Shown: one piece after another, positions 1 to 64,000 of the stretch
How positions within the stretch are numbered: the stretch's first letter is position 1
How the letters are laid out: each line of letters opens with the position of its first letter
Assembly: GCA_949317995.1 (NCBI GenBank)
Contig: OX439048.1
Location: 27,905,495 to 27,969,494, forward strand
Direction of reading: 5' to 3'
Origin: Acholoe squamosa
Lineage: Eukaryota > Annelida > Polychaeta > Phyllodocida > Polynoidae
DNA: 64,000 bases
Translations under genes and position numbers: made by a program
Notes under the pieces: generated by a model
Database searches by the model: none
Seen by the model: the letters and a program-made list of their open reading frames with translations, nothing else
Told to the model about the DNA's origin: nothing

Positions 1-530
1 ATGGATAGCATGATGTATTGATGCACACTTAACCCCGTTAGGGATAGCATGATGCATTGATGCACACTTAACCCTTTATAGATGGCATGATGCATTGATG
101 CACACTTAACCCTTCATGGATAGCATGATGCATTGATGCACACTTAACCCTTTAGGGATGTATTGATGCACACTTAACCCTTTATAGATGGCATGATGCA
201 TTGATGCACACTTAACCCTTGAGGGATGGCATGATGCATTGATGCACACTTAACCCTTTATAGATTGCATGATGCATTGATGCACATTTAACCCTTCATG
301 GGTTGCATGATGCATTGATGTACACTTAACGCTTTCGGGATGGCATGATGCATTGATGCACACTTAACCCTTTATAGATGGCATGATACATTGATTTACA
401 CTTAACCCTTTAGGGATGGCATGATGCATTGGTGCACACTTAACCCTTTATGGATGGCATGATGCATTGATGCACAATTAACCCTTTATGGGTGACCTGC
501 TACATTGATGCACACTTTAAGCATTATAAT
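1..530. repeat. ~38-bp satellite array, about 13 copies
   Basis: Head-to-tail copies of a unit of about 38 bp carry the core GATGGCATGATGCATTGATG followed by CACACTTAACCCTTTATA. One copy near 157 is truncated. The array runs off the left edge, so its full length is unknown. The unit combines a TTAACCCTTTA terminus with a CATGATGCAT core. The same two motifs occur in dispersed palindromic elements elsewhere in the window (for example 17,329-17,570), so the satellite probably arose by amplification of such an element's end. No coding potential. Confidence 0.95.
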
Positions 531-599
531 TAACCATGACAAAATAAATCACCACGGCTATGCCGTGCTTAACTGATTTCCTTAATCCATCAAATACAC

Positions 600-2070
600 G
601 CCTCCTAGTTGTTTTCCATGTGTGTCGGCCATCTTTGTTTTAGGAAACACAGGGATCCAGCTCATATATTGTCAATTTTAATCTTCAAAAGTTATCAGAT
701 GGATGTTAGTGACCATTGGGACACCTCAACTAGCTAATTTTATTGTTCTCCACATATGTCGGCCATCTTTGTTTTAGGAAACACAGGGATCCAGGCCATA
801 TATGGTCAACTTCGATCTTCAAAAGTTATCAGATGGATGTTAGTGACCATTGGGACACCTCAAGTACCTAATTTTATTGTTTTCCATGGGTATCGGCCAT
901 CTTGGTTTTCGGAAACACAGGGATCCTGGTCATATGTGGTCAATTTTGATCTTCAAAAGTTATCAGATGGATGTTAGTGACCATTGGGAGACCTCAACTA
1001 CCCAATTTTGTTGTTTTCCATGTGTGTCGGCCATCTTTGTTTTAGGAAACACAGGGATCCAGGTCATACATGGTCAATTTTGATCTTAAAAAAAAAGTTA
1101 TAGATGGATGTTAGTGACCATTGGGACACCTCAACTACCCAATTTTATTGTTTTCCATGTGTGTCGGCCATCTTTGTTTTAGGAAACACAGGGATCCAGG
1201 TCATATGTGATCAATTTTGATCTTCAAAAGTTATCAGATGGATGTTAGTGACCATTGGGAGACCTCAACTACCCAATTTTGTTGTTTTCCATGTGTGTCG
1301 GCCATCTTTGTTTTAGGAAACACAGGGATCCAGGTCATACATGGTCAATTTTGATCTTCAAAAATTATCAGATGGATGTTAGTGACCATTGGGAGACCTC
1401 AACTACCCAATTTTATTGTTTTCCATGTGTGTCGGCCATCTTGGTTTTAGGAAACACAGGGATCTAGGTCATATGTGGTCAATTTTGATCTTCAAAAGAT
1501 ATCAGATGGATGTTAGTGGCCATTGGGACACCTCGACTACCTAATTCTATTGTTTTCCTTGTGTGTCTGCCATCTTGGTTTTAGGAAACACAGGGATCCA
1601 GCTCAAATATGGTCAATTTTGATCTTTCAAAGTTATGAGGTGGATGTTAGTAGTCATTGGGATACCTCAACTACCTAATTCTATTGTTTTCCATATGTGT
1701 CATCCATCTTGGTTTTCGGAAACACAGGGGTCCAGGTCATATGTGGTCAAATTTGATCTTCAAAAGATATCAGATGGATGTTAGTGACCATTTGGACACC
1801 TCAACTACCCAATTTTATTGTTTTCCAGGTGTGTCGGCCATCTTGGTTTTAGGAAACACAGGGATCCAGGTCATATGTGGTCAATTTTGATCTTCAAAAG
1901 TTATCAGATGGATGTTAGTGACCATTGGGACACCTCAACTACCTAATTCTTTTGTTTTCCTTGTGTGTCGGCCATCTTGGTTTCAGGAATCACAGGGATC
2001 CAGGTCATATGTGGTCAATTTTGATCTTCAAAAGTTATCAGATGGATGTTAGTGACCATTGTGACACCAC
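600..2070. repeat. 134-bp satellite array, about 11 copies
   Basis: The landmark GTGACCATTGGGA recurs near 845, 979, 1116, 1250, 1384, 1518 and 1652, giving a 134-bp period with one 137-bp spacing caused by an A-run expansion. Each unit also contains GTGTCGGCCATCTTG and AAACACAGGGATCCAG. Several 70-77 codon open frames occur here, but they repeat at 134-bp intervals, and 134 is not a multiple of 3. They are products of the satellite, not genes. A detached 1.5-copy fragment lies at about 4,645-4,855. Confidence 0.95.
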
Positions 2071-2766
2071 CACCACCAATACCACCACCACACTACTCCC
2101 AACCCTCACACACATTCCTTATTTGCATATTTTAATCCAGGCATAGGTTTACTCCATACTATAGCAATGGGACAGGATTTTACATGGAGAGCAAGGAAGC
2201 ACCACAATCAGAGCATATATTGAAGTATAGGTCCATTCCAAAGGCCATAGAGTTCATATATAATGATCCTTTTTCCTTGGAACATAATAGGAATATGCAC
2301 GGCATTACAGCATTGCTGTGTTTACTTTCCTGAAAGTATGTTATAGATTAATAAATTGCAAAACACACAACATATGAAGGGCTTTTATATTCCGTATTAA
2401 AATATTATTTGTTCTGAAAATTTTGATCTAAGATCATATTAAAAATGTTGTAAATCAATTCTATACTTCTTAGAACATGATATGAATATGCACGGCATTA
2501 CAGCTTTGCTGTGTTTACTTTGCCGAAAATATGGGATAAATTTCTAATCCGGGACGCACTGCAATTTAACTGCTTTTAGAATTGATATTAAACTCAGAAT
2601 TGATCGTCAAATTTAAATATGAAATCCTAATATCTTGATCATAGATGACAGATCCTAAATTCAATCCTCTCAATTGCATCCTTAACACGGGCCTCTTGAT
2701 CATAGATCTTAGATCCTAAATTTTCAATTGAATCCTTAACATAATCTCCTAAACATTGACCCCTTG
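2065..2766. repeat. Duplicated segment, left copy (partner 6,075-6,591)
   Basis: This block starts with a (CCA)n tract and then holds ACTACTCCC...CCTCACACACATTCC, TTGCATATTTTAATCCAGG, GGGACAGGATT...ACATGGAGAG, GAATATGCACGGCATTACAG and TTTTCAATTGAATCC. All recur in the same order and orientation at 6,075-6,591, about 4 kb away. The GCACGGCATTACAG module also occurs twice inside this copy (about 2,293 and 2,486). The two copies differ by indels and many substitutions, so the duplication is old. No gene seen. Confidence 0.85.
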
Positions 2767-2951
2767 TACTTTGGAGGTAGGGTATGAATACATCTCATTT
2801 CAGATATGCCAAGGTCCAGTTGTTATGTTGGGGCTGCAGGTGGTCCATATCTGGAATCTAAGAAAAATCACAAGCTAGGCACCACATACATGGAATGTGT
2901 TACCACCCTAATGCCTTGCTGGCTCTTGGAAGGTAATAGGTAACACTTTAG
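2767..2951. repeat. 185-bp direct repeat, copy 1
   Basis: The segment from TACTTTGGAGGTAGGGT to GGTAACACTTTAG is almost identical to 3,742-3,926, with a constant offset of 975 bp and only a few substitutions. This is a local duplication, younger than the 2.1/6.1-kb block. It does not look coding. Confidence 0.93.
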
Positions 2952-3480
2952 CAACAAAATGTGTTTGATGCATTATAATGTATATAAACAATATATTCTT
3001 TAATTATCTTTGACATGGGGGATTAGTGAGATGTGAGGAATGACAAATGATGGCTCACTGAGAAAAGAAATACTTTGGCTTACATCCTTTTGATGTCAAA
3101 ATTTTTCATTTCCAAGTGGGCATATAGTTATATCCAGTCTATTAGATTATTTCTTTACTATGACCCAATGTGTCAATGAGACATAATTGGTGAAAGAAAG
3201 GTGTTTGAGGGATCCTGCAGGTTCACTACATATAAATGGTGATGGGGTTTAGAAATGTGAAATGACCCAACTGAAACCATATGATCTCTACCTCTCTGTT
3301 GCAACTAATGGCAAGTTATCTGAAAACCATGAGAAGTAATCTGTCATAGTAATCCCCTATATATGACAATATTAGGTCATTACTATGTCAGATTCGCTTA
3401 GGGGTCCTTATCTGGCAGACTTAGTGATAAATAGTGATGTGATGCCCCTGAATGACAGATCCACACATCATAAAGGCTTC
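2952..3480. other. Intergenic, nothing recognised
   Basis: AT-rich sequence between the two 185-bp repeat copies. I see no open frame of note, RNA gene or mobile-element end. Confidence 0.6.
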
Positions 3481-3485
3481 ATGTG

Positions 3486-3590
3486 GTCCAAGGCAGGCAG
3501 GCAGGGAGAAGGGATGGGAGGGGAATAGGAGGCAGGGAGAGGTGAACCGAGACTGGGAGAGGGAGGAAAAGAGAGGGGAAGGCTTCAGGA
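3486..3590. repeat. Polypurine tract
   Basis: About 100 bases are almost exclusively A and G on the plus strand, built from GGCAGG, GGGAGA and GAGGGGAA blocks with only a few pyrimidine interruptions. Such tracts can adopt triplex (H-DNA) structure. That is known of the sequence class and is not shown here. Confidence 0.8.
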
Positions 3591-3741
3591 GATTATTACC
3601 ACCATTCTAATGAGGGGTAAAAGATTTTGCCCCTTCCCTGCTAAAGATGGTCTCTTTTTTTGCCCCTTGCTTATCTACCACACCCATGGTGTTTTCAATG
3701 ACCAAACCCTACCCCTTCCTAGCAAATGACCCCTGTACTTA

Positions 3742-3926
3742 TACTTTGGAGGTAGGGTCTGAATACATCTCATTTCAGATATGCCAAGGTCCAGTTGTTA
3801 TGTTGGGGCTGCAGGTGGTCCATATCTGGAATCTAAGAAAAATCACAAGCTAGGCACCACATACATGGAATGTGTTACCACCCTAATGCCTTCCTGGCTC
3901 TTGGAAGGTAATAGGTAACACTTTAG
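3742..3926. repeat. 185-bp direct repeat, copy 2
   Basis: Near-identical partner of 2,767-2,951. A 68-codon open frame overlaps it at 3,647-3,853, but the other copy has no matching upstream frame, so I do not call it a gene. Confidence 0.93.
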
Positions 3927-4644
3927 AAGCGACTCATTGCATGGCCATAGCATACAATACTAGGATAAAAGTTCACTTCACTCATACCTTTAGCATTGAC
4001 TACTGAAGGACTAAAGGGATATTCCTTATTCTGTACTTATTTTGCTGTCACATCATTTTGCATTGCATTTGGATGGTAACAGTAAAACTACTTCAAACAG
4101 TGCTTTCTATAATTAACACATTATAGCAGAGTCAGATGTGATTGACAGAATTCTTTTAGCAAATGATACCGCAGTACAGATATGATCAAAGATATTTTAA
4201 CTAAATTGGTCATATTCTGCATTATTAACAATAAGACAATAGGCTATGGAGCTTGAGAAAATGTATTCGGATGGTAACAGAATTTTACAATCATTTAAAT
4301 GACCATAATTACTTATCTATTGAAAGAGATTGAAATATTCTTCATTCATAAGATAGCCTAATATGCCCCAATTCATGTCAGGTGGTAAAATTGATCTAGC
4401 CTTGATCAAAGCTATTTACTGATTCATGAAAGTTAAAAATCAGTATCATTAAGCAAAAAGGTAGCCGAAAAAATAAGGTTTTTGGTCTCTAGCAGCCTGG
4501 ATTCTTATAGTAGACCTATAAAACTATATATCCCCTGAAAGCTCTAATTTATCTGCATGTTATAGAGTGCATCATGATTCCCTGATTCCAGTATGGATCA
4601 AGATATAAATAGAAATGTCAAATGACGAAGCTTCATGAGAACAG

Positions 4645-4855
4645 ACCATATGGTCAACTTTGATCTTCAAAAGTTATTGACCATTGGGACACCTCAACTA
4701 CGCAATTCAATTGTTTTCCATGTGTGTCGGCCATCTTGGTTTTCAGAAAAACAGGGATCCAGGCCATATATGGTCAATTTTGTTCTTTAAAAGTTATCAC
4801 ATGGATGTTAGTGACCATTGGGACACCTCAACTACCTAACTATTGTTTTCCTAGT
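4645..4855. repeat. Isolated fragment of the 134-bp satellite (about 1.5 units)
   Basis: The fragment contains ATGGTCAACTTTGATCTTC, GACCATTGGGACACCTCAAC, GTGTGTCGGCCATCTTGG and CAGGGATCCAGGCCATA, the same order as the array at 600-2,070. It lies about 2.6 kb away from that array, separated by the duplicated blocks. Confidence 0.9.
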
Positions 4856-5154
4856 TAAAAATATTTATTTGGATTATTCTTTTTCGAATCCAATTTTTTA
4901 GGGGGGCATGTTCTTTAAGGGGACGAAATGCCCCAGATTGATACCGCACACTCCAAATCCGCACACATTATTTGCATAATTGGCGCAGTGCATAATTATG
5001 CAGTGTCCTGGTACTTTTCAATATACATAGATATGTTCTATTGCTCCTTTGTATAATTCACATGCTAACAAATTGAAACTACTATGGTGACTGAGTGTGT
5101 GCAGTGTTTCGTAGTCTTTCTGTGTTTTATTCAGAAGGGCCTATTTAAGCCTAC

Positions 5155-5240
5155 TCACTATTTGTCAGCAATTAGTCAATATATGTTAGTACTTACTCAA
5201 TATTTGTCAGCAATTAGTCAATGTATGTCAGTACTTAGAT
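5155..5240. repeat. 42-bp direct repeat, two copies
   Basis: TTTGTCAGCAATTAGTCAAT begins at 5,161 and again at 5,203, with the following TATGT(T/C)AGTACTTA conserved. The 60-codon frame across it (5,084-5,266) is not supported as a gene. Confidence 0.85.
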
Positions 5241-5280
5241 ATGATACACTGTCAATAAACAGCTGAGAAATGGGCATTGA

Positions 5281-5725
5281 TTCATTGGTGCATCATGCTT
5301 TGCCTGGCATCATGTTAAGATTTGAAACAATTTTTTTTTCTGCGGGGTATCATAATTCGGATCAGTAGAACGTCTCATTGTGTTCGGTATGTTTAATTTA
5401 CCCTATTTTCAGAGTTTGTGCATCCTGATGCGATCAATGGAACCCACTAAAGTTGACCTTATAGTAGGCATCATGTCCAGATTCGAAAATCTTTTTCTTT
5501 GTAGGGGTTAATTATTCAGACTTATTGTACGTCTCATTGCGTTCGACACATCCAATTTACCCTACTTCAGAGTTTGTGCATCCTGATGCGATCAAAGGAA
5601 CCTGCTAAAGTTGACCTTAAAGTAGGCATCATGTCACAAAATCTTTTACTTTGGCGGGGGTTCATAATTCAGACTTGAAGTACGTCTCATTGAGTTTGGC
5701 ACGTTTGATTTATCCTATTCTCTGT
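5281..5725. repeat. Degenerate ~160-bp tandem repeat, three copies
   Basis: Three successive units share a GCATC(C/A)TG(A/C)TG start, a GGCATCATGT block, a T-rich stretch, a GGGG(T)T(A/C)AT(A/T)ATTC block, ACGTCTCATTG and TTTACCCTA or a close variant. The units begin near 5,289, 5,419 and 5,578. They differ by indels, especially in the T-rich part. Non-coding. Confidence 0.85.
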
Positions 5726-6074
5726 ATCATTCTTTCATTAATACCCTCAAAACATCACTGTAGAGGCCAAGTTTCTTGATAACTTTGGATACATTTGTCT
5801 GAGATGATAATAAATGTCAACACAATGATTGAAATACCCTTAAATCATAGGTCACACTATGGGAGAACACCCACCACCACCTCCCCTTTTGCCAGTCCTG
5901 CACTGGCATGTACCCCCCCTCCCCCTCAAAAAACCCTTTTTCGACCTCTTCCTGCCTTAAACATAGCCTTTTTTCTGTCGGTTGAGTGCAAAATAGAAGG
6001 TAGTGCACATCCACACTGTGGTATGGGCACAGGTGGACCGCGTGGGGGCGAAAATTAGCCCTACTTGAGTGACC

Positions 6075-6591
6075 AGGATTCACCACCACCACCATCACCA
6101 CCACCACACTACTCCCGCCCCTCACACACATTCCAAGGAAGGCAATAACAGGTCCACCACCACCACCACCACCACTACTACCACCAACCCTGCAGTAGGA
6201 AAGCACCACTATTCTGTGCTTGACTGATTTGCATATTTTAATCCAGGTATAGGTATACTCCATACTAAACCTGTGGGACAGGATTATACATGGAGAGAGA
6301 GCAAGCACCACATTCACGGGCATGTCTTGAATGGCATGATGCAATCTCAGCACCATTGATCTTAATATGAATATGCACGGCATTACAGCAGTGCTGTGCT
6401 TTACTCTGCAGATAATAGGGTATAAATTTCTAAATGGTAAAATGCAAGGATAATAAACTGCATTTAGATTCCATATTCAAAACATGATCTTTGATCCTAA
6501 AATCATAATAACTTGGTCATAGATCTTAGATCCTAAATTTTCAATTGAATCCTTAACATAATCTCCTAACCATTGACCCCTTGTGTTGGGG
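6075..6591. repeat. Duplicated segment, right copy (partner 2,065-2,766)
   Basis: The copy starts with two expanded (CCA)n tracts (about 6,079-6,107 and 6,152-6,186) and ends at CATTGACCCCTTGT, where similarity to the left copy stops. A 188-codon minus-strand frame (5,817-6,383) crosses it. Its runs of Val and Gly are the translated CCA/CCG-type repeats, so it is not counted as a gene. Confidence 0.85.
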
Positions 6592-6599
6592 TGGCGGGC

Positions 6600-8785
6600 T
6601 CTGATTAATGACATTGCCGGGTTACAGAGGTAGGCGGGCACACCCAGGTAGCCTGCTGTTTATATGCTCCTTCCTGCTCTGGCACTAAGCCTGCAATACG
6701 CTGCAGTGTAATAATCAAAGGCTCGCCCGGCCTGAATTGATTTCTGACCACAGAGAATATGCCATTAGCAGAACACCAAACCTCCTATTCTGACTGACCA
6801 GAACGGATAAGGCATGTATATGGGAAACTAATAGTGGCATTAGCATTGAAAGCACTGTAAGATCGCATTATGGCATATGACCATCACATCCCTAGCGTTT
6901 GTTAAATGGAGGCTGTATTCTATTGTACCGTAAGGTCACCTCATTCCTATGCATCCTTAAGAACATCATTCATACCCACATAGGTGTAGCTTACACACCT
7001 GGGGCGAATAGGCACTATGAGCTATAGGTAACGGCTAGTGACTACAATACCCCCCAGGCTGTCAAGGGCCACAAGGTGAGCAGAAAACCAGGTTCAGTGA
7101 TTAAGGGTTAAGGGAGATTAGGGTTGAGGAACCCAGGTGTAGACCATGGGAGAGTTTGTGTGAGTGACTCATGAGCAATAGATACTACCAGATAAACGGT
7201 ATGTATCAGTGAACGTAGGGCAGAGAAAGGATGATAGGCTAATAAAGGTTAGGGAGAGCAGCTCACGTGAAAGGAACTAGATGAGCACTACCAGCTGGAC
7301 TGTAGACACTTTTAGTAATATGCCTCTTTTGAAGACAAATGTACGGGGTTGAAGGGTAGCGGGAAACATGCGCCTGTGAAGTGTAGATTGGCTTGTTGAC
7401 GTATGTCCGCCCTGGGGGCTTGACGTTACGTCAAGGCGCCAAGAAGCCACATCAAGAGCCACATCTCATGTGGCCCCTTCTGTCGGACCACGTCAGGTAC
7501 TATAGATTCTTCCCACGCCATGAAGCCCCAGTAGGCATACCTTATACGTCATCCCTGACATGTGGTACAGATGTGGCTTTGTAGGCTGGCATTGTGTGAG
7601 CAGCATCTTCCTGCTCAGAGCAGCTTCCAGTGATGTGCATTTGGGCTGGTCTTAATCCTATCGTTTATACAGAGGATCTTCCATCTACAAGTAGTAAGCG
7701 TAGGGACTAGCATATTTAGTTGAAATGACTGAATGAGGGTTTAGACTAGAGAAAAAGAAAATACGTCTCTTTTGCATTTTTCAAAGACTTTAAAAGAACA
7801 CATGTGAAACCATCACTTTAGCTGTGGCTCTGTTTCACCCCTTGTATAATGTCCTCTTACCACACCATATGTATGCTAACGGCCATAGCCTTCCGCCTCC
7901 TTTCTAACTAGAAAGCCGTGAGCTATGTTCCCCTTAACTCCCATTCACACATGAAGCCACATTTCAATTTCCTCCTGCAGCCCAATCCATGCCTGGAGCC
8001 TCTTCACCTAGCCCCATCCTAGAAGGTGTTTGGTGAAGTCACACATACTTCCATGCATTCAGGCCGTATACTTCACCTAAATCAATCTCCAACCAGAACA
8101 AATAAAGAGTATCTATAGCGTATACATAGCACATATACCATCATGAATCCATACTGTTCGCAGCATCTTCATCATGCAACATTTTAGCATACACACTATT
8201 GAAAGCCTGTACATGTGAATGTCTACATGCAAGGGTTTTTAATATTTTTTTCCTGTTATTAGCGTGCATCCCATGAAAGGCGCGGAGAAACTTGAATATC
8301 TTTAAAAGATTACTATGAAAACTAAGAACTGAGCAATCTCCATTGCTAAGGTACAGTTTGAGGTAAATTGTATACTGTCTTCTGACAGTTTTGACAAATC
8401 AACCACATTGTGATGACCTATTTACATGATAGCATGAAATCTATCATGTAAAATGGTGATCTAAGTATGGATAACCTAAAATCCATTTACAACTACAGAA
8501 CTGGGAATACAATCTAACACATAATAATAATGCAAACTGTATCTTGATCATGATCATTTATAATCCTGTATTCAATAGGAATGATTCCTAGAAGTGCCAC
8601 CAGACTGAGCCAGTATACCATTTATATACACTTTCTATGTGTTTGACTTAAGAATAGATATTCAAACTATGTTTAGATAATGTTTTGATTTAAATTCATT
8701 CCCTAACATGCTACAACATTGGTAGAATGCATGAATGTAGGAAAAGAAATCAAAAGAACTGATGATACAATGTTAGAGATAAGTT
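6600..8785. other. Intergenic, nothing recognised
   Basis: Mixed unique-looking DNA. The two overlapping 61-63 codon frames near 7,277-7,584 lie in a locally GC-richer patch, show no domain or splice context and are antisense to each other. No RNA gene or element end seen. Confidence 0.55.
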
Positions 8786-8802
8786 CTACTTCTGGTCACA
8801 CC

Positions 8803-8983
8803 CGGGCTTCCCTAGCCCACTTGAAAGGGTCTATTTCTCCTCTTTTCTCTCCCCTCAGATGTGTGTGGTGCACATATGTGCGGGCACTGACACATTCCTC
8901 TGTGAAATTGTGTAATGTTCTCGCCATGAATATGACCTTAGCTGTCGTAATGGTGTTAAACCTCTATTACTTACTCACTCACT
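8803..8983 (+). mobile_element. SINE-like retroposon, copy 1, with 14-bp target-site duplication
   Basis: The body starts at GGGCTTCCCTAGCCC and ends in a short TTACTCACTCACT tail. The target duplication CTTCTGGTCACACC is present at both ends (8,789-8,802 and 8,984-8,997), which shows insertion by target-primed reverse transcription. Near the 3' end is GTTCTCGCCATGAATATGAC followed by CTTAGCTGTC and a degenerate AATGGTG, which forms a hairpin (CGCCAT with ATGGCG) in the other copies. No clear tRNA A/B boxes are seen, so the head may be truncated or not tRNA-derived. Partners: 9,786-9,938 and 21,853-22,038. Confidence 0.9.
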
Positions 8984-9111
8984 CTTCTGGTCACACCTCA
9001 TTTGTGGCATTAAAAAAAATATATATGATCAGCATCATACCCAACCTGATGTTAACCCTAACTAAGGCTATCCCCAACTACAATGAGACCCTTTTAGGCA
9101 AGCCATGCACA

Positions 9112-9290
9112 AGGTGCGCCTTGTACTCGGACCAGACGTCCTGAGTTGGGGGTGCGCCTTATATGCGGGTTTTTCAAAATACCCATTCAGGGGAGATAGG
9201 TGCGCCTTCTACGTGAACCAGCCTTCCATGAGTTGGGGGTGCGGCTTCTACGCGGGCTGCGCCTTCTACGCGAAACATTACGGTATATGA
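9112..9290. repeat. Degenerate repeats of a GTGCGCCTT motif
   Basis: GTGCGCCTT followed by (A/C)TA-type bases recurs at about 9,114, 9,152 and 9,200, with variants near 9,239 and 9,257, and the stretch ends in CATTACGGTATA. The spacing is about 40-60 bp. It resembles the subterminal repeats of a DNA transposon remnant; this is inference from layout only. Overlapping frames of 61-141 codons are not supported as genes. Confidence 0.6.
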
Positions 9291-9785
9291 AATCTGTCTG
9301 AGGTTGTACATGAAACAGCAGCGAAGTAACACGAGATCAATCCTATCAGATTGTTAAGAACACCAGACATGCCACATTAAACGTATTGGGCCTTTTATAT
9401 CTACTGGGTAATGGAAGCCACACTGGAAGCCACACCCAAAAGCTGTACCAGGGTATCACTTACTGTGTCCGTACATAAGGGCCCATTGTTACCCTAAACT
9501 ATCATCTTAGTTATCAAAGAAAGCCAGCGTTGATATCTTCTATTAGAGACATATAAAATAACAATGAGACGTTCTTATTGAAATATGATTCTGTACTTCA
9601 AGAAATAACAACGTGATGTCTTTTGTTTTCTGTAGGTGAGTGTCCCTTAACATGTCTACCAGGGTATATTCAGTCATTCTGTTAACTCTGGTACTACTAT
9701 AGTATGGGTAAGTCATATTTTGTTTAATTTAAAAGGACCTTTACAGGCTAGGTAAGTCAGGTTAGCTTCTGGACATGATATCATA

Positions 9786-9938
9786 AATATGGGCTTCCCT
9801 AGCCTCCTTAAAAGGGTCTATATCTCATCTTTGCTGTCCCCTCGGATGTGTGTGGTGCATATATGCACATAGTTCTCGCCATGAATATGACCTTAGCTGT
9901 CGAAATGGCGTTAAACATCTATTACTCACTCACTCATT
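9786..9938 (+). mobile_element. SINE-like retroposon, copy 2 (internally deleted)
   Basis: Same family as 8,803-8,983 and 21,853-22,038. It has GGGCTTCCCTAGCC at the start, the CGCCAT...ATGGCG hairpin and GTTAAACATCTATTACTCAC at the tail. It lacks about 35 bp of the middle present in the other two (the segment around GGGCACTGA...GTGTAATG). A candidate target duplication ATATCATA lies at 9,778-9,785 and 9,939-9,946. Confidence 0.87.
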
Positions 9939-9977
9939 ATATCATACACTCATAAAAGTGGTAGGCATTTGTTATAG

Positions 9978-10175
9978 TTAACCCTTCAAAGTACACGTGT
10001 TTCTTCGTCCTCGTGCAGTACCAGTGCAGTATTGGTGAGTCTTATTTGTTGGCATAATGTTCATGTATCATGAGGACCCATATGGAAAGTGCAGGATCGG
10101 CATCATGCATGAATACTGCAGCGGCGAGTTACTCACTAGGACTGCATTGATGCATCATGAGGACTAATTCACTTT
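9978..10175. mobile_element. Eroded TTAACCC-ended palindromic element
   Basis: Begins with AGTTAACCCTTCAAAG and contains ATTGGTGAGTC, GGCGAGTTACTCAC and GCATTGATGCATCATGAGG, the core motifs shared with 11,144-11,381 and others. The right end is not clear. A 20-bp duplication (AATTCACTTTAAATCACTCT type) follows at about 10,164-10,203. Confidence 0.6.
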
Positions 10176-10203
10176 AAATCACTCTAATTCACTTTAAATC
10201 ACT

Positions 10204-11143
10204 GCGCCTCCCTAAGATGTTAAAGATACAAAGAGCTTGGTAGCAGCTGGCGCTTAGGACGGTCCCCAGACATCCGGGCCTATAGAAATTACCGAGAAGT
10301 CTAGGGGTCGGCTGGTGGTCTGGCGGCTTAAGGACTTAGTTTGGGCCGCCCTGGAGGAACTACCTAAATACCAAACCCATATAGAGCCATCGTCTACATG
10401 AGGGATTTAGGGGCCGTCTGAGGAGGAGATAAGAAGCGGCTAAGCTCAGTTTAACGTTCTTGTGTGGCCGAGAAGAGATCTTGGTGAACGATTAAGGTAT
10501 ATGCGTCCAATGGTTAACAAATAGATCCTCGGTGAAGGATTTACTTATGTATTAGAGGGTGTTAGAGGAAGAAACCTTGGCCATTAAGGCGTTGTTTATA
10601 ATGGATGCATGTCCATGACTCTTCCATCATCATCCCTCCAAATCCTTCCGTCATGTATGGATTTTTTCTCATGTCAATGTTGGTGATTTCCCCTCTGTCG
10701 CCATTTCTTGAGAACGATCTAATGCTAATCCTTTGTATGAGTTTTGTTCCAAACTCATACGAGAGATTATGGTGGCATCTAAAGGAGTGGATATTCCACT
10801 ATTAAACAGATCAATCAAGCTATGGGATTACGAATATTTGATTGTTTAAAAAATAGGAAGTCCTCGGTGATTATGCAGATTCGTCTATATTGATGCTGGC
10901 ACTCTCACATATTTGCTTCCATTAAAGAAATGGCCCAAAAAAGAAAGAGAAGAATATATTCAAGAGACTTATCAGGGAACAAACTTAATACTAAATCAAC
11001 TTCCCAGCACTTGCATACTGACCTGTACAACGTGATGTTTGATCGCGTGCAAGATTTGATTATGCGTGAGTCGCATCCATTTGTGTACGGGCATTAATGA
11101 TTGAGCCTGGGCAAACATACACCAACTTTCTGTATCCAGAACA
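10204..11143. other. Intergenic, nothing recognised
   Basis: A somewhat GC-richer patch lies at 10,200-10,500. The rest is AT-rich, with one 66-codon frame (10,605-10,805) that has no supporting feature. I see no RNA gene or repeat boundary. Confidence 0.55.
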
Positions 11144-11381
11144 CTAACCCCTTAACGGTTGCATCGAACATTGATTTAGTGAGCTCATTCATCATCATGA
11201 TGTAGAGATGCAACCCTGGTGAGTGAATCGCCAGTGCTGCAGTCATACATGATACCGGTGCTGCTGGGCTGATGTCATTTCAAATGACTGGCATGATGCA
11301 TTAATGCAGTGCTGGCTGTCTGTCGCTGCATCATGACGTCCATTGTTACAATGAGGCAACGTCACATCCTCATGGGGTTAG
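11144..11381. mobile_element. Palindromic MITE-like element with CTAACCCC/GGGGTTAG ends
   Basis: The terminal 8 bp are exact inverted repeats: CTAACCCC at 11,144-11,151 and GGGGTTAG at the right end. The interior holds CTGGTGAGTGAATCGCCAG, GCATGATGCATTAATGCAG and CTGCATCATGACG. These core motifs recur in at least six other places in the window. No open frame, so it is non-autonomous. The CTAA/TTAG ends may be a decayed TTAA target duplication, which would suggest piggyBac-type mobilisation; this is inference. Confidence 0.75.
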
Positions 11382-11589
11382 AATTACGTGCTGTATCAGT
11401 TCAATATTATGATTTACTCTGCATCCCACACTAAATAGATTAATGTAAAAGTCAAATTAGTTTTGGGTACCACAACCATAGGGTCTAACCGTCATTGGCA
11501 TACAGGTAGATGTCAGGCCTTTTACCATACGTTCACATTGAAAGCTCTTTCATAATGGGCCTAATCTGGTGGCACAGTTCTTTGTCTAA

Positions 11590-13241
11590 TTAATACGATG
11601 CAATCAGTAGCGTATATACACTATACAAAGGAATGGCAAAGCTTTGAGAACAATAGTTCAACAGCCCTTGTAAAGAATTGATTGTATGACTGGGAGAGAT
11701 ATCAGGAAGCCAAAAGACAGAATCAACCGTAGATCCTGTCCTATAGGCTTGCCGCTGCATTATTAAGGTGCATTCGTCGACAGATGATGACACGCCTATC
11801 ACCTTGGTGGTGTATAAATGCCTTCTCCAGGACGGGGCCTAATGGCCGGAATCCGATAGCCGCCTGATATCTGTCCCACTTTGCTCCATATCTATTATTG
11901 ATGAGGAGCAGCATTGTCCAGCATTGGCACACAATGAGAGTATGAGTGTGCCACCAGGTGGGTGTAGCTATGTGTGGTGAGTGATGATGGGATCGAATCC
12001 TTCCATGTTCAACATCCAGCATTGATGGGGACATCAGGGCTTTTGAATTTTAACACTGCACTACTACACCTTCTCTGGTCAATTTGTGAGGGGATTTCAA
12101 TAGAATTTTGTAATTTGGACACTTTGCACTGTGTGGTTAAAACGAACCATTGATAGTGGTGAGGTTGGAGAGATCACTCAACACCTGTGTATGGAAACAC
12201 ATAGCGCCACGGGCCAAAGTGTATGGAACTAATGCTAGAGTAAAACAACAGAATTATGTCATTGCATGTACAAATTCCTCCACAAAAAGGCAAGCACCAA
12301 ATGACATCATTTATAGTAACAGAGTCGAGCTCGATATTTCATTGAATAATGAATCAAGAGACTTTCAGCTTCAAAATCATAACCATCCAGGTTTGATATC
12401 TAATCATCCATTTCCTCGGCCCCAGTACTTTGTTAGATATTTTCCTAAGTCTAGAGCGTCTTGAAAGTGACTTTGAAAACGTCATTGTCTGGTGGCGAAA
12501 TCATCACTTTGTTTGGGTTAGTTAAGAAGTGCCCGGAAGCCATTGCCCTGTAATGGGACAGACAACAGGTTAAAATGGCAAAATTGCCTTCCCGCGGCCA
12601 ACCTAGAAACTAATAACACCTTTACTGATGTAGGGGACTGCCCAGACAACTAGCCAGGTAGGCTGCCAGGCAGCTAGCCATAGTCTGCTAACAGAATAGT
12701 GCAATAAGCAAATGAGCATTTTGCGAACAAAATTTTCACTGCTCTATTTAATTATTCTTACAATTGGACGCATTACTGATTTCAGTAAACACAATATGGT
12801 ATAATCTGTGGGATCATTCCACCTCTTACTATGGTGAAACTACATACAGCATTATGTACAGCTGGGCCGCCTCTAGTACAGTTGGTCTAAAATCTTCAGT
12901 ATAAATTACCTACATCTATGTATGAGTTTGTAGAGCTGATACCACCGGTGCATATTAACCAGTGGGGGTCTGATCCTATTGATATGTCCCGCAGGGTTGG
13001 GCTGCCTGCCCCCTGCCCGCCTTGACCCGCCCCTTCCGTGTTCTCGTCACAGGCTCTTTGATTAGCGCCCGTTAAGCCCGCGGATAATCCAGCATTAGGG
13101 GGCACCCAGTGCCCCTCTCATCCACTGCCCCCGGGGTGTATTATAATTGGCATGGCCAGGCCACAAAGCTCCACTCGGACTCCTTGTGTTATAATACGAC
13201 CCACGTAAAACAGACTCAAGTCTCTGTGTCATGGATATCAT
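11590..13241. other. Intergenic, no gene recognised
   Basis: Frames of 70-104 codons exist here (minus 11,741-12,034; plus 12,150-12,464; minus 12,896-13,105), but none shows a domain, signal or convincing splice context. GGGATCGAATCC near 11,990 resembles a Pol III B box without a matching A box, and I do not call it. Confidence 0.5.
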
Positions 13242-13549
13242 TACACTGAAAACCTAGAAATTCTGAAACTAGTCAGCGGTGACCACTTTAGGTCCTCAAG
13301 TTGACGATACCTAAAACTACAGCTTTAGGTAGTCAAAATGATGACTTTAGGTCGTCATCCTGACGACCTGAGTCATCAGGATGACAATACTGACAGTACA
13401 GAGTCGTCATATTGATGACTCAGGTCGTCAGGATGACGACCTAAAGTCGTCATTTTGACTAACTAAAGCTGTAGTTTTAGGTATCGTCAACTTGAGGACC
13501 TAAAGTGGTCACCGCTGACTAGTTTCAGAACTTCTAGGTTTTCAGTGTA
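13242..13549. mobile_element. 308-bp fold-back (palindromic MITE) element with CAT target duplication
   Basis: Two arms of about 137 bp are reverse complements of each other with only a handful of mismatches. The left arm begins TACACTGAAAACCTAGAA and the right arm ends in its complement at 13,549. The arms carry tandem-like GACCTAAAGTCGTCA and GTCATCCTGACGAC blocks, which add secondary symmetry. The element is flanked on both sides by CAT (13,239-13,241 and 13,550-13,552), a plausible 3-bp target duplication. The loop is short (about 25 bp, near ACAATACTGACAGTACAGAG). There is no transposase. The near-perfect arms suggest recent insertion or strong hairpin-mediated correction. Confidence 0.93.
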
Positions 13550-13552
13550 CAT

Positions 13553-15100
13553 TATGTAAATACTAGCCTAAGATTGGCGCAAATATGCCAATAGACATAC
13601 TTACACCATAAATGCGATACTGCCATCATACTGTGAAACTGTACAAATGTCGGTCAAGAGGGAATAGAGTTGGCCATTACCATAGCTGTACAGGAAGAAA
13701 GATAACAGGCTTAGTACAGGGCGTACTATAGCTGCTTTCACTTACAAATACTTCGGGTCTACTCATTTCAATACCTTGAGGTATAGCAGTTCAAACCATG
13801 TTGGTTGTAAGAGGACATATCTTTGTTTCTTTCCATTTAGTTATACCATTCCCCTCAAAGTAGCCTTATACTTAAATCAAGTGTAGTGAGACAAGTGCAA
13901 GTGCAGTATCACATGTATACATCTTTTTGATATTCCTGTGTATATCCCCAGAGCACTCTCCCTTGGCCCTCATCCCTGCACCAGTTGGCATCACGCTGAG
14001 GGAACCTGGCTTCAATCAAGACAAGGTTTCCACAAATGCCAGACACATTGGGCATTAGGATATTTCAGCCAGTCCCAGATTTACTGTTAATGACTTTTTG
14101 AGAGTGAAGGAAGGAAGACTGATGTTGTGCATATGTGTCTTGTTCTAGCTGTACTAGTAGTGGGATATCAGCCACTTGTGTGTACCTGCTGGGTATGTAG
14201 ATTATTGGGCAGGGGTCTGATAAGATGTATGTTTGTGGTTGGATACTGTGTTTCTGTACGTTGACAGAATACACTATATCGTTGATATAAAATGATGTGC
14301 TGAATATTTGAAGTGGTGAGAATATTTACAAATGGATGCTGTCTCGATTTAGATCATTTTTAAGAGGCTTCCAACCCTGGTGGAATGTTCTACGAGAGTT
14401 GAGGCTTAGTGTCAAATTCAAGTTCATTAGAGTGACAATTTTATGCATGGCATAGACATTTTTTTTACGTCATTCTGAAATAACCCTTGCCATGTAGTAC
14501 CATTACTTTGGTCTATACTAGTCAGAGGTGATGAAGTCAACCTATGCAATATGCATGGACTCTAAAACTGATGGACAAATGAGTCATAAGTATACCTATG
14601 TACTATAGATGAGGGTACTATTCAGCTATGAATAATCGCCTTCCCACCTTTCTTTTTTAAGCCATAGCATACAGCATAGGATCCAGATAGTTTCTACTAT
14701 TTTGTTCCTCATTATTGAACGTTGTTTCTATTTGGTACCAATCCCCTACCTCCACGTGGCAATCCTCTCTTTCAGTCCCACCACCCTTCCCTGCAGTACA
14801 CCAGCAGCCCACAGAGCAACAGAGAAAACTAAAGAAAAACGTCTACAAAATGGCAAAGTAATGCTGCTTTGCCGCGCCCATTCTCCTGTTTATTATCAAA
14901 TCAAATCGGCACTACTTTCATCTCGGCATAATATTGGTGGTACCGAGGGCTTGGGTGGATGTTTGGGCGCCGGGTATGGTGCGTCTATGCCTTAAGCAAA
15001 CAGAGTCGTGTTTGTTGGAGCTTGATAAGGTGGGGCTGTGGTCAGGTAGGGGCAGGGCACCTGGGTAAGCCCTGCTGTTGGGGCTGCAATACAGGAGACT
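13553..15100. other. Intergenic, nothing recognised
   Basis: No supported feature. The 69- and 97-codon frames (minus 14,065-14,274; plus 14,702-14,995) show no recognisable domain. Confidence 0.55.
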
Positions 15101-15109
15101 TGCTCTGGT

Positions 15110-17060
15110 GTTGATGTAGACCTGCAGTTGGGGCTGTGGTACACAGCTGGTACAGGCGGCCAGCTCTGATGTAGATTAAGAGCTGTACATAGTTGGGGCT
15201 GTAGTACAGGCGGGCAGCTCTGATGTAGATCTAGAGCTGTAGTACAGGCAGGCAGCTCTGATGTAGATGTAGAGCTGTAGTTGGGGCTGTAGTACAGGCG
15301 GACACCTCTGATGTAGATGTAGAGCTGTAGTTGGGACTGTAGTACAGGCAGGCAGCTCTGATGTAGATGTAGAGCTGTAGTTGGGACTGTAGTTATAGAC
15401 GGCCAGCTCTGATGTAGACGTAGAGTTGTACCACAGGAGGTTAGCTCTGATTTAGATATATAATTAAAGTTGTAGTACAGGAGATGTAGAACTGTAGTTG
15501 GGACTGCAATGGGCTGCAATACAGGACAACATCTCCAGTGTATTCGCATACCTGTGGTTGGGACTATAGTGCAAGAAATACTACAGCTGTAGGGGTAGAG
15601 TACAGTTACGGTTAAGAAGCCTACTGCCACGTGGATGTAGAGATGCAGTTAGGGCTGTAGTACAAGGCTCCAATTGCTGTATGGAGCTGCAGTTGGGGCT
15701 GTAGTACGAGGCACCGATTGCTGTGTAGAACTACAGTTGGTGCTGTAGTACAAGGCACTAATTGCTGTATAGAGCTGCAGTTGGGGCTGTAGTACGAGGC
15801 ACCAATTGCTGTGTAGAGCTGCAGTTGGGGCTGTAGTATGAGGCACCGATTGCTGTGTAGAACTACAGTTGGTGCTGTAGTACAAGGCACCAATTGCTGT
15901 ATAGAGCTGCAGTTGGGGCTGTAGTACGAGATGTAGAGCTGTAGTTGGGACTGCAATGGGCTGCAATACAGGACAACATCTCCAGTGTATTCGCATACCT
16001 GTGGTTGGGACTATAGTGCAAGAAATACTACAGCTGTAGGGGTAGAGTACATTTACTACTAAGAAACCTACTGCCACGTGGATGTAGAGATGCAGTTAGG
16101 GCTGTAGTACAAGGCTCCAGTTGCTGTATGGAGCTGCAGTTGGGGCTGTAGTACGAGGCACCGATTGCTGTGTAGAACTACAGTTGGTGCTGTAGTACAA
16201 GGCACTAATTGCTGTATAGAGCTGCAGTTGGGGCTGTAGTACGAGGCACCAATTGCTGTATAGAGCTGCAGTTGGGGCTGTAGTACGAGGCACCAATTGC
16301 TGTGTAGAACTACAGTTGGTGCTGTAGTACAAGGCACCAATTGCTGTATAGAGCTGCAGTTGGGGCTGTAGTACGAGGCACCGATTGCTTTGTAGAACTA
16401 CAGTTGGGGCTGTAGTACAAGGCACCGATTGCTGTGTAGAACTACAGATTGTGCTGTAGTACAAGGCACCAATTGCTGTATAGAGCTGCAGTTGGGGCTG
16501 TAGTACAAGGCACCGATTGCTGTGTAGAACTACAGTTGGTGCTGTAGTACAAGGCACCAATTGCTGTGTAGAGCTGCAGTTGGGGCTGTAGTACGAGGCA
16601 CCGATTGCTGTGTAGAACTACAGTTGGTGCTAGAGTACGAGGCACCGATCGCTATGTAGAACTACAGTTGGTGCTGTAGTACAAGGCACTAATTGCTGTG
16701 TAGAGCTGCAGTTGGGGCTGTAGTACGAGGCACCGATTGCTGTGTAGAACTACAGTTGGTGCTGTAGTACAAGGCACCAATTGCTGTATAGAGCTGCAGT
16801 TGGGGCTGTAGTACGAGGCACCAATTGCTGTGTAGAACTACAGTTGGTGCTGTAGTACAAGGCACCAATTGCTGTGTAGAGCTGCAGTTGGTGCTGTAGT
16901 ACGAGGCACCAATTGCTGTGTAGAGCTGCAGTTGGGGCTGTAGTACGAGGCACCAATTGCTGTGTAGAGCTGCAGTTGGGTCTGCAATACAAGAGGCCAA
17001 CTCCTGTGTAGATTTAGAGCCACAATTAGTGCTGTAGTACAGGAGGCGGTATAGAGTAGC
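15110..17060. repeat. 44-bp minisatellite with a higher-order duplication
   Basis: From about 15,650 the core unit is 44 bp: GTACGAGGCACCAATTGCTG then TGTAGAGCTGCAGTTGGGGC then TGTA, with GTACAAGGCACCGATTGC and GTAGAACTACAGTTGGTGC variants alternating. A more diverged, longer-period array lies at 15,110-15,475. About 165 bp at 15,474-15,640 is repeated at 15,925-16,090, including CAGGACAACATCTCCAGTG and CTGCCACGTGGATGTAGAG. Long minus-strand frames of up to 212 codons occur in all three phases. Since 44 is not divisible by 3, each frame repeats every three units (44 residues). I therefore treat them as stop-free repeat translation, not proteins. Confidence 0.95.
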
Positions 17061-17328
17061 TAAATGTCTCAATTATAGTCAGATTCTCTACATGGCACAG
17101 AAGATTTGCCCACTAGTGATTATCTCATAAAGCTCAGATTTTGCTGCAGTCTGACAACCGTCTCTGGTCGTCACTCTGCAACTACTGTACAGTGTTTAGA
17201 CATTGTTACATTATTTTGTGTTGATGAAACTGTAAGAGTACAGAATTGATGTGTTGAGGGTTTTTTTTGTGATGTCAGCAAAAGCAGGCACATGGTGACC
17301 TAGCCTATTTTCTCACTGGAATGACGAC

Positions 17329-17570
17329 AGTTAACCCTCTAAGCGGCACATCTAGTCCTTTAAGAATGATGCACCAACCACTGCTTGTCATCCTGATGCC
17401 CAGTATGGAGTATCTAGACCTTTTGAGTGAAAGTGCTGTATTACGCACATGCTGGACCACTGAAGTCTAAGTGCATGAACTAACTCTAAGTCGCCTGAAT
17501 TGCGTTAATGTAGCATAATGAGAAGGGGACATTAAGTCTCAGGTATTATCTCGTCCCTAAAGGGTTAACT
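17329..17570. mobile_element. TTAACCC-ended palindromic element (piggyBac-like MITE candidate)
   Basis: The left end is AGTTAACCCTCTAAG and the right end CTAAAGGGTTAACT, an inverted pair that includes TTAA at each extremity. TTAA target duplications and CCC-starting termini are known features of piggyBac elements. Inside are AGAATGATGCACCAACCACTG and the counterpart ACCACTGAAGTCTAAGTGC region, but no open frame. It belongs to the dispersed family seen at 9,978, 11,144, 29,933, 41,684 and 46,121. Its TTAACCCT(C/T)TA end matches the unit of the satellite at 1-530. Confidence 0.72.
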
Positions 17571-17599
17571 GGGACTTAGGGAAGTAAAGAATGGCTTGA

Positions 17600-18203
17600 G
17601 AATGTATGCATACTTCATACTATAGGTAGGTGAACGCATCTAGCAGTGCAGACTGTTACTTGAGACGGTCTGTATCGAAAGAAGTTTTCCATAGTGACCT
17701 TTTTGTAGTACTCATATAACTCGTGCTTTTCACTTTTGTCATTTGAGAAGATAACTTCTTTGGATAAGGTAAATCTATGGGAGGAGCTGTATAGAACACC
17801 ACAGGTCATGATTTCAAAGCCTCTTGGCGGAAAAAAACAACGAAAACATGGCAGGGGTATATAAAGATGACAGTACATTTGATCTCATCAAAAATGCACC
17901 TCAGTCGCTGACTTCTCAGTTGTGTATAATAGAATTACTTTACCTCTAACAATGATAAAGGTGTAGTACCAGGGCCCCGGGACCAGGGCAGGAGCCATCT
18001 TCCCATTGATGTTGGGTTGGATATCAGTAAAGAAAGTGTTGACAATGGCTCTAGGAGTCAGGGAATCTTTCTTTTTTACCTTTTACCTCCAAGCTTCCCA
18101 CTGTCAGTTAAACCAAGTTAAATTTTCTCTGGTAACTCCCACAAAGGGAGCTTTGACGCATGAAAGTTGTTTGTTCTTATCCAGTGCAGAGAAAAAAGAG
18201 AAA
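17600..18203. other. Intergenic, nothing recognised
   Basis: Contains an 87-codon minus-strand frame (17,615-17,878) with no domain I recognise and no adjacent splice-consistent exon. Confidence 0.5.
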
Positions 18204-18209
18204 GAATGA

Positions 18210-18348
18210 CAGGCATGAAAGTCTTCAGGGAATGCTCTGATTTTAGGGATTTTGAAGTTCCTGGGCCCTATACATTCAGAAAGCCTGGTTTTTGGGGCGA
18301 ATATTGGACCATTTCAGGGATTTTCGTGCTCTGTGACTTTCATCCCTG
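18210..18348. mobile_element. 139-bp MITE with GAATGA 6-bp target duplication
   Basis: The terminal inverted repeats are CAGGCATGAAAGTC on the left and GACTTTCATCCCTG on the right (one mismatch within 14 bp). The exact 6-bp direct repeat GAATGA flanks it at 18,204-18,209 and 18,349-18,354. The CAG...CTG ends resemble hAT-type termini, although classical hAT duplications are 8 bp. The 41,923-42,096 element has similar ends and also a 6-bp duplication, so these are one family. The overlapping 83-codon frame is not a gene. Confidence 0.88.
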
Positions 18349-18419
18349 GAATGAGTTTGCTGATACAGTTAACGCCTACCAACACACGATAGTTTTCACA
18401 CTCCTTATTCATAGATAGA

Positions 18420-21400
18420 TTGATAGTTATATGGGCCTTCCTATATGTCTTAAGTAGTACTGCGGTTTCTCTTACATCTGTAGGATACTACAACCCTATA
18501 GGGTGAAAAGGTAGGTCCTCATCTTTTTACTTAATGGGGGCCTTTGATATTTTGAGGTTGAGTAATTACCAAATTAGCTGCCAAAATAATTTGGGGGGAT
18601 AATTGTCAAGATTTTTAAAATTCTGTTGCTAGAGAATAGATAAACTTTTTCGTGAGCCCTGTAAATTATCCACTATTTGGTCAATTAAAAGTCAATAAAT
18701 GTCAGGTAAAAGTCAGTTAAAACCATGATACATAGAAAGTGGGAACCCTGAAATCACTTCCTGATGAAGTTGCCTATGCTGTGAGGTGGCCATTCAGCCC
18801 CACAAGTTGTCATGGATCTAAAGCTGTTGCTATTCATGCTGAATCAGCAAGGTTTCCCTAAGCATCACCACATTACATCAAATAGCCTCACCTAAGTGTT
18901 TAGCCTCACCTTAATGTTTAGCCCACAAATTCTCTGTGGGTGGAAATTAAACAGATGTCGAGGCTGTCCTGCTCAATTACCGGAATTCATATTGGAGGAT
19001 AAGGGTGGCAGAAAGGTCTGTAGACATTTCGATGCTGAGAAACACAAGGAGTGTTATCGATTGAATTGCTCCAGCCACAGTTTTATCTGTACAGACTACA
19101 TTCAGCCTGCTCTCTGCACCCACGCATGATAACAGTAAAGGGATCCATTGGGTGTATGCTCCTATCCTAGGAGAAGGAAGATCAATGCAAACAATATTAA
19201 CTCAGTCCCCTGTGATAGAAAGTAAACTAAGTGATTTGAATTAGTTCAAAGTCAAAACTACCACAACATTTAGTGATACATGGCCAACGTTGTTTCATAG
19301 TAGTAGAATCCCAATGCTTTGGGTAGAATAAGCACAGATGCAAGAAGTTCTGCTATGTGTTTAAAAAAAACAAACAAAAAAAAAAAAACACATTAAAATG
19401 TAGCTGCCTTATCCCTTTCTACATAGGGATCTATGGAAATCCATGCAAGGCTGGCCCAGTAAATACCACATCACAGACGTGTAAGTAGAAGCCTTGCTCC
19501 ATGGGCTACAAAATACGTCCATCAACAGTCTCTATAAATCCCCTGCCACATCTTCTGATCATTGCCAGTGACGTATAGAAACCAGCCCTGCCAGTCATGA
19601 CATCTCTGCTCCCCTGAGCTACCATCAAAGGCCCTGTGACCTTTGGGTAAGTGAAGCTCAGATCGTCTTGCTCAGCCACCCCTGCTCTGAATTTAACCCA
19701 CCAACTCCATTCCTTAAGGTGTGCATAGTAGTTGCCTCCAGATGCCTAGGCTGATGGATCCTGCCCTGGAGGTCAGGGGTGAGAAGCCCTTTTGGTGGGG
19801 CCATCACCAAGGTCTAAGACATCACAAGGCATCCCCATCCGCTGGTTTGTAACAGTCTGGCTGTCAGTAGACTCTGAAAGGGCCCGCCGACCAGGCACCA
19901 GCTGCAGTTGCTACTATTATGGGATGGCTCCAAAGTATGGGATGGCGCCAACTGGGGCCGTTAATCGTCTTGTCCTATTGTTGGACGTCTCGAGTCTGAA
20001 GTCTGCCCTTTGTCTCAGGGCCTTTTCTCTCTGGCTCTTCTTTCAGACAGGAACACCTGAGTTCTGGCACACTGAAGGTACACTAATCGTTAATATGCCA
20101 CATTGCGCACCTGCTCCCCTGGTTCTGCTATGTGCTAGGTGTTACTCCGATTCCCGGATCTGTTTTATACACTTTGTCACCTGTCTTAGCATAAAAAGAA
20201 AATCTCATCGCCTCAGTGCAAGACGGTTGTATCTGCATATTTCAAGTTTTGCAGGAGAGACAGAAAAGGGTTAAATTACTATAGCCTAGTATAGGATCAA
20301 GTGGACACAACCTCATTGCATGGGGGTCTGTAAGTAAAACATGTCATACTAGGCAAAGCTTCAGTGCATTCATAGTAGGTAGATAAAGGTCAATAGATAT
20401 TAAAACAGAAGGAAACTCAATTTTTCCAAAATGTCAGTTACAACCTTCTTGTACTAAAGCGACGAGCTAGACGGGTACTTTCCATTCTCCAATGGAGGCA
20501 TGCCTGGGGCGTATTTTGATATCTCTGACGACAAAATAGGCCTATCAGAGATGTTTAGAAGGGCCCTCAAATTTAGACTTAAGTGCAATTTCATATGTTG
20601 AGAAATACTTCCAATTGTGAAGTTTTCAACGGCCCTGATATTTTAAGAGGTTGTACCTACACCCAACTGACACCTCTGGTCTCATAGACTTAATATAGCC
20701 AATATGTTGTCACTGGTTGTTGATATTGAAATACCCCCAAGCAGGCATGGGATTCTTCAGGTATATCCGAAATCTTGGATGTTTAAAGACTAGATTTGTA
20801 CAGATCCAATGAGAAAATGATTTGAAATAAATAAAGGGGGTGGGTCTTACACTTTTAAGGCTTTTAGGAGCCACCTCAAATACTACCGCAGCGAAGGGAC
20901 AGGGACAACATCTCGGATATTTCTTCTAAACCTAATCCCATGACTGCCCAATTCAGGTTTGTAAATAATGTGTTAAAGAGTAGGCACTACATTATTTAAC
21001 AGAGAAAAAGGTTACCACACAGGAACCCCTATGTGTGAAGATTGGTGAGAGGAGGGAGGTGTGGGTACACTGGAGTATTAACTGGTTAATCTACATGCAG
21101 ACCAGAGGAGGCCCTAGCATCCATAACAGGATCCTCTCCTGGGTTAGAGAACTGAAGTTATGTATACCATTACCTCTCCAACCTCCTGCCCTCCTGACTC
21201 CCTTTATAGATGGTTCTCTCTACCTGTGCTCGAGCTATTCTTTTGATATAAAACCCCATTGGGGGCACCTACTCAGGGAAGAACTTCAACCTAGCCTGTT
21301 AGGCTTCAGTCCCATTGGAGTAATGATAGATCAGCGTAGCTTGACTCGGTTAGAACACTGAATGGTGGTGTGAATTGTATTTTGGCTTACAAGAGTCAGA

Positions 21401-21840
21401 TTTGCACCAGCCCTTAGAGGATTTATACTAAGAGTTTTTAGATATGCATGACAAATGAATGTTACAGCAAGAAGTGGAGGCTAGATTCAAAAATTGCCAT
21501 TGCAGTTACAGTAGGTCTACTCGGTGGTAGTAGTACATAGTAGGGCCTGCTGTTTTCTCATTACATTCGGTTCGGCGAGTCTGATTCCAATTTTGTTGGA
21601 TATTAGTGTGGGTGATCCTTGTAATTACATGGGACATGTCTCACCGGGGGATTGCTCTTCCACCCCCACCCCCCCCCCATCCCCCATCCCGGCACTGTAC
21701 ACATGCTACAAATAGAAAAGAAAACCGAGAATTTGTATTACCGATACAATTGTTTCTTAAAATTATCATCACCATGTTTGGCACATTTGATAGCTATGTC
21801 TTAACTATGTGTTGGTCTGTTGATAACTATGCGTTGATCT
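18420..21840. other. Intergenic, nothing recognised
   Basis: Mostly unique-looking DNA. A short repeat of AGCCTCACCT(A/T)A(A/G)TGTTTAG type occurs at about 18,885-18,921, A-rich runs at 19,365-19,393 and a C-rich run at 21,658-21,690. The longest frame (plus 19,792-20,274, 160 codons) begins in a GC-richer patch but shows no domain, signal peptide or splice support that I can recognise. Confidence 0.5.
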
Positions 21841-21852
21841 GTTGATTATTAT

Positions 21853-22038
21853 GCCGGCTTCCCTAGCCCACTTAAAAGGGTCTATTTCTCTTCTTTCCTA
21901 TCCCTCGGGATGTGTGTGGTGCACGTATGCATGGGCACTGATGCATTCCCCTGTGAAATTGTGTAATGTAGTTCTCGCCATGAATATGACCTTAGCTGTC
22001 GAAATGGCGTTAAACATCTATTACTCACTCACTCACTC
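21853..22038 (+). mobile_element. SINE-like retroposon, copy 3, with perfect 12-bp target duplication
   Basis: GTTGATTATTAT is present at 21,841-21,852 and again at 22,039-22,050, exactly flanking the body. The body runs from GCCGGCTTCCCTAGCCCAC through GTTCTCGCCATGAATATGAC to GTTAAACATCTATTACTCAC with an (ACTC)n tail. CGCCAT at the start of the conserved 3' region pairs with ATGGCG about 20 bases later. A terminal hairpin plus simple-repeat tail is typical of sequences recognised by a LINE reverse transcriptase. This is the best-preserved of the three copies. Confidence 0.95.
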
Positions 22039-22059
22039 GTTGATTATTATACCTTAGAG

Positions 22060-24800
22060 GATGGTATCTGCGTTTAGAGTCAAATATATATACATAATAA
22101 CATTGTCATAATAACTGCATCTTTAATAAAAAAAAAAAGAACTAAGTCCCTCAGGATTAAAACCCGCATGTCGACAAAGAAAGCTAGGGATAAAAAGAAT
22201 ACCTAGAATGAAAGCGCAAAAGAAAATCTGTGCAGTAGCAAAAGCTGAAATGCTGGCAGGAAATCTGGGCTAATGCTTTACCTCTGGCGGTTCGCCGTGA
22301 CTGGCCCCACTGTCAGATAAGTCCTATCTAATCTGATCAGAGACATCTAACCTAACACCACAGGCTGCACGCCCACCAGCCACCCTGGTCCACTGCTTCT
22401 ACCCAGAAACCTACTCTAAAATGTACGTTATGGGTGCAGGGGGATTCTAACTTGGAGGCGTTAAGCTTTGGAGCCATTAAATTACTGGGCCCCATATCGC
22501 CTAATGGTCAGAAATAAAAGAGTAAGCAGATGCAGTATGAAAGATTTAATACTGTGTTCAGTAAACTACCAGTTTGATAACTGTAAACACAGGAAGATAT
22601 ATCTTAAGTGGGGTGGACAGACTAGGTCAAGCTGAAACCAACTTGAGATCCCGCGAGCCATACAACTGCTATTCCACATTTTATATTACCTTCTTGGTAA
22701 CCTCGCTGTGGTACCACTAAAGTTATGAGCGTTCTCCCCAAGGCTTATACATAAGTTCATGGTGATAGCTACCAGTGCATTACCATCCATTATCGTTAAC
22801 TTGAACATTTCTAAATCTAATGCAATGCAATGGCATCTGCAGCTTGTGTGGTTAATTAAATGTTTTCCAAGCCTAGTGATCTCGATCCTGGTGCCAATGT
22901 CCAGAAACCATATCCTGTGTGTAATGTTGCTATGGCTCAAGTCATACCTGACACAAACCCAAACAATACCATGATAAAAAGGTATTCCATTCCTTGATTT
23001 TCTGGTGGTAGGGTTCTGATTCAGTCAGGGTGCAATTAAGATCCAAGCCTTGATATATTAATGGATCCTCCTGTTCTACAACACCCCCTTCCCATGTTAG
23101 GGCCAGGATCTGGTTGAGATTCAACTGCAATCTATTCATATGATGTTGATCTGCTTTTGATGTGGTAGGGGCCTTGGTGTGGTTTCCCTATAATCTTATC
23201 AGATTCATCTTAATCTGGCCGTCATCTGGCTATCTGACCATCCTTCAGCATCAGATAGCTCTCCTTCATCGTCCCCCTCCATGACACAGGGTTTGTTGGG
23301 GGAGATATGGCTTCACACAGGACATTGACCGAGTAGACCTAAGGCAGCAATTTCCGACCCTAGGACTAAGGCCGCCGCACAGCGCCCGAGTTCCTTGTTG
23401 CATTTGGTCGTTTTGAGTTTGCTACAATTTAGGTACGGGGTTATCAAACGCAAAGTGCTGGCTTGACTTGGGTAACATTTGGGTAACCCTTAAAGCCCGA
23501 AGCGAAGCAACGTGTCTAAGTAAGTGAAATGCTTCTTCATGCAATTTGATAGAAATGGTTCTTTATGTTTACATAGTGAGTTGCATATTCAGCAGCCATG
23601 GGTCAGATACCGCGAATAGTCATCAGGCTATCATGAAACAGGGTCTTTCAGCATCACCTATGGGTAATGTGACAATTCCCTAATGCCTCAGGTCTGAAAC
23701 CCCAGTTACGTTTATTCAGCCGATAAGACCACATGGGGGTATTTCCAAGGTGTCATTTCGATATAGTAAAACATGCCTTAGACACCAAATGAATAAACCA
23801 CATCGGGGTTTGACCATCACTTCATCACAACTGATCTAATATCTTCTAATGCAGAGCACTCACAGACTTGGAACTGCCTAGTTCCCTGTATTTGTCGTGA
23901 TTGTGTCAGTGATTGTGACGACCTTTGGCATATAGAGCAGGCTATGGGACCATTCAAGATGACGTACAATTGGTCTTATCAGATGTCATTTTTCCTAAAT
24001 CATACTCAGATAAGGCCTCCAACGGGTTGGCATGGCAGGAAGAAATCGAACTAGATGCTGTGTGATATAGCCACGGCTACATCATAAGGAGATGCAGTCC
24101 TGGCAGTCTCAAGTTGGAGCTAAGACAGAGGCTGGGCTATGAGAAATGACCTAAGCTGAGCATGGGGAAGGGATGGGGCTAAAGGTTTCCTCTCCTTGGG
24201 ATTGCTGACCAAGGTTGAGGAATGGGCTCTGCTGGCGCCAGCCTGGCGGGGTTACAATATACTGTGTTGGGTACAAATAGCAAAAGATTAGCTTATACGG
24301 TAATTGAGAAGATGTATACATAGACTAATTAAGTAAGTATCTTTAGGTGTTGGGTTTTTGAAATACTTATTTCTATGCTAATTTAATTATGTCATATGCT
24401 GTGTCTCTTATCACATGATCTCTGAATGATATATAGTGATATGGCCTTGGTATGAGGAATATGTGGTGTCAGTTCAGGATGTATTGGTTATTCAACCAGA
24501 CCACCACTTGCCTGTGTGCTGTGTGATATGACACACAGACTGATAGGTAAATGCAGCAAGTGAATATAGGACTGTCTGATGTTAGTAATGCGCAATAAGG
24601 ACACGATGGCTTCTCCACTGGCTTCACTTGTCTCAAGATATACAGTAGGAAGCCTTTCATGTCTCCTCACCCCTTCATCTTCATCAAGAGAAGTAGGAAG
24701 GCGTGATTGGCGGCGCATCCTTTGGCAGGAGTCTTTGAGTCTAGCTAGGAGTCAATCAATGTAAAACGTCGATTCTACAAATTTTCTTAGATGTTTTAAG
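22060..24800. other. Intergenic, nothing recognised
   Basis: No supported gene, RNA or element. Frames of 61-84 codons are scattered on both strands and overlap each other. GC-richer patches occur near 23,330-23,400 without other signal. Confidence 0.5.
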
Positions 24801-24819
24801 TACATCCTATGATCCATTT

Positions 24820-25166
24820 CAGAGGCGTAGGAAGCAAATCTTCATTGGGGGCCCAGTGGGGGCCCCACCTTGACCAGCTTGAATTGTCGAATCAAGCATA
24901 AAAGCGCCTATACACATGTACATACCTATATAAAATTTGTACAGAAAGGTGATTTTTGATGAATGTTTAGATCTGATTTTGAGTTTCAGGTCCCCATTTT
25001 CCCTATCCGATTGCCATATCAATCTATTTTTTTTTTTTTTTTGAGATGCAAAAATTTAGCTCCTTGTTCAATTCATTATGGGGGGGCAGACATACTCAGG
25101 CCCCACCTCCTTTATAATTGGGGGGGCAGGCCCCCCTGGCTCCCCCTCCCTTTTCCTACGCCCCTG
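24820..25166. mobile_element. 347-bp hAT-like MITE, CAGAGGCGTAGGAAG ends
   Basis: The left terminus CAGAGGCGTAGGAAG and right terminus CTTTTCCTACGCCCCTG analogue (TTTTCCTACGCCCCTG) are inverted repeats. CATTT flanks both sides (24,815-24,819 and 25,167-25,171), a 5-bp target duplication candidate. The interior has G/C runs (GGGGGGGCAGGCCCCCC) and a T17 run near 25,026. CAGNGGCG-type ends are characteristic of hAT elements. Partners with similar ends lie at 56,562 and 59,165. The overlapping 67- and 94-codon frames are not genes. Confidence 0.82.
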
Positions 25167-25179
25167 CATTTCCACAGCT

Positions 25180-27275
25180 TGATGTTTCAGAGTTTATTCA
25201 CTAGGGACGTTAGTCTTCCGAGATGGAACGGCACAGTAAACATTTGAAACACGTGGTTGATGTAAGGGAGGTTATCCTGACCTAACCTGGAATGTTATTA
25301 ATGTTTCAGATAAAGATTCTACTGCCCCTTGAAATAGCATGGTTCAAATGTACCTTTCCAAGGTGAAATGATACATTGGCATAGATAAAACTGGCACACT
25401 CCTGACACAACAGCAGCATTTCTGACATACCATTGATGGGATTTGTAGACCAGTTTTATGACTCATAGATCTACTCTGTGTATATATAGTAGGTTTCCAT
25501 TTTATGGACAGAGTACTCCAATATTGAAGTCTCCCTAGACTCTACCAGAAGCATTATATGAAAGTTCACGCAATGGTATGTTGTGAGTAGACAACAAGTC
25601 TGGTGTTGCCCACATAAAACTATTCTCTACCACCATATGAACAGCTGGATTTACGTTTTAGTCATTCTTCATACGTGTGCAATCCTGCTTGATCATAGTG
25701 CCAGGCATAAATGTTAAATTTGGCTGGTGATTTAGCAAGCAGTATATTCTGCCTTTTTGTACCACTATTATTCAGATCAATTTGTGTAGATACAAAGATT
25801 TGATGTGAATCTGGTTGCTGGATTCAGGTTTAGTCATTGGCTATTGGATCTGGGTGGGCAGTACCTCCCTACTAATAGTGACTGCCATGCACAGGCTGCT
25901 CCCACCTGCATGCCAAGGCCATTATAAAGTGACAACACTTTGTGCCTCTGTGTATTTGATGTGCTATATATGCCCACATAGCATTTTTATCGGCAGTGTT
26001 AGATACATGCAGTACAATAGCAACTGGTCATGAAGTGAGTTGGGAGGTGGCTCTGTGGACTATGAAAGTTTTTGACTTAGTCATCATCAAGTCACCCCAA
26101 CCACTCCAATTCCCCCGTTACCTTTGGCTTTCTGTGCCATTAGTCAGCAGTTAAATTGGTTATATATACTCCGCAGATCATCATCAATGACGATTATGAA
26201 AATCAAAATAAAGCACTCAAATTACATTGTGTTAAAAAAGGACACATAAAAGCCACAAAAATCTAAATAATTAAAAGGTGCCTACATATCAAGTGATTTC
26301 AAAACGGTCCATTAGCTCATGTAGAATGAATTAGGGCTACTACCTGCCTGGTGTAATTTATCAGTGATACTGTGTCCTGAATTTTAATTAAAATAAATGA
26401 CCTAATGAGCTTTGTTGAAGACGGAGTTGCATCAGTCTAGTGTGGTTGAATAGAAGAAAAGGTAAAATGCAAAATAAGACCAATTAATTGGTTTGTCTAG
26501 ATAGATGATGCTACATTTTGATTGGTGTGAGTTGTACGCCTGTCTTCTTCATCAAAATAAACAGTTGTGTGGGTGGAAGATGTGTGTTGGAGGAATGAGT
26601 GAGGTTGGTGGGGGGGGGTATGTTTATTTCATGAATGTACCATTGAATTATAGTTGTAGTCTAGTTGTAACCTGAATCGTATACTCTCGCCATTACTAAT
26701 CATTTCCCATTTGTGCCTTTGGTGAGAGACAATGATATATTTTCTTTTCTGATTTGAAAATAGAGCAATTTGAATTTGAATCAAATATCTGTATTGGAAA
26801 ACATCACCAAGGGCCGTAGGAATCTCAGACTACAAGTAAAAGCTTGTACAAAAAGCTCTATCCTCCACATGCCTTCAAACTCCCCTCTCAGCTAGACACT
26901 GATTTAAGCGCGCTCTCCTTTTTACATTATTTGGTTTAAGAAGGGCCTTAGCAAGCGTTTTCTTGATAATTAATGCTGTCTGGGTGCATTCCAACACCAA
27001 CTAGTACTGTGTGTACAATGTGTGCCTGTATACCTAGGAGAGTGAGGGACACCTGGTCTCATGGGGTAACATATGTGAGACAGGTGAGTACTATATGTCT
27101 TAAGCCTTTAATATATCGTATCCTCAGCAGGTGGCTGATGATGCTGTAAGTGTAATATATGATGTACACGATCTATGTTGCGGATACATCTTCAAAGGCC
27201 AATGGTCGATATATTTACTAATTTTTTTTAACTCAAGGGGGGGGGGGGTAAACAAGATGTGTATCCATATTGATT
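25180..27275. other. Intergenic, nothing recognised
   Basis: AT-rich sequence with poly-G runs near 26,610 and 27,238. No supported gene or element. Confidence 0.5.
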
Positions 27276-27279
27276 TAAA

Positions 27280-27465
27280 AGGAACACGGACAAGTTCTAA
27301 AGCGTAGTTCAAAAGAAGTTTTGAAGATTTCGAAATGCTGTCTATAAAAATGTTGTGCCTTGAAGTAACAAGAACAAGGATAAGTTCTAAAGCGTGGTGA
27401 AAAAAAAGAAAATTACAGAAGACTCAGAAATGCTGTCTCTCTATGAAAAGCGTTGTCTGATAACC
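27280..27465. repeat. Diverged ~90-bp tandem duplication
   Basis: AAGTTCTAAAGCGT(A/G)GT occurs near 27,291 and 27,383, followed in each copy by GAAGA(T/C)T(T/C)(C/A)GAAATGCTGTCT. The two copies have diverged, including an A-run expansion. No function seen. Confidence 0.7.
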
Positions 27466-27469
27466 GAGA

Positions 27470-28850
27470 CCTACCCATAAGTGAAATAAATTTGTTACTT
27501 AAGTTGAAATATGATAAGCAATTGATAAGGATTGTCATGGATGGATACACATGTATTTATTCGCAGTTGGTGTCCTGATTAATGTTTGAATGCCAAAGAA
27601 AACCTGGTATGTTACCACGGATGTTGATATAGAAAGACCCTGGCTTTAGATAGTTCAGTCGAAGAGAAAGCCGACCTAAACAGGGTAAGTCACTGCTTGT
27701 AGCCTGGATCTTGTACTCAGTGATTGCTATGGGACAGATCCCTGACTAACAACCTGCCGTTATCCTTAACCCAAGGCGGCTTCTCCAGGCTTACTGTGGC
27801 CCACCCTGCTATACTGATAACGATAATGTCTCCACCAGGGTGGGGCAGGGTTCTAGAGGTGGGATGTGATCCAATGGGGGGGGGGGTAGGCGTGAGCGGT
27901 ATGAATGAGTGATAATTGTGTAAGTAGAATTAGCTGGATCATAGGGATAGGAATAGTACCTTAGTGAAATGCTAGACAGGGTAGTGAAGCAGGAAGGTCA
28001 GTAGATAGACATAGGAGGGTATGTCAAGAGGCTAGGACAGAAGGCTGAACATTATTGTGTAAATCACTGTCAGGTAGAGACTTGAGATATTCAGAGTGAA
28101 CATGGATAATGGAGGTTGAGAAAGATAATCCTGAGCACGTATTTACGGGTTCATACGGTAAATAGATACACCTTATCAACAGTTAATAAGGTGTTTTGTC
28201 TCCTCCGGCATCGTCCGGACACTACCCAGTGCCTTAGTGTGGGTAAGAGAATCACTAGTTAGGCTTTATGTTGCCATTCTCAGGGTGAAAGAGAAAAAAA
28301 TGTGTAGGAGCTGGCTGAAGGACGCCAGGTGTCAAATAATGAGGGTCATTGATCTTCGAGCTGCTCGGGAGCTACTCCAGCAGCATGGAAAATGTGGATG
28401 AAATTGCCATAGGAACCTACCAAACGTACATATTTTGTGATACGATCTTGGGGGACCATCCATTGATGTTTTAGGGGCCAGCTTCTAGCTGCCCCCGTTC
28501 TGGTTGTACCAACACAGAGAAAAGAAGACTGATCGCTTTGACACATACTGCACAGGTCACCATTGTCTCCCACATGACATGTGTGAAAGGCATGTTGAAT
28601 GAGGTTGACACTCTCACATTTGGTTCATCAACTCCACTTGACATGCGTAATGAAGACAGTTGTCATGATGACATATGTGCCATGTCCCAATGACATGTGC
28701 TCTATGTGTCAAATCAAGTTGACATGGATATACCTGTCATTTTGTCAGGAAGACTTTTTTCAGTGAACTGTCAGGGGCTGGTCAGCTAGTGGACGCTGCC
28801 CCATGTTGTATCGTACCAATCCAGGTGTAGGTGGAAGGTAAGGAACGTCA
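27470..28850. other. Intergenic, nothing recognised
   Basis: No supported gene. A poly-G10 run lies near 27,877. A loose cluster of TGACAT(G/A)(T/C)G words sits at 28,560-28,745 without regular spacing. Confidence 0.5.
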
Positions 28851-28855
28851 GGTCT

Positions 28856-28926
28856 GGGGATGTAGCTCAGTGGTAGAGCACTTGCTTGCAAGATGAGAGA
28901 CCCGGGTTCGAATCCCGGTGTTTCCA
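28856..28926 (+). tRNA. tRNA-Ala-like gene or pseudogene (71 nt)
   Basis: It folds as a cloverleaf. The acceptor GGGGATG pairs with TGTTTCC using G-U pairs, and the discriminator base is A. The D arm is GCTC/GAGC, and the T arm CCGGG/CCCGG has the loop TTCGAAT. The A box (TAGCTCAGTGGTAGAGC) and B box (GGTTCGAATCC) are intact, and a TTTT terminator follows at about 28,933. The G3-U70 pair and A73 are alanine identity features. As read, the loop TTGCAAG gives anticodon GCA (Cys) with a poor stem (C31-A39), and the variable loop is one base short. A one-base loss from an Ala-TGC gene explains this best. It may be a pseudogene or the head of a tRNA-derived SINE. Confidence 0.72.
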
Positions 28927-28939
28927 AAGACGTTTTCGC

Positions 28940-29930
28940 CGACCTCTACAATGTTAGATCTGCAAGTGCATTGAGCGTTACGTTATGCCCTTTGTGTTCG
29001 GACGTGTCTGCCTCCACGTGCTTCAACTGCTAGATCACTCCTCCTAGCACATCCCCTGAATTACAATTGTTGCCTCTTTTGCAAAGAGAAGTGAAGGATG
29101 CCTACTCCTCCATCACCCTCAGCTCTCATCTGTTGTAGCCGTAGTCTGACCATATAGAGGGCCTTGAGGACAGAGCCTAGTGAAGAAGGAGTAGGGATAG
29201 GTCACTAGTATGCATTAAATTCAGGACACCCCTGCCTCCAGGGGTTGATGGTCAAAGGTTCCATGTAGGTCCGATCTAATTGGTTCTTGAGCAGCACGTG
29301 ACATCCGTATCGTACTGGTAGATGTGGTGTACAGAGATGGGGTTATTCTGAGTAATACTTATGGTTTAGATTAAAGGATTAAGGCAGGTCTGAGCATTAG
29401 CATTTTTTAATTGGCTCATTTGTAGTCAGTCAACCCTATCAGTTGATTAATTGCTGATAACGTTGTACTTGTATGGTGTAAACTCTACATGTATATAAGC
29501 AGTTTTGCTCAGTGGACGGTAAACTGAGAAAAGATGTTCTTTGTATTACTCAAAGCTCTTCTTTGTATAACTCACTAGTATAATATACACCTAGGACATT
29601 TTACCAGGCCCTCTCTATAGCCATTCACATGATACAACATATAGCTCCTGGGATAGACCAGGCCCCCGCAAAGGCTGTATTGAGGGATATCCCCAGTCCA
29701 TAGGGTAGAGCTTGTAGGTAGGAGGGGCACTAAGGTCTCTCTAATGGACTATACGACAGACTATATAAAGCAGGGGTGTAGCCCGTACCTATAGGTCATT
29801 GGGGGGCATCACACCTCGGCCGTCGGCCATTGTTTACGGAGGCTGATGGATGACCTGCCGACCGGAACTAGCCGTCCACCGTCCATACTCCATCTTGTCA
29901 CTAAATGCACAGGTCACCATCTCACCACCG
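28940..29930. other. Intergenic, nothing recognised
   Basis: No open frame or RNA of note. CAGGGGTGTAGCCCG near 29,771 resembles a hAT end, but no matching right terminus follows. Confidence 0.5.
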
Positions 29931-29932
29931 CC

Positions 29933-30144
29933 TAAACCCCTTAATGGCTGCATTGTGCATTAATATTAATGCATTATGACTATCGGTTATCATGGTATAC
30001 CGACCCTATGGAGTTGGTACAATTATAAAGGGTTTAGTTGGCATAGATGCCACAATGCAGTGCTGGTGAGTTAAATGAGCATTAATGCATTATGGCAAGA
30101 AAGGAACTGATGCTGGAGGCATCATGACACCTTGAAAGTGTTAA
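29933..30144. mobile_element. Eroded TTAACCC-type palindromic element
   Basis: Begins TAAACCCCTTAATGGCTGC and ends CTTGAAAGTGTTAA. The interior has GCATTAATATTAATGC, CAGTGCTGGTGAGTTAAATG and GCATTAATGCATTATGGC, the motif set of the dispersed family. No open frame. Confidence 0.65.
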
Positions 30145-30562
30145 CCAGCCAGTCAGTATGGGCCCTATATAGGAGAGCCCTAACACCCACTCTCATATCC
30201 ATTAGCTAACATGTGGGGGAGGAATTTGTAAGGGATTTGAGCGAAGAGCTGAACGGATATTGCCGTGATTTGAATAAGATGTCGGCGTCCTGGGTGCCCA
30301 GCTGATGGAGATGTGGTAAAAAAAAAAGAAGAAAAAAATATATGAAATATGTAGTAAAACCCCATATCTATTACTGGATCCCATATTTCTTACCCATGTC
30401 ACGTAGCTCAGCTAAATACCTAAGTATATTTTGGCCAAGGTCCTCCTGGGTCATTGGCGCCGCCTTTTCAGTGGTTTTCAGTCCATCAAGATAGCCAACT
30501 TTAAGTGGGAATTGCTTCTATAAAAAGGGTCTAGAAATTAATGGAAAGGTGATGCATGTTCC

Positions 30563-30802
30563 CTAGATCCTCATCTTTCTGTACAGGGTAACAATTCCCG
30601 AAAAAGACTGGGTTGAAGTACCTGAAGTACTCGCAATAGGAGACGTAGTCGTAGTACCTTCCATACCAGCATGACCAGCCCCTGACGTGCCAATGGTCTC
30701 ATTGGAGTCATGCATCTGAATGTCAGATCCATCCTCACTTATAGTATGTTTCCTTCTAGTATTTGGACCTTTCTTGCCCTTGTTTTCCTTCTGATCACTC
30801 AT
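30563..30802 (-). CDS. Short Lys/Ser/Thr-rich frame after a splice acceptor; retroelement-like 5' end candidate
   Basis: Not recognised as a named family. The 79-residue frame starts with MSDQKENKGKKG; residues 1-20 are basic (KGKK, RRKH), and about 35-68 are Ser/Thr/Gly-rich. I chose the internal Met at 30,802 because TTTCTTACAG on the minus strand ends at 30,810, seven bases upstream of it, an acceptor-like signal. The longer frame from 30,835 would read through that signal. Upstream on the same strand are four 80-bp CpG-rich repeats and a promoter-like region. The layout matches the plus-strand locus at 62.6-64.0 kb. The frame ends early, so this is either a truncated copy or a first coding exon whose donor I cannot place (CAGGTACTT near 30,635 is one possibility). 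Confidence 0.4.
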   Translation of the reverse strand: MSDQKENKGKKGPNTRRKHTISEDGSDIQMHDSNETIGTSGAGHAGMEGTTTTSPIASTSGTSTQSFSGIVTLYRKMRI

Positions 30803-30809
30803 TGTGAAT

Positions 30810-30819
30810 CTGTAAGAAA
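30810..30819 (-). promoter_or_regulatory. Candidate 3' splice site before the 30,802 start
   Basis: On the minus strand TTTCTTACAG ends at 30,810 and is followed by ATTCACAATG. The pyrimidine-rich run plus CAG fits the acceptor consensus. It parallels the acceptor placed one base before the ATG at 63,602. I could not identify its donor. Confidence 0.45.
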
Positions 30820-30892
30820 CAGGGCCCAGAGTCACTAAAATTTAAAACACTACAGTGTTAAAATAGGAAGACTCACAATTCAACTCAGTTTA

Positions 30893-31245
30893 TGGTCAAT
30901 CGGTCCCCGTAGCGGCCGTGTGCTCGTCTCCGTGTTAACAGAGAGACTCGCCGAAACCAGCGGCAAAGTTTTCCGCCGCTCGGTCAACGTAACGGGCGCG
31001 CGCTCATCTCCGTCTTAACCGAGAGACTCGCCGAACCCAGCGGCAAAGTTTTCCGCTGCTCGGTCAACGTACAGGGCGTGCGCTGGTCTCCGTCTTAACC
31101 GAGAGACTCGCCGAAACCAGCGGCAAAGTTTTCCGCCGCTCGGTCAACGTACCGGGCGCGTGCTCATCTCCGTCTTAACCAAGAGACTCGCCGAAACCAG
31201 CGGCAAAGTTTTCCGCCGATCGGTCAGCGTACCGATCGGCCGAGC
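30893..31245. repeat. 80-bp CpG-rich tandem repeat, four copies
   Basis: (G/A)AGAGACTCGCCGAAACCAG begins at 30,941, 31,021, 31,101 and 31,181, exactly 80 bp apart, followed by CGGCAAAGTTTTCCGCCG and a GTCTCCGTCTTAACC-type end. On the minus strand the unit reads GGCGGAAAACTTTGCCGCTG then GTTTCGGCGAGTCTC. Its order of CGGCG, TTGCCGCT and G(A/G)GTCT words matches the 77-bp unit at 63.1-63.6 kb. The block lies between a promoter-like region and the 30,802 start, so I read it as leader or intron sequence of a minus-strand transcription unit. Confidence 0.93.
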
Positions 31246-31249
31246 GCAA

Positions 31250-31690
31250 AGTAAGGCGAAAAACAACCCCTACACACGCAAAAAACTCCAAATTGCCCCC
31301 GGGGGGTGGGCAAACAGGAGATTTGCCCTTAAAACAAGCGAAAATCCACTCTTTTAACACCGGAGGGTGTAAATCGAATGAAAAGTTGACGACCGTGAAA
31401 ACCAAGATGGCCGCCTCAGAGGAGGATCGGCCCGGTCGTTGAAAACTGCTCCAAACCCAAAATTCCGAGCAGCCAGGGCAAACAAAGAATTGCCCAAACA
31501 ATCAATACACTAAAATTAGTCTATGGGCTAAGAAACTACCCCCAGACTGTAGAAAATTAATACTAGCTGTCGGCTCTTCAAGTGCAGACGAACGCTGTAG
31601 AGGCTGAAATCCGAACTGACTGCGCATGCGCGGATCCACCTCTCGTGCATTCTCGGAAACGCTGAAGGTTCCCGAGGGATAATTTTACCT
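31250..31690 (-). promoter_or_regulatory. CpG-rich promoter-like region upstream of the minus-strand unit
   Basis: The region contains the palindrome GCGCATGCGC (31,622-31,631), which matches the known NRF1-type site. It also contains AAGATGGCCGCC near 31,404, close to the YY1 consensus. CpG is visibly denser than in flanking DNA. These are typical of TATA-less animal promoters, but the assignment is by motif only. Overlapping frames (plus 31,160-31,357; minus 31,175-31,501) are treated as by-products of stop-poor GC-rich sequence. Confidence 0.45.
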
Positions 31691-31856
31691 ATAAAAAAGG
31701 GTGAAAAAAAACCTTACATGTTTGACCTAGTTTCTCATGAAAAAAGTGTCTCCATTGGATTGGATTGCATTGGGGGTTATATTTTGAGTGGTAGACATAA
31801 CCACATAGGGGGTAGAAATAACACTTTGGCTCCTATGGGAATTGCCAATTAAGACA

Positions 31857-32094
31857 CTTTTTTTCAGCAGGTAAGGTGGAAGAAGGTTCATATAGTTGGT
31901 TAATTTTTGTATAGGAAGTGGTAAGACCGTTCATAGAGCACACATGTAAATCGGACCGCCATGTTTTTGTTATAACTACCCCCTTTCCGGCAATGGATTC
32001 TATGCTTTTTTCAGCAGGTAAGGTGGAAGAAGGTTCATATAGTTGGTTAATTTTTTGTATAGGAAGTGTTAAGACTGTTCATAGAGCACACATG
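31857..32094. repeat. ~90-bp direct repeat, two copies about 148 bp apart
   Basis: TTTTTCAGCAGGTAAGGTGG, AGAAGGTTCATATAGTTGG and GACTGTTCATAGAGCACAC (or GACCGTTCATAG) occur at about 31,857-31,946 and 32,005-32,094. A related GAGACACTTTTTTTCAGCAGG block is at 39,659-39,680, preceded in both places by TCCTATGG(G/T). This points to a dispersed repeat. Note the CAG/GTAAG splice-like word inside each copy. Confidence 0.88.
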
Positions 32095-32109
32095 GAAGGG
32101 TCTATATAA

Positions 32110-35100
32110 CACAGTGGAAGACCTGGGCCAGTCATGCATTGCACACGTCAAATCTTTCACCCCTGGGATTCGGATTATTGGCTCTTGTCCCAAGCTCCAC
32201 ACTGGTTTCAATCATCCTACAATATATAATGTACACTAATCCACTTCTACTGAAATTCGTTGGTATCTCTAGTGTCTTATACTATACATTTCCTTTAGCA
32301 CACACAGGCAGCAACAGGCGGCACAGGCAGCCTTCAGTTGTGTATGGTGCCCAGTAGACTGTTATGAAGAAGAATTATAAAAACACGAGCACCAGTAGTG
32401 TACACAATAAGAGGGTTCATCCAGTTGGTTTCCTCCCTAAGGATGAGCAGCCATTAGGTCTTTAAGGACTGCATCGTGATTGAATTCCTTATGCACTCTG
32501 GTCCACATGATACTTGAATTCAGCCGTGGCGTGTAACTCGCCAGTGCCTTATTCGTGCATCATGGCGACCATGTCGGCTTGATAAACTTTTGAAGCACCC
32601 GTGCAGTTCTGGAGGGAAGACGACTCGCCAATGCTGCATAGGTGCATCAAGGAACATGAACCTGGAGGCAGCATGTGGCCCTTAAAGTACCAGTAAAGAC
32701 ACCTTTACCACTACTACCACTGACATCCTCTACCTTCCAATTTCTCTGGTTCTCGACCCCTGCAGGCGCCAGGCTGGCACTTTGCAGTGGGAGACGTCAG
32801 TGAAGAATATATTGATTTTAAGATTGTTTAAGCTTCCCTTGTCTACTGGGCTAATGTTCAGGAGGAGGACAGTAGATGCTGGAGGATGTGGCTTCACTCG
32901 TAGTACACCACTCCACGACACCAACCCCAACATCAGTGCTGAACTACCCCTCCAGCATCGCCACCAGCCAGTGGAGAACAAATATTTACTTTTTGTTTTT
33001 GATCCCAAAGCAGCTTATGAGGAACTAAACCATCAAAGAGGAGCTGTCATCTTTTAAAAGGAAGAGAGCTTCTGTTGTAGGAGGGAGTGAGTCGTTCTTG
33101 TTGAGGTCTGGGGATGAGATTGGTGATGGAGGCTAGGTAGGGCCTCCTCATATTACCTTATTACTTATACCTCCTATATAATGTGTAGTTCTGATTTAAA
33201 CTCCCAACACATCTGTATAGTTTCTGTGCTCACCGTCATATTGAAAAGGCTGAAAGGATGTCCATACTAATTGTGGAATAGGAAATACAAAGGGGTCCTT
33301 TCCTACGTAACCCAGTACAGAACCTTTGGGTGGGTGTGCTCACTAGTGGTTGTAAACCAGAACTACACACTGTGCTTCCTGCCTGATTAGCACGGCCAGC
33401 TGAGCAGGGTAAAACACTGCTGAGCTGTTCATGTAAAGTTCACATACTGCTCACCATTCAAACCTACCCACATATAGAACCTCACAGAACAATAGGAGTT
33501 CTTCCCCCATGTTACCTGAAGCTGCCCATCACCATACAGGTTTCTTTTCAAAGACAGCAGTTCCCACAAAGCAGATTGATTAGTAAGGATCGTATAGCTG
33601 ATAACAAGGTGGGCGTCAAACTCAGAGAGATAGAAAACATCTTTTTTGCAGCCATTCTTGTATTTCTTCTTGATTGCTTTTCTCTGTCTTCATTCACACG
33701 AGAAATTTGCCAAAAAGAGAAAAGTCTTTTTTTCTTTTGCGGCTCATTAAGAGGCATCTCCCACGGCATTATAGGGGATGAGTGTCAGGTGCATAATCGC
33801 ATTTTATGCTAGGCTCCCTCTGTTCTGACACTTCTTTTTGTCCCAAGGAATCCTCAAGCATGTCTTACAATTTGGATGGAACACCCACATGCAGGTCTAC
33901 AGCAAATATGAATATACCCAACACTGCAAATCATACAGTCTTTACTACATGCTATGGTGAATTTATAACCTTTTTTAAACGTTTTTGACCAATTAAGTGA
34001 AAATCTTTACTTTTGATGAAGCCAACTCTCTTATCAATAACAATGGACATTCCATGTTAAGATCCACTCCCCCAACCCCATTACATTGTGATACGGAATA
34101 TTTACTACGACATAAACCCTAATAACCCACATAGGAGAAGAGGACCCAGTCTCCTTCCCTCACGTCCAGTGGACCGTCTAAAACTCACATTGACGAATAG
34201 ACGGCATTGATCAGTGCTACTGGGCGGAACTCGCCGCTCCATCAGCGGCGACACGTCCAGCCTCCAACCGGGCTTCCACTCCCAACAACTGCCACCACTC
34301 TTATAGGGAGAAGGAATATCCGCTGTGCCAGCCCAAACGATGAAACTCAAGCCAGTGGAGATCAATAATAATCATCAGGTTTCTGTATGGATGCTATGTA
34401 TACACATCGACCAACCAAGGTGCAATTTTTATGTCCTTATGTTAAGGCATATTGATGTCATAGGGTAGATTCTAGATATCAAATTGAAATTGGGCAAACA
34501 TCCATGACGGTTTTGCACTAATGGCAGTGTTCAAGATTTTGTGTAAAAACTTGCTAACGATTTGGTCGTACAACGTTGCTGTGTTGAGCGATGTACGTTG
34601 TGTTTGGACATCCAGGTTGATATTAGCTATATCACTCTGGAATTTAGTCACAAACAATTTATTATTTATCGACCCAAGTTATTTCGAACTTAAAGCTTTA
34701 TGTCTTCTTTGGAATAGTATAGGTATCCCTTAATGGTTTATGATTTTATTCAGTGCACATCAGATAACAAGTAAGTTAGGAAAGAAAATTTATAATTGTC
34801 TAATCTATTTTTCATTTATAATTGATTGTATGCACATCAAATAAGTGTGGTCATTTTTTTTTAATAGGGGGGGGGGGTCATGGATTGGGGGCACCAACAA
34901 ATTACCTGGACGGGGGGGGCATAAAGAAATCACCCTTGTTTACCTAATGTTAGTACCCCTGTTTATGTATTGGGACCTTACGCATTTTTAAGTGTCCAGC
35001 TTTAATAGATACAGATTAAATCCCTGATATGGTGAATAAAGGCGTATTGACCCATGTGGACTAGATGATGTGGGTGTGTATGGAGCCTGGAGGAGGCTAG

Positions 35101-35510
35101 GGTTAGAGGTTCATGGCATGTTACCACGACACTGCCTCATGTCTCACCTCCAGCAGGCCACAAATCACGCCTGGAGGAGCCCATATTCATAGAGATTTGT
35201 GCAAAGTGCCCATCTATCGGGCCCATCCCCTTCCCCTCCCTTCTCCCTCCTGGATGCTCCTGGGCCTGTCTATTGACCACCAGGAGGCAGTTGGTGCGTC
35301 TCCCACACGGCTCCAGAGCTCAGCCTAACGTATACAAGGATCACCCATCAGGCAGAGCATCTACCTCTTTGTAGCCCCAACAACCTACTTTAATCCTGGC
35401 TCTAAGCCCACCATACCACACCTCAAAACCCTCTAGACCACACCTGCAACTCTCTAAAGCACCCAGGGATCCAGACTAGTTACTGCGCTTCACTGGGCCT
35501 CAGTTCCAGC
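32110..35510. other. Intergenic, nothing recognised
   Basis: An eroded fragment of the palindromic family lies at about 32,450-32,690 (ACTCGCCAGTGCC, CGACTCGCCAATGCTGCAT, GGTGCATCAAGG). The rest, including frames of 60-92 codons at 32,730-33,057, 33,548-33,812 and 34,105-34,365, shows no recognisable domain. A poly-G run is at 34,867. Confidence 0.5.
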
Positions 35511-35514
35511 TCTT

Positions 35515-35570
35515 CTACACCAGACCAAGTCCCATTACTGCCCTACACCAGACCAAGTCCCATTACTGCC
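35515..35570. repeat. 28-bp tandem duplication
   Basis: CTACACCAGACCAAGTCCCA followed by TTACTGCC is repeated exactly back to back (35,515-35,542 and 35,543-35,570). Confidence 0.9.
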
Positions 35571-35929
35571 TGTAGAAAGTTCTGGTCATTCTCTAGCTTT
35601 AGCTCCGACCTTACAAAGCCTACAGCAGTCAACGACCTCCTCAATGTCCCTAGCTCTATCTAACTGGTGCCAGACCGTAGTAACAAATCCCATTAGGGCG
35701 AGTTGAGGATAGCTTAATGCCTTGGCTCTTTTTGTCATGATGGCATTGACCAACACCTTGCTGGTGTGTGTAAATCGTTGGCTCTGCATTGTTTTGACCA
35801 GGATGGCCTATGAATGCAGCCAATGCGAGTTACTTGATAAGGCTGCTGTGTGTCGAGAAAACAACTTAGTATCTTATAACGACATTATTATGATGGTGTA
35901 TTGTGAATATTATTGTTGACCTTAATGAA

Positions 35930-35992
35930 AATAGCACAATTGTATGTGTGTACTTTCGGTCAATAAAATTCTTCAACAACAACAACGACAAA
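35930..35992 (+). mobile_element. Possible retroposon 3' tail
   Basis: GGTCAATAAAATTCTTCAAC followed by AACAACAACGACAA resembles a LINE 3' end with a (CAA)n tail and an AATAAA signal. No reverse-transcriptase frame or target duplication can be seen nearby, so the call is tentative. Confidence 0.3.
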
Positions 35993-35999
35993 GTGTCAC

Positions 36000-38900
36000 A
36001 GGGCATTGACGATTTTTTTTTGTTCTTACAGTGGTAAGCCCTGTGTATAGCTTTAAGCATTTAGTTCAGACTCTAGTCCTCCTACTGTCCTGCTGGTCCC
36101 ACCAAACTGCAATCTGCGTTTTGTTCCCTCCTCCAGACTTCCCTTCCATCATCTTCTCCTCCCTCACCATGTGTTTTCTGAGGGGCTCAGTATAGGCACT
36201 GACCTTCATCCTCAATAGAACCCATTCCCCGAGGTGTCCTTTATATACAAGGTCGTTCACAAGGCCGTTGGTCTCAGTCTCAAGGTCGGGCTCCAGGTCA
36301 GGTCTCTTCTACCATTTTGTACGGTGACAAACTAGGCTGCCCACACTGAGGGACATTGCCGTGGGCATAGGGCTCTATGCAGGGGGCATCTCGCGAGCAG
36401 CTCACTACCCCCGACACGACACATTCATATTTCAATAGCTCATACAGAAGGAATTCTCAGCGACAAGCCGGGCCAGAGACATTGCTCCAATGCACACACA
36501 GAGCCGAGTGTCCCTTAACTCCCCAGCACCAGCAGCAAGCAGCCTCATCCCCTGCTGAGCAAGTCACTGCTGAACAGAGCTGCTCCCTGGTGCGTGAGCA
36601 AATGCACGTTGTCATAGCGGCCAGCCACGTGGGCAATGACAAGCTGCTCATGCTTGAGGGTTTGGGGCGTATGTGTGTGTGTGGATCAATGGGGAGGAGT
36701 GGAGGAATTTTCGGAAGGGAGCTATCATTATGGTTTAGGTTTGCATGGTAAAGTTCCTGTGGCCTTTTTAAAGACACCAGAACAGACATTGAGACCAGTA
36801 TTTCAGGTGATTGAACTTGAATCAAGAATATTATTGCTTGAATTAAGTACCTGCAGGGAATCGGGGTGCAGCATTGCTGTTGAATTCAGTCATTTACAAA
36901 GAAAGGGTATGGGTCACAAAGAAAAGGAAGATATCGATGAAAGATTTAACGTTAGAAAAACAGGTAAATGGTTTCCACTATTGTAGTAAGTATGGTGTTA
37001 CATACTAATGTGAGGGAAAATACAAAATGAAACAAAATACAAAATGAAAACGCAAACACGCTCTTAGGCAGGAAGGAAATGGTCAAACCAATGTAGAGGG
37101 AAGCTTTCAGCACGATTCACCACCCTCGTCCAACCCTGAAAGCCTTAAATTTACACCATCCATCAAACACGAATAGCCATCAACATCACTTGATGTATTA
37201 TACACAGCAGAATATCCAAGATGTTATTCAGCGATTTGATACTAGTGCCTTGTGTGTCCATTTCATAGAAGAAGAGAACAAAACTAAATTAATTTGACTC
37301 CCTTTACTCTCATAAAACCATAAGAATTCTATTACTGGTCCCAAGAGATGAAACCCATCAAAATAATTATAACCTTACATCTTGTAATTACGAATTCATC
37401 GAAATATCCACACACTACTCGTGAGTTTAATTTCAAGTAATGAAAGGGTGCTTGCACTAAGAGACCGTGACCTTTAAGGTAATCTGGTAATGGGTAATTC
37501 AATAACAGTGCAGTTATTGACTCAGTTCTGATAAATACAGTGTGTTAGACCTAGATCGAGAGCATGATGCGGCAAGGCTATATATTCATGGTCATTTGTA
37601 GTCAAGACGAACCAAGGTATCACCAGGATGTAACTATGTCATAATCTGACACAATGCATATTGCCAACCCTACGGGAGTGCATCAATCAATCCTCTAGGG
37701 TCAACATGATGCATGAATGTAGCCCAGGGCTGCATCCTTGTATCGTGAGAACTATGGGCCTGTAGAGTCAAAAACAGTTTGCTGCCCTTACTGGTTTAAG
37801 AGTCGAACTTCACCCTGGGATCCAGACGGATCTTGTTGAGCTTGTTTCAATTTAAGAGTCGTCGATCACAGATCAAAAACGCCAGACACGGACTGCGTGC
37901 CCGCCACAGTGAATGTAAACAGGGCAATCCTACATGAAGCCTGGAGACCGTTCTGGTAAAAAAAAATAAATAAATAAAAGAAAATAAAAGAAATAATGAC
38001 ATAAATGGACAAATACAAGGAGAAACGTTCCAGTTAAAACACATAGGATGCGGCAAAATAAATGAAGGGAGCTCGCTAAAAAGAGGAATATCTTATCCTT
38101 AGAGATGTGGTGTTATTAGCAAGTAGGACTCATGTTTAATACTGTGAATGAACATGTTGACACTGATATTATACACTGTCTATAAAGTAAAGGGGCCTTG
38201 GGATTTTATGATACGTCCTAGAATGGATGGAAATTTGATTGGTAGAAGGCTGACAAGAGCAGTCTTACCAGGGCTGAAGGCTGCTCAGAAAGGGTAGTAC
38301 ACTTTGTTGAAAGGCTTTGATATCTTATCACATATAGTATATAGACTTCGATAGTCAGCAGCATTAATCAAGATTTAAAGCCTTGACGTGTGACTAGATT
38401 GGGGATAAGACACCCGAGGACAAGGGTATATGACTGTAATATCAGTAATGGAGAATGGCTTAGGTTCTAAAGATGCCCTGTGGACAAAGATGTGAAACGC
38501 CTGTAGGCCATATATCTCATTACCCATGTAAAGGTCATATATCCCCTCCTTCTGAATAGTGGTATTACATGTTAATGCAGCTTCATCTCATTCACCGTAA
38601 CATTACATCTAACAAACGCACCTATATACCCAGTCATATCACCACCCCTTCAATGAAACTTTTGTTTCCAACACTTGACAGGTTTAACATTTCTTTTAAC
38701 GCTTGTATTGCAGTATCCATTGGCAGTTCCCACCCACTTCAATGTATAGAACTTCAGTGTAACACCTAGCCCTTCCCCCCAACTCCCCCACCATCTCCAG
38801 CCTCCTAAGTACCATTCTGACACCACCAGGTGATTGTAATTTATCGCCGCGGGTAGTTTACACCTCGGCATTGCCGGCTTAATTAGGTTCTGGAGGAAAA

Positions 38901-39640
38901 AGCAAGATGTATGTCAGGACTAGTTACTAACCCCTCCCTCCACTACCGGCCCCAGCCCCACCCCATCAGCCATGGCCTTATTATAATACCTTCTCCAGTG
39001 TGTCTTCACTAATAACCCCCTCCCCTCCCGGCCTCTGTGAAGCCAAATTGCCTTGTAAGATGATGGGAATGGAAACAAATAGGAACTTCATTTGGGGAGG
39101 CTTGTTTGGTGTGTTGGTACCTCGCCTATTGGCATTAAGGGTTAATGTGCGCCAGGTACCAGCGGAAATGGCATGCGTCTCTCTGGCGTCTGTGGTGTTT
39201 GTCGTCTGCTCTTCATGTGAGCTGGTTATTGGAGTGTGGGGCTTTTATTTCAATAAGGAGGCTTCGAGAAACTAATATCTTTTTTTTGGAAGGAAATCCC
39301 GCCTCGTTTCATAGAATAATCTTACTCGTTGGCCCAGGGTATCCCCTGGGCTATTGGAGCCGGGTTTTCAGTCAGATCAACAAATTTGTAATCACCAACT
39401 TTAGGGTGTAATCATTCAGTGATATACTGTTAGTTTACACATTTTTCAAAAGCCAAAGGAAAGTTTCAAATCTCATCTATCAGACAACATTTTGTCCTTT
39501 ATGGTGAGTGATGTCTTTCTCTATGAAAAAAGCTGCTGTACTTACGTCATGTTTTTGGGAGCTATACTGACTACAAGTTCTTTAACCATTGGGTCTATGG
39601 GTCAGATAGATTTTGGCGATGAAATTAGCACATGGAGTCC
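36000..39640. other. Intergenic, nothing recognised
   Basis: Frames of 116-124 codons at 36,377-36,986 overlap each other on both strands without domains. A fragment of the palindromic family lies at about 37,640-37,750 (CAACATGATGCATGAATG, CCCAGGGCTGCATCC). A purine-rich run sits near 37,957-38,000. No gene supported. Confidence 0.5.
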
Positions 39641-39764
39641 TATGGTTAATCACCAAGTGAGACACTTTTTTTTCAGCAGGCAATGTTTACAGTGTCCAAG
39701 CTATACACATAACACATTGGGGGCTGAGCGATAAACTAAGCATGCTAAGGATAAAGTTTTCTGT

Positions 39765-39925
39765 GGGGGCTAGGTGTCCAGGGGGCCAGGTTTCCAGGGG
39801 GCCAGGTGTCCAGGGGCCAGGTGTCTAGGGGGCCAGGTGTCCGGTGGCCAAGTGTCAGGGGGCCAATGTCCAGGGGCCAGGTGTCCAGGGGGTCAGGTGT
39901 CCGGGGGGGGCAGCGGTCCAAGGGG
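39765..39925. repeat. G-rich minisatellite, CCAGGTGTCCAGGGGG type
   Basis: About 10-12 irregular units built from GGGGGCCAGGTGTCCA occur, with 10-17 bp spacing. Translation gives Gly/Gln/Ser/Val repeats in overlapping frames (39,774-39,991), which I regard as non-coding. Confidence 0.93.
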
Positions 39926-39997
39926 TTTAGTAAGAGAAGATTATGCCAGACTGGTGTCAGTACATGTATAGATAATAGTCTCTATTTGTAAGTAATC

Positions 39998-41121
39998 AGC
40001 GCGGCGACTAGTGAGTACTACTTGTGAGATGAGTAGACTAGTGTATGGTTCACAGTCGCCACGGTGTAAGGGATAGGGAGGCCTTGCAATCTATTTTTGT
40101 TTGTGGCTCCTCTGCTATGGACTATTCCTGCTCACTATTCTAATGTAATAACAACAGTGTGTGTACTTTACTTATCAGTGAAGGAATTTTCAGAATATAT
40201 CTCATACTTTTGATTTTATTCGCAGATAAGACATTTCATCATTTGGAGCCCTATGGCAGATTAGCATTAGAGCATTTTAAGATTCAGAAATGCATCCCTG
40301 TAGCCCTTGTTTTAGAATTGTTCGTTTTGAAACTACTATATATATGTAGTACAGGTTTTATCTCAGTGGGTTATGGTAAAATTGGATCATATTTTCTGTA
40401 TTTGAACAAAGTATTCACTGTCAAAGATCTCTATGGAGAAATCAGTGCTAAAGTGTGTGTTGCCATATGTGCATTTTTGTAAATCAGAGGAGGTTGAAGT
40501 GTAAGGCCACCTTGTGGAACTGCCACATTCTTTTCTGTGTAAAGTTTTTAGTTTACATTGAAATAATGCTTTCTCAGAATATGTATCTACTATTGGTGAT
40601 GAAAGATTAATTTGATTACTCCTTTCATCATATAAACGATTTTGTGGAACACTAAAAAGATGTATGTACTTACACTGTGCTCCCCCTCTACAGAGAGGTG
40701 GAGTGATCTGGCCGGTTTGCTGACCACTGGCCTGTGACGAGGTACAGAATATTACAAGTGATTGGCAGTTGGGTGTGTGTGTGTGTGGGGAGGGGGGGGG
40801 GCAGAGCAGGCTCCTGGCAATCTGAGACAGTGTACACTCATAATGACACACCTGTTGACTATGGCATTGAACATTGAATAAGACAGGTCCCTGTGGCAGC
40901 TGAGTGAGGTGCATGCAGAATGAAGTCTACAGACTATTAGTACTTAGCTGCAGTGGGTAGTTCAGGTTGAATTTGTGCTATATACTACCAAAAGCCCAGA
41001 TGATAGTATGCCCTATCTGTCTCACCAACTGAAACTAGACACAAGATTACAAGTCGCCGCGCCATGTCTCACAGAACTATTCTCTACTATTGTATTAAAA
41101 TCTACAACCCTATGGTTTTAT
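39998..41121 (+). mobile_element. 1.12-kb interspersed repeat, copy 1 (partner 49,334-50,463)
   Basis: Near-identical to 49,334-50,463 over its whole length. It starts GCGCGGCGACTAGTGAGTAC; AGTCGCCGCGC at 41,052-41,062 is the exact inverse of the first 11 bp, but similarity between copies continues 59 bp beyond it. The first 70 bp also fold on themselves (GGCGACT with CAGTCGCC). A 107-codon frame (40,159-40,482) has a Leu/Ile/Phe-rich N-terminal part. Its three differences from copy 2 all change the amino acid, so there is no sign of protein selection. Superfamily unknown. Confidence 0.9.
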
Positions 41122-41129
41122 TAGTCAAT

Positions 41130-41680
41130 ATTTCGCAAGTGCTGATTCCTGTGACCCTACAGGGTAGATAGAGGGTTTTATGGTACCTACCCTGAGCCTT
41201 CTGTGCTTCAATGCACAACGCCCAACTTTTATATTGGGGGGGGGGGGTAGTAGAACCTGGGCCATATGTGATATATATCACATGTTAAATCTTTTTCTAT
41301 GTTTTTGCTGATCAGGACTTATGTGACACACAGTTACTGAAAGAATGTCACCACATTCTTCAATGTAAAGTACATTAATGACTGGGCCCAACACACTACT
41401 GTTAATTAAAGTGGCAGACTGTTTCCGTAGATATTTATAGATATCCGTGACATAGGCCTAATCAAGTTTGTGTGGAACCATTACTTTGTTTGAAATGATT
41501 CCAAATAATTATATCATTCGTTTCCTAGAAACTAAAGCTTATCTAGATAACTTAACATCGACAATATACAAGAAACATTTCGGCTTATGAAACAGAAAAA
41601 TCAATTGTACGAGGGAAATAAATACAACTTTGACCTTGAGCCATATTATTTCAGCAGGTGGCTATGTTAATGCTGTAAGC
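41130..41680. other. Intergenic, nothing recognised
   Basis: Includes a poly-G run near 41,236. No gene or element boundary seen. Confidence 0.5.
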
Positions 41681-41683
41681 CCC

Positions 41684-41916
41684 TTAACTTATTAAGGGTT
41701 ATAATGTTTATTAATGCATTATGCCCAGTGGTTGCTGTGACAAACTGTAGAGTCTACCCCGTAGAACAATACGGCCCTGTTGGTTCAATACAGACCCTCA
41801 AAGGGTTGTCCTGATGCACTGCAGCACTTGTATATGGACTCGCCAGCACTGCATTGGTGCATCGTGACGGCCTAGAAACATGAGCTGGGTGTATCATGTG
41901 ACCCGTAAAGGGTTAA
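41684..41916. mobile_element. Palindromic TTAACCC-type element
   Basis: Begins near CCCCTTAACTTATTAAGGG and ends CCCGTAAAGGGTTAA. The interior has TATTAATGCATTATGCC, GGACTCGCCAGCACTGCAT and TGGTGCATCGTGACGG, the family core. No open frame. The MITE at 41,923 lies directly next to its right end. Confidence 0.68.
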
Positions 41917-41922
41917 GTAATG

Positions 41923-42096
41923 CAGGGATGTAAGTCTTCAGGATTTATCAAGATTTCCTGATTTCTGGAAATTTTTAATGACATGTATTTTCCTTATACA
42001 AGTGTTAAGAGGGCTGTTTGGAAAAAATAAAAGGCCTTTTATATCAAGTTAATGTATGGCTTTCTGATTTTTGCCCATGCCTGACTTACATCCCTG
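41923..42096. mobile_element. 174-bp MITE with GTAATG 6-bp target duplication
   Basis: The terminal inverted repeats are CAGGGATGTAAGTC and GACTTACATCCCTG, perfect over 14 bp. GTAATG flanks both ends exactly (41,917-41,922 and 42,097-42,102). The termini match those of the 18,210-18,348 element (CAGG.ATG.AAGTC), which also has a 6-bp duplication. Non-autonomous, no open frame. The hAT-like assignment rests on the CAG/CTG ends only. Confidence 0.92.
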
Positions 42097-42109
42097 GTAA
42101 TGCTGTATG

Positions 42110-43190
42110 CATCTCACACAGTCGTGCTAAAACCCATACTTTACACACACACCATATACCACACATAGCTTCTAAAATGCCCCTGGCTATATGACCAAAG
42201 GGCATTGACACTGGCGCAGTGACAGAGTTATAATAGCTAATGTCAAGTTAATCTTTAATAGGACTTTTTCATGTCTGATCTACACCTAGTTACTGCCACA
42301 ACAAGGAAAGCTGGTTCTTGGAAAACCGAAAAGTCTATACATAGGGGTCATTCTAGATATGTGACAGAGTATAATGAAATGTATTACAGAACATATCGCA
42401 AGTGAATCTATCCAGGGGCAGTGTTCGATGATTAATGATTTTGAAAGAAAAGAAAAGTGATCAATGTGTTTCAATTGGATAATTTGTAATAGCCAACAAC
42501 TATGACTCAAGTCAATCGAATCCAATGCAATCACATGAAGTCCCAAGGCACTATGAATTTCTATGTAAGCTGAAGCTTGTCCGGGCTGTGAATAATACTG
42601 TTTTAGAGCTTATGTTATTCCACTCATGATATTTCTAAATGTTTTGTATTTGGTGTGTATGTGGGAGAGGGGGGTGCAGTTGTCGGGTCCTGTTTACACT
42701 ATTATTTACTGCGGCGGACATCGCATGACCAGCCCACATTCAGCATAGGCTAGGTATATTGCACGCCCAGACAGTGTTTAAGTGGGGCCGTGACCATGTC
42801 GTACGGTTTAAGGTGGCTGGCGGCGATAGAATAAAAGTAATTAAATTTTCACCATATTATCACCAGAATCCCAAAATGGTATGTACTATTCATACATGCA
42901 ATAACAATTTGGGGATCCCAGGCACATTTCTGAGATACAGAACTTTTAGTATCATATAGGATTATACAGAAATATGTCACATAAATCCACAGATTCCTAT
43001 CCAAAAGTAATTACATTTTCTTATAACTTCCTCAGCACTTAGATTATATGCATATCTTTGCAGTGAGTGTATAGTTCTGACATATGGTCCCAGCCATATT
43101 TCTAATCTTTTGGATGATTGAACATTTTTCTTAAGAGAAATGGCTAGAATAGGTACATCTAGATTATATAGTACCTTCCAAATTCCCTAC
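42110..43190. other. Intergenic, nothing recognised
   Basis: Only short frames without domains (minus 42,286-42,546; plus 42,759-42,959). Confidence 0.5.
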
Positions 43191-43195
43191 CCCAA

Positions 43196-43268
43196 CTGCC
43201 TCTGTGGCACATGTGTTACATCTCTGCCTTGTACACAACAGGTCTGGAGTTCAAATCCCTATTCAACC
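43196..43268 (+). tRNA. Degenerate tRNA-like (Pol III promoter-like) sequence
   Basis: TGTGGCACATGTGTTACA resembles a degenerate A box, and GGAGTTCAAATCCC, about 35 bp downstream, is a good B box. No complete cloverleaf can be formed. A tRNA pseudogene or the head of an old SINE are both possible. Confidence 0.3.
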
Positions 43269-43279
43269 CATTAAGAATT

Positions 43280-46115
43280 TTGCATAATTCGCTTCTCATA
43301 ATTTCAATAGAGTGCAGGAGACCCCTGGTGTCCAAATGGTGAACTAACAATCCCCGCCAGTCACCTTAAGTGATCAGCAGGCTATCTTATGGGGCACCAG
43401 TTTGACCAAATGAAAACTTAATTGAATAAAAGGGAGGATATGGGAGGGGAAGAAATTGCATATTTGTCAGAAGGTAATTGAGGAAACCGGTCGGTCTCTT
43501 TCCTCCGAGATACCATAACATGTTGACATATTAATTCACAAAACACCACTTTTCATTTGGGCAAGACTAGACAGTTTTGGGTAACACAATGTTTAAGATA
43601 TATTAAATAACTTTGTATTGTACGAAATGCTAATATATTTCACTTTTTCTCGATCAAAAGTATTAGGAAAGAGCTCTTCCCTACATGACACCCCATGCAA
43701 TTCTACCTAAGTGGTAGTAGTGTGGATGGGTCCTCACTGAAGGAGACGGTCAATGTGTACCCAGCATGTTACTCCCACTAGGCCTACCTAAGGGCCGGGG
43801 GTTGCCCTAGGAGTTGTAATGAGAAGTAGGTGCACTGGCGACGCCCCAAAGTTTGAGTAACTCTCATCGACTAGGACCAGGCCATATCAGATTAGAATTA
43901 GCCTCATAGAGTGCCAATATACCCGCGACTCGCACTCTGGCAATTGGAAATTACTGCCAAGATTAGTCCCGTCAAGCTTGCCACTCAGTGAAATTAAAAC
44001 GTCCCTGTACAACAGCAGTGCAAGTATTGAATGTAATTACAACTTACAATGAAGAATTCAGTATTTGCCTCATTTTCAATGACACCGGAGGAACTGGATC
44101 ATATGAATTGGAGTATGCAATTTGCAGAGGGTGTCCAGGTATTTGCCTTAGTGCCATTTCTGTAACAAATGTTATTTGAAATGTTTACTTCCAGTCCCTT
44201 TGTTCATTAAGGTTTCATGAGTTGCCTTCATTCGCGAGTATTGGGAAGTGCTTTTGTACGTGTCCTTACTCAAGATGAACGTCAAGTTTCAGGTGTACTT
44301 TTAGTTGTATCTGTAACATCGTACGATAAAAGTATGCGTTAGATCTATGTTAGAATAGGTAACATCATGTAGCTCTTATGTTGTTTTGAAAGCATGCTGT
44401 GTAAATAACACGTCCTATATTATATATATGGTGTGGTGGATCGTGATGGTATTTTCTGTACTTCGGATAATAAGATCGATGATGCTAGCCAGCCAGTCGG
44501 TCAGACATTGTGTACAGTGTTAACCAACGTGATATGGGGCGTAAATGGGGTCTAACAATAGGCCGTTAAATGACAGAGGTGTGCAAAAAGCTCCAGGGAG
44601 TAACGGTAGTCTTACATGACGCACATGAACATAAATACTAGAACCTGACCTGCAACCACAGCTTACGTGTAAGCAGTCAGTTTATACTTATAGCAAATGG
44701 CCAGACATTGTATCAATTATTCTGAAGTTTTCATTTGATTGTGATGCAATGGATATCTGTTATACTTGGTACGGTAGATCTTTATGATAGAATCGGGAAA
44801 TACACTGTTTCTGTTTGATGCTAAATGCTGTATTATTCTTATTTTTCAGGTGAGTTAATGACGCTGATGAAGCTGTCGTTTATTACTCATGAGTTAGGTA
44901 TAACTTAACAAATATTATAATTATATTGTTATTGCATTGATACGAACAGGCCACCTATTCACAATTTAGTTCAGACTTTTCACCCCCTACATAAAATCTC
45001 TCAGTTTCTGTGGGCTCCCCCCCCCCCGGTTGTGACATTCCATTCAAATCCCTGATCTTTCGCCACTTCATACCCTCAAAGTTTTAATTGGATAAAGCAA
45101 ACTTGACCTATTTAGCCATCAGCTTTAAATTGCTACCTTGATATATCGATATGGTTTTACCCTAAGTCTAGTCTATACCTAAGTTATATCTGTCACTTTA
45201 AAGCCTTACTCCCAACCCCAACTCCAACCTCTACGGTCTCCCATCGGCTCTGTGGGATAAGATGGGTTAACAGGGGCAACATTTCCCCTGGCTTAGTGAA
45301 AGCCCCCCCCCCCCCTCAGTGAGTCCCACGGTACAGGTGGTGTGCTTCTACAGTGCTTAGGCCCATATCTTCTCCTGCCTCTTATTTTCACTGCATCACC
45401 CAGGGTTATAGTGCTATAGCCTCTTTTCCCTCCCACTAGAGATACACGTTTTGTTTCATAATGGATTCCTCGATTGCTATCACACTTCAAAGATCTGCCT
45501 ATTTTCTCAGCATCATCATCTATACACACAGTTTGCTTAGTCGGTGGAACTATAGTATGTATTGAGAAAGAAGGACAAAGAAATTCCAATTAAGTTTTGA
45601 GACATACTTAAAGGACTGATGAAGACGTGTATGACACACCGGGAAATCTTATCAGTCTGGGCATATTTGCACTTGTTTGAAGTGCTAAATTAAACATGCT
45701 GCTGTCTGGATTAGACTTTACACTGATTGTGTGTCTGCATGTGTGCCTATCGTAAAAACTAGGAATGGCGTACGTAAATCTTTGAAGTATGGGGAAGTGA
45801 AGTTGGGCTTTACATATTGCATTCTATTTTAATCTAATGTTAAATACAAGCATCCCCTAAGGTAATCTTGGATGGCAGTCATTGCCAGAAGCTTTAATAA
45901 TGAAACAACCAGGGAGAGGAATCCTGTCAGAACCAATATATGTATGTTCAATTGATAGGATATGACAATACTTAGGCCTCTAAGAAGAATTGATAAAGTT
46001 TTCTAACATGGATGAAAGGGGTTTTACCACGCTTAGCAATAGTATCTCATTCATAGTTCAGCCTACATATCTATACAGTACACTAGCGCTGTTACAGAGG
46101 CCTTCCTGACGTGCC
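43280..46115. other. Intergenic, nothing recognised
   Basis: C-runs lie near 45,017 and 45,305. No gene supported; the 98-codon minus frame (45,293-45,589) has no domain I recognise. Confidence 0.5.
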
Positions 46116-46120
46116 TAGCC

Positions 46121-46362
46121 TTTACCATTAAAGATCCATACAGTGCATTAATACAACATGCACATGGGTCTTCATGATGCATGAATTCAGCCCTGGTGAG
46201 TAACTGGCTAGGACTGTACTCCTGCATCATACCGCTACTACAGGATCACACTTCTGGAGGATCAGCATGATGCACCAATACAGTGCTGGTAGACTCTCCA
46301 ACACTACATTCATGTGTCATGACAACCAAGAAATATGAACTCATATAGCCCTTTGGGGTTAA
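46121..46362. mobile_element. Palindromic TTAACCC-type element
   Basis: Left end TTTACCATTAAAGATCC, right end GCCCTTTGGGGTTAAG. The core has TCATGATGCATGAATTCAGC, CTGGTGAGTAACTGGC, TCAGCATGATGCACCAATAC and TTCATGTGTCATGACAACC, in the same order as at 11,144-11,381. Two half-palindromes give an overall dumbbell shape. No open frame. Confidence 0.7.
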
Positions 46363-46369
46363 GAAATGT

Positions 46370-47930
46370 GCTGGAGGAGGAGTAGCCAATAACTCGTTGT
46401 TTCTGCTGTCGGTGGCAACGGATATATTCCTTACAAGGCTCCAGCCCATAAGGCGAGCTGCTCGGTCCTAACAATAACCCTGTCTCCTGCTCGGTGCAGG
46501 AGTTGGTGTGAAGCGAACATGCTCAAGGAATAGAATAGTGTAGTGGTGCGGGGACCCTGTTGGAATATCAGCGGACTGGGGAGGCAGAATAGAGTACTAG
46601 TAGTAAATGTGAACTGCACATAGTGTGTGGAAATAGAGCATTGAATGATATGAGTTATGATCCAAATTAGATAATGTAATTACACCTTTAAGTTATGATA
46701 TGTATCCTGGGGCAAAAGTCAGGTTGTGGATGCCAACCACAAAATAGTATAGAGTAGGCAATGAGAAAGCTAGAACAGGGCTAGAGCAGTAGGGAGTTGT
46801 CGCAATTGTAACCTTATATGATGGGCAGTGTTAGAATGGGAAATGTGTACAAGGAAATATGTTAGCATTCGGATAAGGACCACTACAACAGGGAAGATCA
46901 CATTAATCTTCATGACATTTTTGGATAGAGGGAAGGAACTGTGTAAGACTCAATTTGGATGGGAGACGATACTAGACTATGCTAGTGCGGTACTATGGTG
47001 TGAATTTGAAGGTCATAATCATCCCTACTGGGACCCATCCTTCACACTCAATGTGCATAATTTCTAATGGCGGGAAATTTCTTCCTTAGAATACGAGCTG
47101 CTCCTCTTACCAAGATGGACTGAGCTGATCCTGTTCAGTTGAGCTACTCCTAAGCCATATGCTGAACACTGAAACTGCAATTCTCAAAATGCACCCCCTA
47201 CCCCCATGCATATTGAAAGTTTGCTTTAGCAAAATAGTTAATTAGAAAAGTATCCAAATCAAAGATTGTCTCAATAGTTTAAGGAGAATGTAATTCCTAA
47301 GGGTCCATGTACATTTACCATGACGATGCACCAAATGGAGACCTGGCGTGTTACTCGCCATAGCTGCATAGTCATGTGCATCAAGGCAGACTGCATGAAA
47401 GCAACCTACCGCTCTTAGACCACTAACTATTCCCATTGTTGACATGGCCCAACTGCTTTACATGCCACTAAGCACTCATTGTGCCACCACCATGATGTTT
47501 TCCCACCTGCCTCACCACCACTAGATCTAGTTTACCACCTGGTAATGTCTAGTACATTTGTTCTCCCACCCCTGCCACCCTGTTAACACCTTTACCTGCC
47601 TATTGTTATCGGTGAAGCAACACCCTAACAGTGCCGCTATTCTCATCATTAAACATGGCTCTGTCGGCAGCCTTCTACATGACAGGCATGTACCGGAAGA
47701 AGACGGGATGGGGGACTAGGAGAGGGGATCTGAGTGCACAGTAATCATGGTGACTGCAGCTGCGGCCCTTCAACAGCGGATCTTCGCGGTTCTTGTCACC
47801 GGATGCAACTTTCTTAGGGTGACTACCTGTAACTGCCGACCTCACTGACAAGCAATATCACACATGTATTACATGAGAGCGCTAGGGTGCATTGTTAAGG
47901 GCGAATTGGGTCATGCAGGGATTGCTCTGA
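46370..47930. other. Intergenic, nothing recognised
   Basis: A further fragment of the palindromic family lies at about 47,295-47,410 (GTTACTCGCCATAGCTGC, GTGCATCAAGGC). The remaining frames of up to 79 codons are unsupported. Confidence 0.5.
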
Positions 47931-47945
47931 ACCGGAGGTCCCTTG

Positions 47946-48355
47946 TAGCCAAGATGTATTGCTCAGTGCTGAAACAAATTACTGAAAATCACTCATGGTA
48001 AGAATGTATTGTTTAAGCAGTTCTAAGGTACATTTCTAAAAGGTCACTCACAGCAAGGATGCATTACTTAGTGCTGAAGTGAATTATTAAAAGGTCATAT
48101 CACAGCAAGGATGTATTGCTCAATACTGAAGTGAACTACTGAAGTGTCACATCAGGGCAAGGATACATTGCTGAGTACTGAAGTGAGTAACTGAAACATC
48201 ACAGCCAAAATGCATTGCTCAGCCCTGGAATTGCAGAAAGATTGCAGATGTCATTTACGGAACGGGTGCATTGCTGAATGGTGAAGCAAATTGCTGGAAA
48301 GTGGCAAGCGTCAGTTACAGCAAGGATGTATTGCTCAGTTCTGATATGGATTGCT
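47946..48355. repeat. Degenerate 52-bp tandem repeat, about 8 copies
   Basis: AAGGAT followed by (A/G)(T/C)ATT(G/A)CT recurs at 48,055, 48,107 and 48,159 (52-bp spacing), each followed by (T/G)ACTGAAGTGA and GTCA(C/T)AT(C). Outer units are more diverged. Non-coding. Confidence 0.85.
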
Positions 48356-48359
48356 TTGA

Positions 48360-49330
48360 GTTGTTAATAAATTACTCAGGATATGCTCACTGTGGCTTCC
48401 CATGTGGCTTCTCTGTGCTATGGCCTCTCTGTGCTATTTAGCAATACGGCACCCTATCTTTTACCCAAAGCCCCTTTCCCTACCCATCCCCTAATGGTTT
48501 TACGTGCCGTAACTTCCTACCGCCCGGTGATGTCCTAAATCCATCTGCCGGTACTATGGTTCCCATTGCTGAATGCCCATCCAGGCGCCCAGGGTCAATG
48601 CTGGAGAAGCCCAGGGACCGGTGACGAGATGTTTCCTTCAGCGGCTGCCGTTAGTTTTAGGAGCGGAGTGCCGTTAGTGGGGCCTTCCACCCATCCTGTG
48701 TTCGTCTTCATTAAAGGTGCAGCTCGCTAGCTGGGGAGCAGCTCAGGGCCTGTCACCCCTGACCTTTCAGCTAGAGCTGCTCGGCTCTCTGTACGGATCT
48801 CCTTACCGTTTATATTACATGACATAGATCTCTGAGGGTACTATCAGCTTTCCTGCTCACTCCTCCCTCCGTCACCCCCACCCTGCTTCTCTTTTGATGC
48901 CAGCTAGCACTGACTATGTAGACAGATGGAATGGCAAAGTATAGAATATGTTGCATTTCTCCTGCCAAACACCTCCTCATGTTCTCCTTAGAGATGCATG
49001 GATTGCTCAGTCGACATGATGGTACAGTCTGCTGCCATATAGATTGTGCAACACTATGTCTACTGTTTGTCTGGTTGGAAAGGCACCATTTCCTCAGTGT
49101 GTGACCTGCCCAGGTCTTGTAGCACTGTCCCCAAAGATAGACTAAGATATGGAGATCCATTTTCTGAAATTGCATAGAATGTAGTACTCTTGTGGTCGAT
49201 CTAGAGGAGGTCTGGGTTAAAATCGACCCCGGGGAATCGACTCTTTTTAAACATGTATGAATATGCTGGCCCCTAGACTCACATCTTTCACCAGAACAGA
49301 ACATCCTATTTTTCAAACCATCTCTCCATT
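48360..49330. other. Intergenic, GC-richer patch, nothing recognised
   Basis: The 168-codon minus frame (48,810-49,316) is one of the longest non-repeat frames in the window, but it shows no domain, signal peptide or splice context I can recognise. I do not call it a gene. Confidence 0.45.
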
Positions 49331-49333
49331 TTT

Positions 49334-50463
49334 AGCGCGGCGACTAGTGAGTACTACTCGTGAGATGAGTAGACTAGTGTATGGTTCACAGTCGCCACGG
49401 TGTAAGGGATAGGGAGGCCTTGCAATCTATTTTTGTTTGTGGCTCCTCTGCTATGGACTATTCCTGCTCACTATTCTAATGTAATAACAACAGTGTGTGT
49501 ACTTTACTTATCAGTGAAGGAATTTTCAGAATATATCTCATACTTTTGATTTTATTCGCAGATAAGACATTTCATCATTTGGAGCCCTATGGCAGATTAG
49601 CATTAGAGCATTTTAAGATTCAGAAATGCATCCCTGTAGCCTTTGTTTTAGAATGGTTCGTTTTGAAACTACTATATATATGTAGTACAGGTTTTATCTC
49701 AGTGGGTTATGGTACAATTGGATCATATTTTCTGTATTTGAACAAAGTATTCACTGTCAAAGATCTCTATGGAGAAATCAGTGCTAAAGTGTGTGTTGCC
49801 ATATGTGCATTTTTGTAAATCAGAGGAGGTTGAAGTGTAAGGCCACCTTGTGGAACTGCTACATTCTTTTCTGTGTAAAACTTTTAGTTTACATTGAAAT
49901 AATGCTATCTCAGAATATGTATCTACTATTGGTGATGAAAGATTAATTTGATTACTCCTTTCATTATATAAACGATTTTGTGGAACACTGAAAACATGTA
50001 TGTACACCGAGGTACTTACACTGTGCTCCCCCTCTAGAGGTGGAGTGATCTGGCCGGTTTACTGACCACTGGCCTGTGAGAGGTACAGACTATTACAAGT
50101 GATTGGCAGTTGGGTGTGTGTGTAGGGGGGGGGGCGGGGGGCAGAGCAGGCTCCTGGCAATCTGAGACAGTGTACACTCATAATGACACACCTGTTGACT
50201 ATGGCATTGAACATTGAGTAAGACAGGTCCCTGTGGCAGCTGAGTGAGGTGCATACAGAATGGACAGTCTACAGACTATTAGTACTTAGCTGCAGTGGGT
50301 AGTTCAGGTTGAATTTGTGCTATATAATACCAAAAGCCCAGATGATAGTATGCCCTATCTGTCTCACCAACTGAAACTAGACACAAGATTACAAGTCGCC
50401 GTGCCATGTCTCACAGGACTATTCTCTACTATTGTATTAAAATCTACAACATTATGGTTTTAT
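49334..50463 (+). mobile_element. 1.13-kb interspersed repeat, copy 2 (partner 39,998-41,121)
   Basis: Same sequence and orientation as copy 1, with a few percent difference, including a changed poly-G/TG tract near 50,113-50,145 and a short insertion near 50,005. The left end is GCGCGGCGACT; the right inverted motif carries one change (AGTCGCCGTGC). The 107-codon frame is kept at 49,495-49,818. The flanks are unrelated to those of copy 1, so it is an interspersed repeat. No matching target duplication is visible. Confidence 0.9.
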
Positions 50464-50469
50464 CTAACC

Positions 50470-53170
50470 CTCACTATGGAACATGTCTATTTCGCCACAT
50501 CACACCACCTTGCTGCCTATACCGCCCTACCTCCTGCGTGCCGAGTGTTGATTGAGGCTGACGTAGCCGAGGAGACGTCCCTGACACTGCCTTCAGGCAA
50601 CACCGTGGAGCAAATGGAAACAAAGCTGTGGTTGTGGCGTGAGTAGGAAGGCCCTATGCTAGAGAGGCAGGACCTTTAGTCTTGGAGCATCACTTCAGGC
50701 TTAGGGGAACCTCTTCATGGCCGTCTATCCTGCCCTAACCCTGTAGGCAGAATAGCAGCAGGCCGGGAGGGTTGGGCATTTGATGTGCTCTTGATGTGTT
50801 AGAGACACGTTACTGAAGGTCTATCAGAGTTGAGGTAGCAACATAGAGCCGGGGGTCTGAATGAAATAAAATAAAAGTTCAGTTGTCTCGCCTCACACTC
50901 TCTATAGCAGTTCATTTATCATGACTAATAACTTATCACTTGATGGTTACTTAGGTCTAAAATTCCATGGTATAGATGAGTATATCTTGTCATTGTAATA
51001 CACCTTCTCCATGCCCTGCCTGTGCCCATTTGTGTAATGATTTATGCACACTACTTATGTTTTGTAAACGGTAGTCCTAAACTATATTGCGCTGAAGTAA
51101 GCCTAAGATTTATCCATCCCACCCACCTCCAAAAACAGATACAGGAGTGTTGTGAATGGCATCACTATGAGGTAGTCAACCAACATACCAGCTGATCTCA
51201 TGTTAAAACCTGTGCGCCCTGAGACAATTCCATCACGTTGCTGGACATGAGACTTACGCTAAAAAAAACCATCAAGATGGATGTTTGTAACTGTTTGTCT
51301 TGTATTCACCTGGAACCATACCCATCCCAGCACGCCCAGACAGGTATTTCTGTCGGTGCTACAAAAAGTGTCTAGTAATCTGTCAGATAGCTGGAACTGA
51401 TCCAAAGGCTCTCTCTTGTTTGGCCACTGCCAGGGTCGCTGGTCAGGTCCGCCAACCTCAGCTTTTCAGACGCCAATGGAAACATGTTCTTAGCTGCTCA
51501 TCCTTCAGAGGGAGCTGTCCAACAGTTTGTTGAGCACCCCATAGTTCACATAGCCAGCCGATTACAGCCAAGGATCCCATTCCACGGGTTTTATGGCTAA
51601 CAGGAACGGTTAGGAACTATGTTTGAAGCATAGCTTCCTGGGGGCTAAACTTCTCAAGATGACACTAAAGACCGTGGTAAAGGCTAATAGCGGTACATCA
51701 TGTAACCCATTTGGAGTTTGGACTTTAACTCGGATAAGCTCACAAACCTGCCCTGAAGCATGAACGGCTCAATACCTAAATTCAGTCTAGCCAGGGTTCT
51801 AGCATTGACAGTAATGCGTCCATGGTTACCTCTCTCATATAAACAACCTCAACTTGACAAAATGTTAGATATCAACTTCAAGCTTAATACATTAAAATAA
51901 ATTCGTTATTATGTCATTACATATATAAGAGTATGGTAACTGGACCCCGATTCTGCATATAGAACATGAAGAAAAATTACACACTTGCACGGGCATTAAC
52001 TATATTTGCAGACTGTGCTCGTTAGCTATCACAAGCACATTGGAATGCTGAGTGTGTATTTCATGTAGTCTAGCAAGTTTTGCCCATGAAGGGGTATGTA
52101 ACAAGAGTTGGGCATGCGCAGTGGAGTCCTGGCAGGAACTTATAATCAGTGTTTACATAGTTGGCAGATAATCATTGCAACATGTAAGACTTAACATGCA
52201 TTTTTAAGGTGTTAGTGTATATCCTACTGATGAAATTGATTTGGAGACCAAGTTTATCAATTCTAAAGCAAATATTTATTCAATTTCAATGTAAAATCTG
52301 AGTCATGGTTCTCTGCAGAAGACATACTATAGTTATTGTTAGACTGAGTTGGCGTCAGCCTGCACAGACCGTTCTGGTCTGGTGTTTTCAATGAATGGGG
52401 GATTAGTAAATCCGCCAACATTATAGCACTGTGGCGGATGTAGCCAACTCAAAGCTCCTTTAACAAACAAACAGATTAGTCCCCAAGCCCATCCTACACC
52501 AGTCTAAAGTGATTTGGTAATGTCTCATTTAAAGGCTTGTTACCAGTGACCATTATCCCCTACAGGGCCACCTACTTATGTACATGTAACTATATATGTG
52601 ACTGGATCTGCAAAGAGGGCCCTTAGTGCAGGGTGCATTAAGGTCCCCTATTCTCAGTATATGTCACATATATAGAAATAAAAAATTCACGAATTTAAGT
52701 CCAGCATGAAATTGTATCCCTTGCAAGTGGTCTGTTTCATGTGGAGGCTGGGTGGATGAAGAGCATGGTATAGAGAGGGTAAATGTTCTAAACCACAAAA
52801 TATCCATGTATTAATGAAATGTGTACCACTGGTACGCAGTTTATCAATACCTGTATTTTCATGCGTAATATGGCATAAGTCATATTACAGATGAAATTGA
52901 TATTTTTCACCAGGAAACACTAAGCATAGGGCACTTATACTACATGGGTGCATGTCCAGCCGTAATCAATTAAGAAAATCGGGAAATTCACAAATTTGAA
53001 TTCACTTAAAAATGTCTTTAAAAACAAATTCTCGAAAATTTATACATGTGAAAATAACTACATATACAGTATGGGTCTTATTGCCATAAGGGTTTTATGA
53101 TGCACTTATGCAATCTGTGACATTTACAGATTAATAGATGCCTTCCTGGTATATATCACACGACCACTGA
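50470..53170. other. Intergenic, nothing recognised
   Basis: No supported gene. A weak 8-bp inverted pair GAGTTGGC/GCCAACTC near 52,346 and 52,443 encloses about 100 bp, not enough to call an element. Confidence 0.5.
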
Positions 53171-53173
53171 CCA

Positions 53174-53255
53174 TTAACCCCTTAAGGAACACCTTAACCC
53201 TTCAAAGGCCAATAATGCATAAATGCATCATGCCCGTTTGTTGCAGCAATGACAT
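53174..53255. mobile_element. Fragment of the TTAACCC palindromic family
   Basis: TTAACCCCTTAAGGAACACC is followed by TTAACCCTTCAAAGGCC and AATAATGCATAAATGCATC, that is, two terminus-like segments then the core. The right half is missing or unrecognisable. Confidence 0.55.
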
Positions 53256-53259
53256 AGGA

Positions 53260-54360
53260 CACAGACAATGACATGGGACATAAAACATAAATGTCAATGA
53301 CATCATAGGCCAAAGGCCTAAACTTAACCTTCATTCATGTCACCCTGGGTCTTTTCTCATTTACTAAGAGTGCAGAGCGGCTTCTAGGGCAGTTGGTGAG
53401 CTGCTCGTGTGCCCTGCCCAGATCCAAAATACAGTGCCTTCACCAGCAGCAACGACAAGATTAAATCTGGCAGCGTCCGGGCTTAATCTCACCAGGAAAT
53501 GTGGTCTGCGCTCCTTGCCTGGGCTTGTGATTGGGACTAATGGGCCGTGTGTGTGTTGTAATGCGCGTGTAATCCAAGCAGAGGCTGATTGGAAGGTCAC
53601 CCATACTATGGGTGGGTAGACCCTAGCTATTGGGAGACCAAGGTTGTGGGCTAGATCAGTGCTTAACTCTGTATATTCAGGGTAGTGGTGGTGGAAGTGA
53701 TTGGATGGGTGTGGTAAATGGTGGCCTCAACGTGAGCAGCCTCTGTGGATAACCCGGTAAGTGTGTCACTAGAGTAAGCATAGTTCCTAAGGGTTTACTG
53801 GCCGTGGCTATGTCCCTTTTTAATCTCCAGGGAGGTCATGGAGAAAGGAGGGTTATCTCCCTTTCTTCAGCACGTTATCTTTTTAGAGCATGTTTTGTTG
53901 CTATAGCATAGACACTAGCAAAACATGCTCTATTGTAGTTGGGGTGTGGATTGGATTTTGGAAGGGGTTGGGTACTTTAGGCTGAAACTCCTCTCTAGCA
54001 ATCAATAAAATTGCAATGACATATTATACACTGTGTACTATAATAATACAGCTTTCTTGCCATGTATAGTAGTTGTTAGTGTTTGCATGTTTTACCTTTA
54101 GAAAATAGGCTCAAAAATCAAAATTGTCACTGACAAGCTACTTCTGATAGACCTTAGTGTTAAATCTTAAATGTGTAACAGCACACTTTGGCCGTTTTGG
54201 GCAGGTTGCATTTGTGACATGGCTTAGTCACTTTTCCTGCTGATGTAGAACAAAAAACCAAATCCTGTCCTGTTTTTATTTCTTTGTCAACCTGATATAA
54301 ACAATAGAATGGAGGGGGTGAAATATGGAAATAAATTATTTAGGCATAGGCCAAAATGCC
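53260..54360. other. Intergenic; contains a perfect 14-bp hairpin
   Basis: Apart from the hairpin at 53,884-53,932 (annotated separately) I see nothing. The complementary frames near 53,364-53,619 are antisense to each other and unsupported. Confidence 0.5.
53884..53932. other. Perfect 14-bp inverted repeat with 21-bp loop
   Basis: TAGAGCATGTTTTG at 53,884-53,897 is the exact reverse complement of CAAAACATGCTCTA at 53,919-53,932. AAAACATGCTCT also recurs alone at about 55,206. It could be a very small MITE or a structured transcript; no target duplication is obvious. Confidence 0.75.
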
Positions 54361-54363
54361 ATA

Positions 54364-54985
54364 TGTGGATGTAGCAGTGGTGCAACATGGATGCAGCATA
54401 GATGTAGCAATGGTGCAACATGGATGCAGCAGTGGCACAGCATCGATGCAGCAATGATGGGACATGGATGCAGAAATAGCACCACATGGGTGCAGCAAGG
54501 ATTGGGCATGAATGCAGCAAAAGGTGAAACATAAATGCAGGAATGATGCAGCAATGATGGGACATGGATGCAGCAATGGTGCAACATGGATACAGCATTG
54601 ATGTAGCAATGGTGCGATATGGATGCAGCAATGTCACAGCATGGATGCAGCATTGGTGCATCAATGATGGGACATGGATGCAGCAATGGTACAACATGGA
54701 TGCAGCAAAGGTGCAGCAATGATGAGACATGGATTCAGCAATGGTGAAACATGGACGCAACAATGGTGCAGCATTGATGGGACATGGATGCAGCAATGGT
54801 CCAACAAGGATACAGCAATGATAGTATTTGGATTTAGCAATGATGCAACATGGATGCAGCATGGACATAGCAATAGTGCAGGATGGATGCAGCAATGATA
54901 CAGCAATGATGAAGCATGATGCAACAATATAAAATGGATGCAACATGGATGCAGCGATGATGCATGATGCAACATGGATGCTGCA
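54364..54985. repeat. Short-unit minisatellite, (GCAACATGGATGCAGCAATG)-type
   Basis: About 620 bp of irregular units built from ATGGATGCAGCAATGGTGCA and ATGATGGGACATGG variants. Minus-strand frames of up to 235 codons are open in all three phases and encode His/Cys/Ile/Ser-rich repeats (CCIHV, HHCC). Simultaneous openness in every phase shows that the repeat lacks stop words, so I reject a protein. Confidence 0.95.
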
Positions 54986-55059
54986 AATAGACATAGATAA
55001 AAAATTGATGCATAGCCGGGGTTCTACGGTATATAGTTAATGTTGTAAGCAAATTTGTA

Positions 55060-56550
55060 AGTACTCATGTACCTATGAAAGTATATTGGCAGACAGATGT
55101 ACACCTGGGTTAACACTGATATATAGCCTAAATAGACACATGGGCACATGGATTGACACATAGGCAGACACATGGACAAATGGAGTGGCAGAACATTAAA
55201 GCGACAAAACATGCTCTTTTAGTATACAAGATGTTACTAAAACTATGCTATAGATATAAATTGCTCTATTTTTATTCCATAAAGTCCCCAGAGGTTGCTG
55301 AAAAGACCAAAGCCAACCCAGATGTAAGTGTATTAGTCTTGCTCACATCAATATTAATTCGTATTCCACGGCATGGGTGCGGTTCCTGTTAGACCCAGCA
55401 TTGCCTTTTGGTGTTTTGTCCCCCGTTGTTTGGCTTGCTCGTGTGTGGCGACGGTGGCCAGCAGGGAGGCAGGGCAGGGCACTAATTGGACGGGCGGGGT
55501 CGGGTATTGTAGCCTGCCGATAACGGACTGCGCCATTAGCTCTGGACGTATCGCCAACCAGCGTATTGGGCAGCCTTGCCACACACCGTTCAGGCAAAGG
55601 GGTGGTACACTTTAGTGAGGTTGTAGAGAAATTGCCCATGCACTTTCTCTACTACAGATTTCCAGTGGAAAAACTATGAATGGCTTACTTCTGATAGTAG
55701 TGCTTTGCCAATGGATTAATGCCGCACACTCCTCAAGTCAAACAGGGTAACTTGACTTTAAAAAGATAAAGGGATCATGACTTTTAATTTGTAATAATAG
55801 GAGTAGTGTTTTCTTTAGAATGTTAGGTAAAGGGCGGTTCTCAAGATGCCTTGATAATAGGAAAAGAAAATGTGTTGAAATCAGGTATTTCAAGCTACAA
55901 ACATTCAGAAAAGACATAGCTAGAACATTCAACTAGATACGAGGTGATATAGCCAACAGCTGTAACATTGATATACAGCAGTACACTTGTATTAGGTAGA
56001 GGAGAATCCCTCAGTTCGTAAGAAGAGAAAGCTAAAAAGAAACCCTTTGGAAAACAACTCTGATTACATACACCTAGGCAGAGTCTGAAGAGCACACGGG
56101 CTGTGGGTTTTATTTTATGAACTGCTGGCTGTCAAAATAATACGTTCATTGAAGACTAAGAGGGTATAGTTTACTTGTACAATGAATAGCCATGCCTTTA
56201 GGAATCAATGGGGGTTGATAAGGAATAGGGAGGGGGTGGGCAGGGTATACTGCGGTTAAAGGGCAGACGGATGGAATTGTTGAACAGAAAATGTCAGGAG
56301 AATATGAATATTGCAAGGTATTATCACAACATGATCTGACAATGGATAGCTATGATAAAGGCCAGACCTCTAGATATTCATGTTCAGATTGACTGTCATG
56401 CTTTCCATGAAATGTTGAAATAATTCTTCAAAGAGAAAGATAGTAATATTGCAACAAATATATTAACTTGCACTGGGAATAGGGGCCTGCGCTAAGGGGC
56501 CTTTTTGTAATCTCCCAGAATAGCTAATGCTGTCTTGAGATGCAACTCAG
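55060..56550. other. Intergenic with a GC-rich island at 55,375-55,610
   Basis: The island contains GGACGGGCGGGGTCGGG, an SP1-like GC box. Overlapping frames on both strands (55,343-55,639) reflect GC-richness. No gene found. Confidence 0.45.
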
Positions 56551-56561
56551 AGGCCAACCAA

Positions 56562-56708
56562 CAGGGGCGTAGGAAAAGGGGGAGGGGCAGGGGGCCTGCC
56601 CCCCAATAATGAGGAGGTCCCCTATATAACCCTATATAAAAATGTAGCAGCCCCCCCCCAACCGAGACCCCTGCGCCCCCCAATAAATATGTGCTTCCTA
56701 CGCCCCTG
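56562..56708. mobile_element. 147-bp hAT-like MITE, CAGGGGCGTAGGAA ends
   Basis: The left end CAGGGGCGTAGGAA and the right end TTCCTACGCCCCTG are perfect 14-bp inverted repeats. ACCAA lies directly before the left end (56,557-56,561) and one base after the right end (56,710-56,714), a probable 5-bp target duplication. The interior is G-run and C-run rich. Same family type as 24,820-25,166. Confidence 0.87.
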
Positions 56709-56709
56709 G

Positions 56710-57470
56710 ACCAAGTTTATAAAATGTAGACTTACAAGAACAATAAGGTAACCCCAAAAAGAAAAGAGATAAAACTCCCCATGCTGCAGTGTAAGCAAAC
56801 ATTTGAGCGAGAGTTAACTTCGTTTCAACTTAGTTACAGAAGAGTGGGGAGACCTTGTTGATAGTAAAAAGGTGTTATTGATCACCTGGAAAAACACCTG
56901 CAGGTGAGGAGGGCGCCTGGAGACTCCTCCAGCCTCTTTCCCAGTCCACGGTCGATTAGCAGCTCTCCATCACCTACCACACTATCCCACCAACACGACA
57001 CTCGCAACTAACTTCTCCTGTAGACACCCCCCCCCCCATCACTCCCTCCCACTCACATACCCTGGAGATGCCTTGAAGTCAATGCTCTTTAAGGGTTACT
57101 GGCTCTTTGGTGCCTCTGAAGAACGGCCCTTTTAACGCCTGTACAAGGTTTTTTGATGGGCGTTACTCTTTTTAGGTCATTACTTGTGTTCTTAATTCAG
57201 ACTCCAGTTTTTTCCCAAGCGTTTTCTGATACTGATGTTTCTTCATACGTGCATTTTGAAGTATTATGTACAAATCTCTTTTCTGCTGTTAAGAAAAAAA
57301 AGTTGATTAATGGGTTCAAGATTGCTAATGGGTTCGGTTCAACATTGGTTTGAGGATTATCAAAAGTATTGAGACGTATTATTTGTATTAAGTCGAAGAA
57401 CGTTTTGTTTCCTTGTAAGGGTATAAAAAGGTGTCATTGTCCTAAGAGCATCAGGTATTTATCAACCCAG
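56710..57470. other. Intergenic, nothing recognised
   Basis: Contains a C-run near 57,028 and a 66-codon frame (57,153-57,353) with a hydrophobic start but no further support. Confidence 0.5.
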
Positions 57471-57476
57471 ATAGCC

Positions 57477-57960
57477 CTACTGTCCTACATGTAGGACGCC
57501 TAAGTGACATCATGAGATGAGGTCTATATCTACACATAAATTCAACAGATATGGAAGTGAAATGTTGCATCCTATAGTTCTAGGCCCAAGGCTTACAAAA
57601 ATGCTCCATACAGGTTTTCTTAGGTACTTTTATGACATTACACATAATGTCCCAAAACACTTACTGCTAAGGAAATAACCATCTGCTATAGATTTTGACC
57701 TTCACAGAGGGGACAGACACCCAAAGGCCTACTGTCCTATATGTAGGACAGTGCTTATCTTTGGATCCGCTAGGGGGAAAGCTTTGAAATTTCTTGTATG
57801 GCATAAATGACCATATATAAGCCTATTTGTCACTCTGTTACAGGAATTGTGGTTTCCATGGCAACCAAAAGAACACAAATTTCAAAAGACTGTATTCCTA
57901 AGTCCTACTGTCCTACATGTAGGATGGTAAGCAAACCCTCATATCTCTGGGCACAGTGGA
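57477..57960. repeat. Three spaced copies of a TCCTACATGTAGGA palindrome
   Basis: GTCCTACATGTAGGAC is at 57,482-57,497. A 22-bp near-palindrome ACTGTCCTATATGTAGGACA+GT is at 57,731-57,752, and TCCTACATGTAGGA at 57,911-57,924. All are preceded by CCTACTG or CCCTACTG. Sequence after copies 2 and 3 is alignable but diverged (AAATTT(C)TTGTA, ACCATATATAAGCC / GTCATATATTAGTC). This suggests an old tandem array of roughly 175-250 bp units with the palindrome as the conserved core. Confidence 0.75.
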
Positions 57961-57964
57961 GGTA

Positions 57965-59160
57965 AAGGTGCGAAATTTTGTACAGGACATATTTTGTCAT
58001 ATATTAGTCTACTAATAAATTTTCAGCACTCTATGACAAAAATTGCCTCTTAAGGGATATCTGGGTTAAGTTTCTGAAAATGTATTCACATCCAATTCAA
58101 ATCATTGAAAAAAGTGAGTAAGAACAACATTTCAACAAGCTGGGATTTCTCAGCGCATATCCGGTAATTTGGATATTTGCATGTGAAATGGGATGAGAAG
58201 TTGGGTTCTGAAAAGATTCTTGCATTTTGTCCCAAGTACCACCTTCAAGAGGGATTAAGGAGACATCCTGGATATTTCTTCAAAGCTGAGTTGCATACTT
58301 GTGTTCAAATTACAAGTTCAGTAATACATTAACCCAAACATTCCAGCAGTCGCCTTAACTGGCCATCAGAAAACAACAACAAAAAATACTTAAACAATAA
58401 TAGCAGTCACAGTATTTCCGGTGGCTGCATGTGTCGGGGTTGCGGGAGGAACAAAAAGACACAAATACAAAAAGGGAACACAAAAAGGTAATTGATGGTA
58501 ATCGGCCCAACCTCGTGATCTCCCCCTGCTGATAGCCGCAGGGCTCTCAGCACCTGAACTGGTAGGAGGAGGTAACATTATGTTAGGCTTGTACCCTCTC
58601 AGCGCCTACACACTGGAGCCGCCTACCCACAGTGGGAGGTCCATGGGAAAAAGCAGTTCCATATCTACAATCATCCTATATAACTATCCCATCATAGCTA
58701 TGGCTGGTGGTTATGATGCAGCCTGTATATTTCTAGATTTAAGTGGCAATTCTTGGTGTAGTAAAGTGGTTATATTAAACAAGAGAGGCGGGAGAGCAAA
58801 GGTCAGAGCTACAGGTGGATTAGAACGTGTCAGCAGTTCATGTAGTTTGTGATAAGTTTGCTGAAAATTAGTGATGCTCCTTTTATTAGGAATAGTGAGA
58901 CATAACATTACTAAGCCTCAAGATAGCTAGGCACCTAGCAATACTTTAGCTTCTACTATGTGATTTCAACCAGTCAGTTATTGCCCATTGTCATTGGGTA
59001 TCGAGTCTATATAATCCCAAGCGTTAATAAGAATGTGAACTTAAATGAAAAGCAGCATATGTATTCATGTTAAGGCTCTTCGGGGATTTAGCTAAACCTG
59101 GTTGAAATAGAGCACCATTATCGGTGAAAAAGGGCACCTTTGACCCTAGATGTCCCATAC
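57965..59160. other. Intergenic, nothing recognised
   Basis: No gene supported. The 90-codon frame at 58,580-58,852 has no recognised domain. Confidence 0.5.
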
Positions 59161-59164
59161 CCTA

Positions 59165-59313
59165 CAGAGGCGGATCCAGGATTTCGAAAAGGAGGGGGTG
59201 CGCCCCTTGTTTAGCACTTATTTTTGGCTAAATTTCAGGCTTAGATTAGCCAAATAAACTCTAAACTACAGGGCAACAGGAGGGGGGCGCCCCCCCATCT
59301 AAATCCGCCACTG
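59165..59313. mobile_element. 149-bp hAT-like MITE, CAG(A/T)GGCGGAT ends
   Basis: The left end CAGAGGCGGATCCAGGATTT is inverted at the right end (AAATCCGCCACTG), and GGGGG/GCGCCCCC blocks lie just inside each end. CAGNGGCGGAT termini are typical of hAT elements. CCTA lies before the left end and one base after the right end, which is only weak evidence for a target duplication. Confidence 0.83.
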
Positions 59314-59319
59314 GCCTAT

Positions 59320-61355
59320 GTAATGTCCCTGCTAATCCTGCCCTCTGACTCCAGTGTTTTTTGAGTCCCTTTGAAGAGAATGGGACATGAGTATGCCTAA
59401 TGTAGCCCCTTAGGTGACGAGGCTAACAAATCTTCAAAGTGGAGAGGAGAATTATTATCTCTGTAGATCTTATGTTTGAAAAGGAAACCATGTACGCATT
59501 TTACCATTAATGCATTAACCCTCCTGACCAACAAGTACAAAGCCCGGAGCGGAGGATTTGCAGATGTATCACGCAAGATGACATCTTGTAGTTGGAATGC
59601 ATTATAACCATTGTTTCCAGGATATCAAACGACATATCCTCCCCAATGTTAAAAGCCTATAGATAGAGTTGCTCCAGGTAATCTGTAGTGCCTCCTGTGT
59701 TAGGTTATGGACGAGGAGAAAGCCCTTTTAGTCCCTATCATCGCTCACCAGGGCCACTGATTACCATGTATCATACTTTGCCACAAAATCTCCTCTTTTC
59801 CCATTGGCTAATTGCCGGGCCTTCCTGTCTTCCCATTGGTTGATTAGCAACACATGACCCCGGACTGGCTGTGAGGGGAACCCACTGAGTGCGCAACGCG
59901 TGGAGCGCATTCCATTTTGTGTTTTGGGTGAGGGCAGGTGGGAGTTGGGGGTCATGGCTCTTGTTGTATGGAAGGAGACTAGGGGGGCTGGAGGGGTAAG
60001 GCACATCATGTAAAATTCATCATCGGAACAGGAGGCCTGGTCTGTTGCTGATATCCTGTACATGGCGGGAACCTGCAGAAAGACAAGCTTATCCCAAATG
60101 ACTACTCCATTCTATTAATAAACCATCAACAGGTGCAAATGTCTAAAGGTAAGATAAACTTTTGAGAAACATGTCCCTGCCAAAACGCATATTGCAATGA
60201 AGCACAAGGCTGCAGGAGGCAAATATAAGCACTCGTGGAATAGGGTTTCAAGATAGGTAAAAGGTGTATGATCAGATTTGGATTATAGACTCGTGGTACA
60301 TTGACGTATAAATCTGAGCAAAACCCCTGACCGTGTAATAGGGTATACAAAATCAATGCTTTGGACATTGTTTATGATGATTTAACTCTACTACTAGTTT
60401 GTCTTCAACAGCCAAGTGGAAAACTATACCCATATAAAGTAGAAAAGAAAATAAGGTACATATATGACCATCACTAATGCAACATCACCTGACAGTACTC
60501 CCATCCATTACCATTAGTTTCATCATGATAACAAATCGATGATTAAGGAGGCTGAGGTGCGGGTCAGGAGGATTTAGTTCTGGATTGTCAGCCTGGGAGG
60601 TGGATGATGAATGGGCCTGAAGAACACAGGTGATGAATGATAAACACTCTGTGGAAACATGGACAATGGGTCATATACATATAAATGAGTGATAGATAGA
60701 CAACATACTAAGAGAATATGAATAATTGGTGCTGGAGACGACCTATACTGAATAAAGGGATACTTAGGGGCTAATGGAAGATGGGGTTTTAAAGTACATG
60801 CGACAGGGGCCGCTGGTGCTTATATCATTGCTACAGATGCAGTAGTTGAAGTGATAATTAGTTTCTCAACAAGTAGAAAGTGCCCATTTGTACTAAACCT
60901 ACGGTAGTTACCCCACAACAACCTCCAGTTACCCCAGGCAACTTCCCCTGTAACACCCAATATGTGTGCTCTGACATTAGTGAAGACGTATACGTCTGTT
61001 CTTATACATCCATTCTATGTTTAAACATTGAGGATAATGAGTTCAAGGTACAGGACCCATGAATAATCAGCTTGTGTAGAGCAGTTTTTTTTATTGCTTA
61101 GAAGACATCCCCATCTCCAAGAGGTGAGCTCAGCTTTTAGAACCTACTACATCATCAGCTGTGTATCTCTTGGGGACCTCTGAGATTGTTCTCTGGGCAG
61201 GCCTTTTATTGCCTTTACAGCTAAACCCTTACCCTTGGGTTCAAAGTAAGATGGATACCCTGAACCAGTTATATCATTGACAATAGGAAATTGTCATTTG
61301 AAAGTTATAGTCAAGGAGTTCACTGATTTCAATCAGTACTCACAGTCATTTCAGT
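59320..61355. other. Intergenic, nothing recognised
   Basis: No supported gene or element. Overlapping minus frames at 59,761-60,063 are unsupported. Confidence 0.5.
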
Positions 61356-61360
61356 AAATT

Positions 61361-61682
61361 GACCACTTTTCACATTGACCTCAATCACTACCCACATTGA
61401 CCTGAGTACTAGTAGATGGGAACTTCTCCCTCTGGGGGTTAAAATACCCTAGACCTGAGTCAGCCTCCATGTTGACCTGAGTCAGCCCCCATGTTTAACA
61501 TGAGTCAGCTTCCATGTTGACCTGAGTCAGCCCCCATGTTGACCTTAGTCAGTCCCCAGGTTGACCTTAGTCAGTCCCCAGGTTGACCTTAGTCAGCCCC
61601 CATGTTGACCTTAGTCAGCCCCCATGTTGACCTGAGTCAGCCCCCATGTTGACCTTAGTCAACCCCCATGTTGACCTTAGTC
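61361..61682. repeat. 22-bp minisatellite, GTTGACCTTAGTCAGCCCCC+AT type
   Basis: About ten regular 22-bp units occur at 61,452-61,682 (CCTGAGTCAG and CCTTAGTCAG variants), preceded by more diverged ACATTGACCT units from 61,361. Each unit contains TGA(C/G)...AGTCA half-palindromes. Non-coding. Confidence 0.93.
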
Positions 61683-61689
61683 CGCGCCC

Positions 61690-62590
61690 ACCCCTGACCC
61701 CTGGCTACAATGGGACTGCACCTCTATGTGATACTAGTGCCTCACATCCTTTAGCCCTAATCCCCTCACCCCCACCCGATCCTCGTTCTACCCCAAGGGG
61801 ACGTTACATGCATTACCTGCTTTCAAAATTACCACATTGTACTCTGATTGTCGGGGCTCTAAAATCAAACTTTATTTTTTTTTAAAAGCTGGCACACTTT
61901 TGTCTTATAAAGTTATCCCTTTTTCACTAAGTTACATACACGTGCCTCAGTCATCATGAATATCGTTGAAATCCACTGATGTTCTTGAGATAAAAATGAC
62001 CTCCATTATTATTTCAGTGACCATGGTCACTAAAATACTTGATAGTATGGAGAAACAACGACATGCTACCCTGCCTCACAAATATTTTGTTTTTGTGGCC
62101 CATAGGCTTAGCCATTGAAGCAACAAACCAATTGCCATTAAAGTTATATAGAGTATCAAGCAGATCTACCACAGCTGTGAAAACGAGCCAAGGTGGCCCA
62201 TACACCTGGCTGTCATCTGCACGAATATTTTGGGTACATCACAAACTTTACAAAGAGAAAATGTGCACATAACTCATGTAAAGCACCCATAACTCGTGCA
62301 GATAGGACTGGGGAAGCAGTCACGTGACCATTACTACACTTCAATAGTACACGACCCACTAATAGCCCCTCAGGCTCATACTTCTGTCTCCAGTCTCCTG
62401 GATGTAGCCCTAACCTATACAAAGATATAACATTGCAGTACACGACCCCCTTATAGTCCCATGATTTAGTGTGTTATATAGCTATTTTTAATAAATACAG
62501 GCCTTTTAATAGAAATAATTCATAATTGCTGCATTCATGCATCCTATTGGTATCATATAAGTTGATTAACATGGAAAATTTTACCTCGGG
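61690..62590. other. Intergenic, nothing recognised
   Basis: AT-rich DNA with no supported gene. It separates the minisatellite from the CpG-rich leader at 62.6 kb. Confidence 0.5.
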
Positions 62591-62599
62591 AATACCTAG

Positions 62600-62695
62600 G
62601 GTATTTCCGGAACCGATGAGATACGACCGAAGCTGGTCACGTGACGACAGTTTGGATCGAGCGTCCGTTTTTGGCAGACGGTTTGAAACTTCCAG
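62600..62695 (+). promoter_or_regulatory. Promoter-like region and presumed non-coding first exon of the edge gene
   Basis: TTCCGGAA (62,605-62,612) matches ETS-type sites, and the palindrome GTCACGTGAC (62,636-62,645) is a strong E-box of the USF/CLEAR type. CpG density rises sharply here. The presumed first exon ends in ACTTCCAG at 62,695, immediately before GTGAGT. The transcription start cannot be placed. Confidence 0.5.
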
Positions 62696-63600
62696 GTGAG
62701 TTTTTTGTTGTTTTCACCCGTTTTACTGCCCTTTTTTGGGCAGTTTTTGCCCTATTTCAAGGGTTTTTGTTCTTGTTTGTGTCTAGCCAGGGTTACGCCG
62801 TTGGGGTACCCTTTTAGCGCTAGAAAATAAAGTTTTCTCTCAAAGACGGTCGTCGTGTCGGCGGGCCGTAGAGAGATTTTACATTTTTACAACTTCCTGG
62901 AGGAATTCCGCTGGAATTCTCTCGTTACAGGAATCTTACAGGGGCTCTTGAGCATTCCCTGATGTTATGGCACCTTTTTGCCTTCAGTTTGCACTTTTTC
63001 GGGCAGTTTTTGTCGATACCGATCGAAAAATTGTCCGTTGGGGCTCGCCGAGCACCAGCGCTGTTGTACCTGCGTACTTAGAGTAGGACAACGCGAGAGC
63101 TACCTAAAGTATACCTCTAAGTACATACCGCTCGGCGAGTTTCGCCGTTGCCGCTAAGCGGGTCTGCTCCAGGTACATGTATCTCGTCCTGCTCTAAGTA
63201 CATACCGCTCGGCGAGTTTCGCCGTTGCCGCTAAGCGGGTCTGCTCCAGGTACATGGTCTAGTCCTGCTCTAAGTACATACCGCTCGGCGAGTTTCGCCG
63301 TTGCCGCTAAGCGGGTCTGCTCCAGGTACATGTATCTTGTCCTACTCTAAGTACATACCGCTCGGCGAGTTTCGCCGTTGCCGCTAAGCGGGTCTGCTCC
63401 AGGTACATGTATCTTGTCCTACTCTAAGTACATACCGCTCGGCGAGTTTCGCCGTTGCCGCTAAGCGGGTCTGCTCCAGGTACATGTATCTTGTCCTACT
63501 CTAAGTACATACCGCTCGGCGAGTTCGCCGTTGAGTTACTGCTAAGCAGGTCTGCTCCAGGTAATAGTCTATAATCTTTTTATTTCTGGTCTTTTTCCAG
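62696..63600 (+). other. Predicted 905-bp intron in the leader of the edge gene
   Basis: The donor CCAG/GTGAGT at 62,695-62,701 is a perfect match to the consensus. The acceptor is a pyrimidine-rich run ending CTTTTTCCAG at 63,600. Splicing would place the ATG at 63,602 one base into exon 2 in a good start context (CAGGATGG, with A at -3 supplied by exon 1 and G at +4). Most of its second half is the 77-bp tandem array. Confidence 0.6.
63072..63562. repeat. 77-bp CpG-rich tandem repeat, six copies, with a short inverted partner
   Basis: GTACATACCGCTCGGCGAG begins at 63,121, 63,198, 63,274, 63,351, 63,428 and 63,505 (77, 76, 77, 77, 77 bp). Each unit continues TTTCGCCGTTGCCGCTAAGC and GGGTCTGCTCCAGGTAC. 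The last unit is altered. GTACTTAGAGTAGGACAA at about 63,073 is the reverse complement of the TTGTCCTACTCTAAGTAC junction, giving a potential stem with the array. Every intact unit contains CTCCAG/GTAC, which resembles a splice junction. Confidence 0.95.
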
Positions 63601-63601
63601 G

Positions 63602-64000
63602 ATGGCAAGTACATCTCAGTCCAGTCCCACTGCTGTGGAGAAGGGGAAGAAATCACATAAGAACTCAAGTTCCAGCTCTGCTAGATCTTCATCTAGGCAT
63701 TCTAAGGATAAGGGTGCTGAGAAAGACACTGTGAGTTCAGTAAACTCTGAGAAGGAGCCTGAAGTTCAAACTACTGAGACTCCCAGTGCTCCTGTGCTGT
63801 TGGTCCAGCAGCCACCTCAAAGATGGGCTCCTCCTATGCCCTACTACCAGCAGGGTTATGATTACTATCAGGACCCTTATCAGCCGATGGATTATGCCTA
63901 TGGTATGGATCACATGGCCTACCAGTGTGAACCAGTAGAGGAGGAAGGTCAGGGTTATGTGGTACTAGGCCCACATGGACAGGCACATGCTATGCCAGTA
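63602..64000 (+). CDS. Open, edge-truncated frame: Ser/Lys-rich then Tyr/Pro/Gln-rich protein; gag-like ORF1 or host gene
   Basis: Starts at ATG 63,602, the first in-frame Met after a stop at 63,572-63,574, and stays open for 133 codons to the window edge. Residues 1-50 are Ser/Lys/Arg-rich with a serine run at 22-26 and a basic KGKKSHK (14-20). Residues 50-64 are Glu/Thr/Pro. Residues 70-110 are rich in Tyr, Gln, Pro, Asp and Met (YYQQGYDYYQ), an aromatic low-complexity segment. Residues 111-120 are acidic then Gly/Val. No zinc knuckle, protease or reverse-transcriptase motif has appeared yet. The frame is low-complexity, but the codons are not periodic as in the minisatellites. The spliced leader with tandem repeats and the similar locus at 30.56-31.69 kb favour the ORF1 of a multicopy retroelement (LTR or DIRS-type). 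A disordered host RNA-binding-type protein remains possible. The family is not recognised. Confidence 0.62.
   Translation, partial: MASTSQSSPTAVEKGKKSHKNSSSSSARSSSRHSKDKGAEKDTVSSVNSEKEPEVQTTETPSAPVLLVQQPPQRWAPPMPYYQQGYDYYQDPYQPMDYAYGMDHMAYQCEPVEEEGQGYVVLGPHGQAHAMPV

Follow-up and report, generated by a model that had tools for sequence, protein, structure and literature searches.

Judged from its sequence, the right end of the analysed window holds the 5′ end of a single element belonging to a young family of DIRS1-like tyrosine-recombinase retrotransposons. The window, that is, the whole stretch of DNA studied, spans 64,000 nucleotides (nt) of the Acholoe squamosa genome (C14:27,905,495–27,969,494; genome of 1.48 Gb in 63 contigs). 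Here we report that the leader of this family, referred to as E1, probably acts as a CpG-island promoter-intron, a reading to which we assign a probability of roughly 0.6: spliced RNA would serve for Gag, unspliced RNA would serve as the genome, and the tandem array between the splice signals would be kept as part of the leader. E1 is the first of three DIRS families of this genome considered here, the second and third being E2 and E3. We infer the step from splice signals to splicing, and every function of the array, from the DNA.

The E1 copy of the window, extended past the edge as locus L009 (L009 position p is window position p + 62,005), is about 5.95–5.98 kb long and is bounded by inverted ends. 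Its ORF1 (gag) is followed by a long frame with matches to RT, RNase H, a Dam-type methyltransferase and a tyrosine recombinase; RT and recombinase share one open frame in the window copy and occupy two overlapping frames in another copy. The initial annotation had suggested searching beyond the right edge, and this search yielded a strong RT together with recombinase and RNase H matches that are weak by profile. Profile searches of four E1 pieces gave a match to RVT_1 (PF00078) at 2.4e-21 (76.8 bits, cut-off 29.6), weak below-cut-off matches to RT_RNaseH (0.002), a match to Dam methyltransferase (7.1e-4) also below cut-off, and a match to Phage_integrase (1.2e-4; 22.3 bits, cut-off 27.1) that is weak by profile alone; the NCBIfam ribonuclease H match was weak as well (0.011). 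No envelope or DDE integrase was matched in the four pieces scanned by profile. The recombinase contains an HSTR motif and a downstream tyrosine, read by eye. It had no match at 0.1 in NCBIfam and one irrelevant match (E 0.4) among PDB sequences, and its predicted structure (pLDDT 38) was too poor for use.

The left terminal sequence up to the donor, our proposed exon 1 (62,578–62,695, plus strand), starts with ATTTTACC, where homology between copies begins, and its first part (62,578–62,650, plus strand) is an inverted terminal repeat (ITR), inverse-complementary to the right end. L009 contains three pairs of inverted repeats (570–617/6149–6196, 573–645/6417–6487 and 6192–6291/6449–6548); the segments 6149–6196 and 6192–6291, both close to the right end, are internal complementary regions whose overlap, read by eye, is AAT. 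A target duplication of at least 4 nt is absent in 20 of the 22 copies with both ends (two of the 24 E1 copies lack the right end and are left out of this count); the exceptions are L030, which shares 4 nt, and L032, which lies inside an AT repeat. Two E1 elements stand head to tail with a common terminal junction (L036 right end; C3:63,234,270 and C3:63,240,216), as expected of a circular intermediate or of insertion at an element end.

A first genome search for E1, in which 40 of 569 candidates were scored, returned 55 matching pieces, some copies as two, and 24 copies were analysed. Counting genomic copies of exon 2, another check that had been proposed, gave 283 matched starts in the 1.48-Gb genome. 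This count comes from a looser junction pattern, and among the matches listed (100 of 283) none is mismatch-free; these matches are consistent with intron–exon 2 boundaries, and we therefore take 283 as an estimate of E1 copy number. The initial annotation had offered a retroelement ORF1 or a host gene of unknown family. The former is correct, the frame being gag of a DIRS1-like element, and the latter is ruled out by the 283 exon-2 starts together with the downstream RT and recombinase.

The first 133 codons of gag occupy 63,602–64,000 of the window (plus strand), where they had been described as free of stops, and the frame indeed runs on past the edge, ending after codon 337 in the window copy, 204 codons beyond. 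Among the 22 copies keeping this region, gag has 469–471 codons in 20, 337 in the window copy and 229 in one, and the frame is conserved among E1 copies of this genome. For the two gag segments measured, the ratio pN/pS (22–23 copies) takes values of 0.17 and 0.12, compared with 0.21 in RT, 0.35 in RH-MT and 0.08 in YR; single copies carry one in-frame stop in RH-MT and one in YR. Because pN/pS is low across copies, the gag frame encodes a real protein under constraint, and this constraint starts behind the acceptor. Mean identity to the window copy is 97.8–99.5% in the coding parts and about 95% in the leader. Synonymous divergence in the same 22–23 copies falls from 0.055 at the start of gag to 0.015 in RH-MT, with 0.027 in YR, a pattern that would reflect either mosaic ancestry or additional constraint acting on pol.

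The proposed 5′ intron of the window copy (62,696–63,600, plus strand; 905 nt) begins with GTGAGT and ends with TTTTTCCAG, and both its donor and its acceptor are kept across copies. The splice signals of the initial annotation are present: AG/GTGAGT at 62,696 (slash, splice site), CAG at 63,598–63,600 and ATG at 63,602. Exon 1 is 118 nt long in 19 of the 24 copies and 119 nt in the other five, and GTGAGT is kept in all 24. The acceptor region is deleted in two copies; CAG (CAG/GATGG) is found in 21 of the 22 copies keeping it, and AAG in one. In L022, L032 and L034 the tract before the acceptor is rearranged and still pyrimidine-rich. We ranked splice sites in all families with an approximate PWM. 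By this measure the E1 donor comes first among the 82 GTs of the leader, and none of 500 shuffles of the first 180 nt yields one as good; the acceptor comes first among 62 AGs, and its score is matched in 45 of 500 shuffles of the final 60 nt. Donor conservation is weak as proof of function, since 59 of 330 eight-column windows in the intron part are equally invariant. Pairing 55 of 102 donors with 95 of 283 acceptors gave 39 donor/acceptor pairs, with intron lengths of 505–1035 nt, mostly about 790 or 865.

Exon 1 contains the palindrome GTCACGTGAC (62,636–62,645, plus strand), which we take to be of E-box type; its GGTCACGTGA columns are invariant in the 24-copy alignment, and two copies differ at the final C. 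The E2 and E3 ends carry GCGCATGCGC in place of GTCACGTGAC, presumably an NRF1-type site. E-box-type and NRF1-type motifs are typical of CpG-island promoters. An ATG in exon 1 would be in frame with gag after splicing, and the exon-1 frame is free of stops in 23 of the 24 E1 copies (L010 has one), with the second or third codon changed in three of the 24; the corresponding frame is open and in frame in four of five E3 copies and one of six E2 copies. Its pN/pS of 1.18 in E1 gives no sign of protein constraint; we treat a coding exon 1 as no more than a lead.

Inside the intron lies a 77-base pair (bp) CpG-rich tandem array (63,115–63,563, plus strand; TRF, 5.8 copies, 95% matches). It had been described as six near-identical units; the array is there, with five near-identical units and a degenerate last one. 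Each full unit contains two short inverted repeats, CGGCGA-GTT-TCGCCG and CCGC-TAA-GCGG, and the array has an RNA fold z of −2.64, with none of 100 shuffles as good. Unit similarity is 0.935 within and 0.934 between copies (22 copies); these values being equal, we see no sign of ongoing homogenisation.

The array has a CpG observed/expected ratio (o/e) of 1.19, against 0.41 for the window. Across 20 E1 copies, CpG o/e is 1.64 in exon 1, 1.03–1.17 in the intron, 0.07 in the first 400 nt of gag, 0.22–0.56 in later coding parts, 0.89 in the 3′ noncoding end and 0.45 in the flanks; given the value for the 3′ noncoding end, the leader is not alone in being rich in CpG. Transitions at CpG and at other C/G positions differ little (0.0227 and 0.0173) across exon 1 plus the initial 400 nt of the intron (24 copies; array left out), whereas in the ORF region (20 copies) they amount to 0.0136 and 0.0038, 3.6 times faster at CpG. 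The simplest reading is that the leader would be unmethylated and the body methylated. Like a host gene, E1 combines a CpG-rich start, which seems not to have decayed, with a body poor in CpG. TRF found tandem repeats to be common elsewhere in the window as well. The window also contains two near-identical 112-codon stop-to-stop frames (40,144–40,482 and 49,480–49,818), about 9.3 kb apart, which would mark either a duplicated segment or another repeat.

A second family, E2, is represented in the window by a 5′ fragment comprising the left end, leader and gag start (31,683–30,605, minus strand); it resembles other copies as far as 30,605, and its donor has been deleted. Its leader contains an 80-bp CpG-rich tandem array (30,900–31,234, minus strand; TRF, 4.2 units; CpG o/e 1.55). 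The frame of the E2 gag start (30,564–30,802, minus strand) has its ATG at 30,802 and the acceptor AG at 30,811–30,810, and only 30,802–30,605 is similar to other copies. The initial annotation had held the right end of the window to be its only part with promoter motifs, splice signals and an open frame in the right order. That order does hold there, and the claim to be the only one needs qualifying by this fragment with its own array, acceptor and gag ATG, although its donor has been lost.

A genome search for E2, in which 40 of 1294 candidates were scored, gave 102 matching pieces; L041 is another copy, with gag and RT pieces. E2 and E1 are 51% identical in RT over 205 amino acids and 27.5% in gag over 120. 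The E2 donor, GTAAGTAT, lies 120–131 nt from the end in five of eight copies (window copy included), is deleted in two, one of them that of the window, and is mutated in one. In E2 copies the CpG-rich units measure 80 bp, and the acceptor precedes the ATG by 7 nt. By the approximate PWM the donor is weak, ranking fifth of 67, with 152 of 500 shuffles as good.

The third family, E3, was found with the E2 RT (150 of 19,947 candidates scored), to which its own RT is 75–79% identical. All five E3 leaders (L042–L046) have the donor CTG/GTAAGT 128–129 nt from the end and the acceptor ACAG 3 nt before the ATG. By the same approximate PWM, both sites of L042 rank best of the whole leader, and the acceptor ranks seventh of 49 in one copy. 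In three of the five leaders TRF detected a 101-bp CpG-rich array (2.5–2.6 copies); in L046 it gave a 175-bp unit repeated 1.8 times, and in L045 no array, just an AT run. Judged by these two copies, E3 does not strictly depend on an array. The L042 copy adjoins a 346-codon frame (L042 2–1039, minus strand) that by eye resembles Ty3/gypsy RNase H and integrase.

The E3 unit is part of a tRNA-like sequence (L042–L046, about 1530–1930), which is tandem in four of five copies. Against the Rfam tRNA covariance model (gathering threshold 29), L046 scored above threshold (36.4 and 35.4 bits), and L042 (28.6 bits) and L044 (22.9 bits) scored below it; there was no match in E1 (L001, L002) or E2 (L014, L015), and ARAGORN in bacterial mode found no tRNA in L042–L046. 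The sequence carries Pol III A and B boxes, which we assign by box consensus, one copy having as many as five B boxes. With that consensus the E2 units have an A box with one mismatch, and we found no A or B box in E1 leaders. Shuffles of array sequences do not support the idea that the three arrays derive from a shared tRNA ancestor (five comparisons): dinucleotide shuffles were as good in 15 of 500 cases for E1 and the E3 tRNA-like unit, 40 of 500 for E1 and the E3 101-bp unit, 30 of 500 for E1 and E2, and 215 and 338 of 500 for E2 and E3; a single-letter shuffle of E1 against E2 gave a p value of 0.017.

A comparison of E1, E2 and E3 revealed a common layout: a donor 118–131 nt from the end, a CpG-rich leader and an acceptor 1–7 nt before the gag ATG. 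A tandem array is usual in these leaders, with units of 77 bp (E1), 80 bp (E2) and 101 bp (E3), and is absent in one of five E3 copies. The leader sequences themselves show no similarity better than E 1.5 between E1 and E2 and nothing at E 1 or less between E1 and any of the five E3 copies; E2 and E3 match over about 71 nt of the end and over a further 17 nt at E 0.13. The arrays could be neutral passenger minisatellites expanded by slippage in an unconstrained leader, an account that is compatible with splicing and that we consider rather unlikely. Divergence of the leader (about 95% identity) roughly equals that at synonymous sites of gag (pS 0.040–0.055), as such passengers would allow, and both the frequency of tandem repeats elsewhere in the window and the E3 copy lacking an array point the same way. 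However, passengers would not be expected as non-matching arrays at the same place in three families, all of them within a CpG-rich leader in a CpG-poor window. We favour a function for the array because of the CpG-island composition, the variable unit number and the layout common to the three families, and array and leader may, as first suggested, form an unusual promoter or splicing-control device.

A genome search for junctions gave 102 (E1), 17 (E2) and 97 (E3) matches to the unspliced exon 1/intron junction and none to the spliced exon 1–exon 2 junction in any of the three families, both counts being limited to at most three mismatches, so that more divergent copies of either sort are uncounted. 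As no intronless copies were found, the copied RNA would carry the intron; it appears that either splicing does not occur or the spliced RNA does not serve as template. The zero count is equally expected with no splicing at all. The whole leader would then be a long 5′ untranslated region, with gag reached by re-initiation or through an internal entry site, and the weak E2 donor fits this as well. We nevertheless regard it as unlikely: the E1 intron of L009 contains seven ATGs, and the other leaders counted contain two to seven; donor and acceptor are top-ranked in E1 (L009, L034) and E3 (L042) leaders; and GTAAGT is present in 95 of the 97 unspliced E3 rows, a proportion to be read with the fact that the pattern itself contains GTAAGT and allows only three mismatches.

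In the preferred reading, the leader as promoter-intron, transcription would start within the first ~48 nt of the E1 left end, and the donor would then be transcribed. We place the start within the first 46–48 nt because the left internal complementary region restores only that part. In Dictyostelium DIRS-1, a small part of the left end is missing from the sense RNA (PMC5633606). The leader would then act as an intron whose splicing deletes the array along with as many as seven upstream ATGs, leaves one ATG in exon 1 and brings gag near the cap, which would make the product an mRNA for Gag. Unspliced RNA would be the template for new copies, given that no intronless copy was found. The array would be kept within an unmethylated CpG-island promoter-intron as an enhancer or silencing barrier, a role like that of mouse L1 monomers.

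The array might instead itself be the promoter, again like mouse L1 monomers, with transcription starting within or after it and the upstream donor seldom used. The CpG-island composition of the whole leader, the variation of intron length between copies and the occurrence of CpG-rich tandem units in three families are all compatible with such a promoter, and mouse L1 monomers raise promoter activity (PMC9022269). However, a start in the array would leave out exon 1 together with over 400 nt of the intron; with just 46–48 nt restorable by the left internal complementary region, RNA started there could not remake the element, and we hold an array promoter to be improbable.

Within the promoter-intron reading, splicing may further separate message from genome, with structured, CpG-rich intronic arrays marking the unspliced RNA and keeping the promoter open, and with arrays acquired repeatedly and from different sources, at least once from a tRNA-like sequence; we put this forward as a speculative extension that is quite unlikely to hold as a whole. 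If it does, the mark would act in retention, packaging or priming, through hairpins in E1 and tRNA-like units in E3, and splicing would remove it, so that spliced RNA would not be copied. Retroviral genomic RNA carries structured sequence downstream of the leader donor. To our knowledge, little is known about how DIRS elements control their expression and choose their RNA template. The 216 unspliced and zero spliced matched junctions, with the layout in three families, make it testable whether splicing divides message from genome, and whether the repeat array marks message or genome RNA.

E1 is a member of a known superfamily, whereas its leader layout, found on non-matching sequence in three families, appears to be new: in the literature searched (open-licence papers) we found no DIRS leader intron or intron-borne array. 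As described in PMC3266345, AcaDIRS and LgDIRS of molluscs encode RT and recombinase, as E1 does, and HSTR, found in the E1 recombinase, is printed for 13 of 28 elements. Mollusc DIRS start with ATT and have the circular junction AAT in four of five cases (Table 3 of that paper), as in E1; ITRs are short in both (66–70 bp in four of five mollusc DIRS, ~73 in E1), and both have two internal complementary regions (39–46 and 67–88 in mollusc DIRS, ~48 and 100 in E1). They differ in size, the five mollusc DIRS measuring 4.68–5.81 kb and E1 about 5.95–5.98 kb, and at the right end, where E1 has ...CAAAAT on the plus strand and ATT is printed for four mollusc DIRS, a difference that may be one of orientation. 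The E1 leader, which is ~1 kb long and combines splice signals with a CpG-rich tandem array, is unlike the DIRS descriptions in that text, in which 'splic', 'tandem' and 'intron' have 0 occurrences.

The nearest analogues of the E1 leader that we know from the accessible parts of the sources are mouse L1 monomers and Sirevirus CGG-CCG repeats, neither of them described there as intronic. Like the E1 array, the monomers of the mouse L1 5′UTR are variable tandem units before ORF1 with a probable promoter role (PMC9022269); L1 is a non-LTR element whose monomers are the promoter, whereas the E1 array sits between donor and acceptor. Sirevirus LTR motifs are palindromic, have a CGG-CCG core and form CpG islands, to be compared with CGGCGA-GTT-TCGCCG in the E1 unit, but they belong to plant Ty1/copia LTRs, lie upstream of the TATA box and are not described as intronic in the text available (PMC2829016). 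Finally, in retroviruses the unspliced RNA is the genome and the donor lies in the leader (see also PMC5035971), as proposed here for E1. Retroviral Gag is made from unspliced RNA, whereas in E1 it is splicing that would serve Gag.
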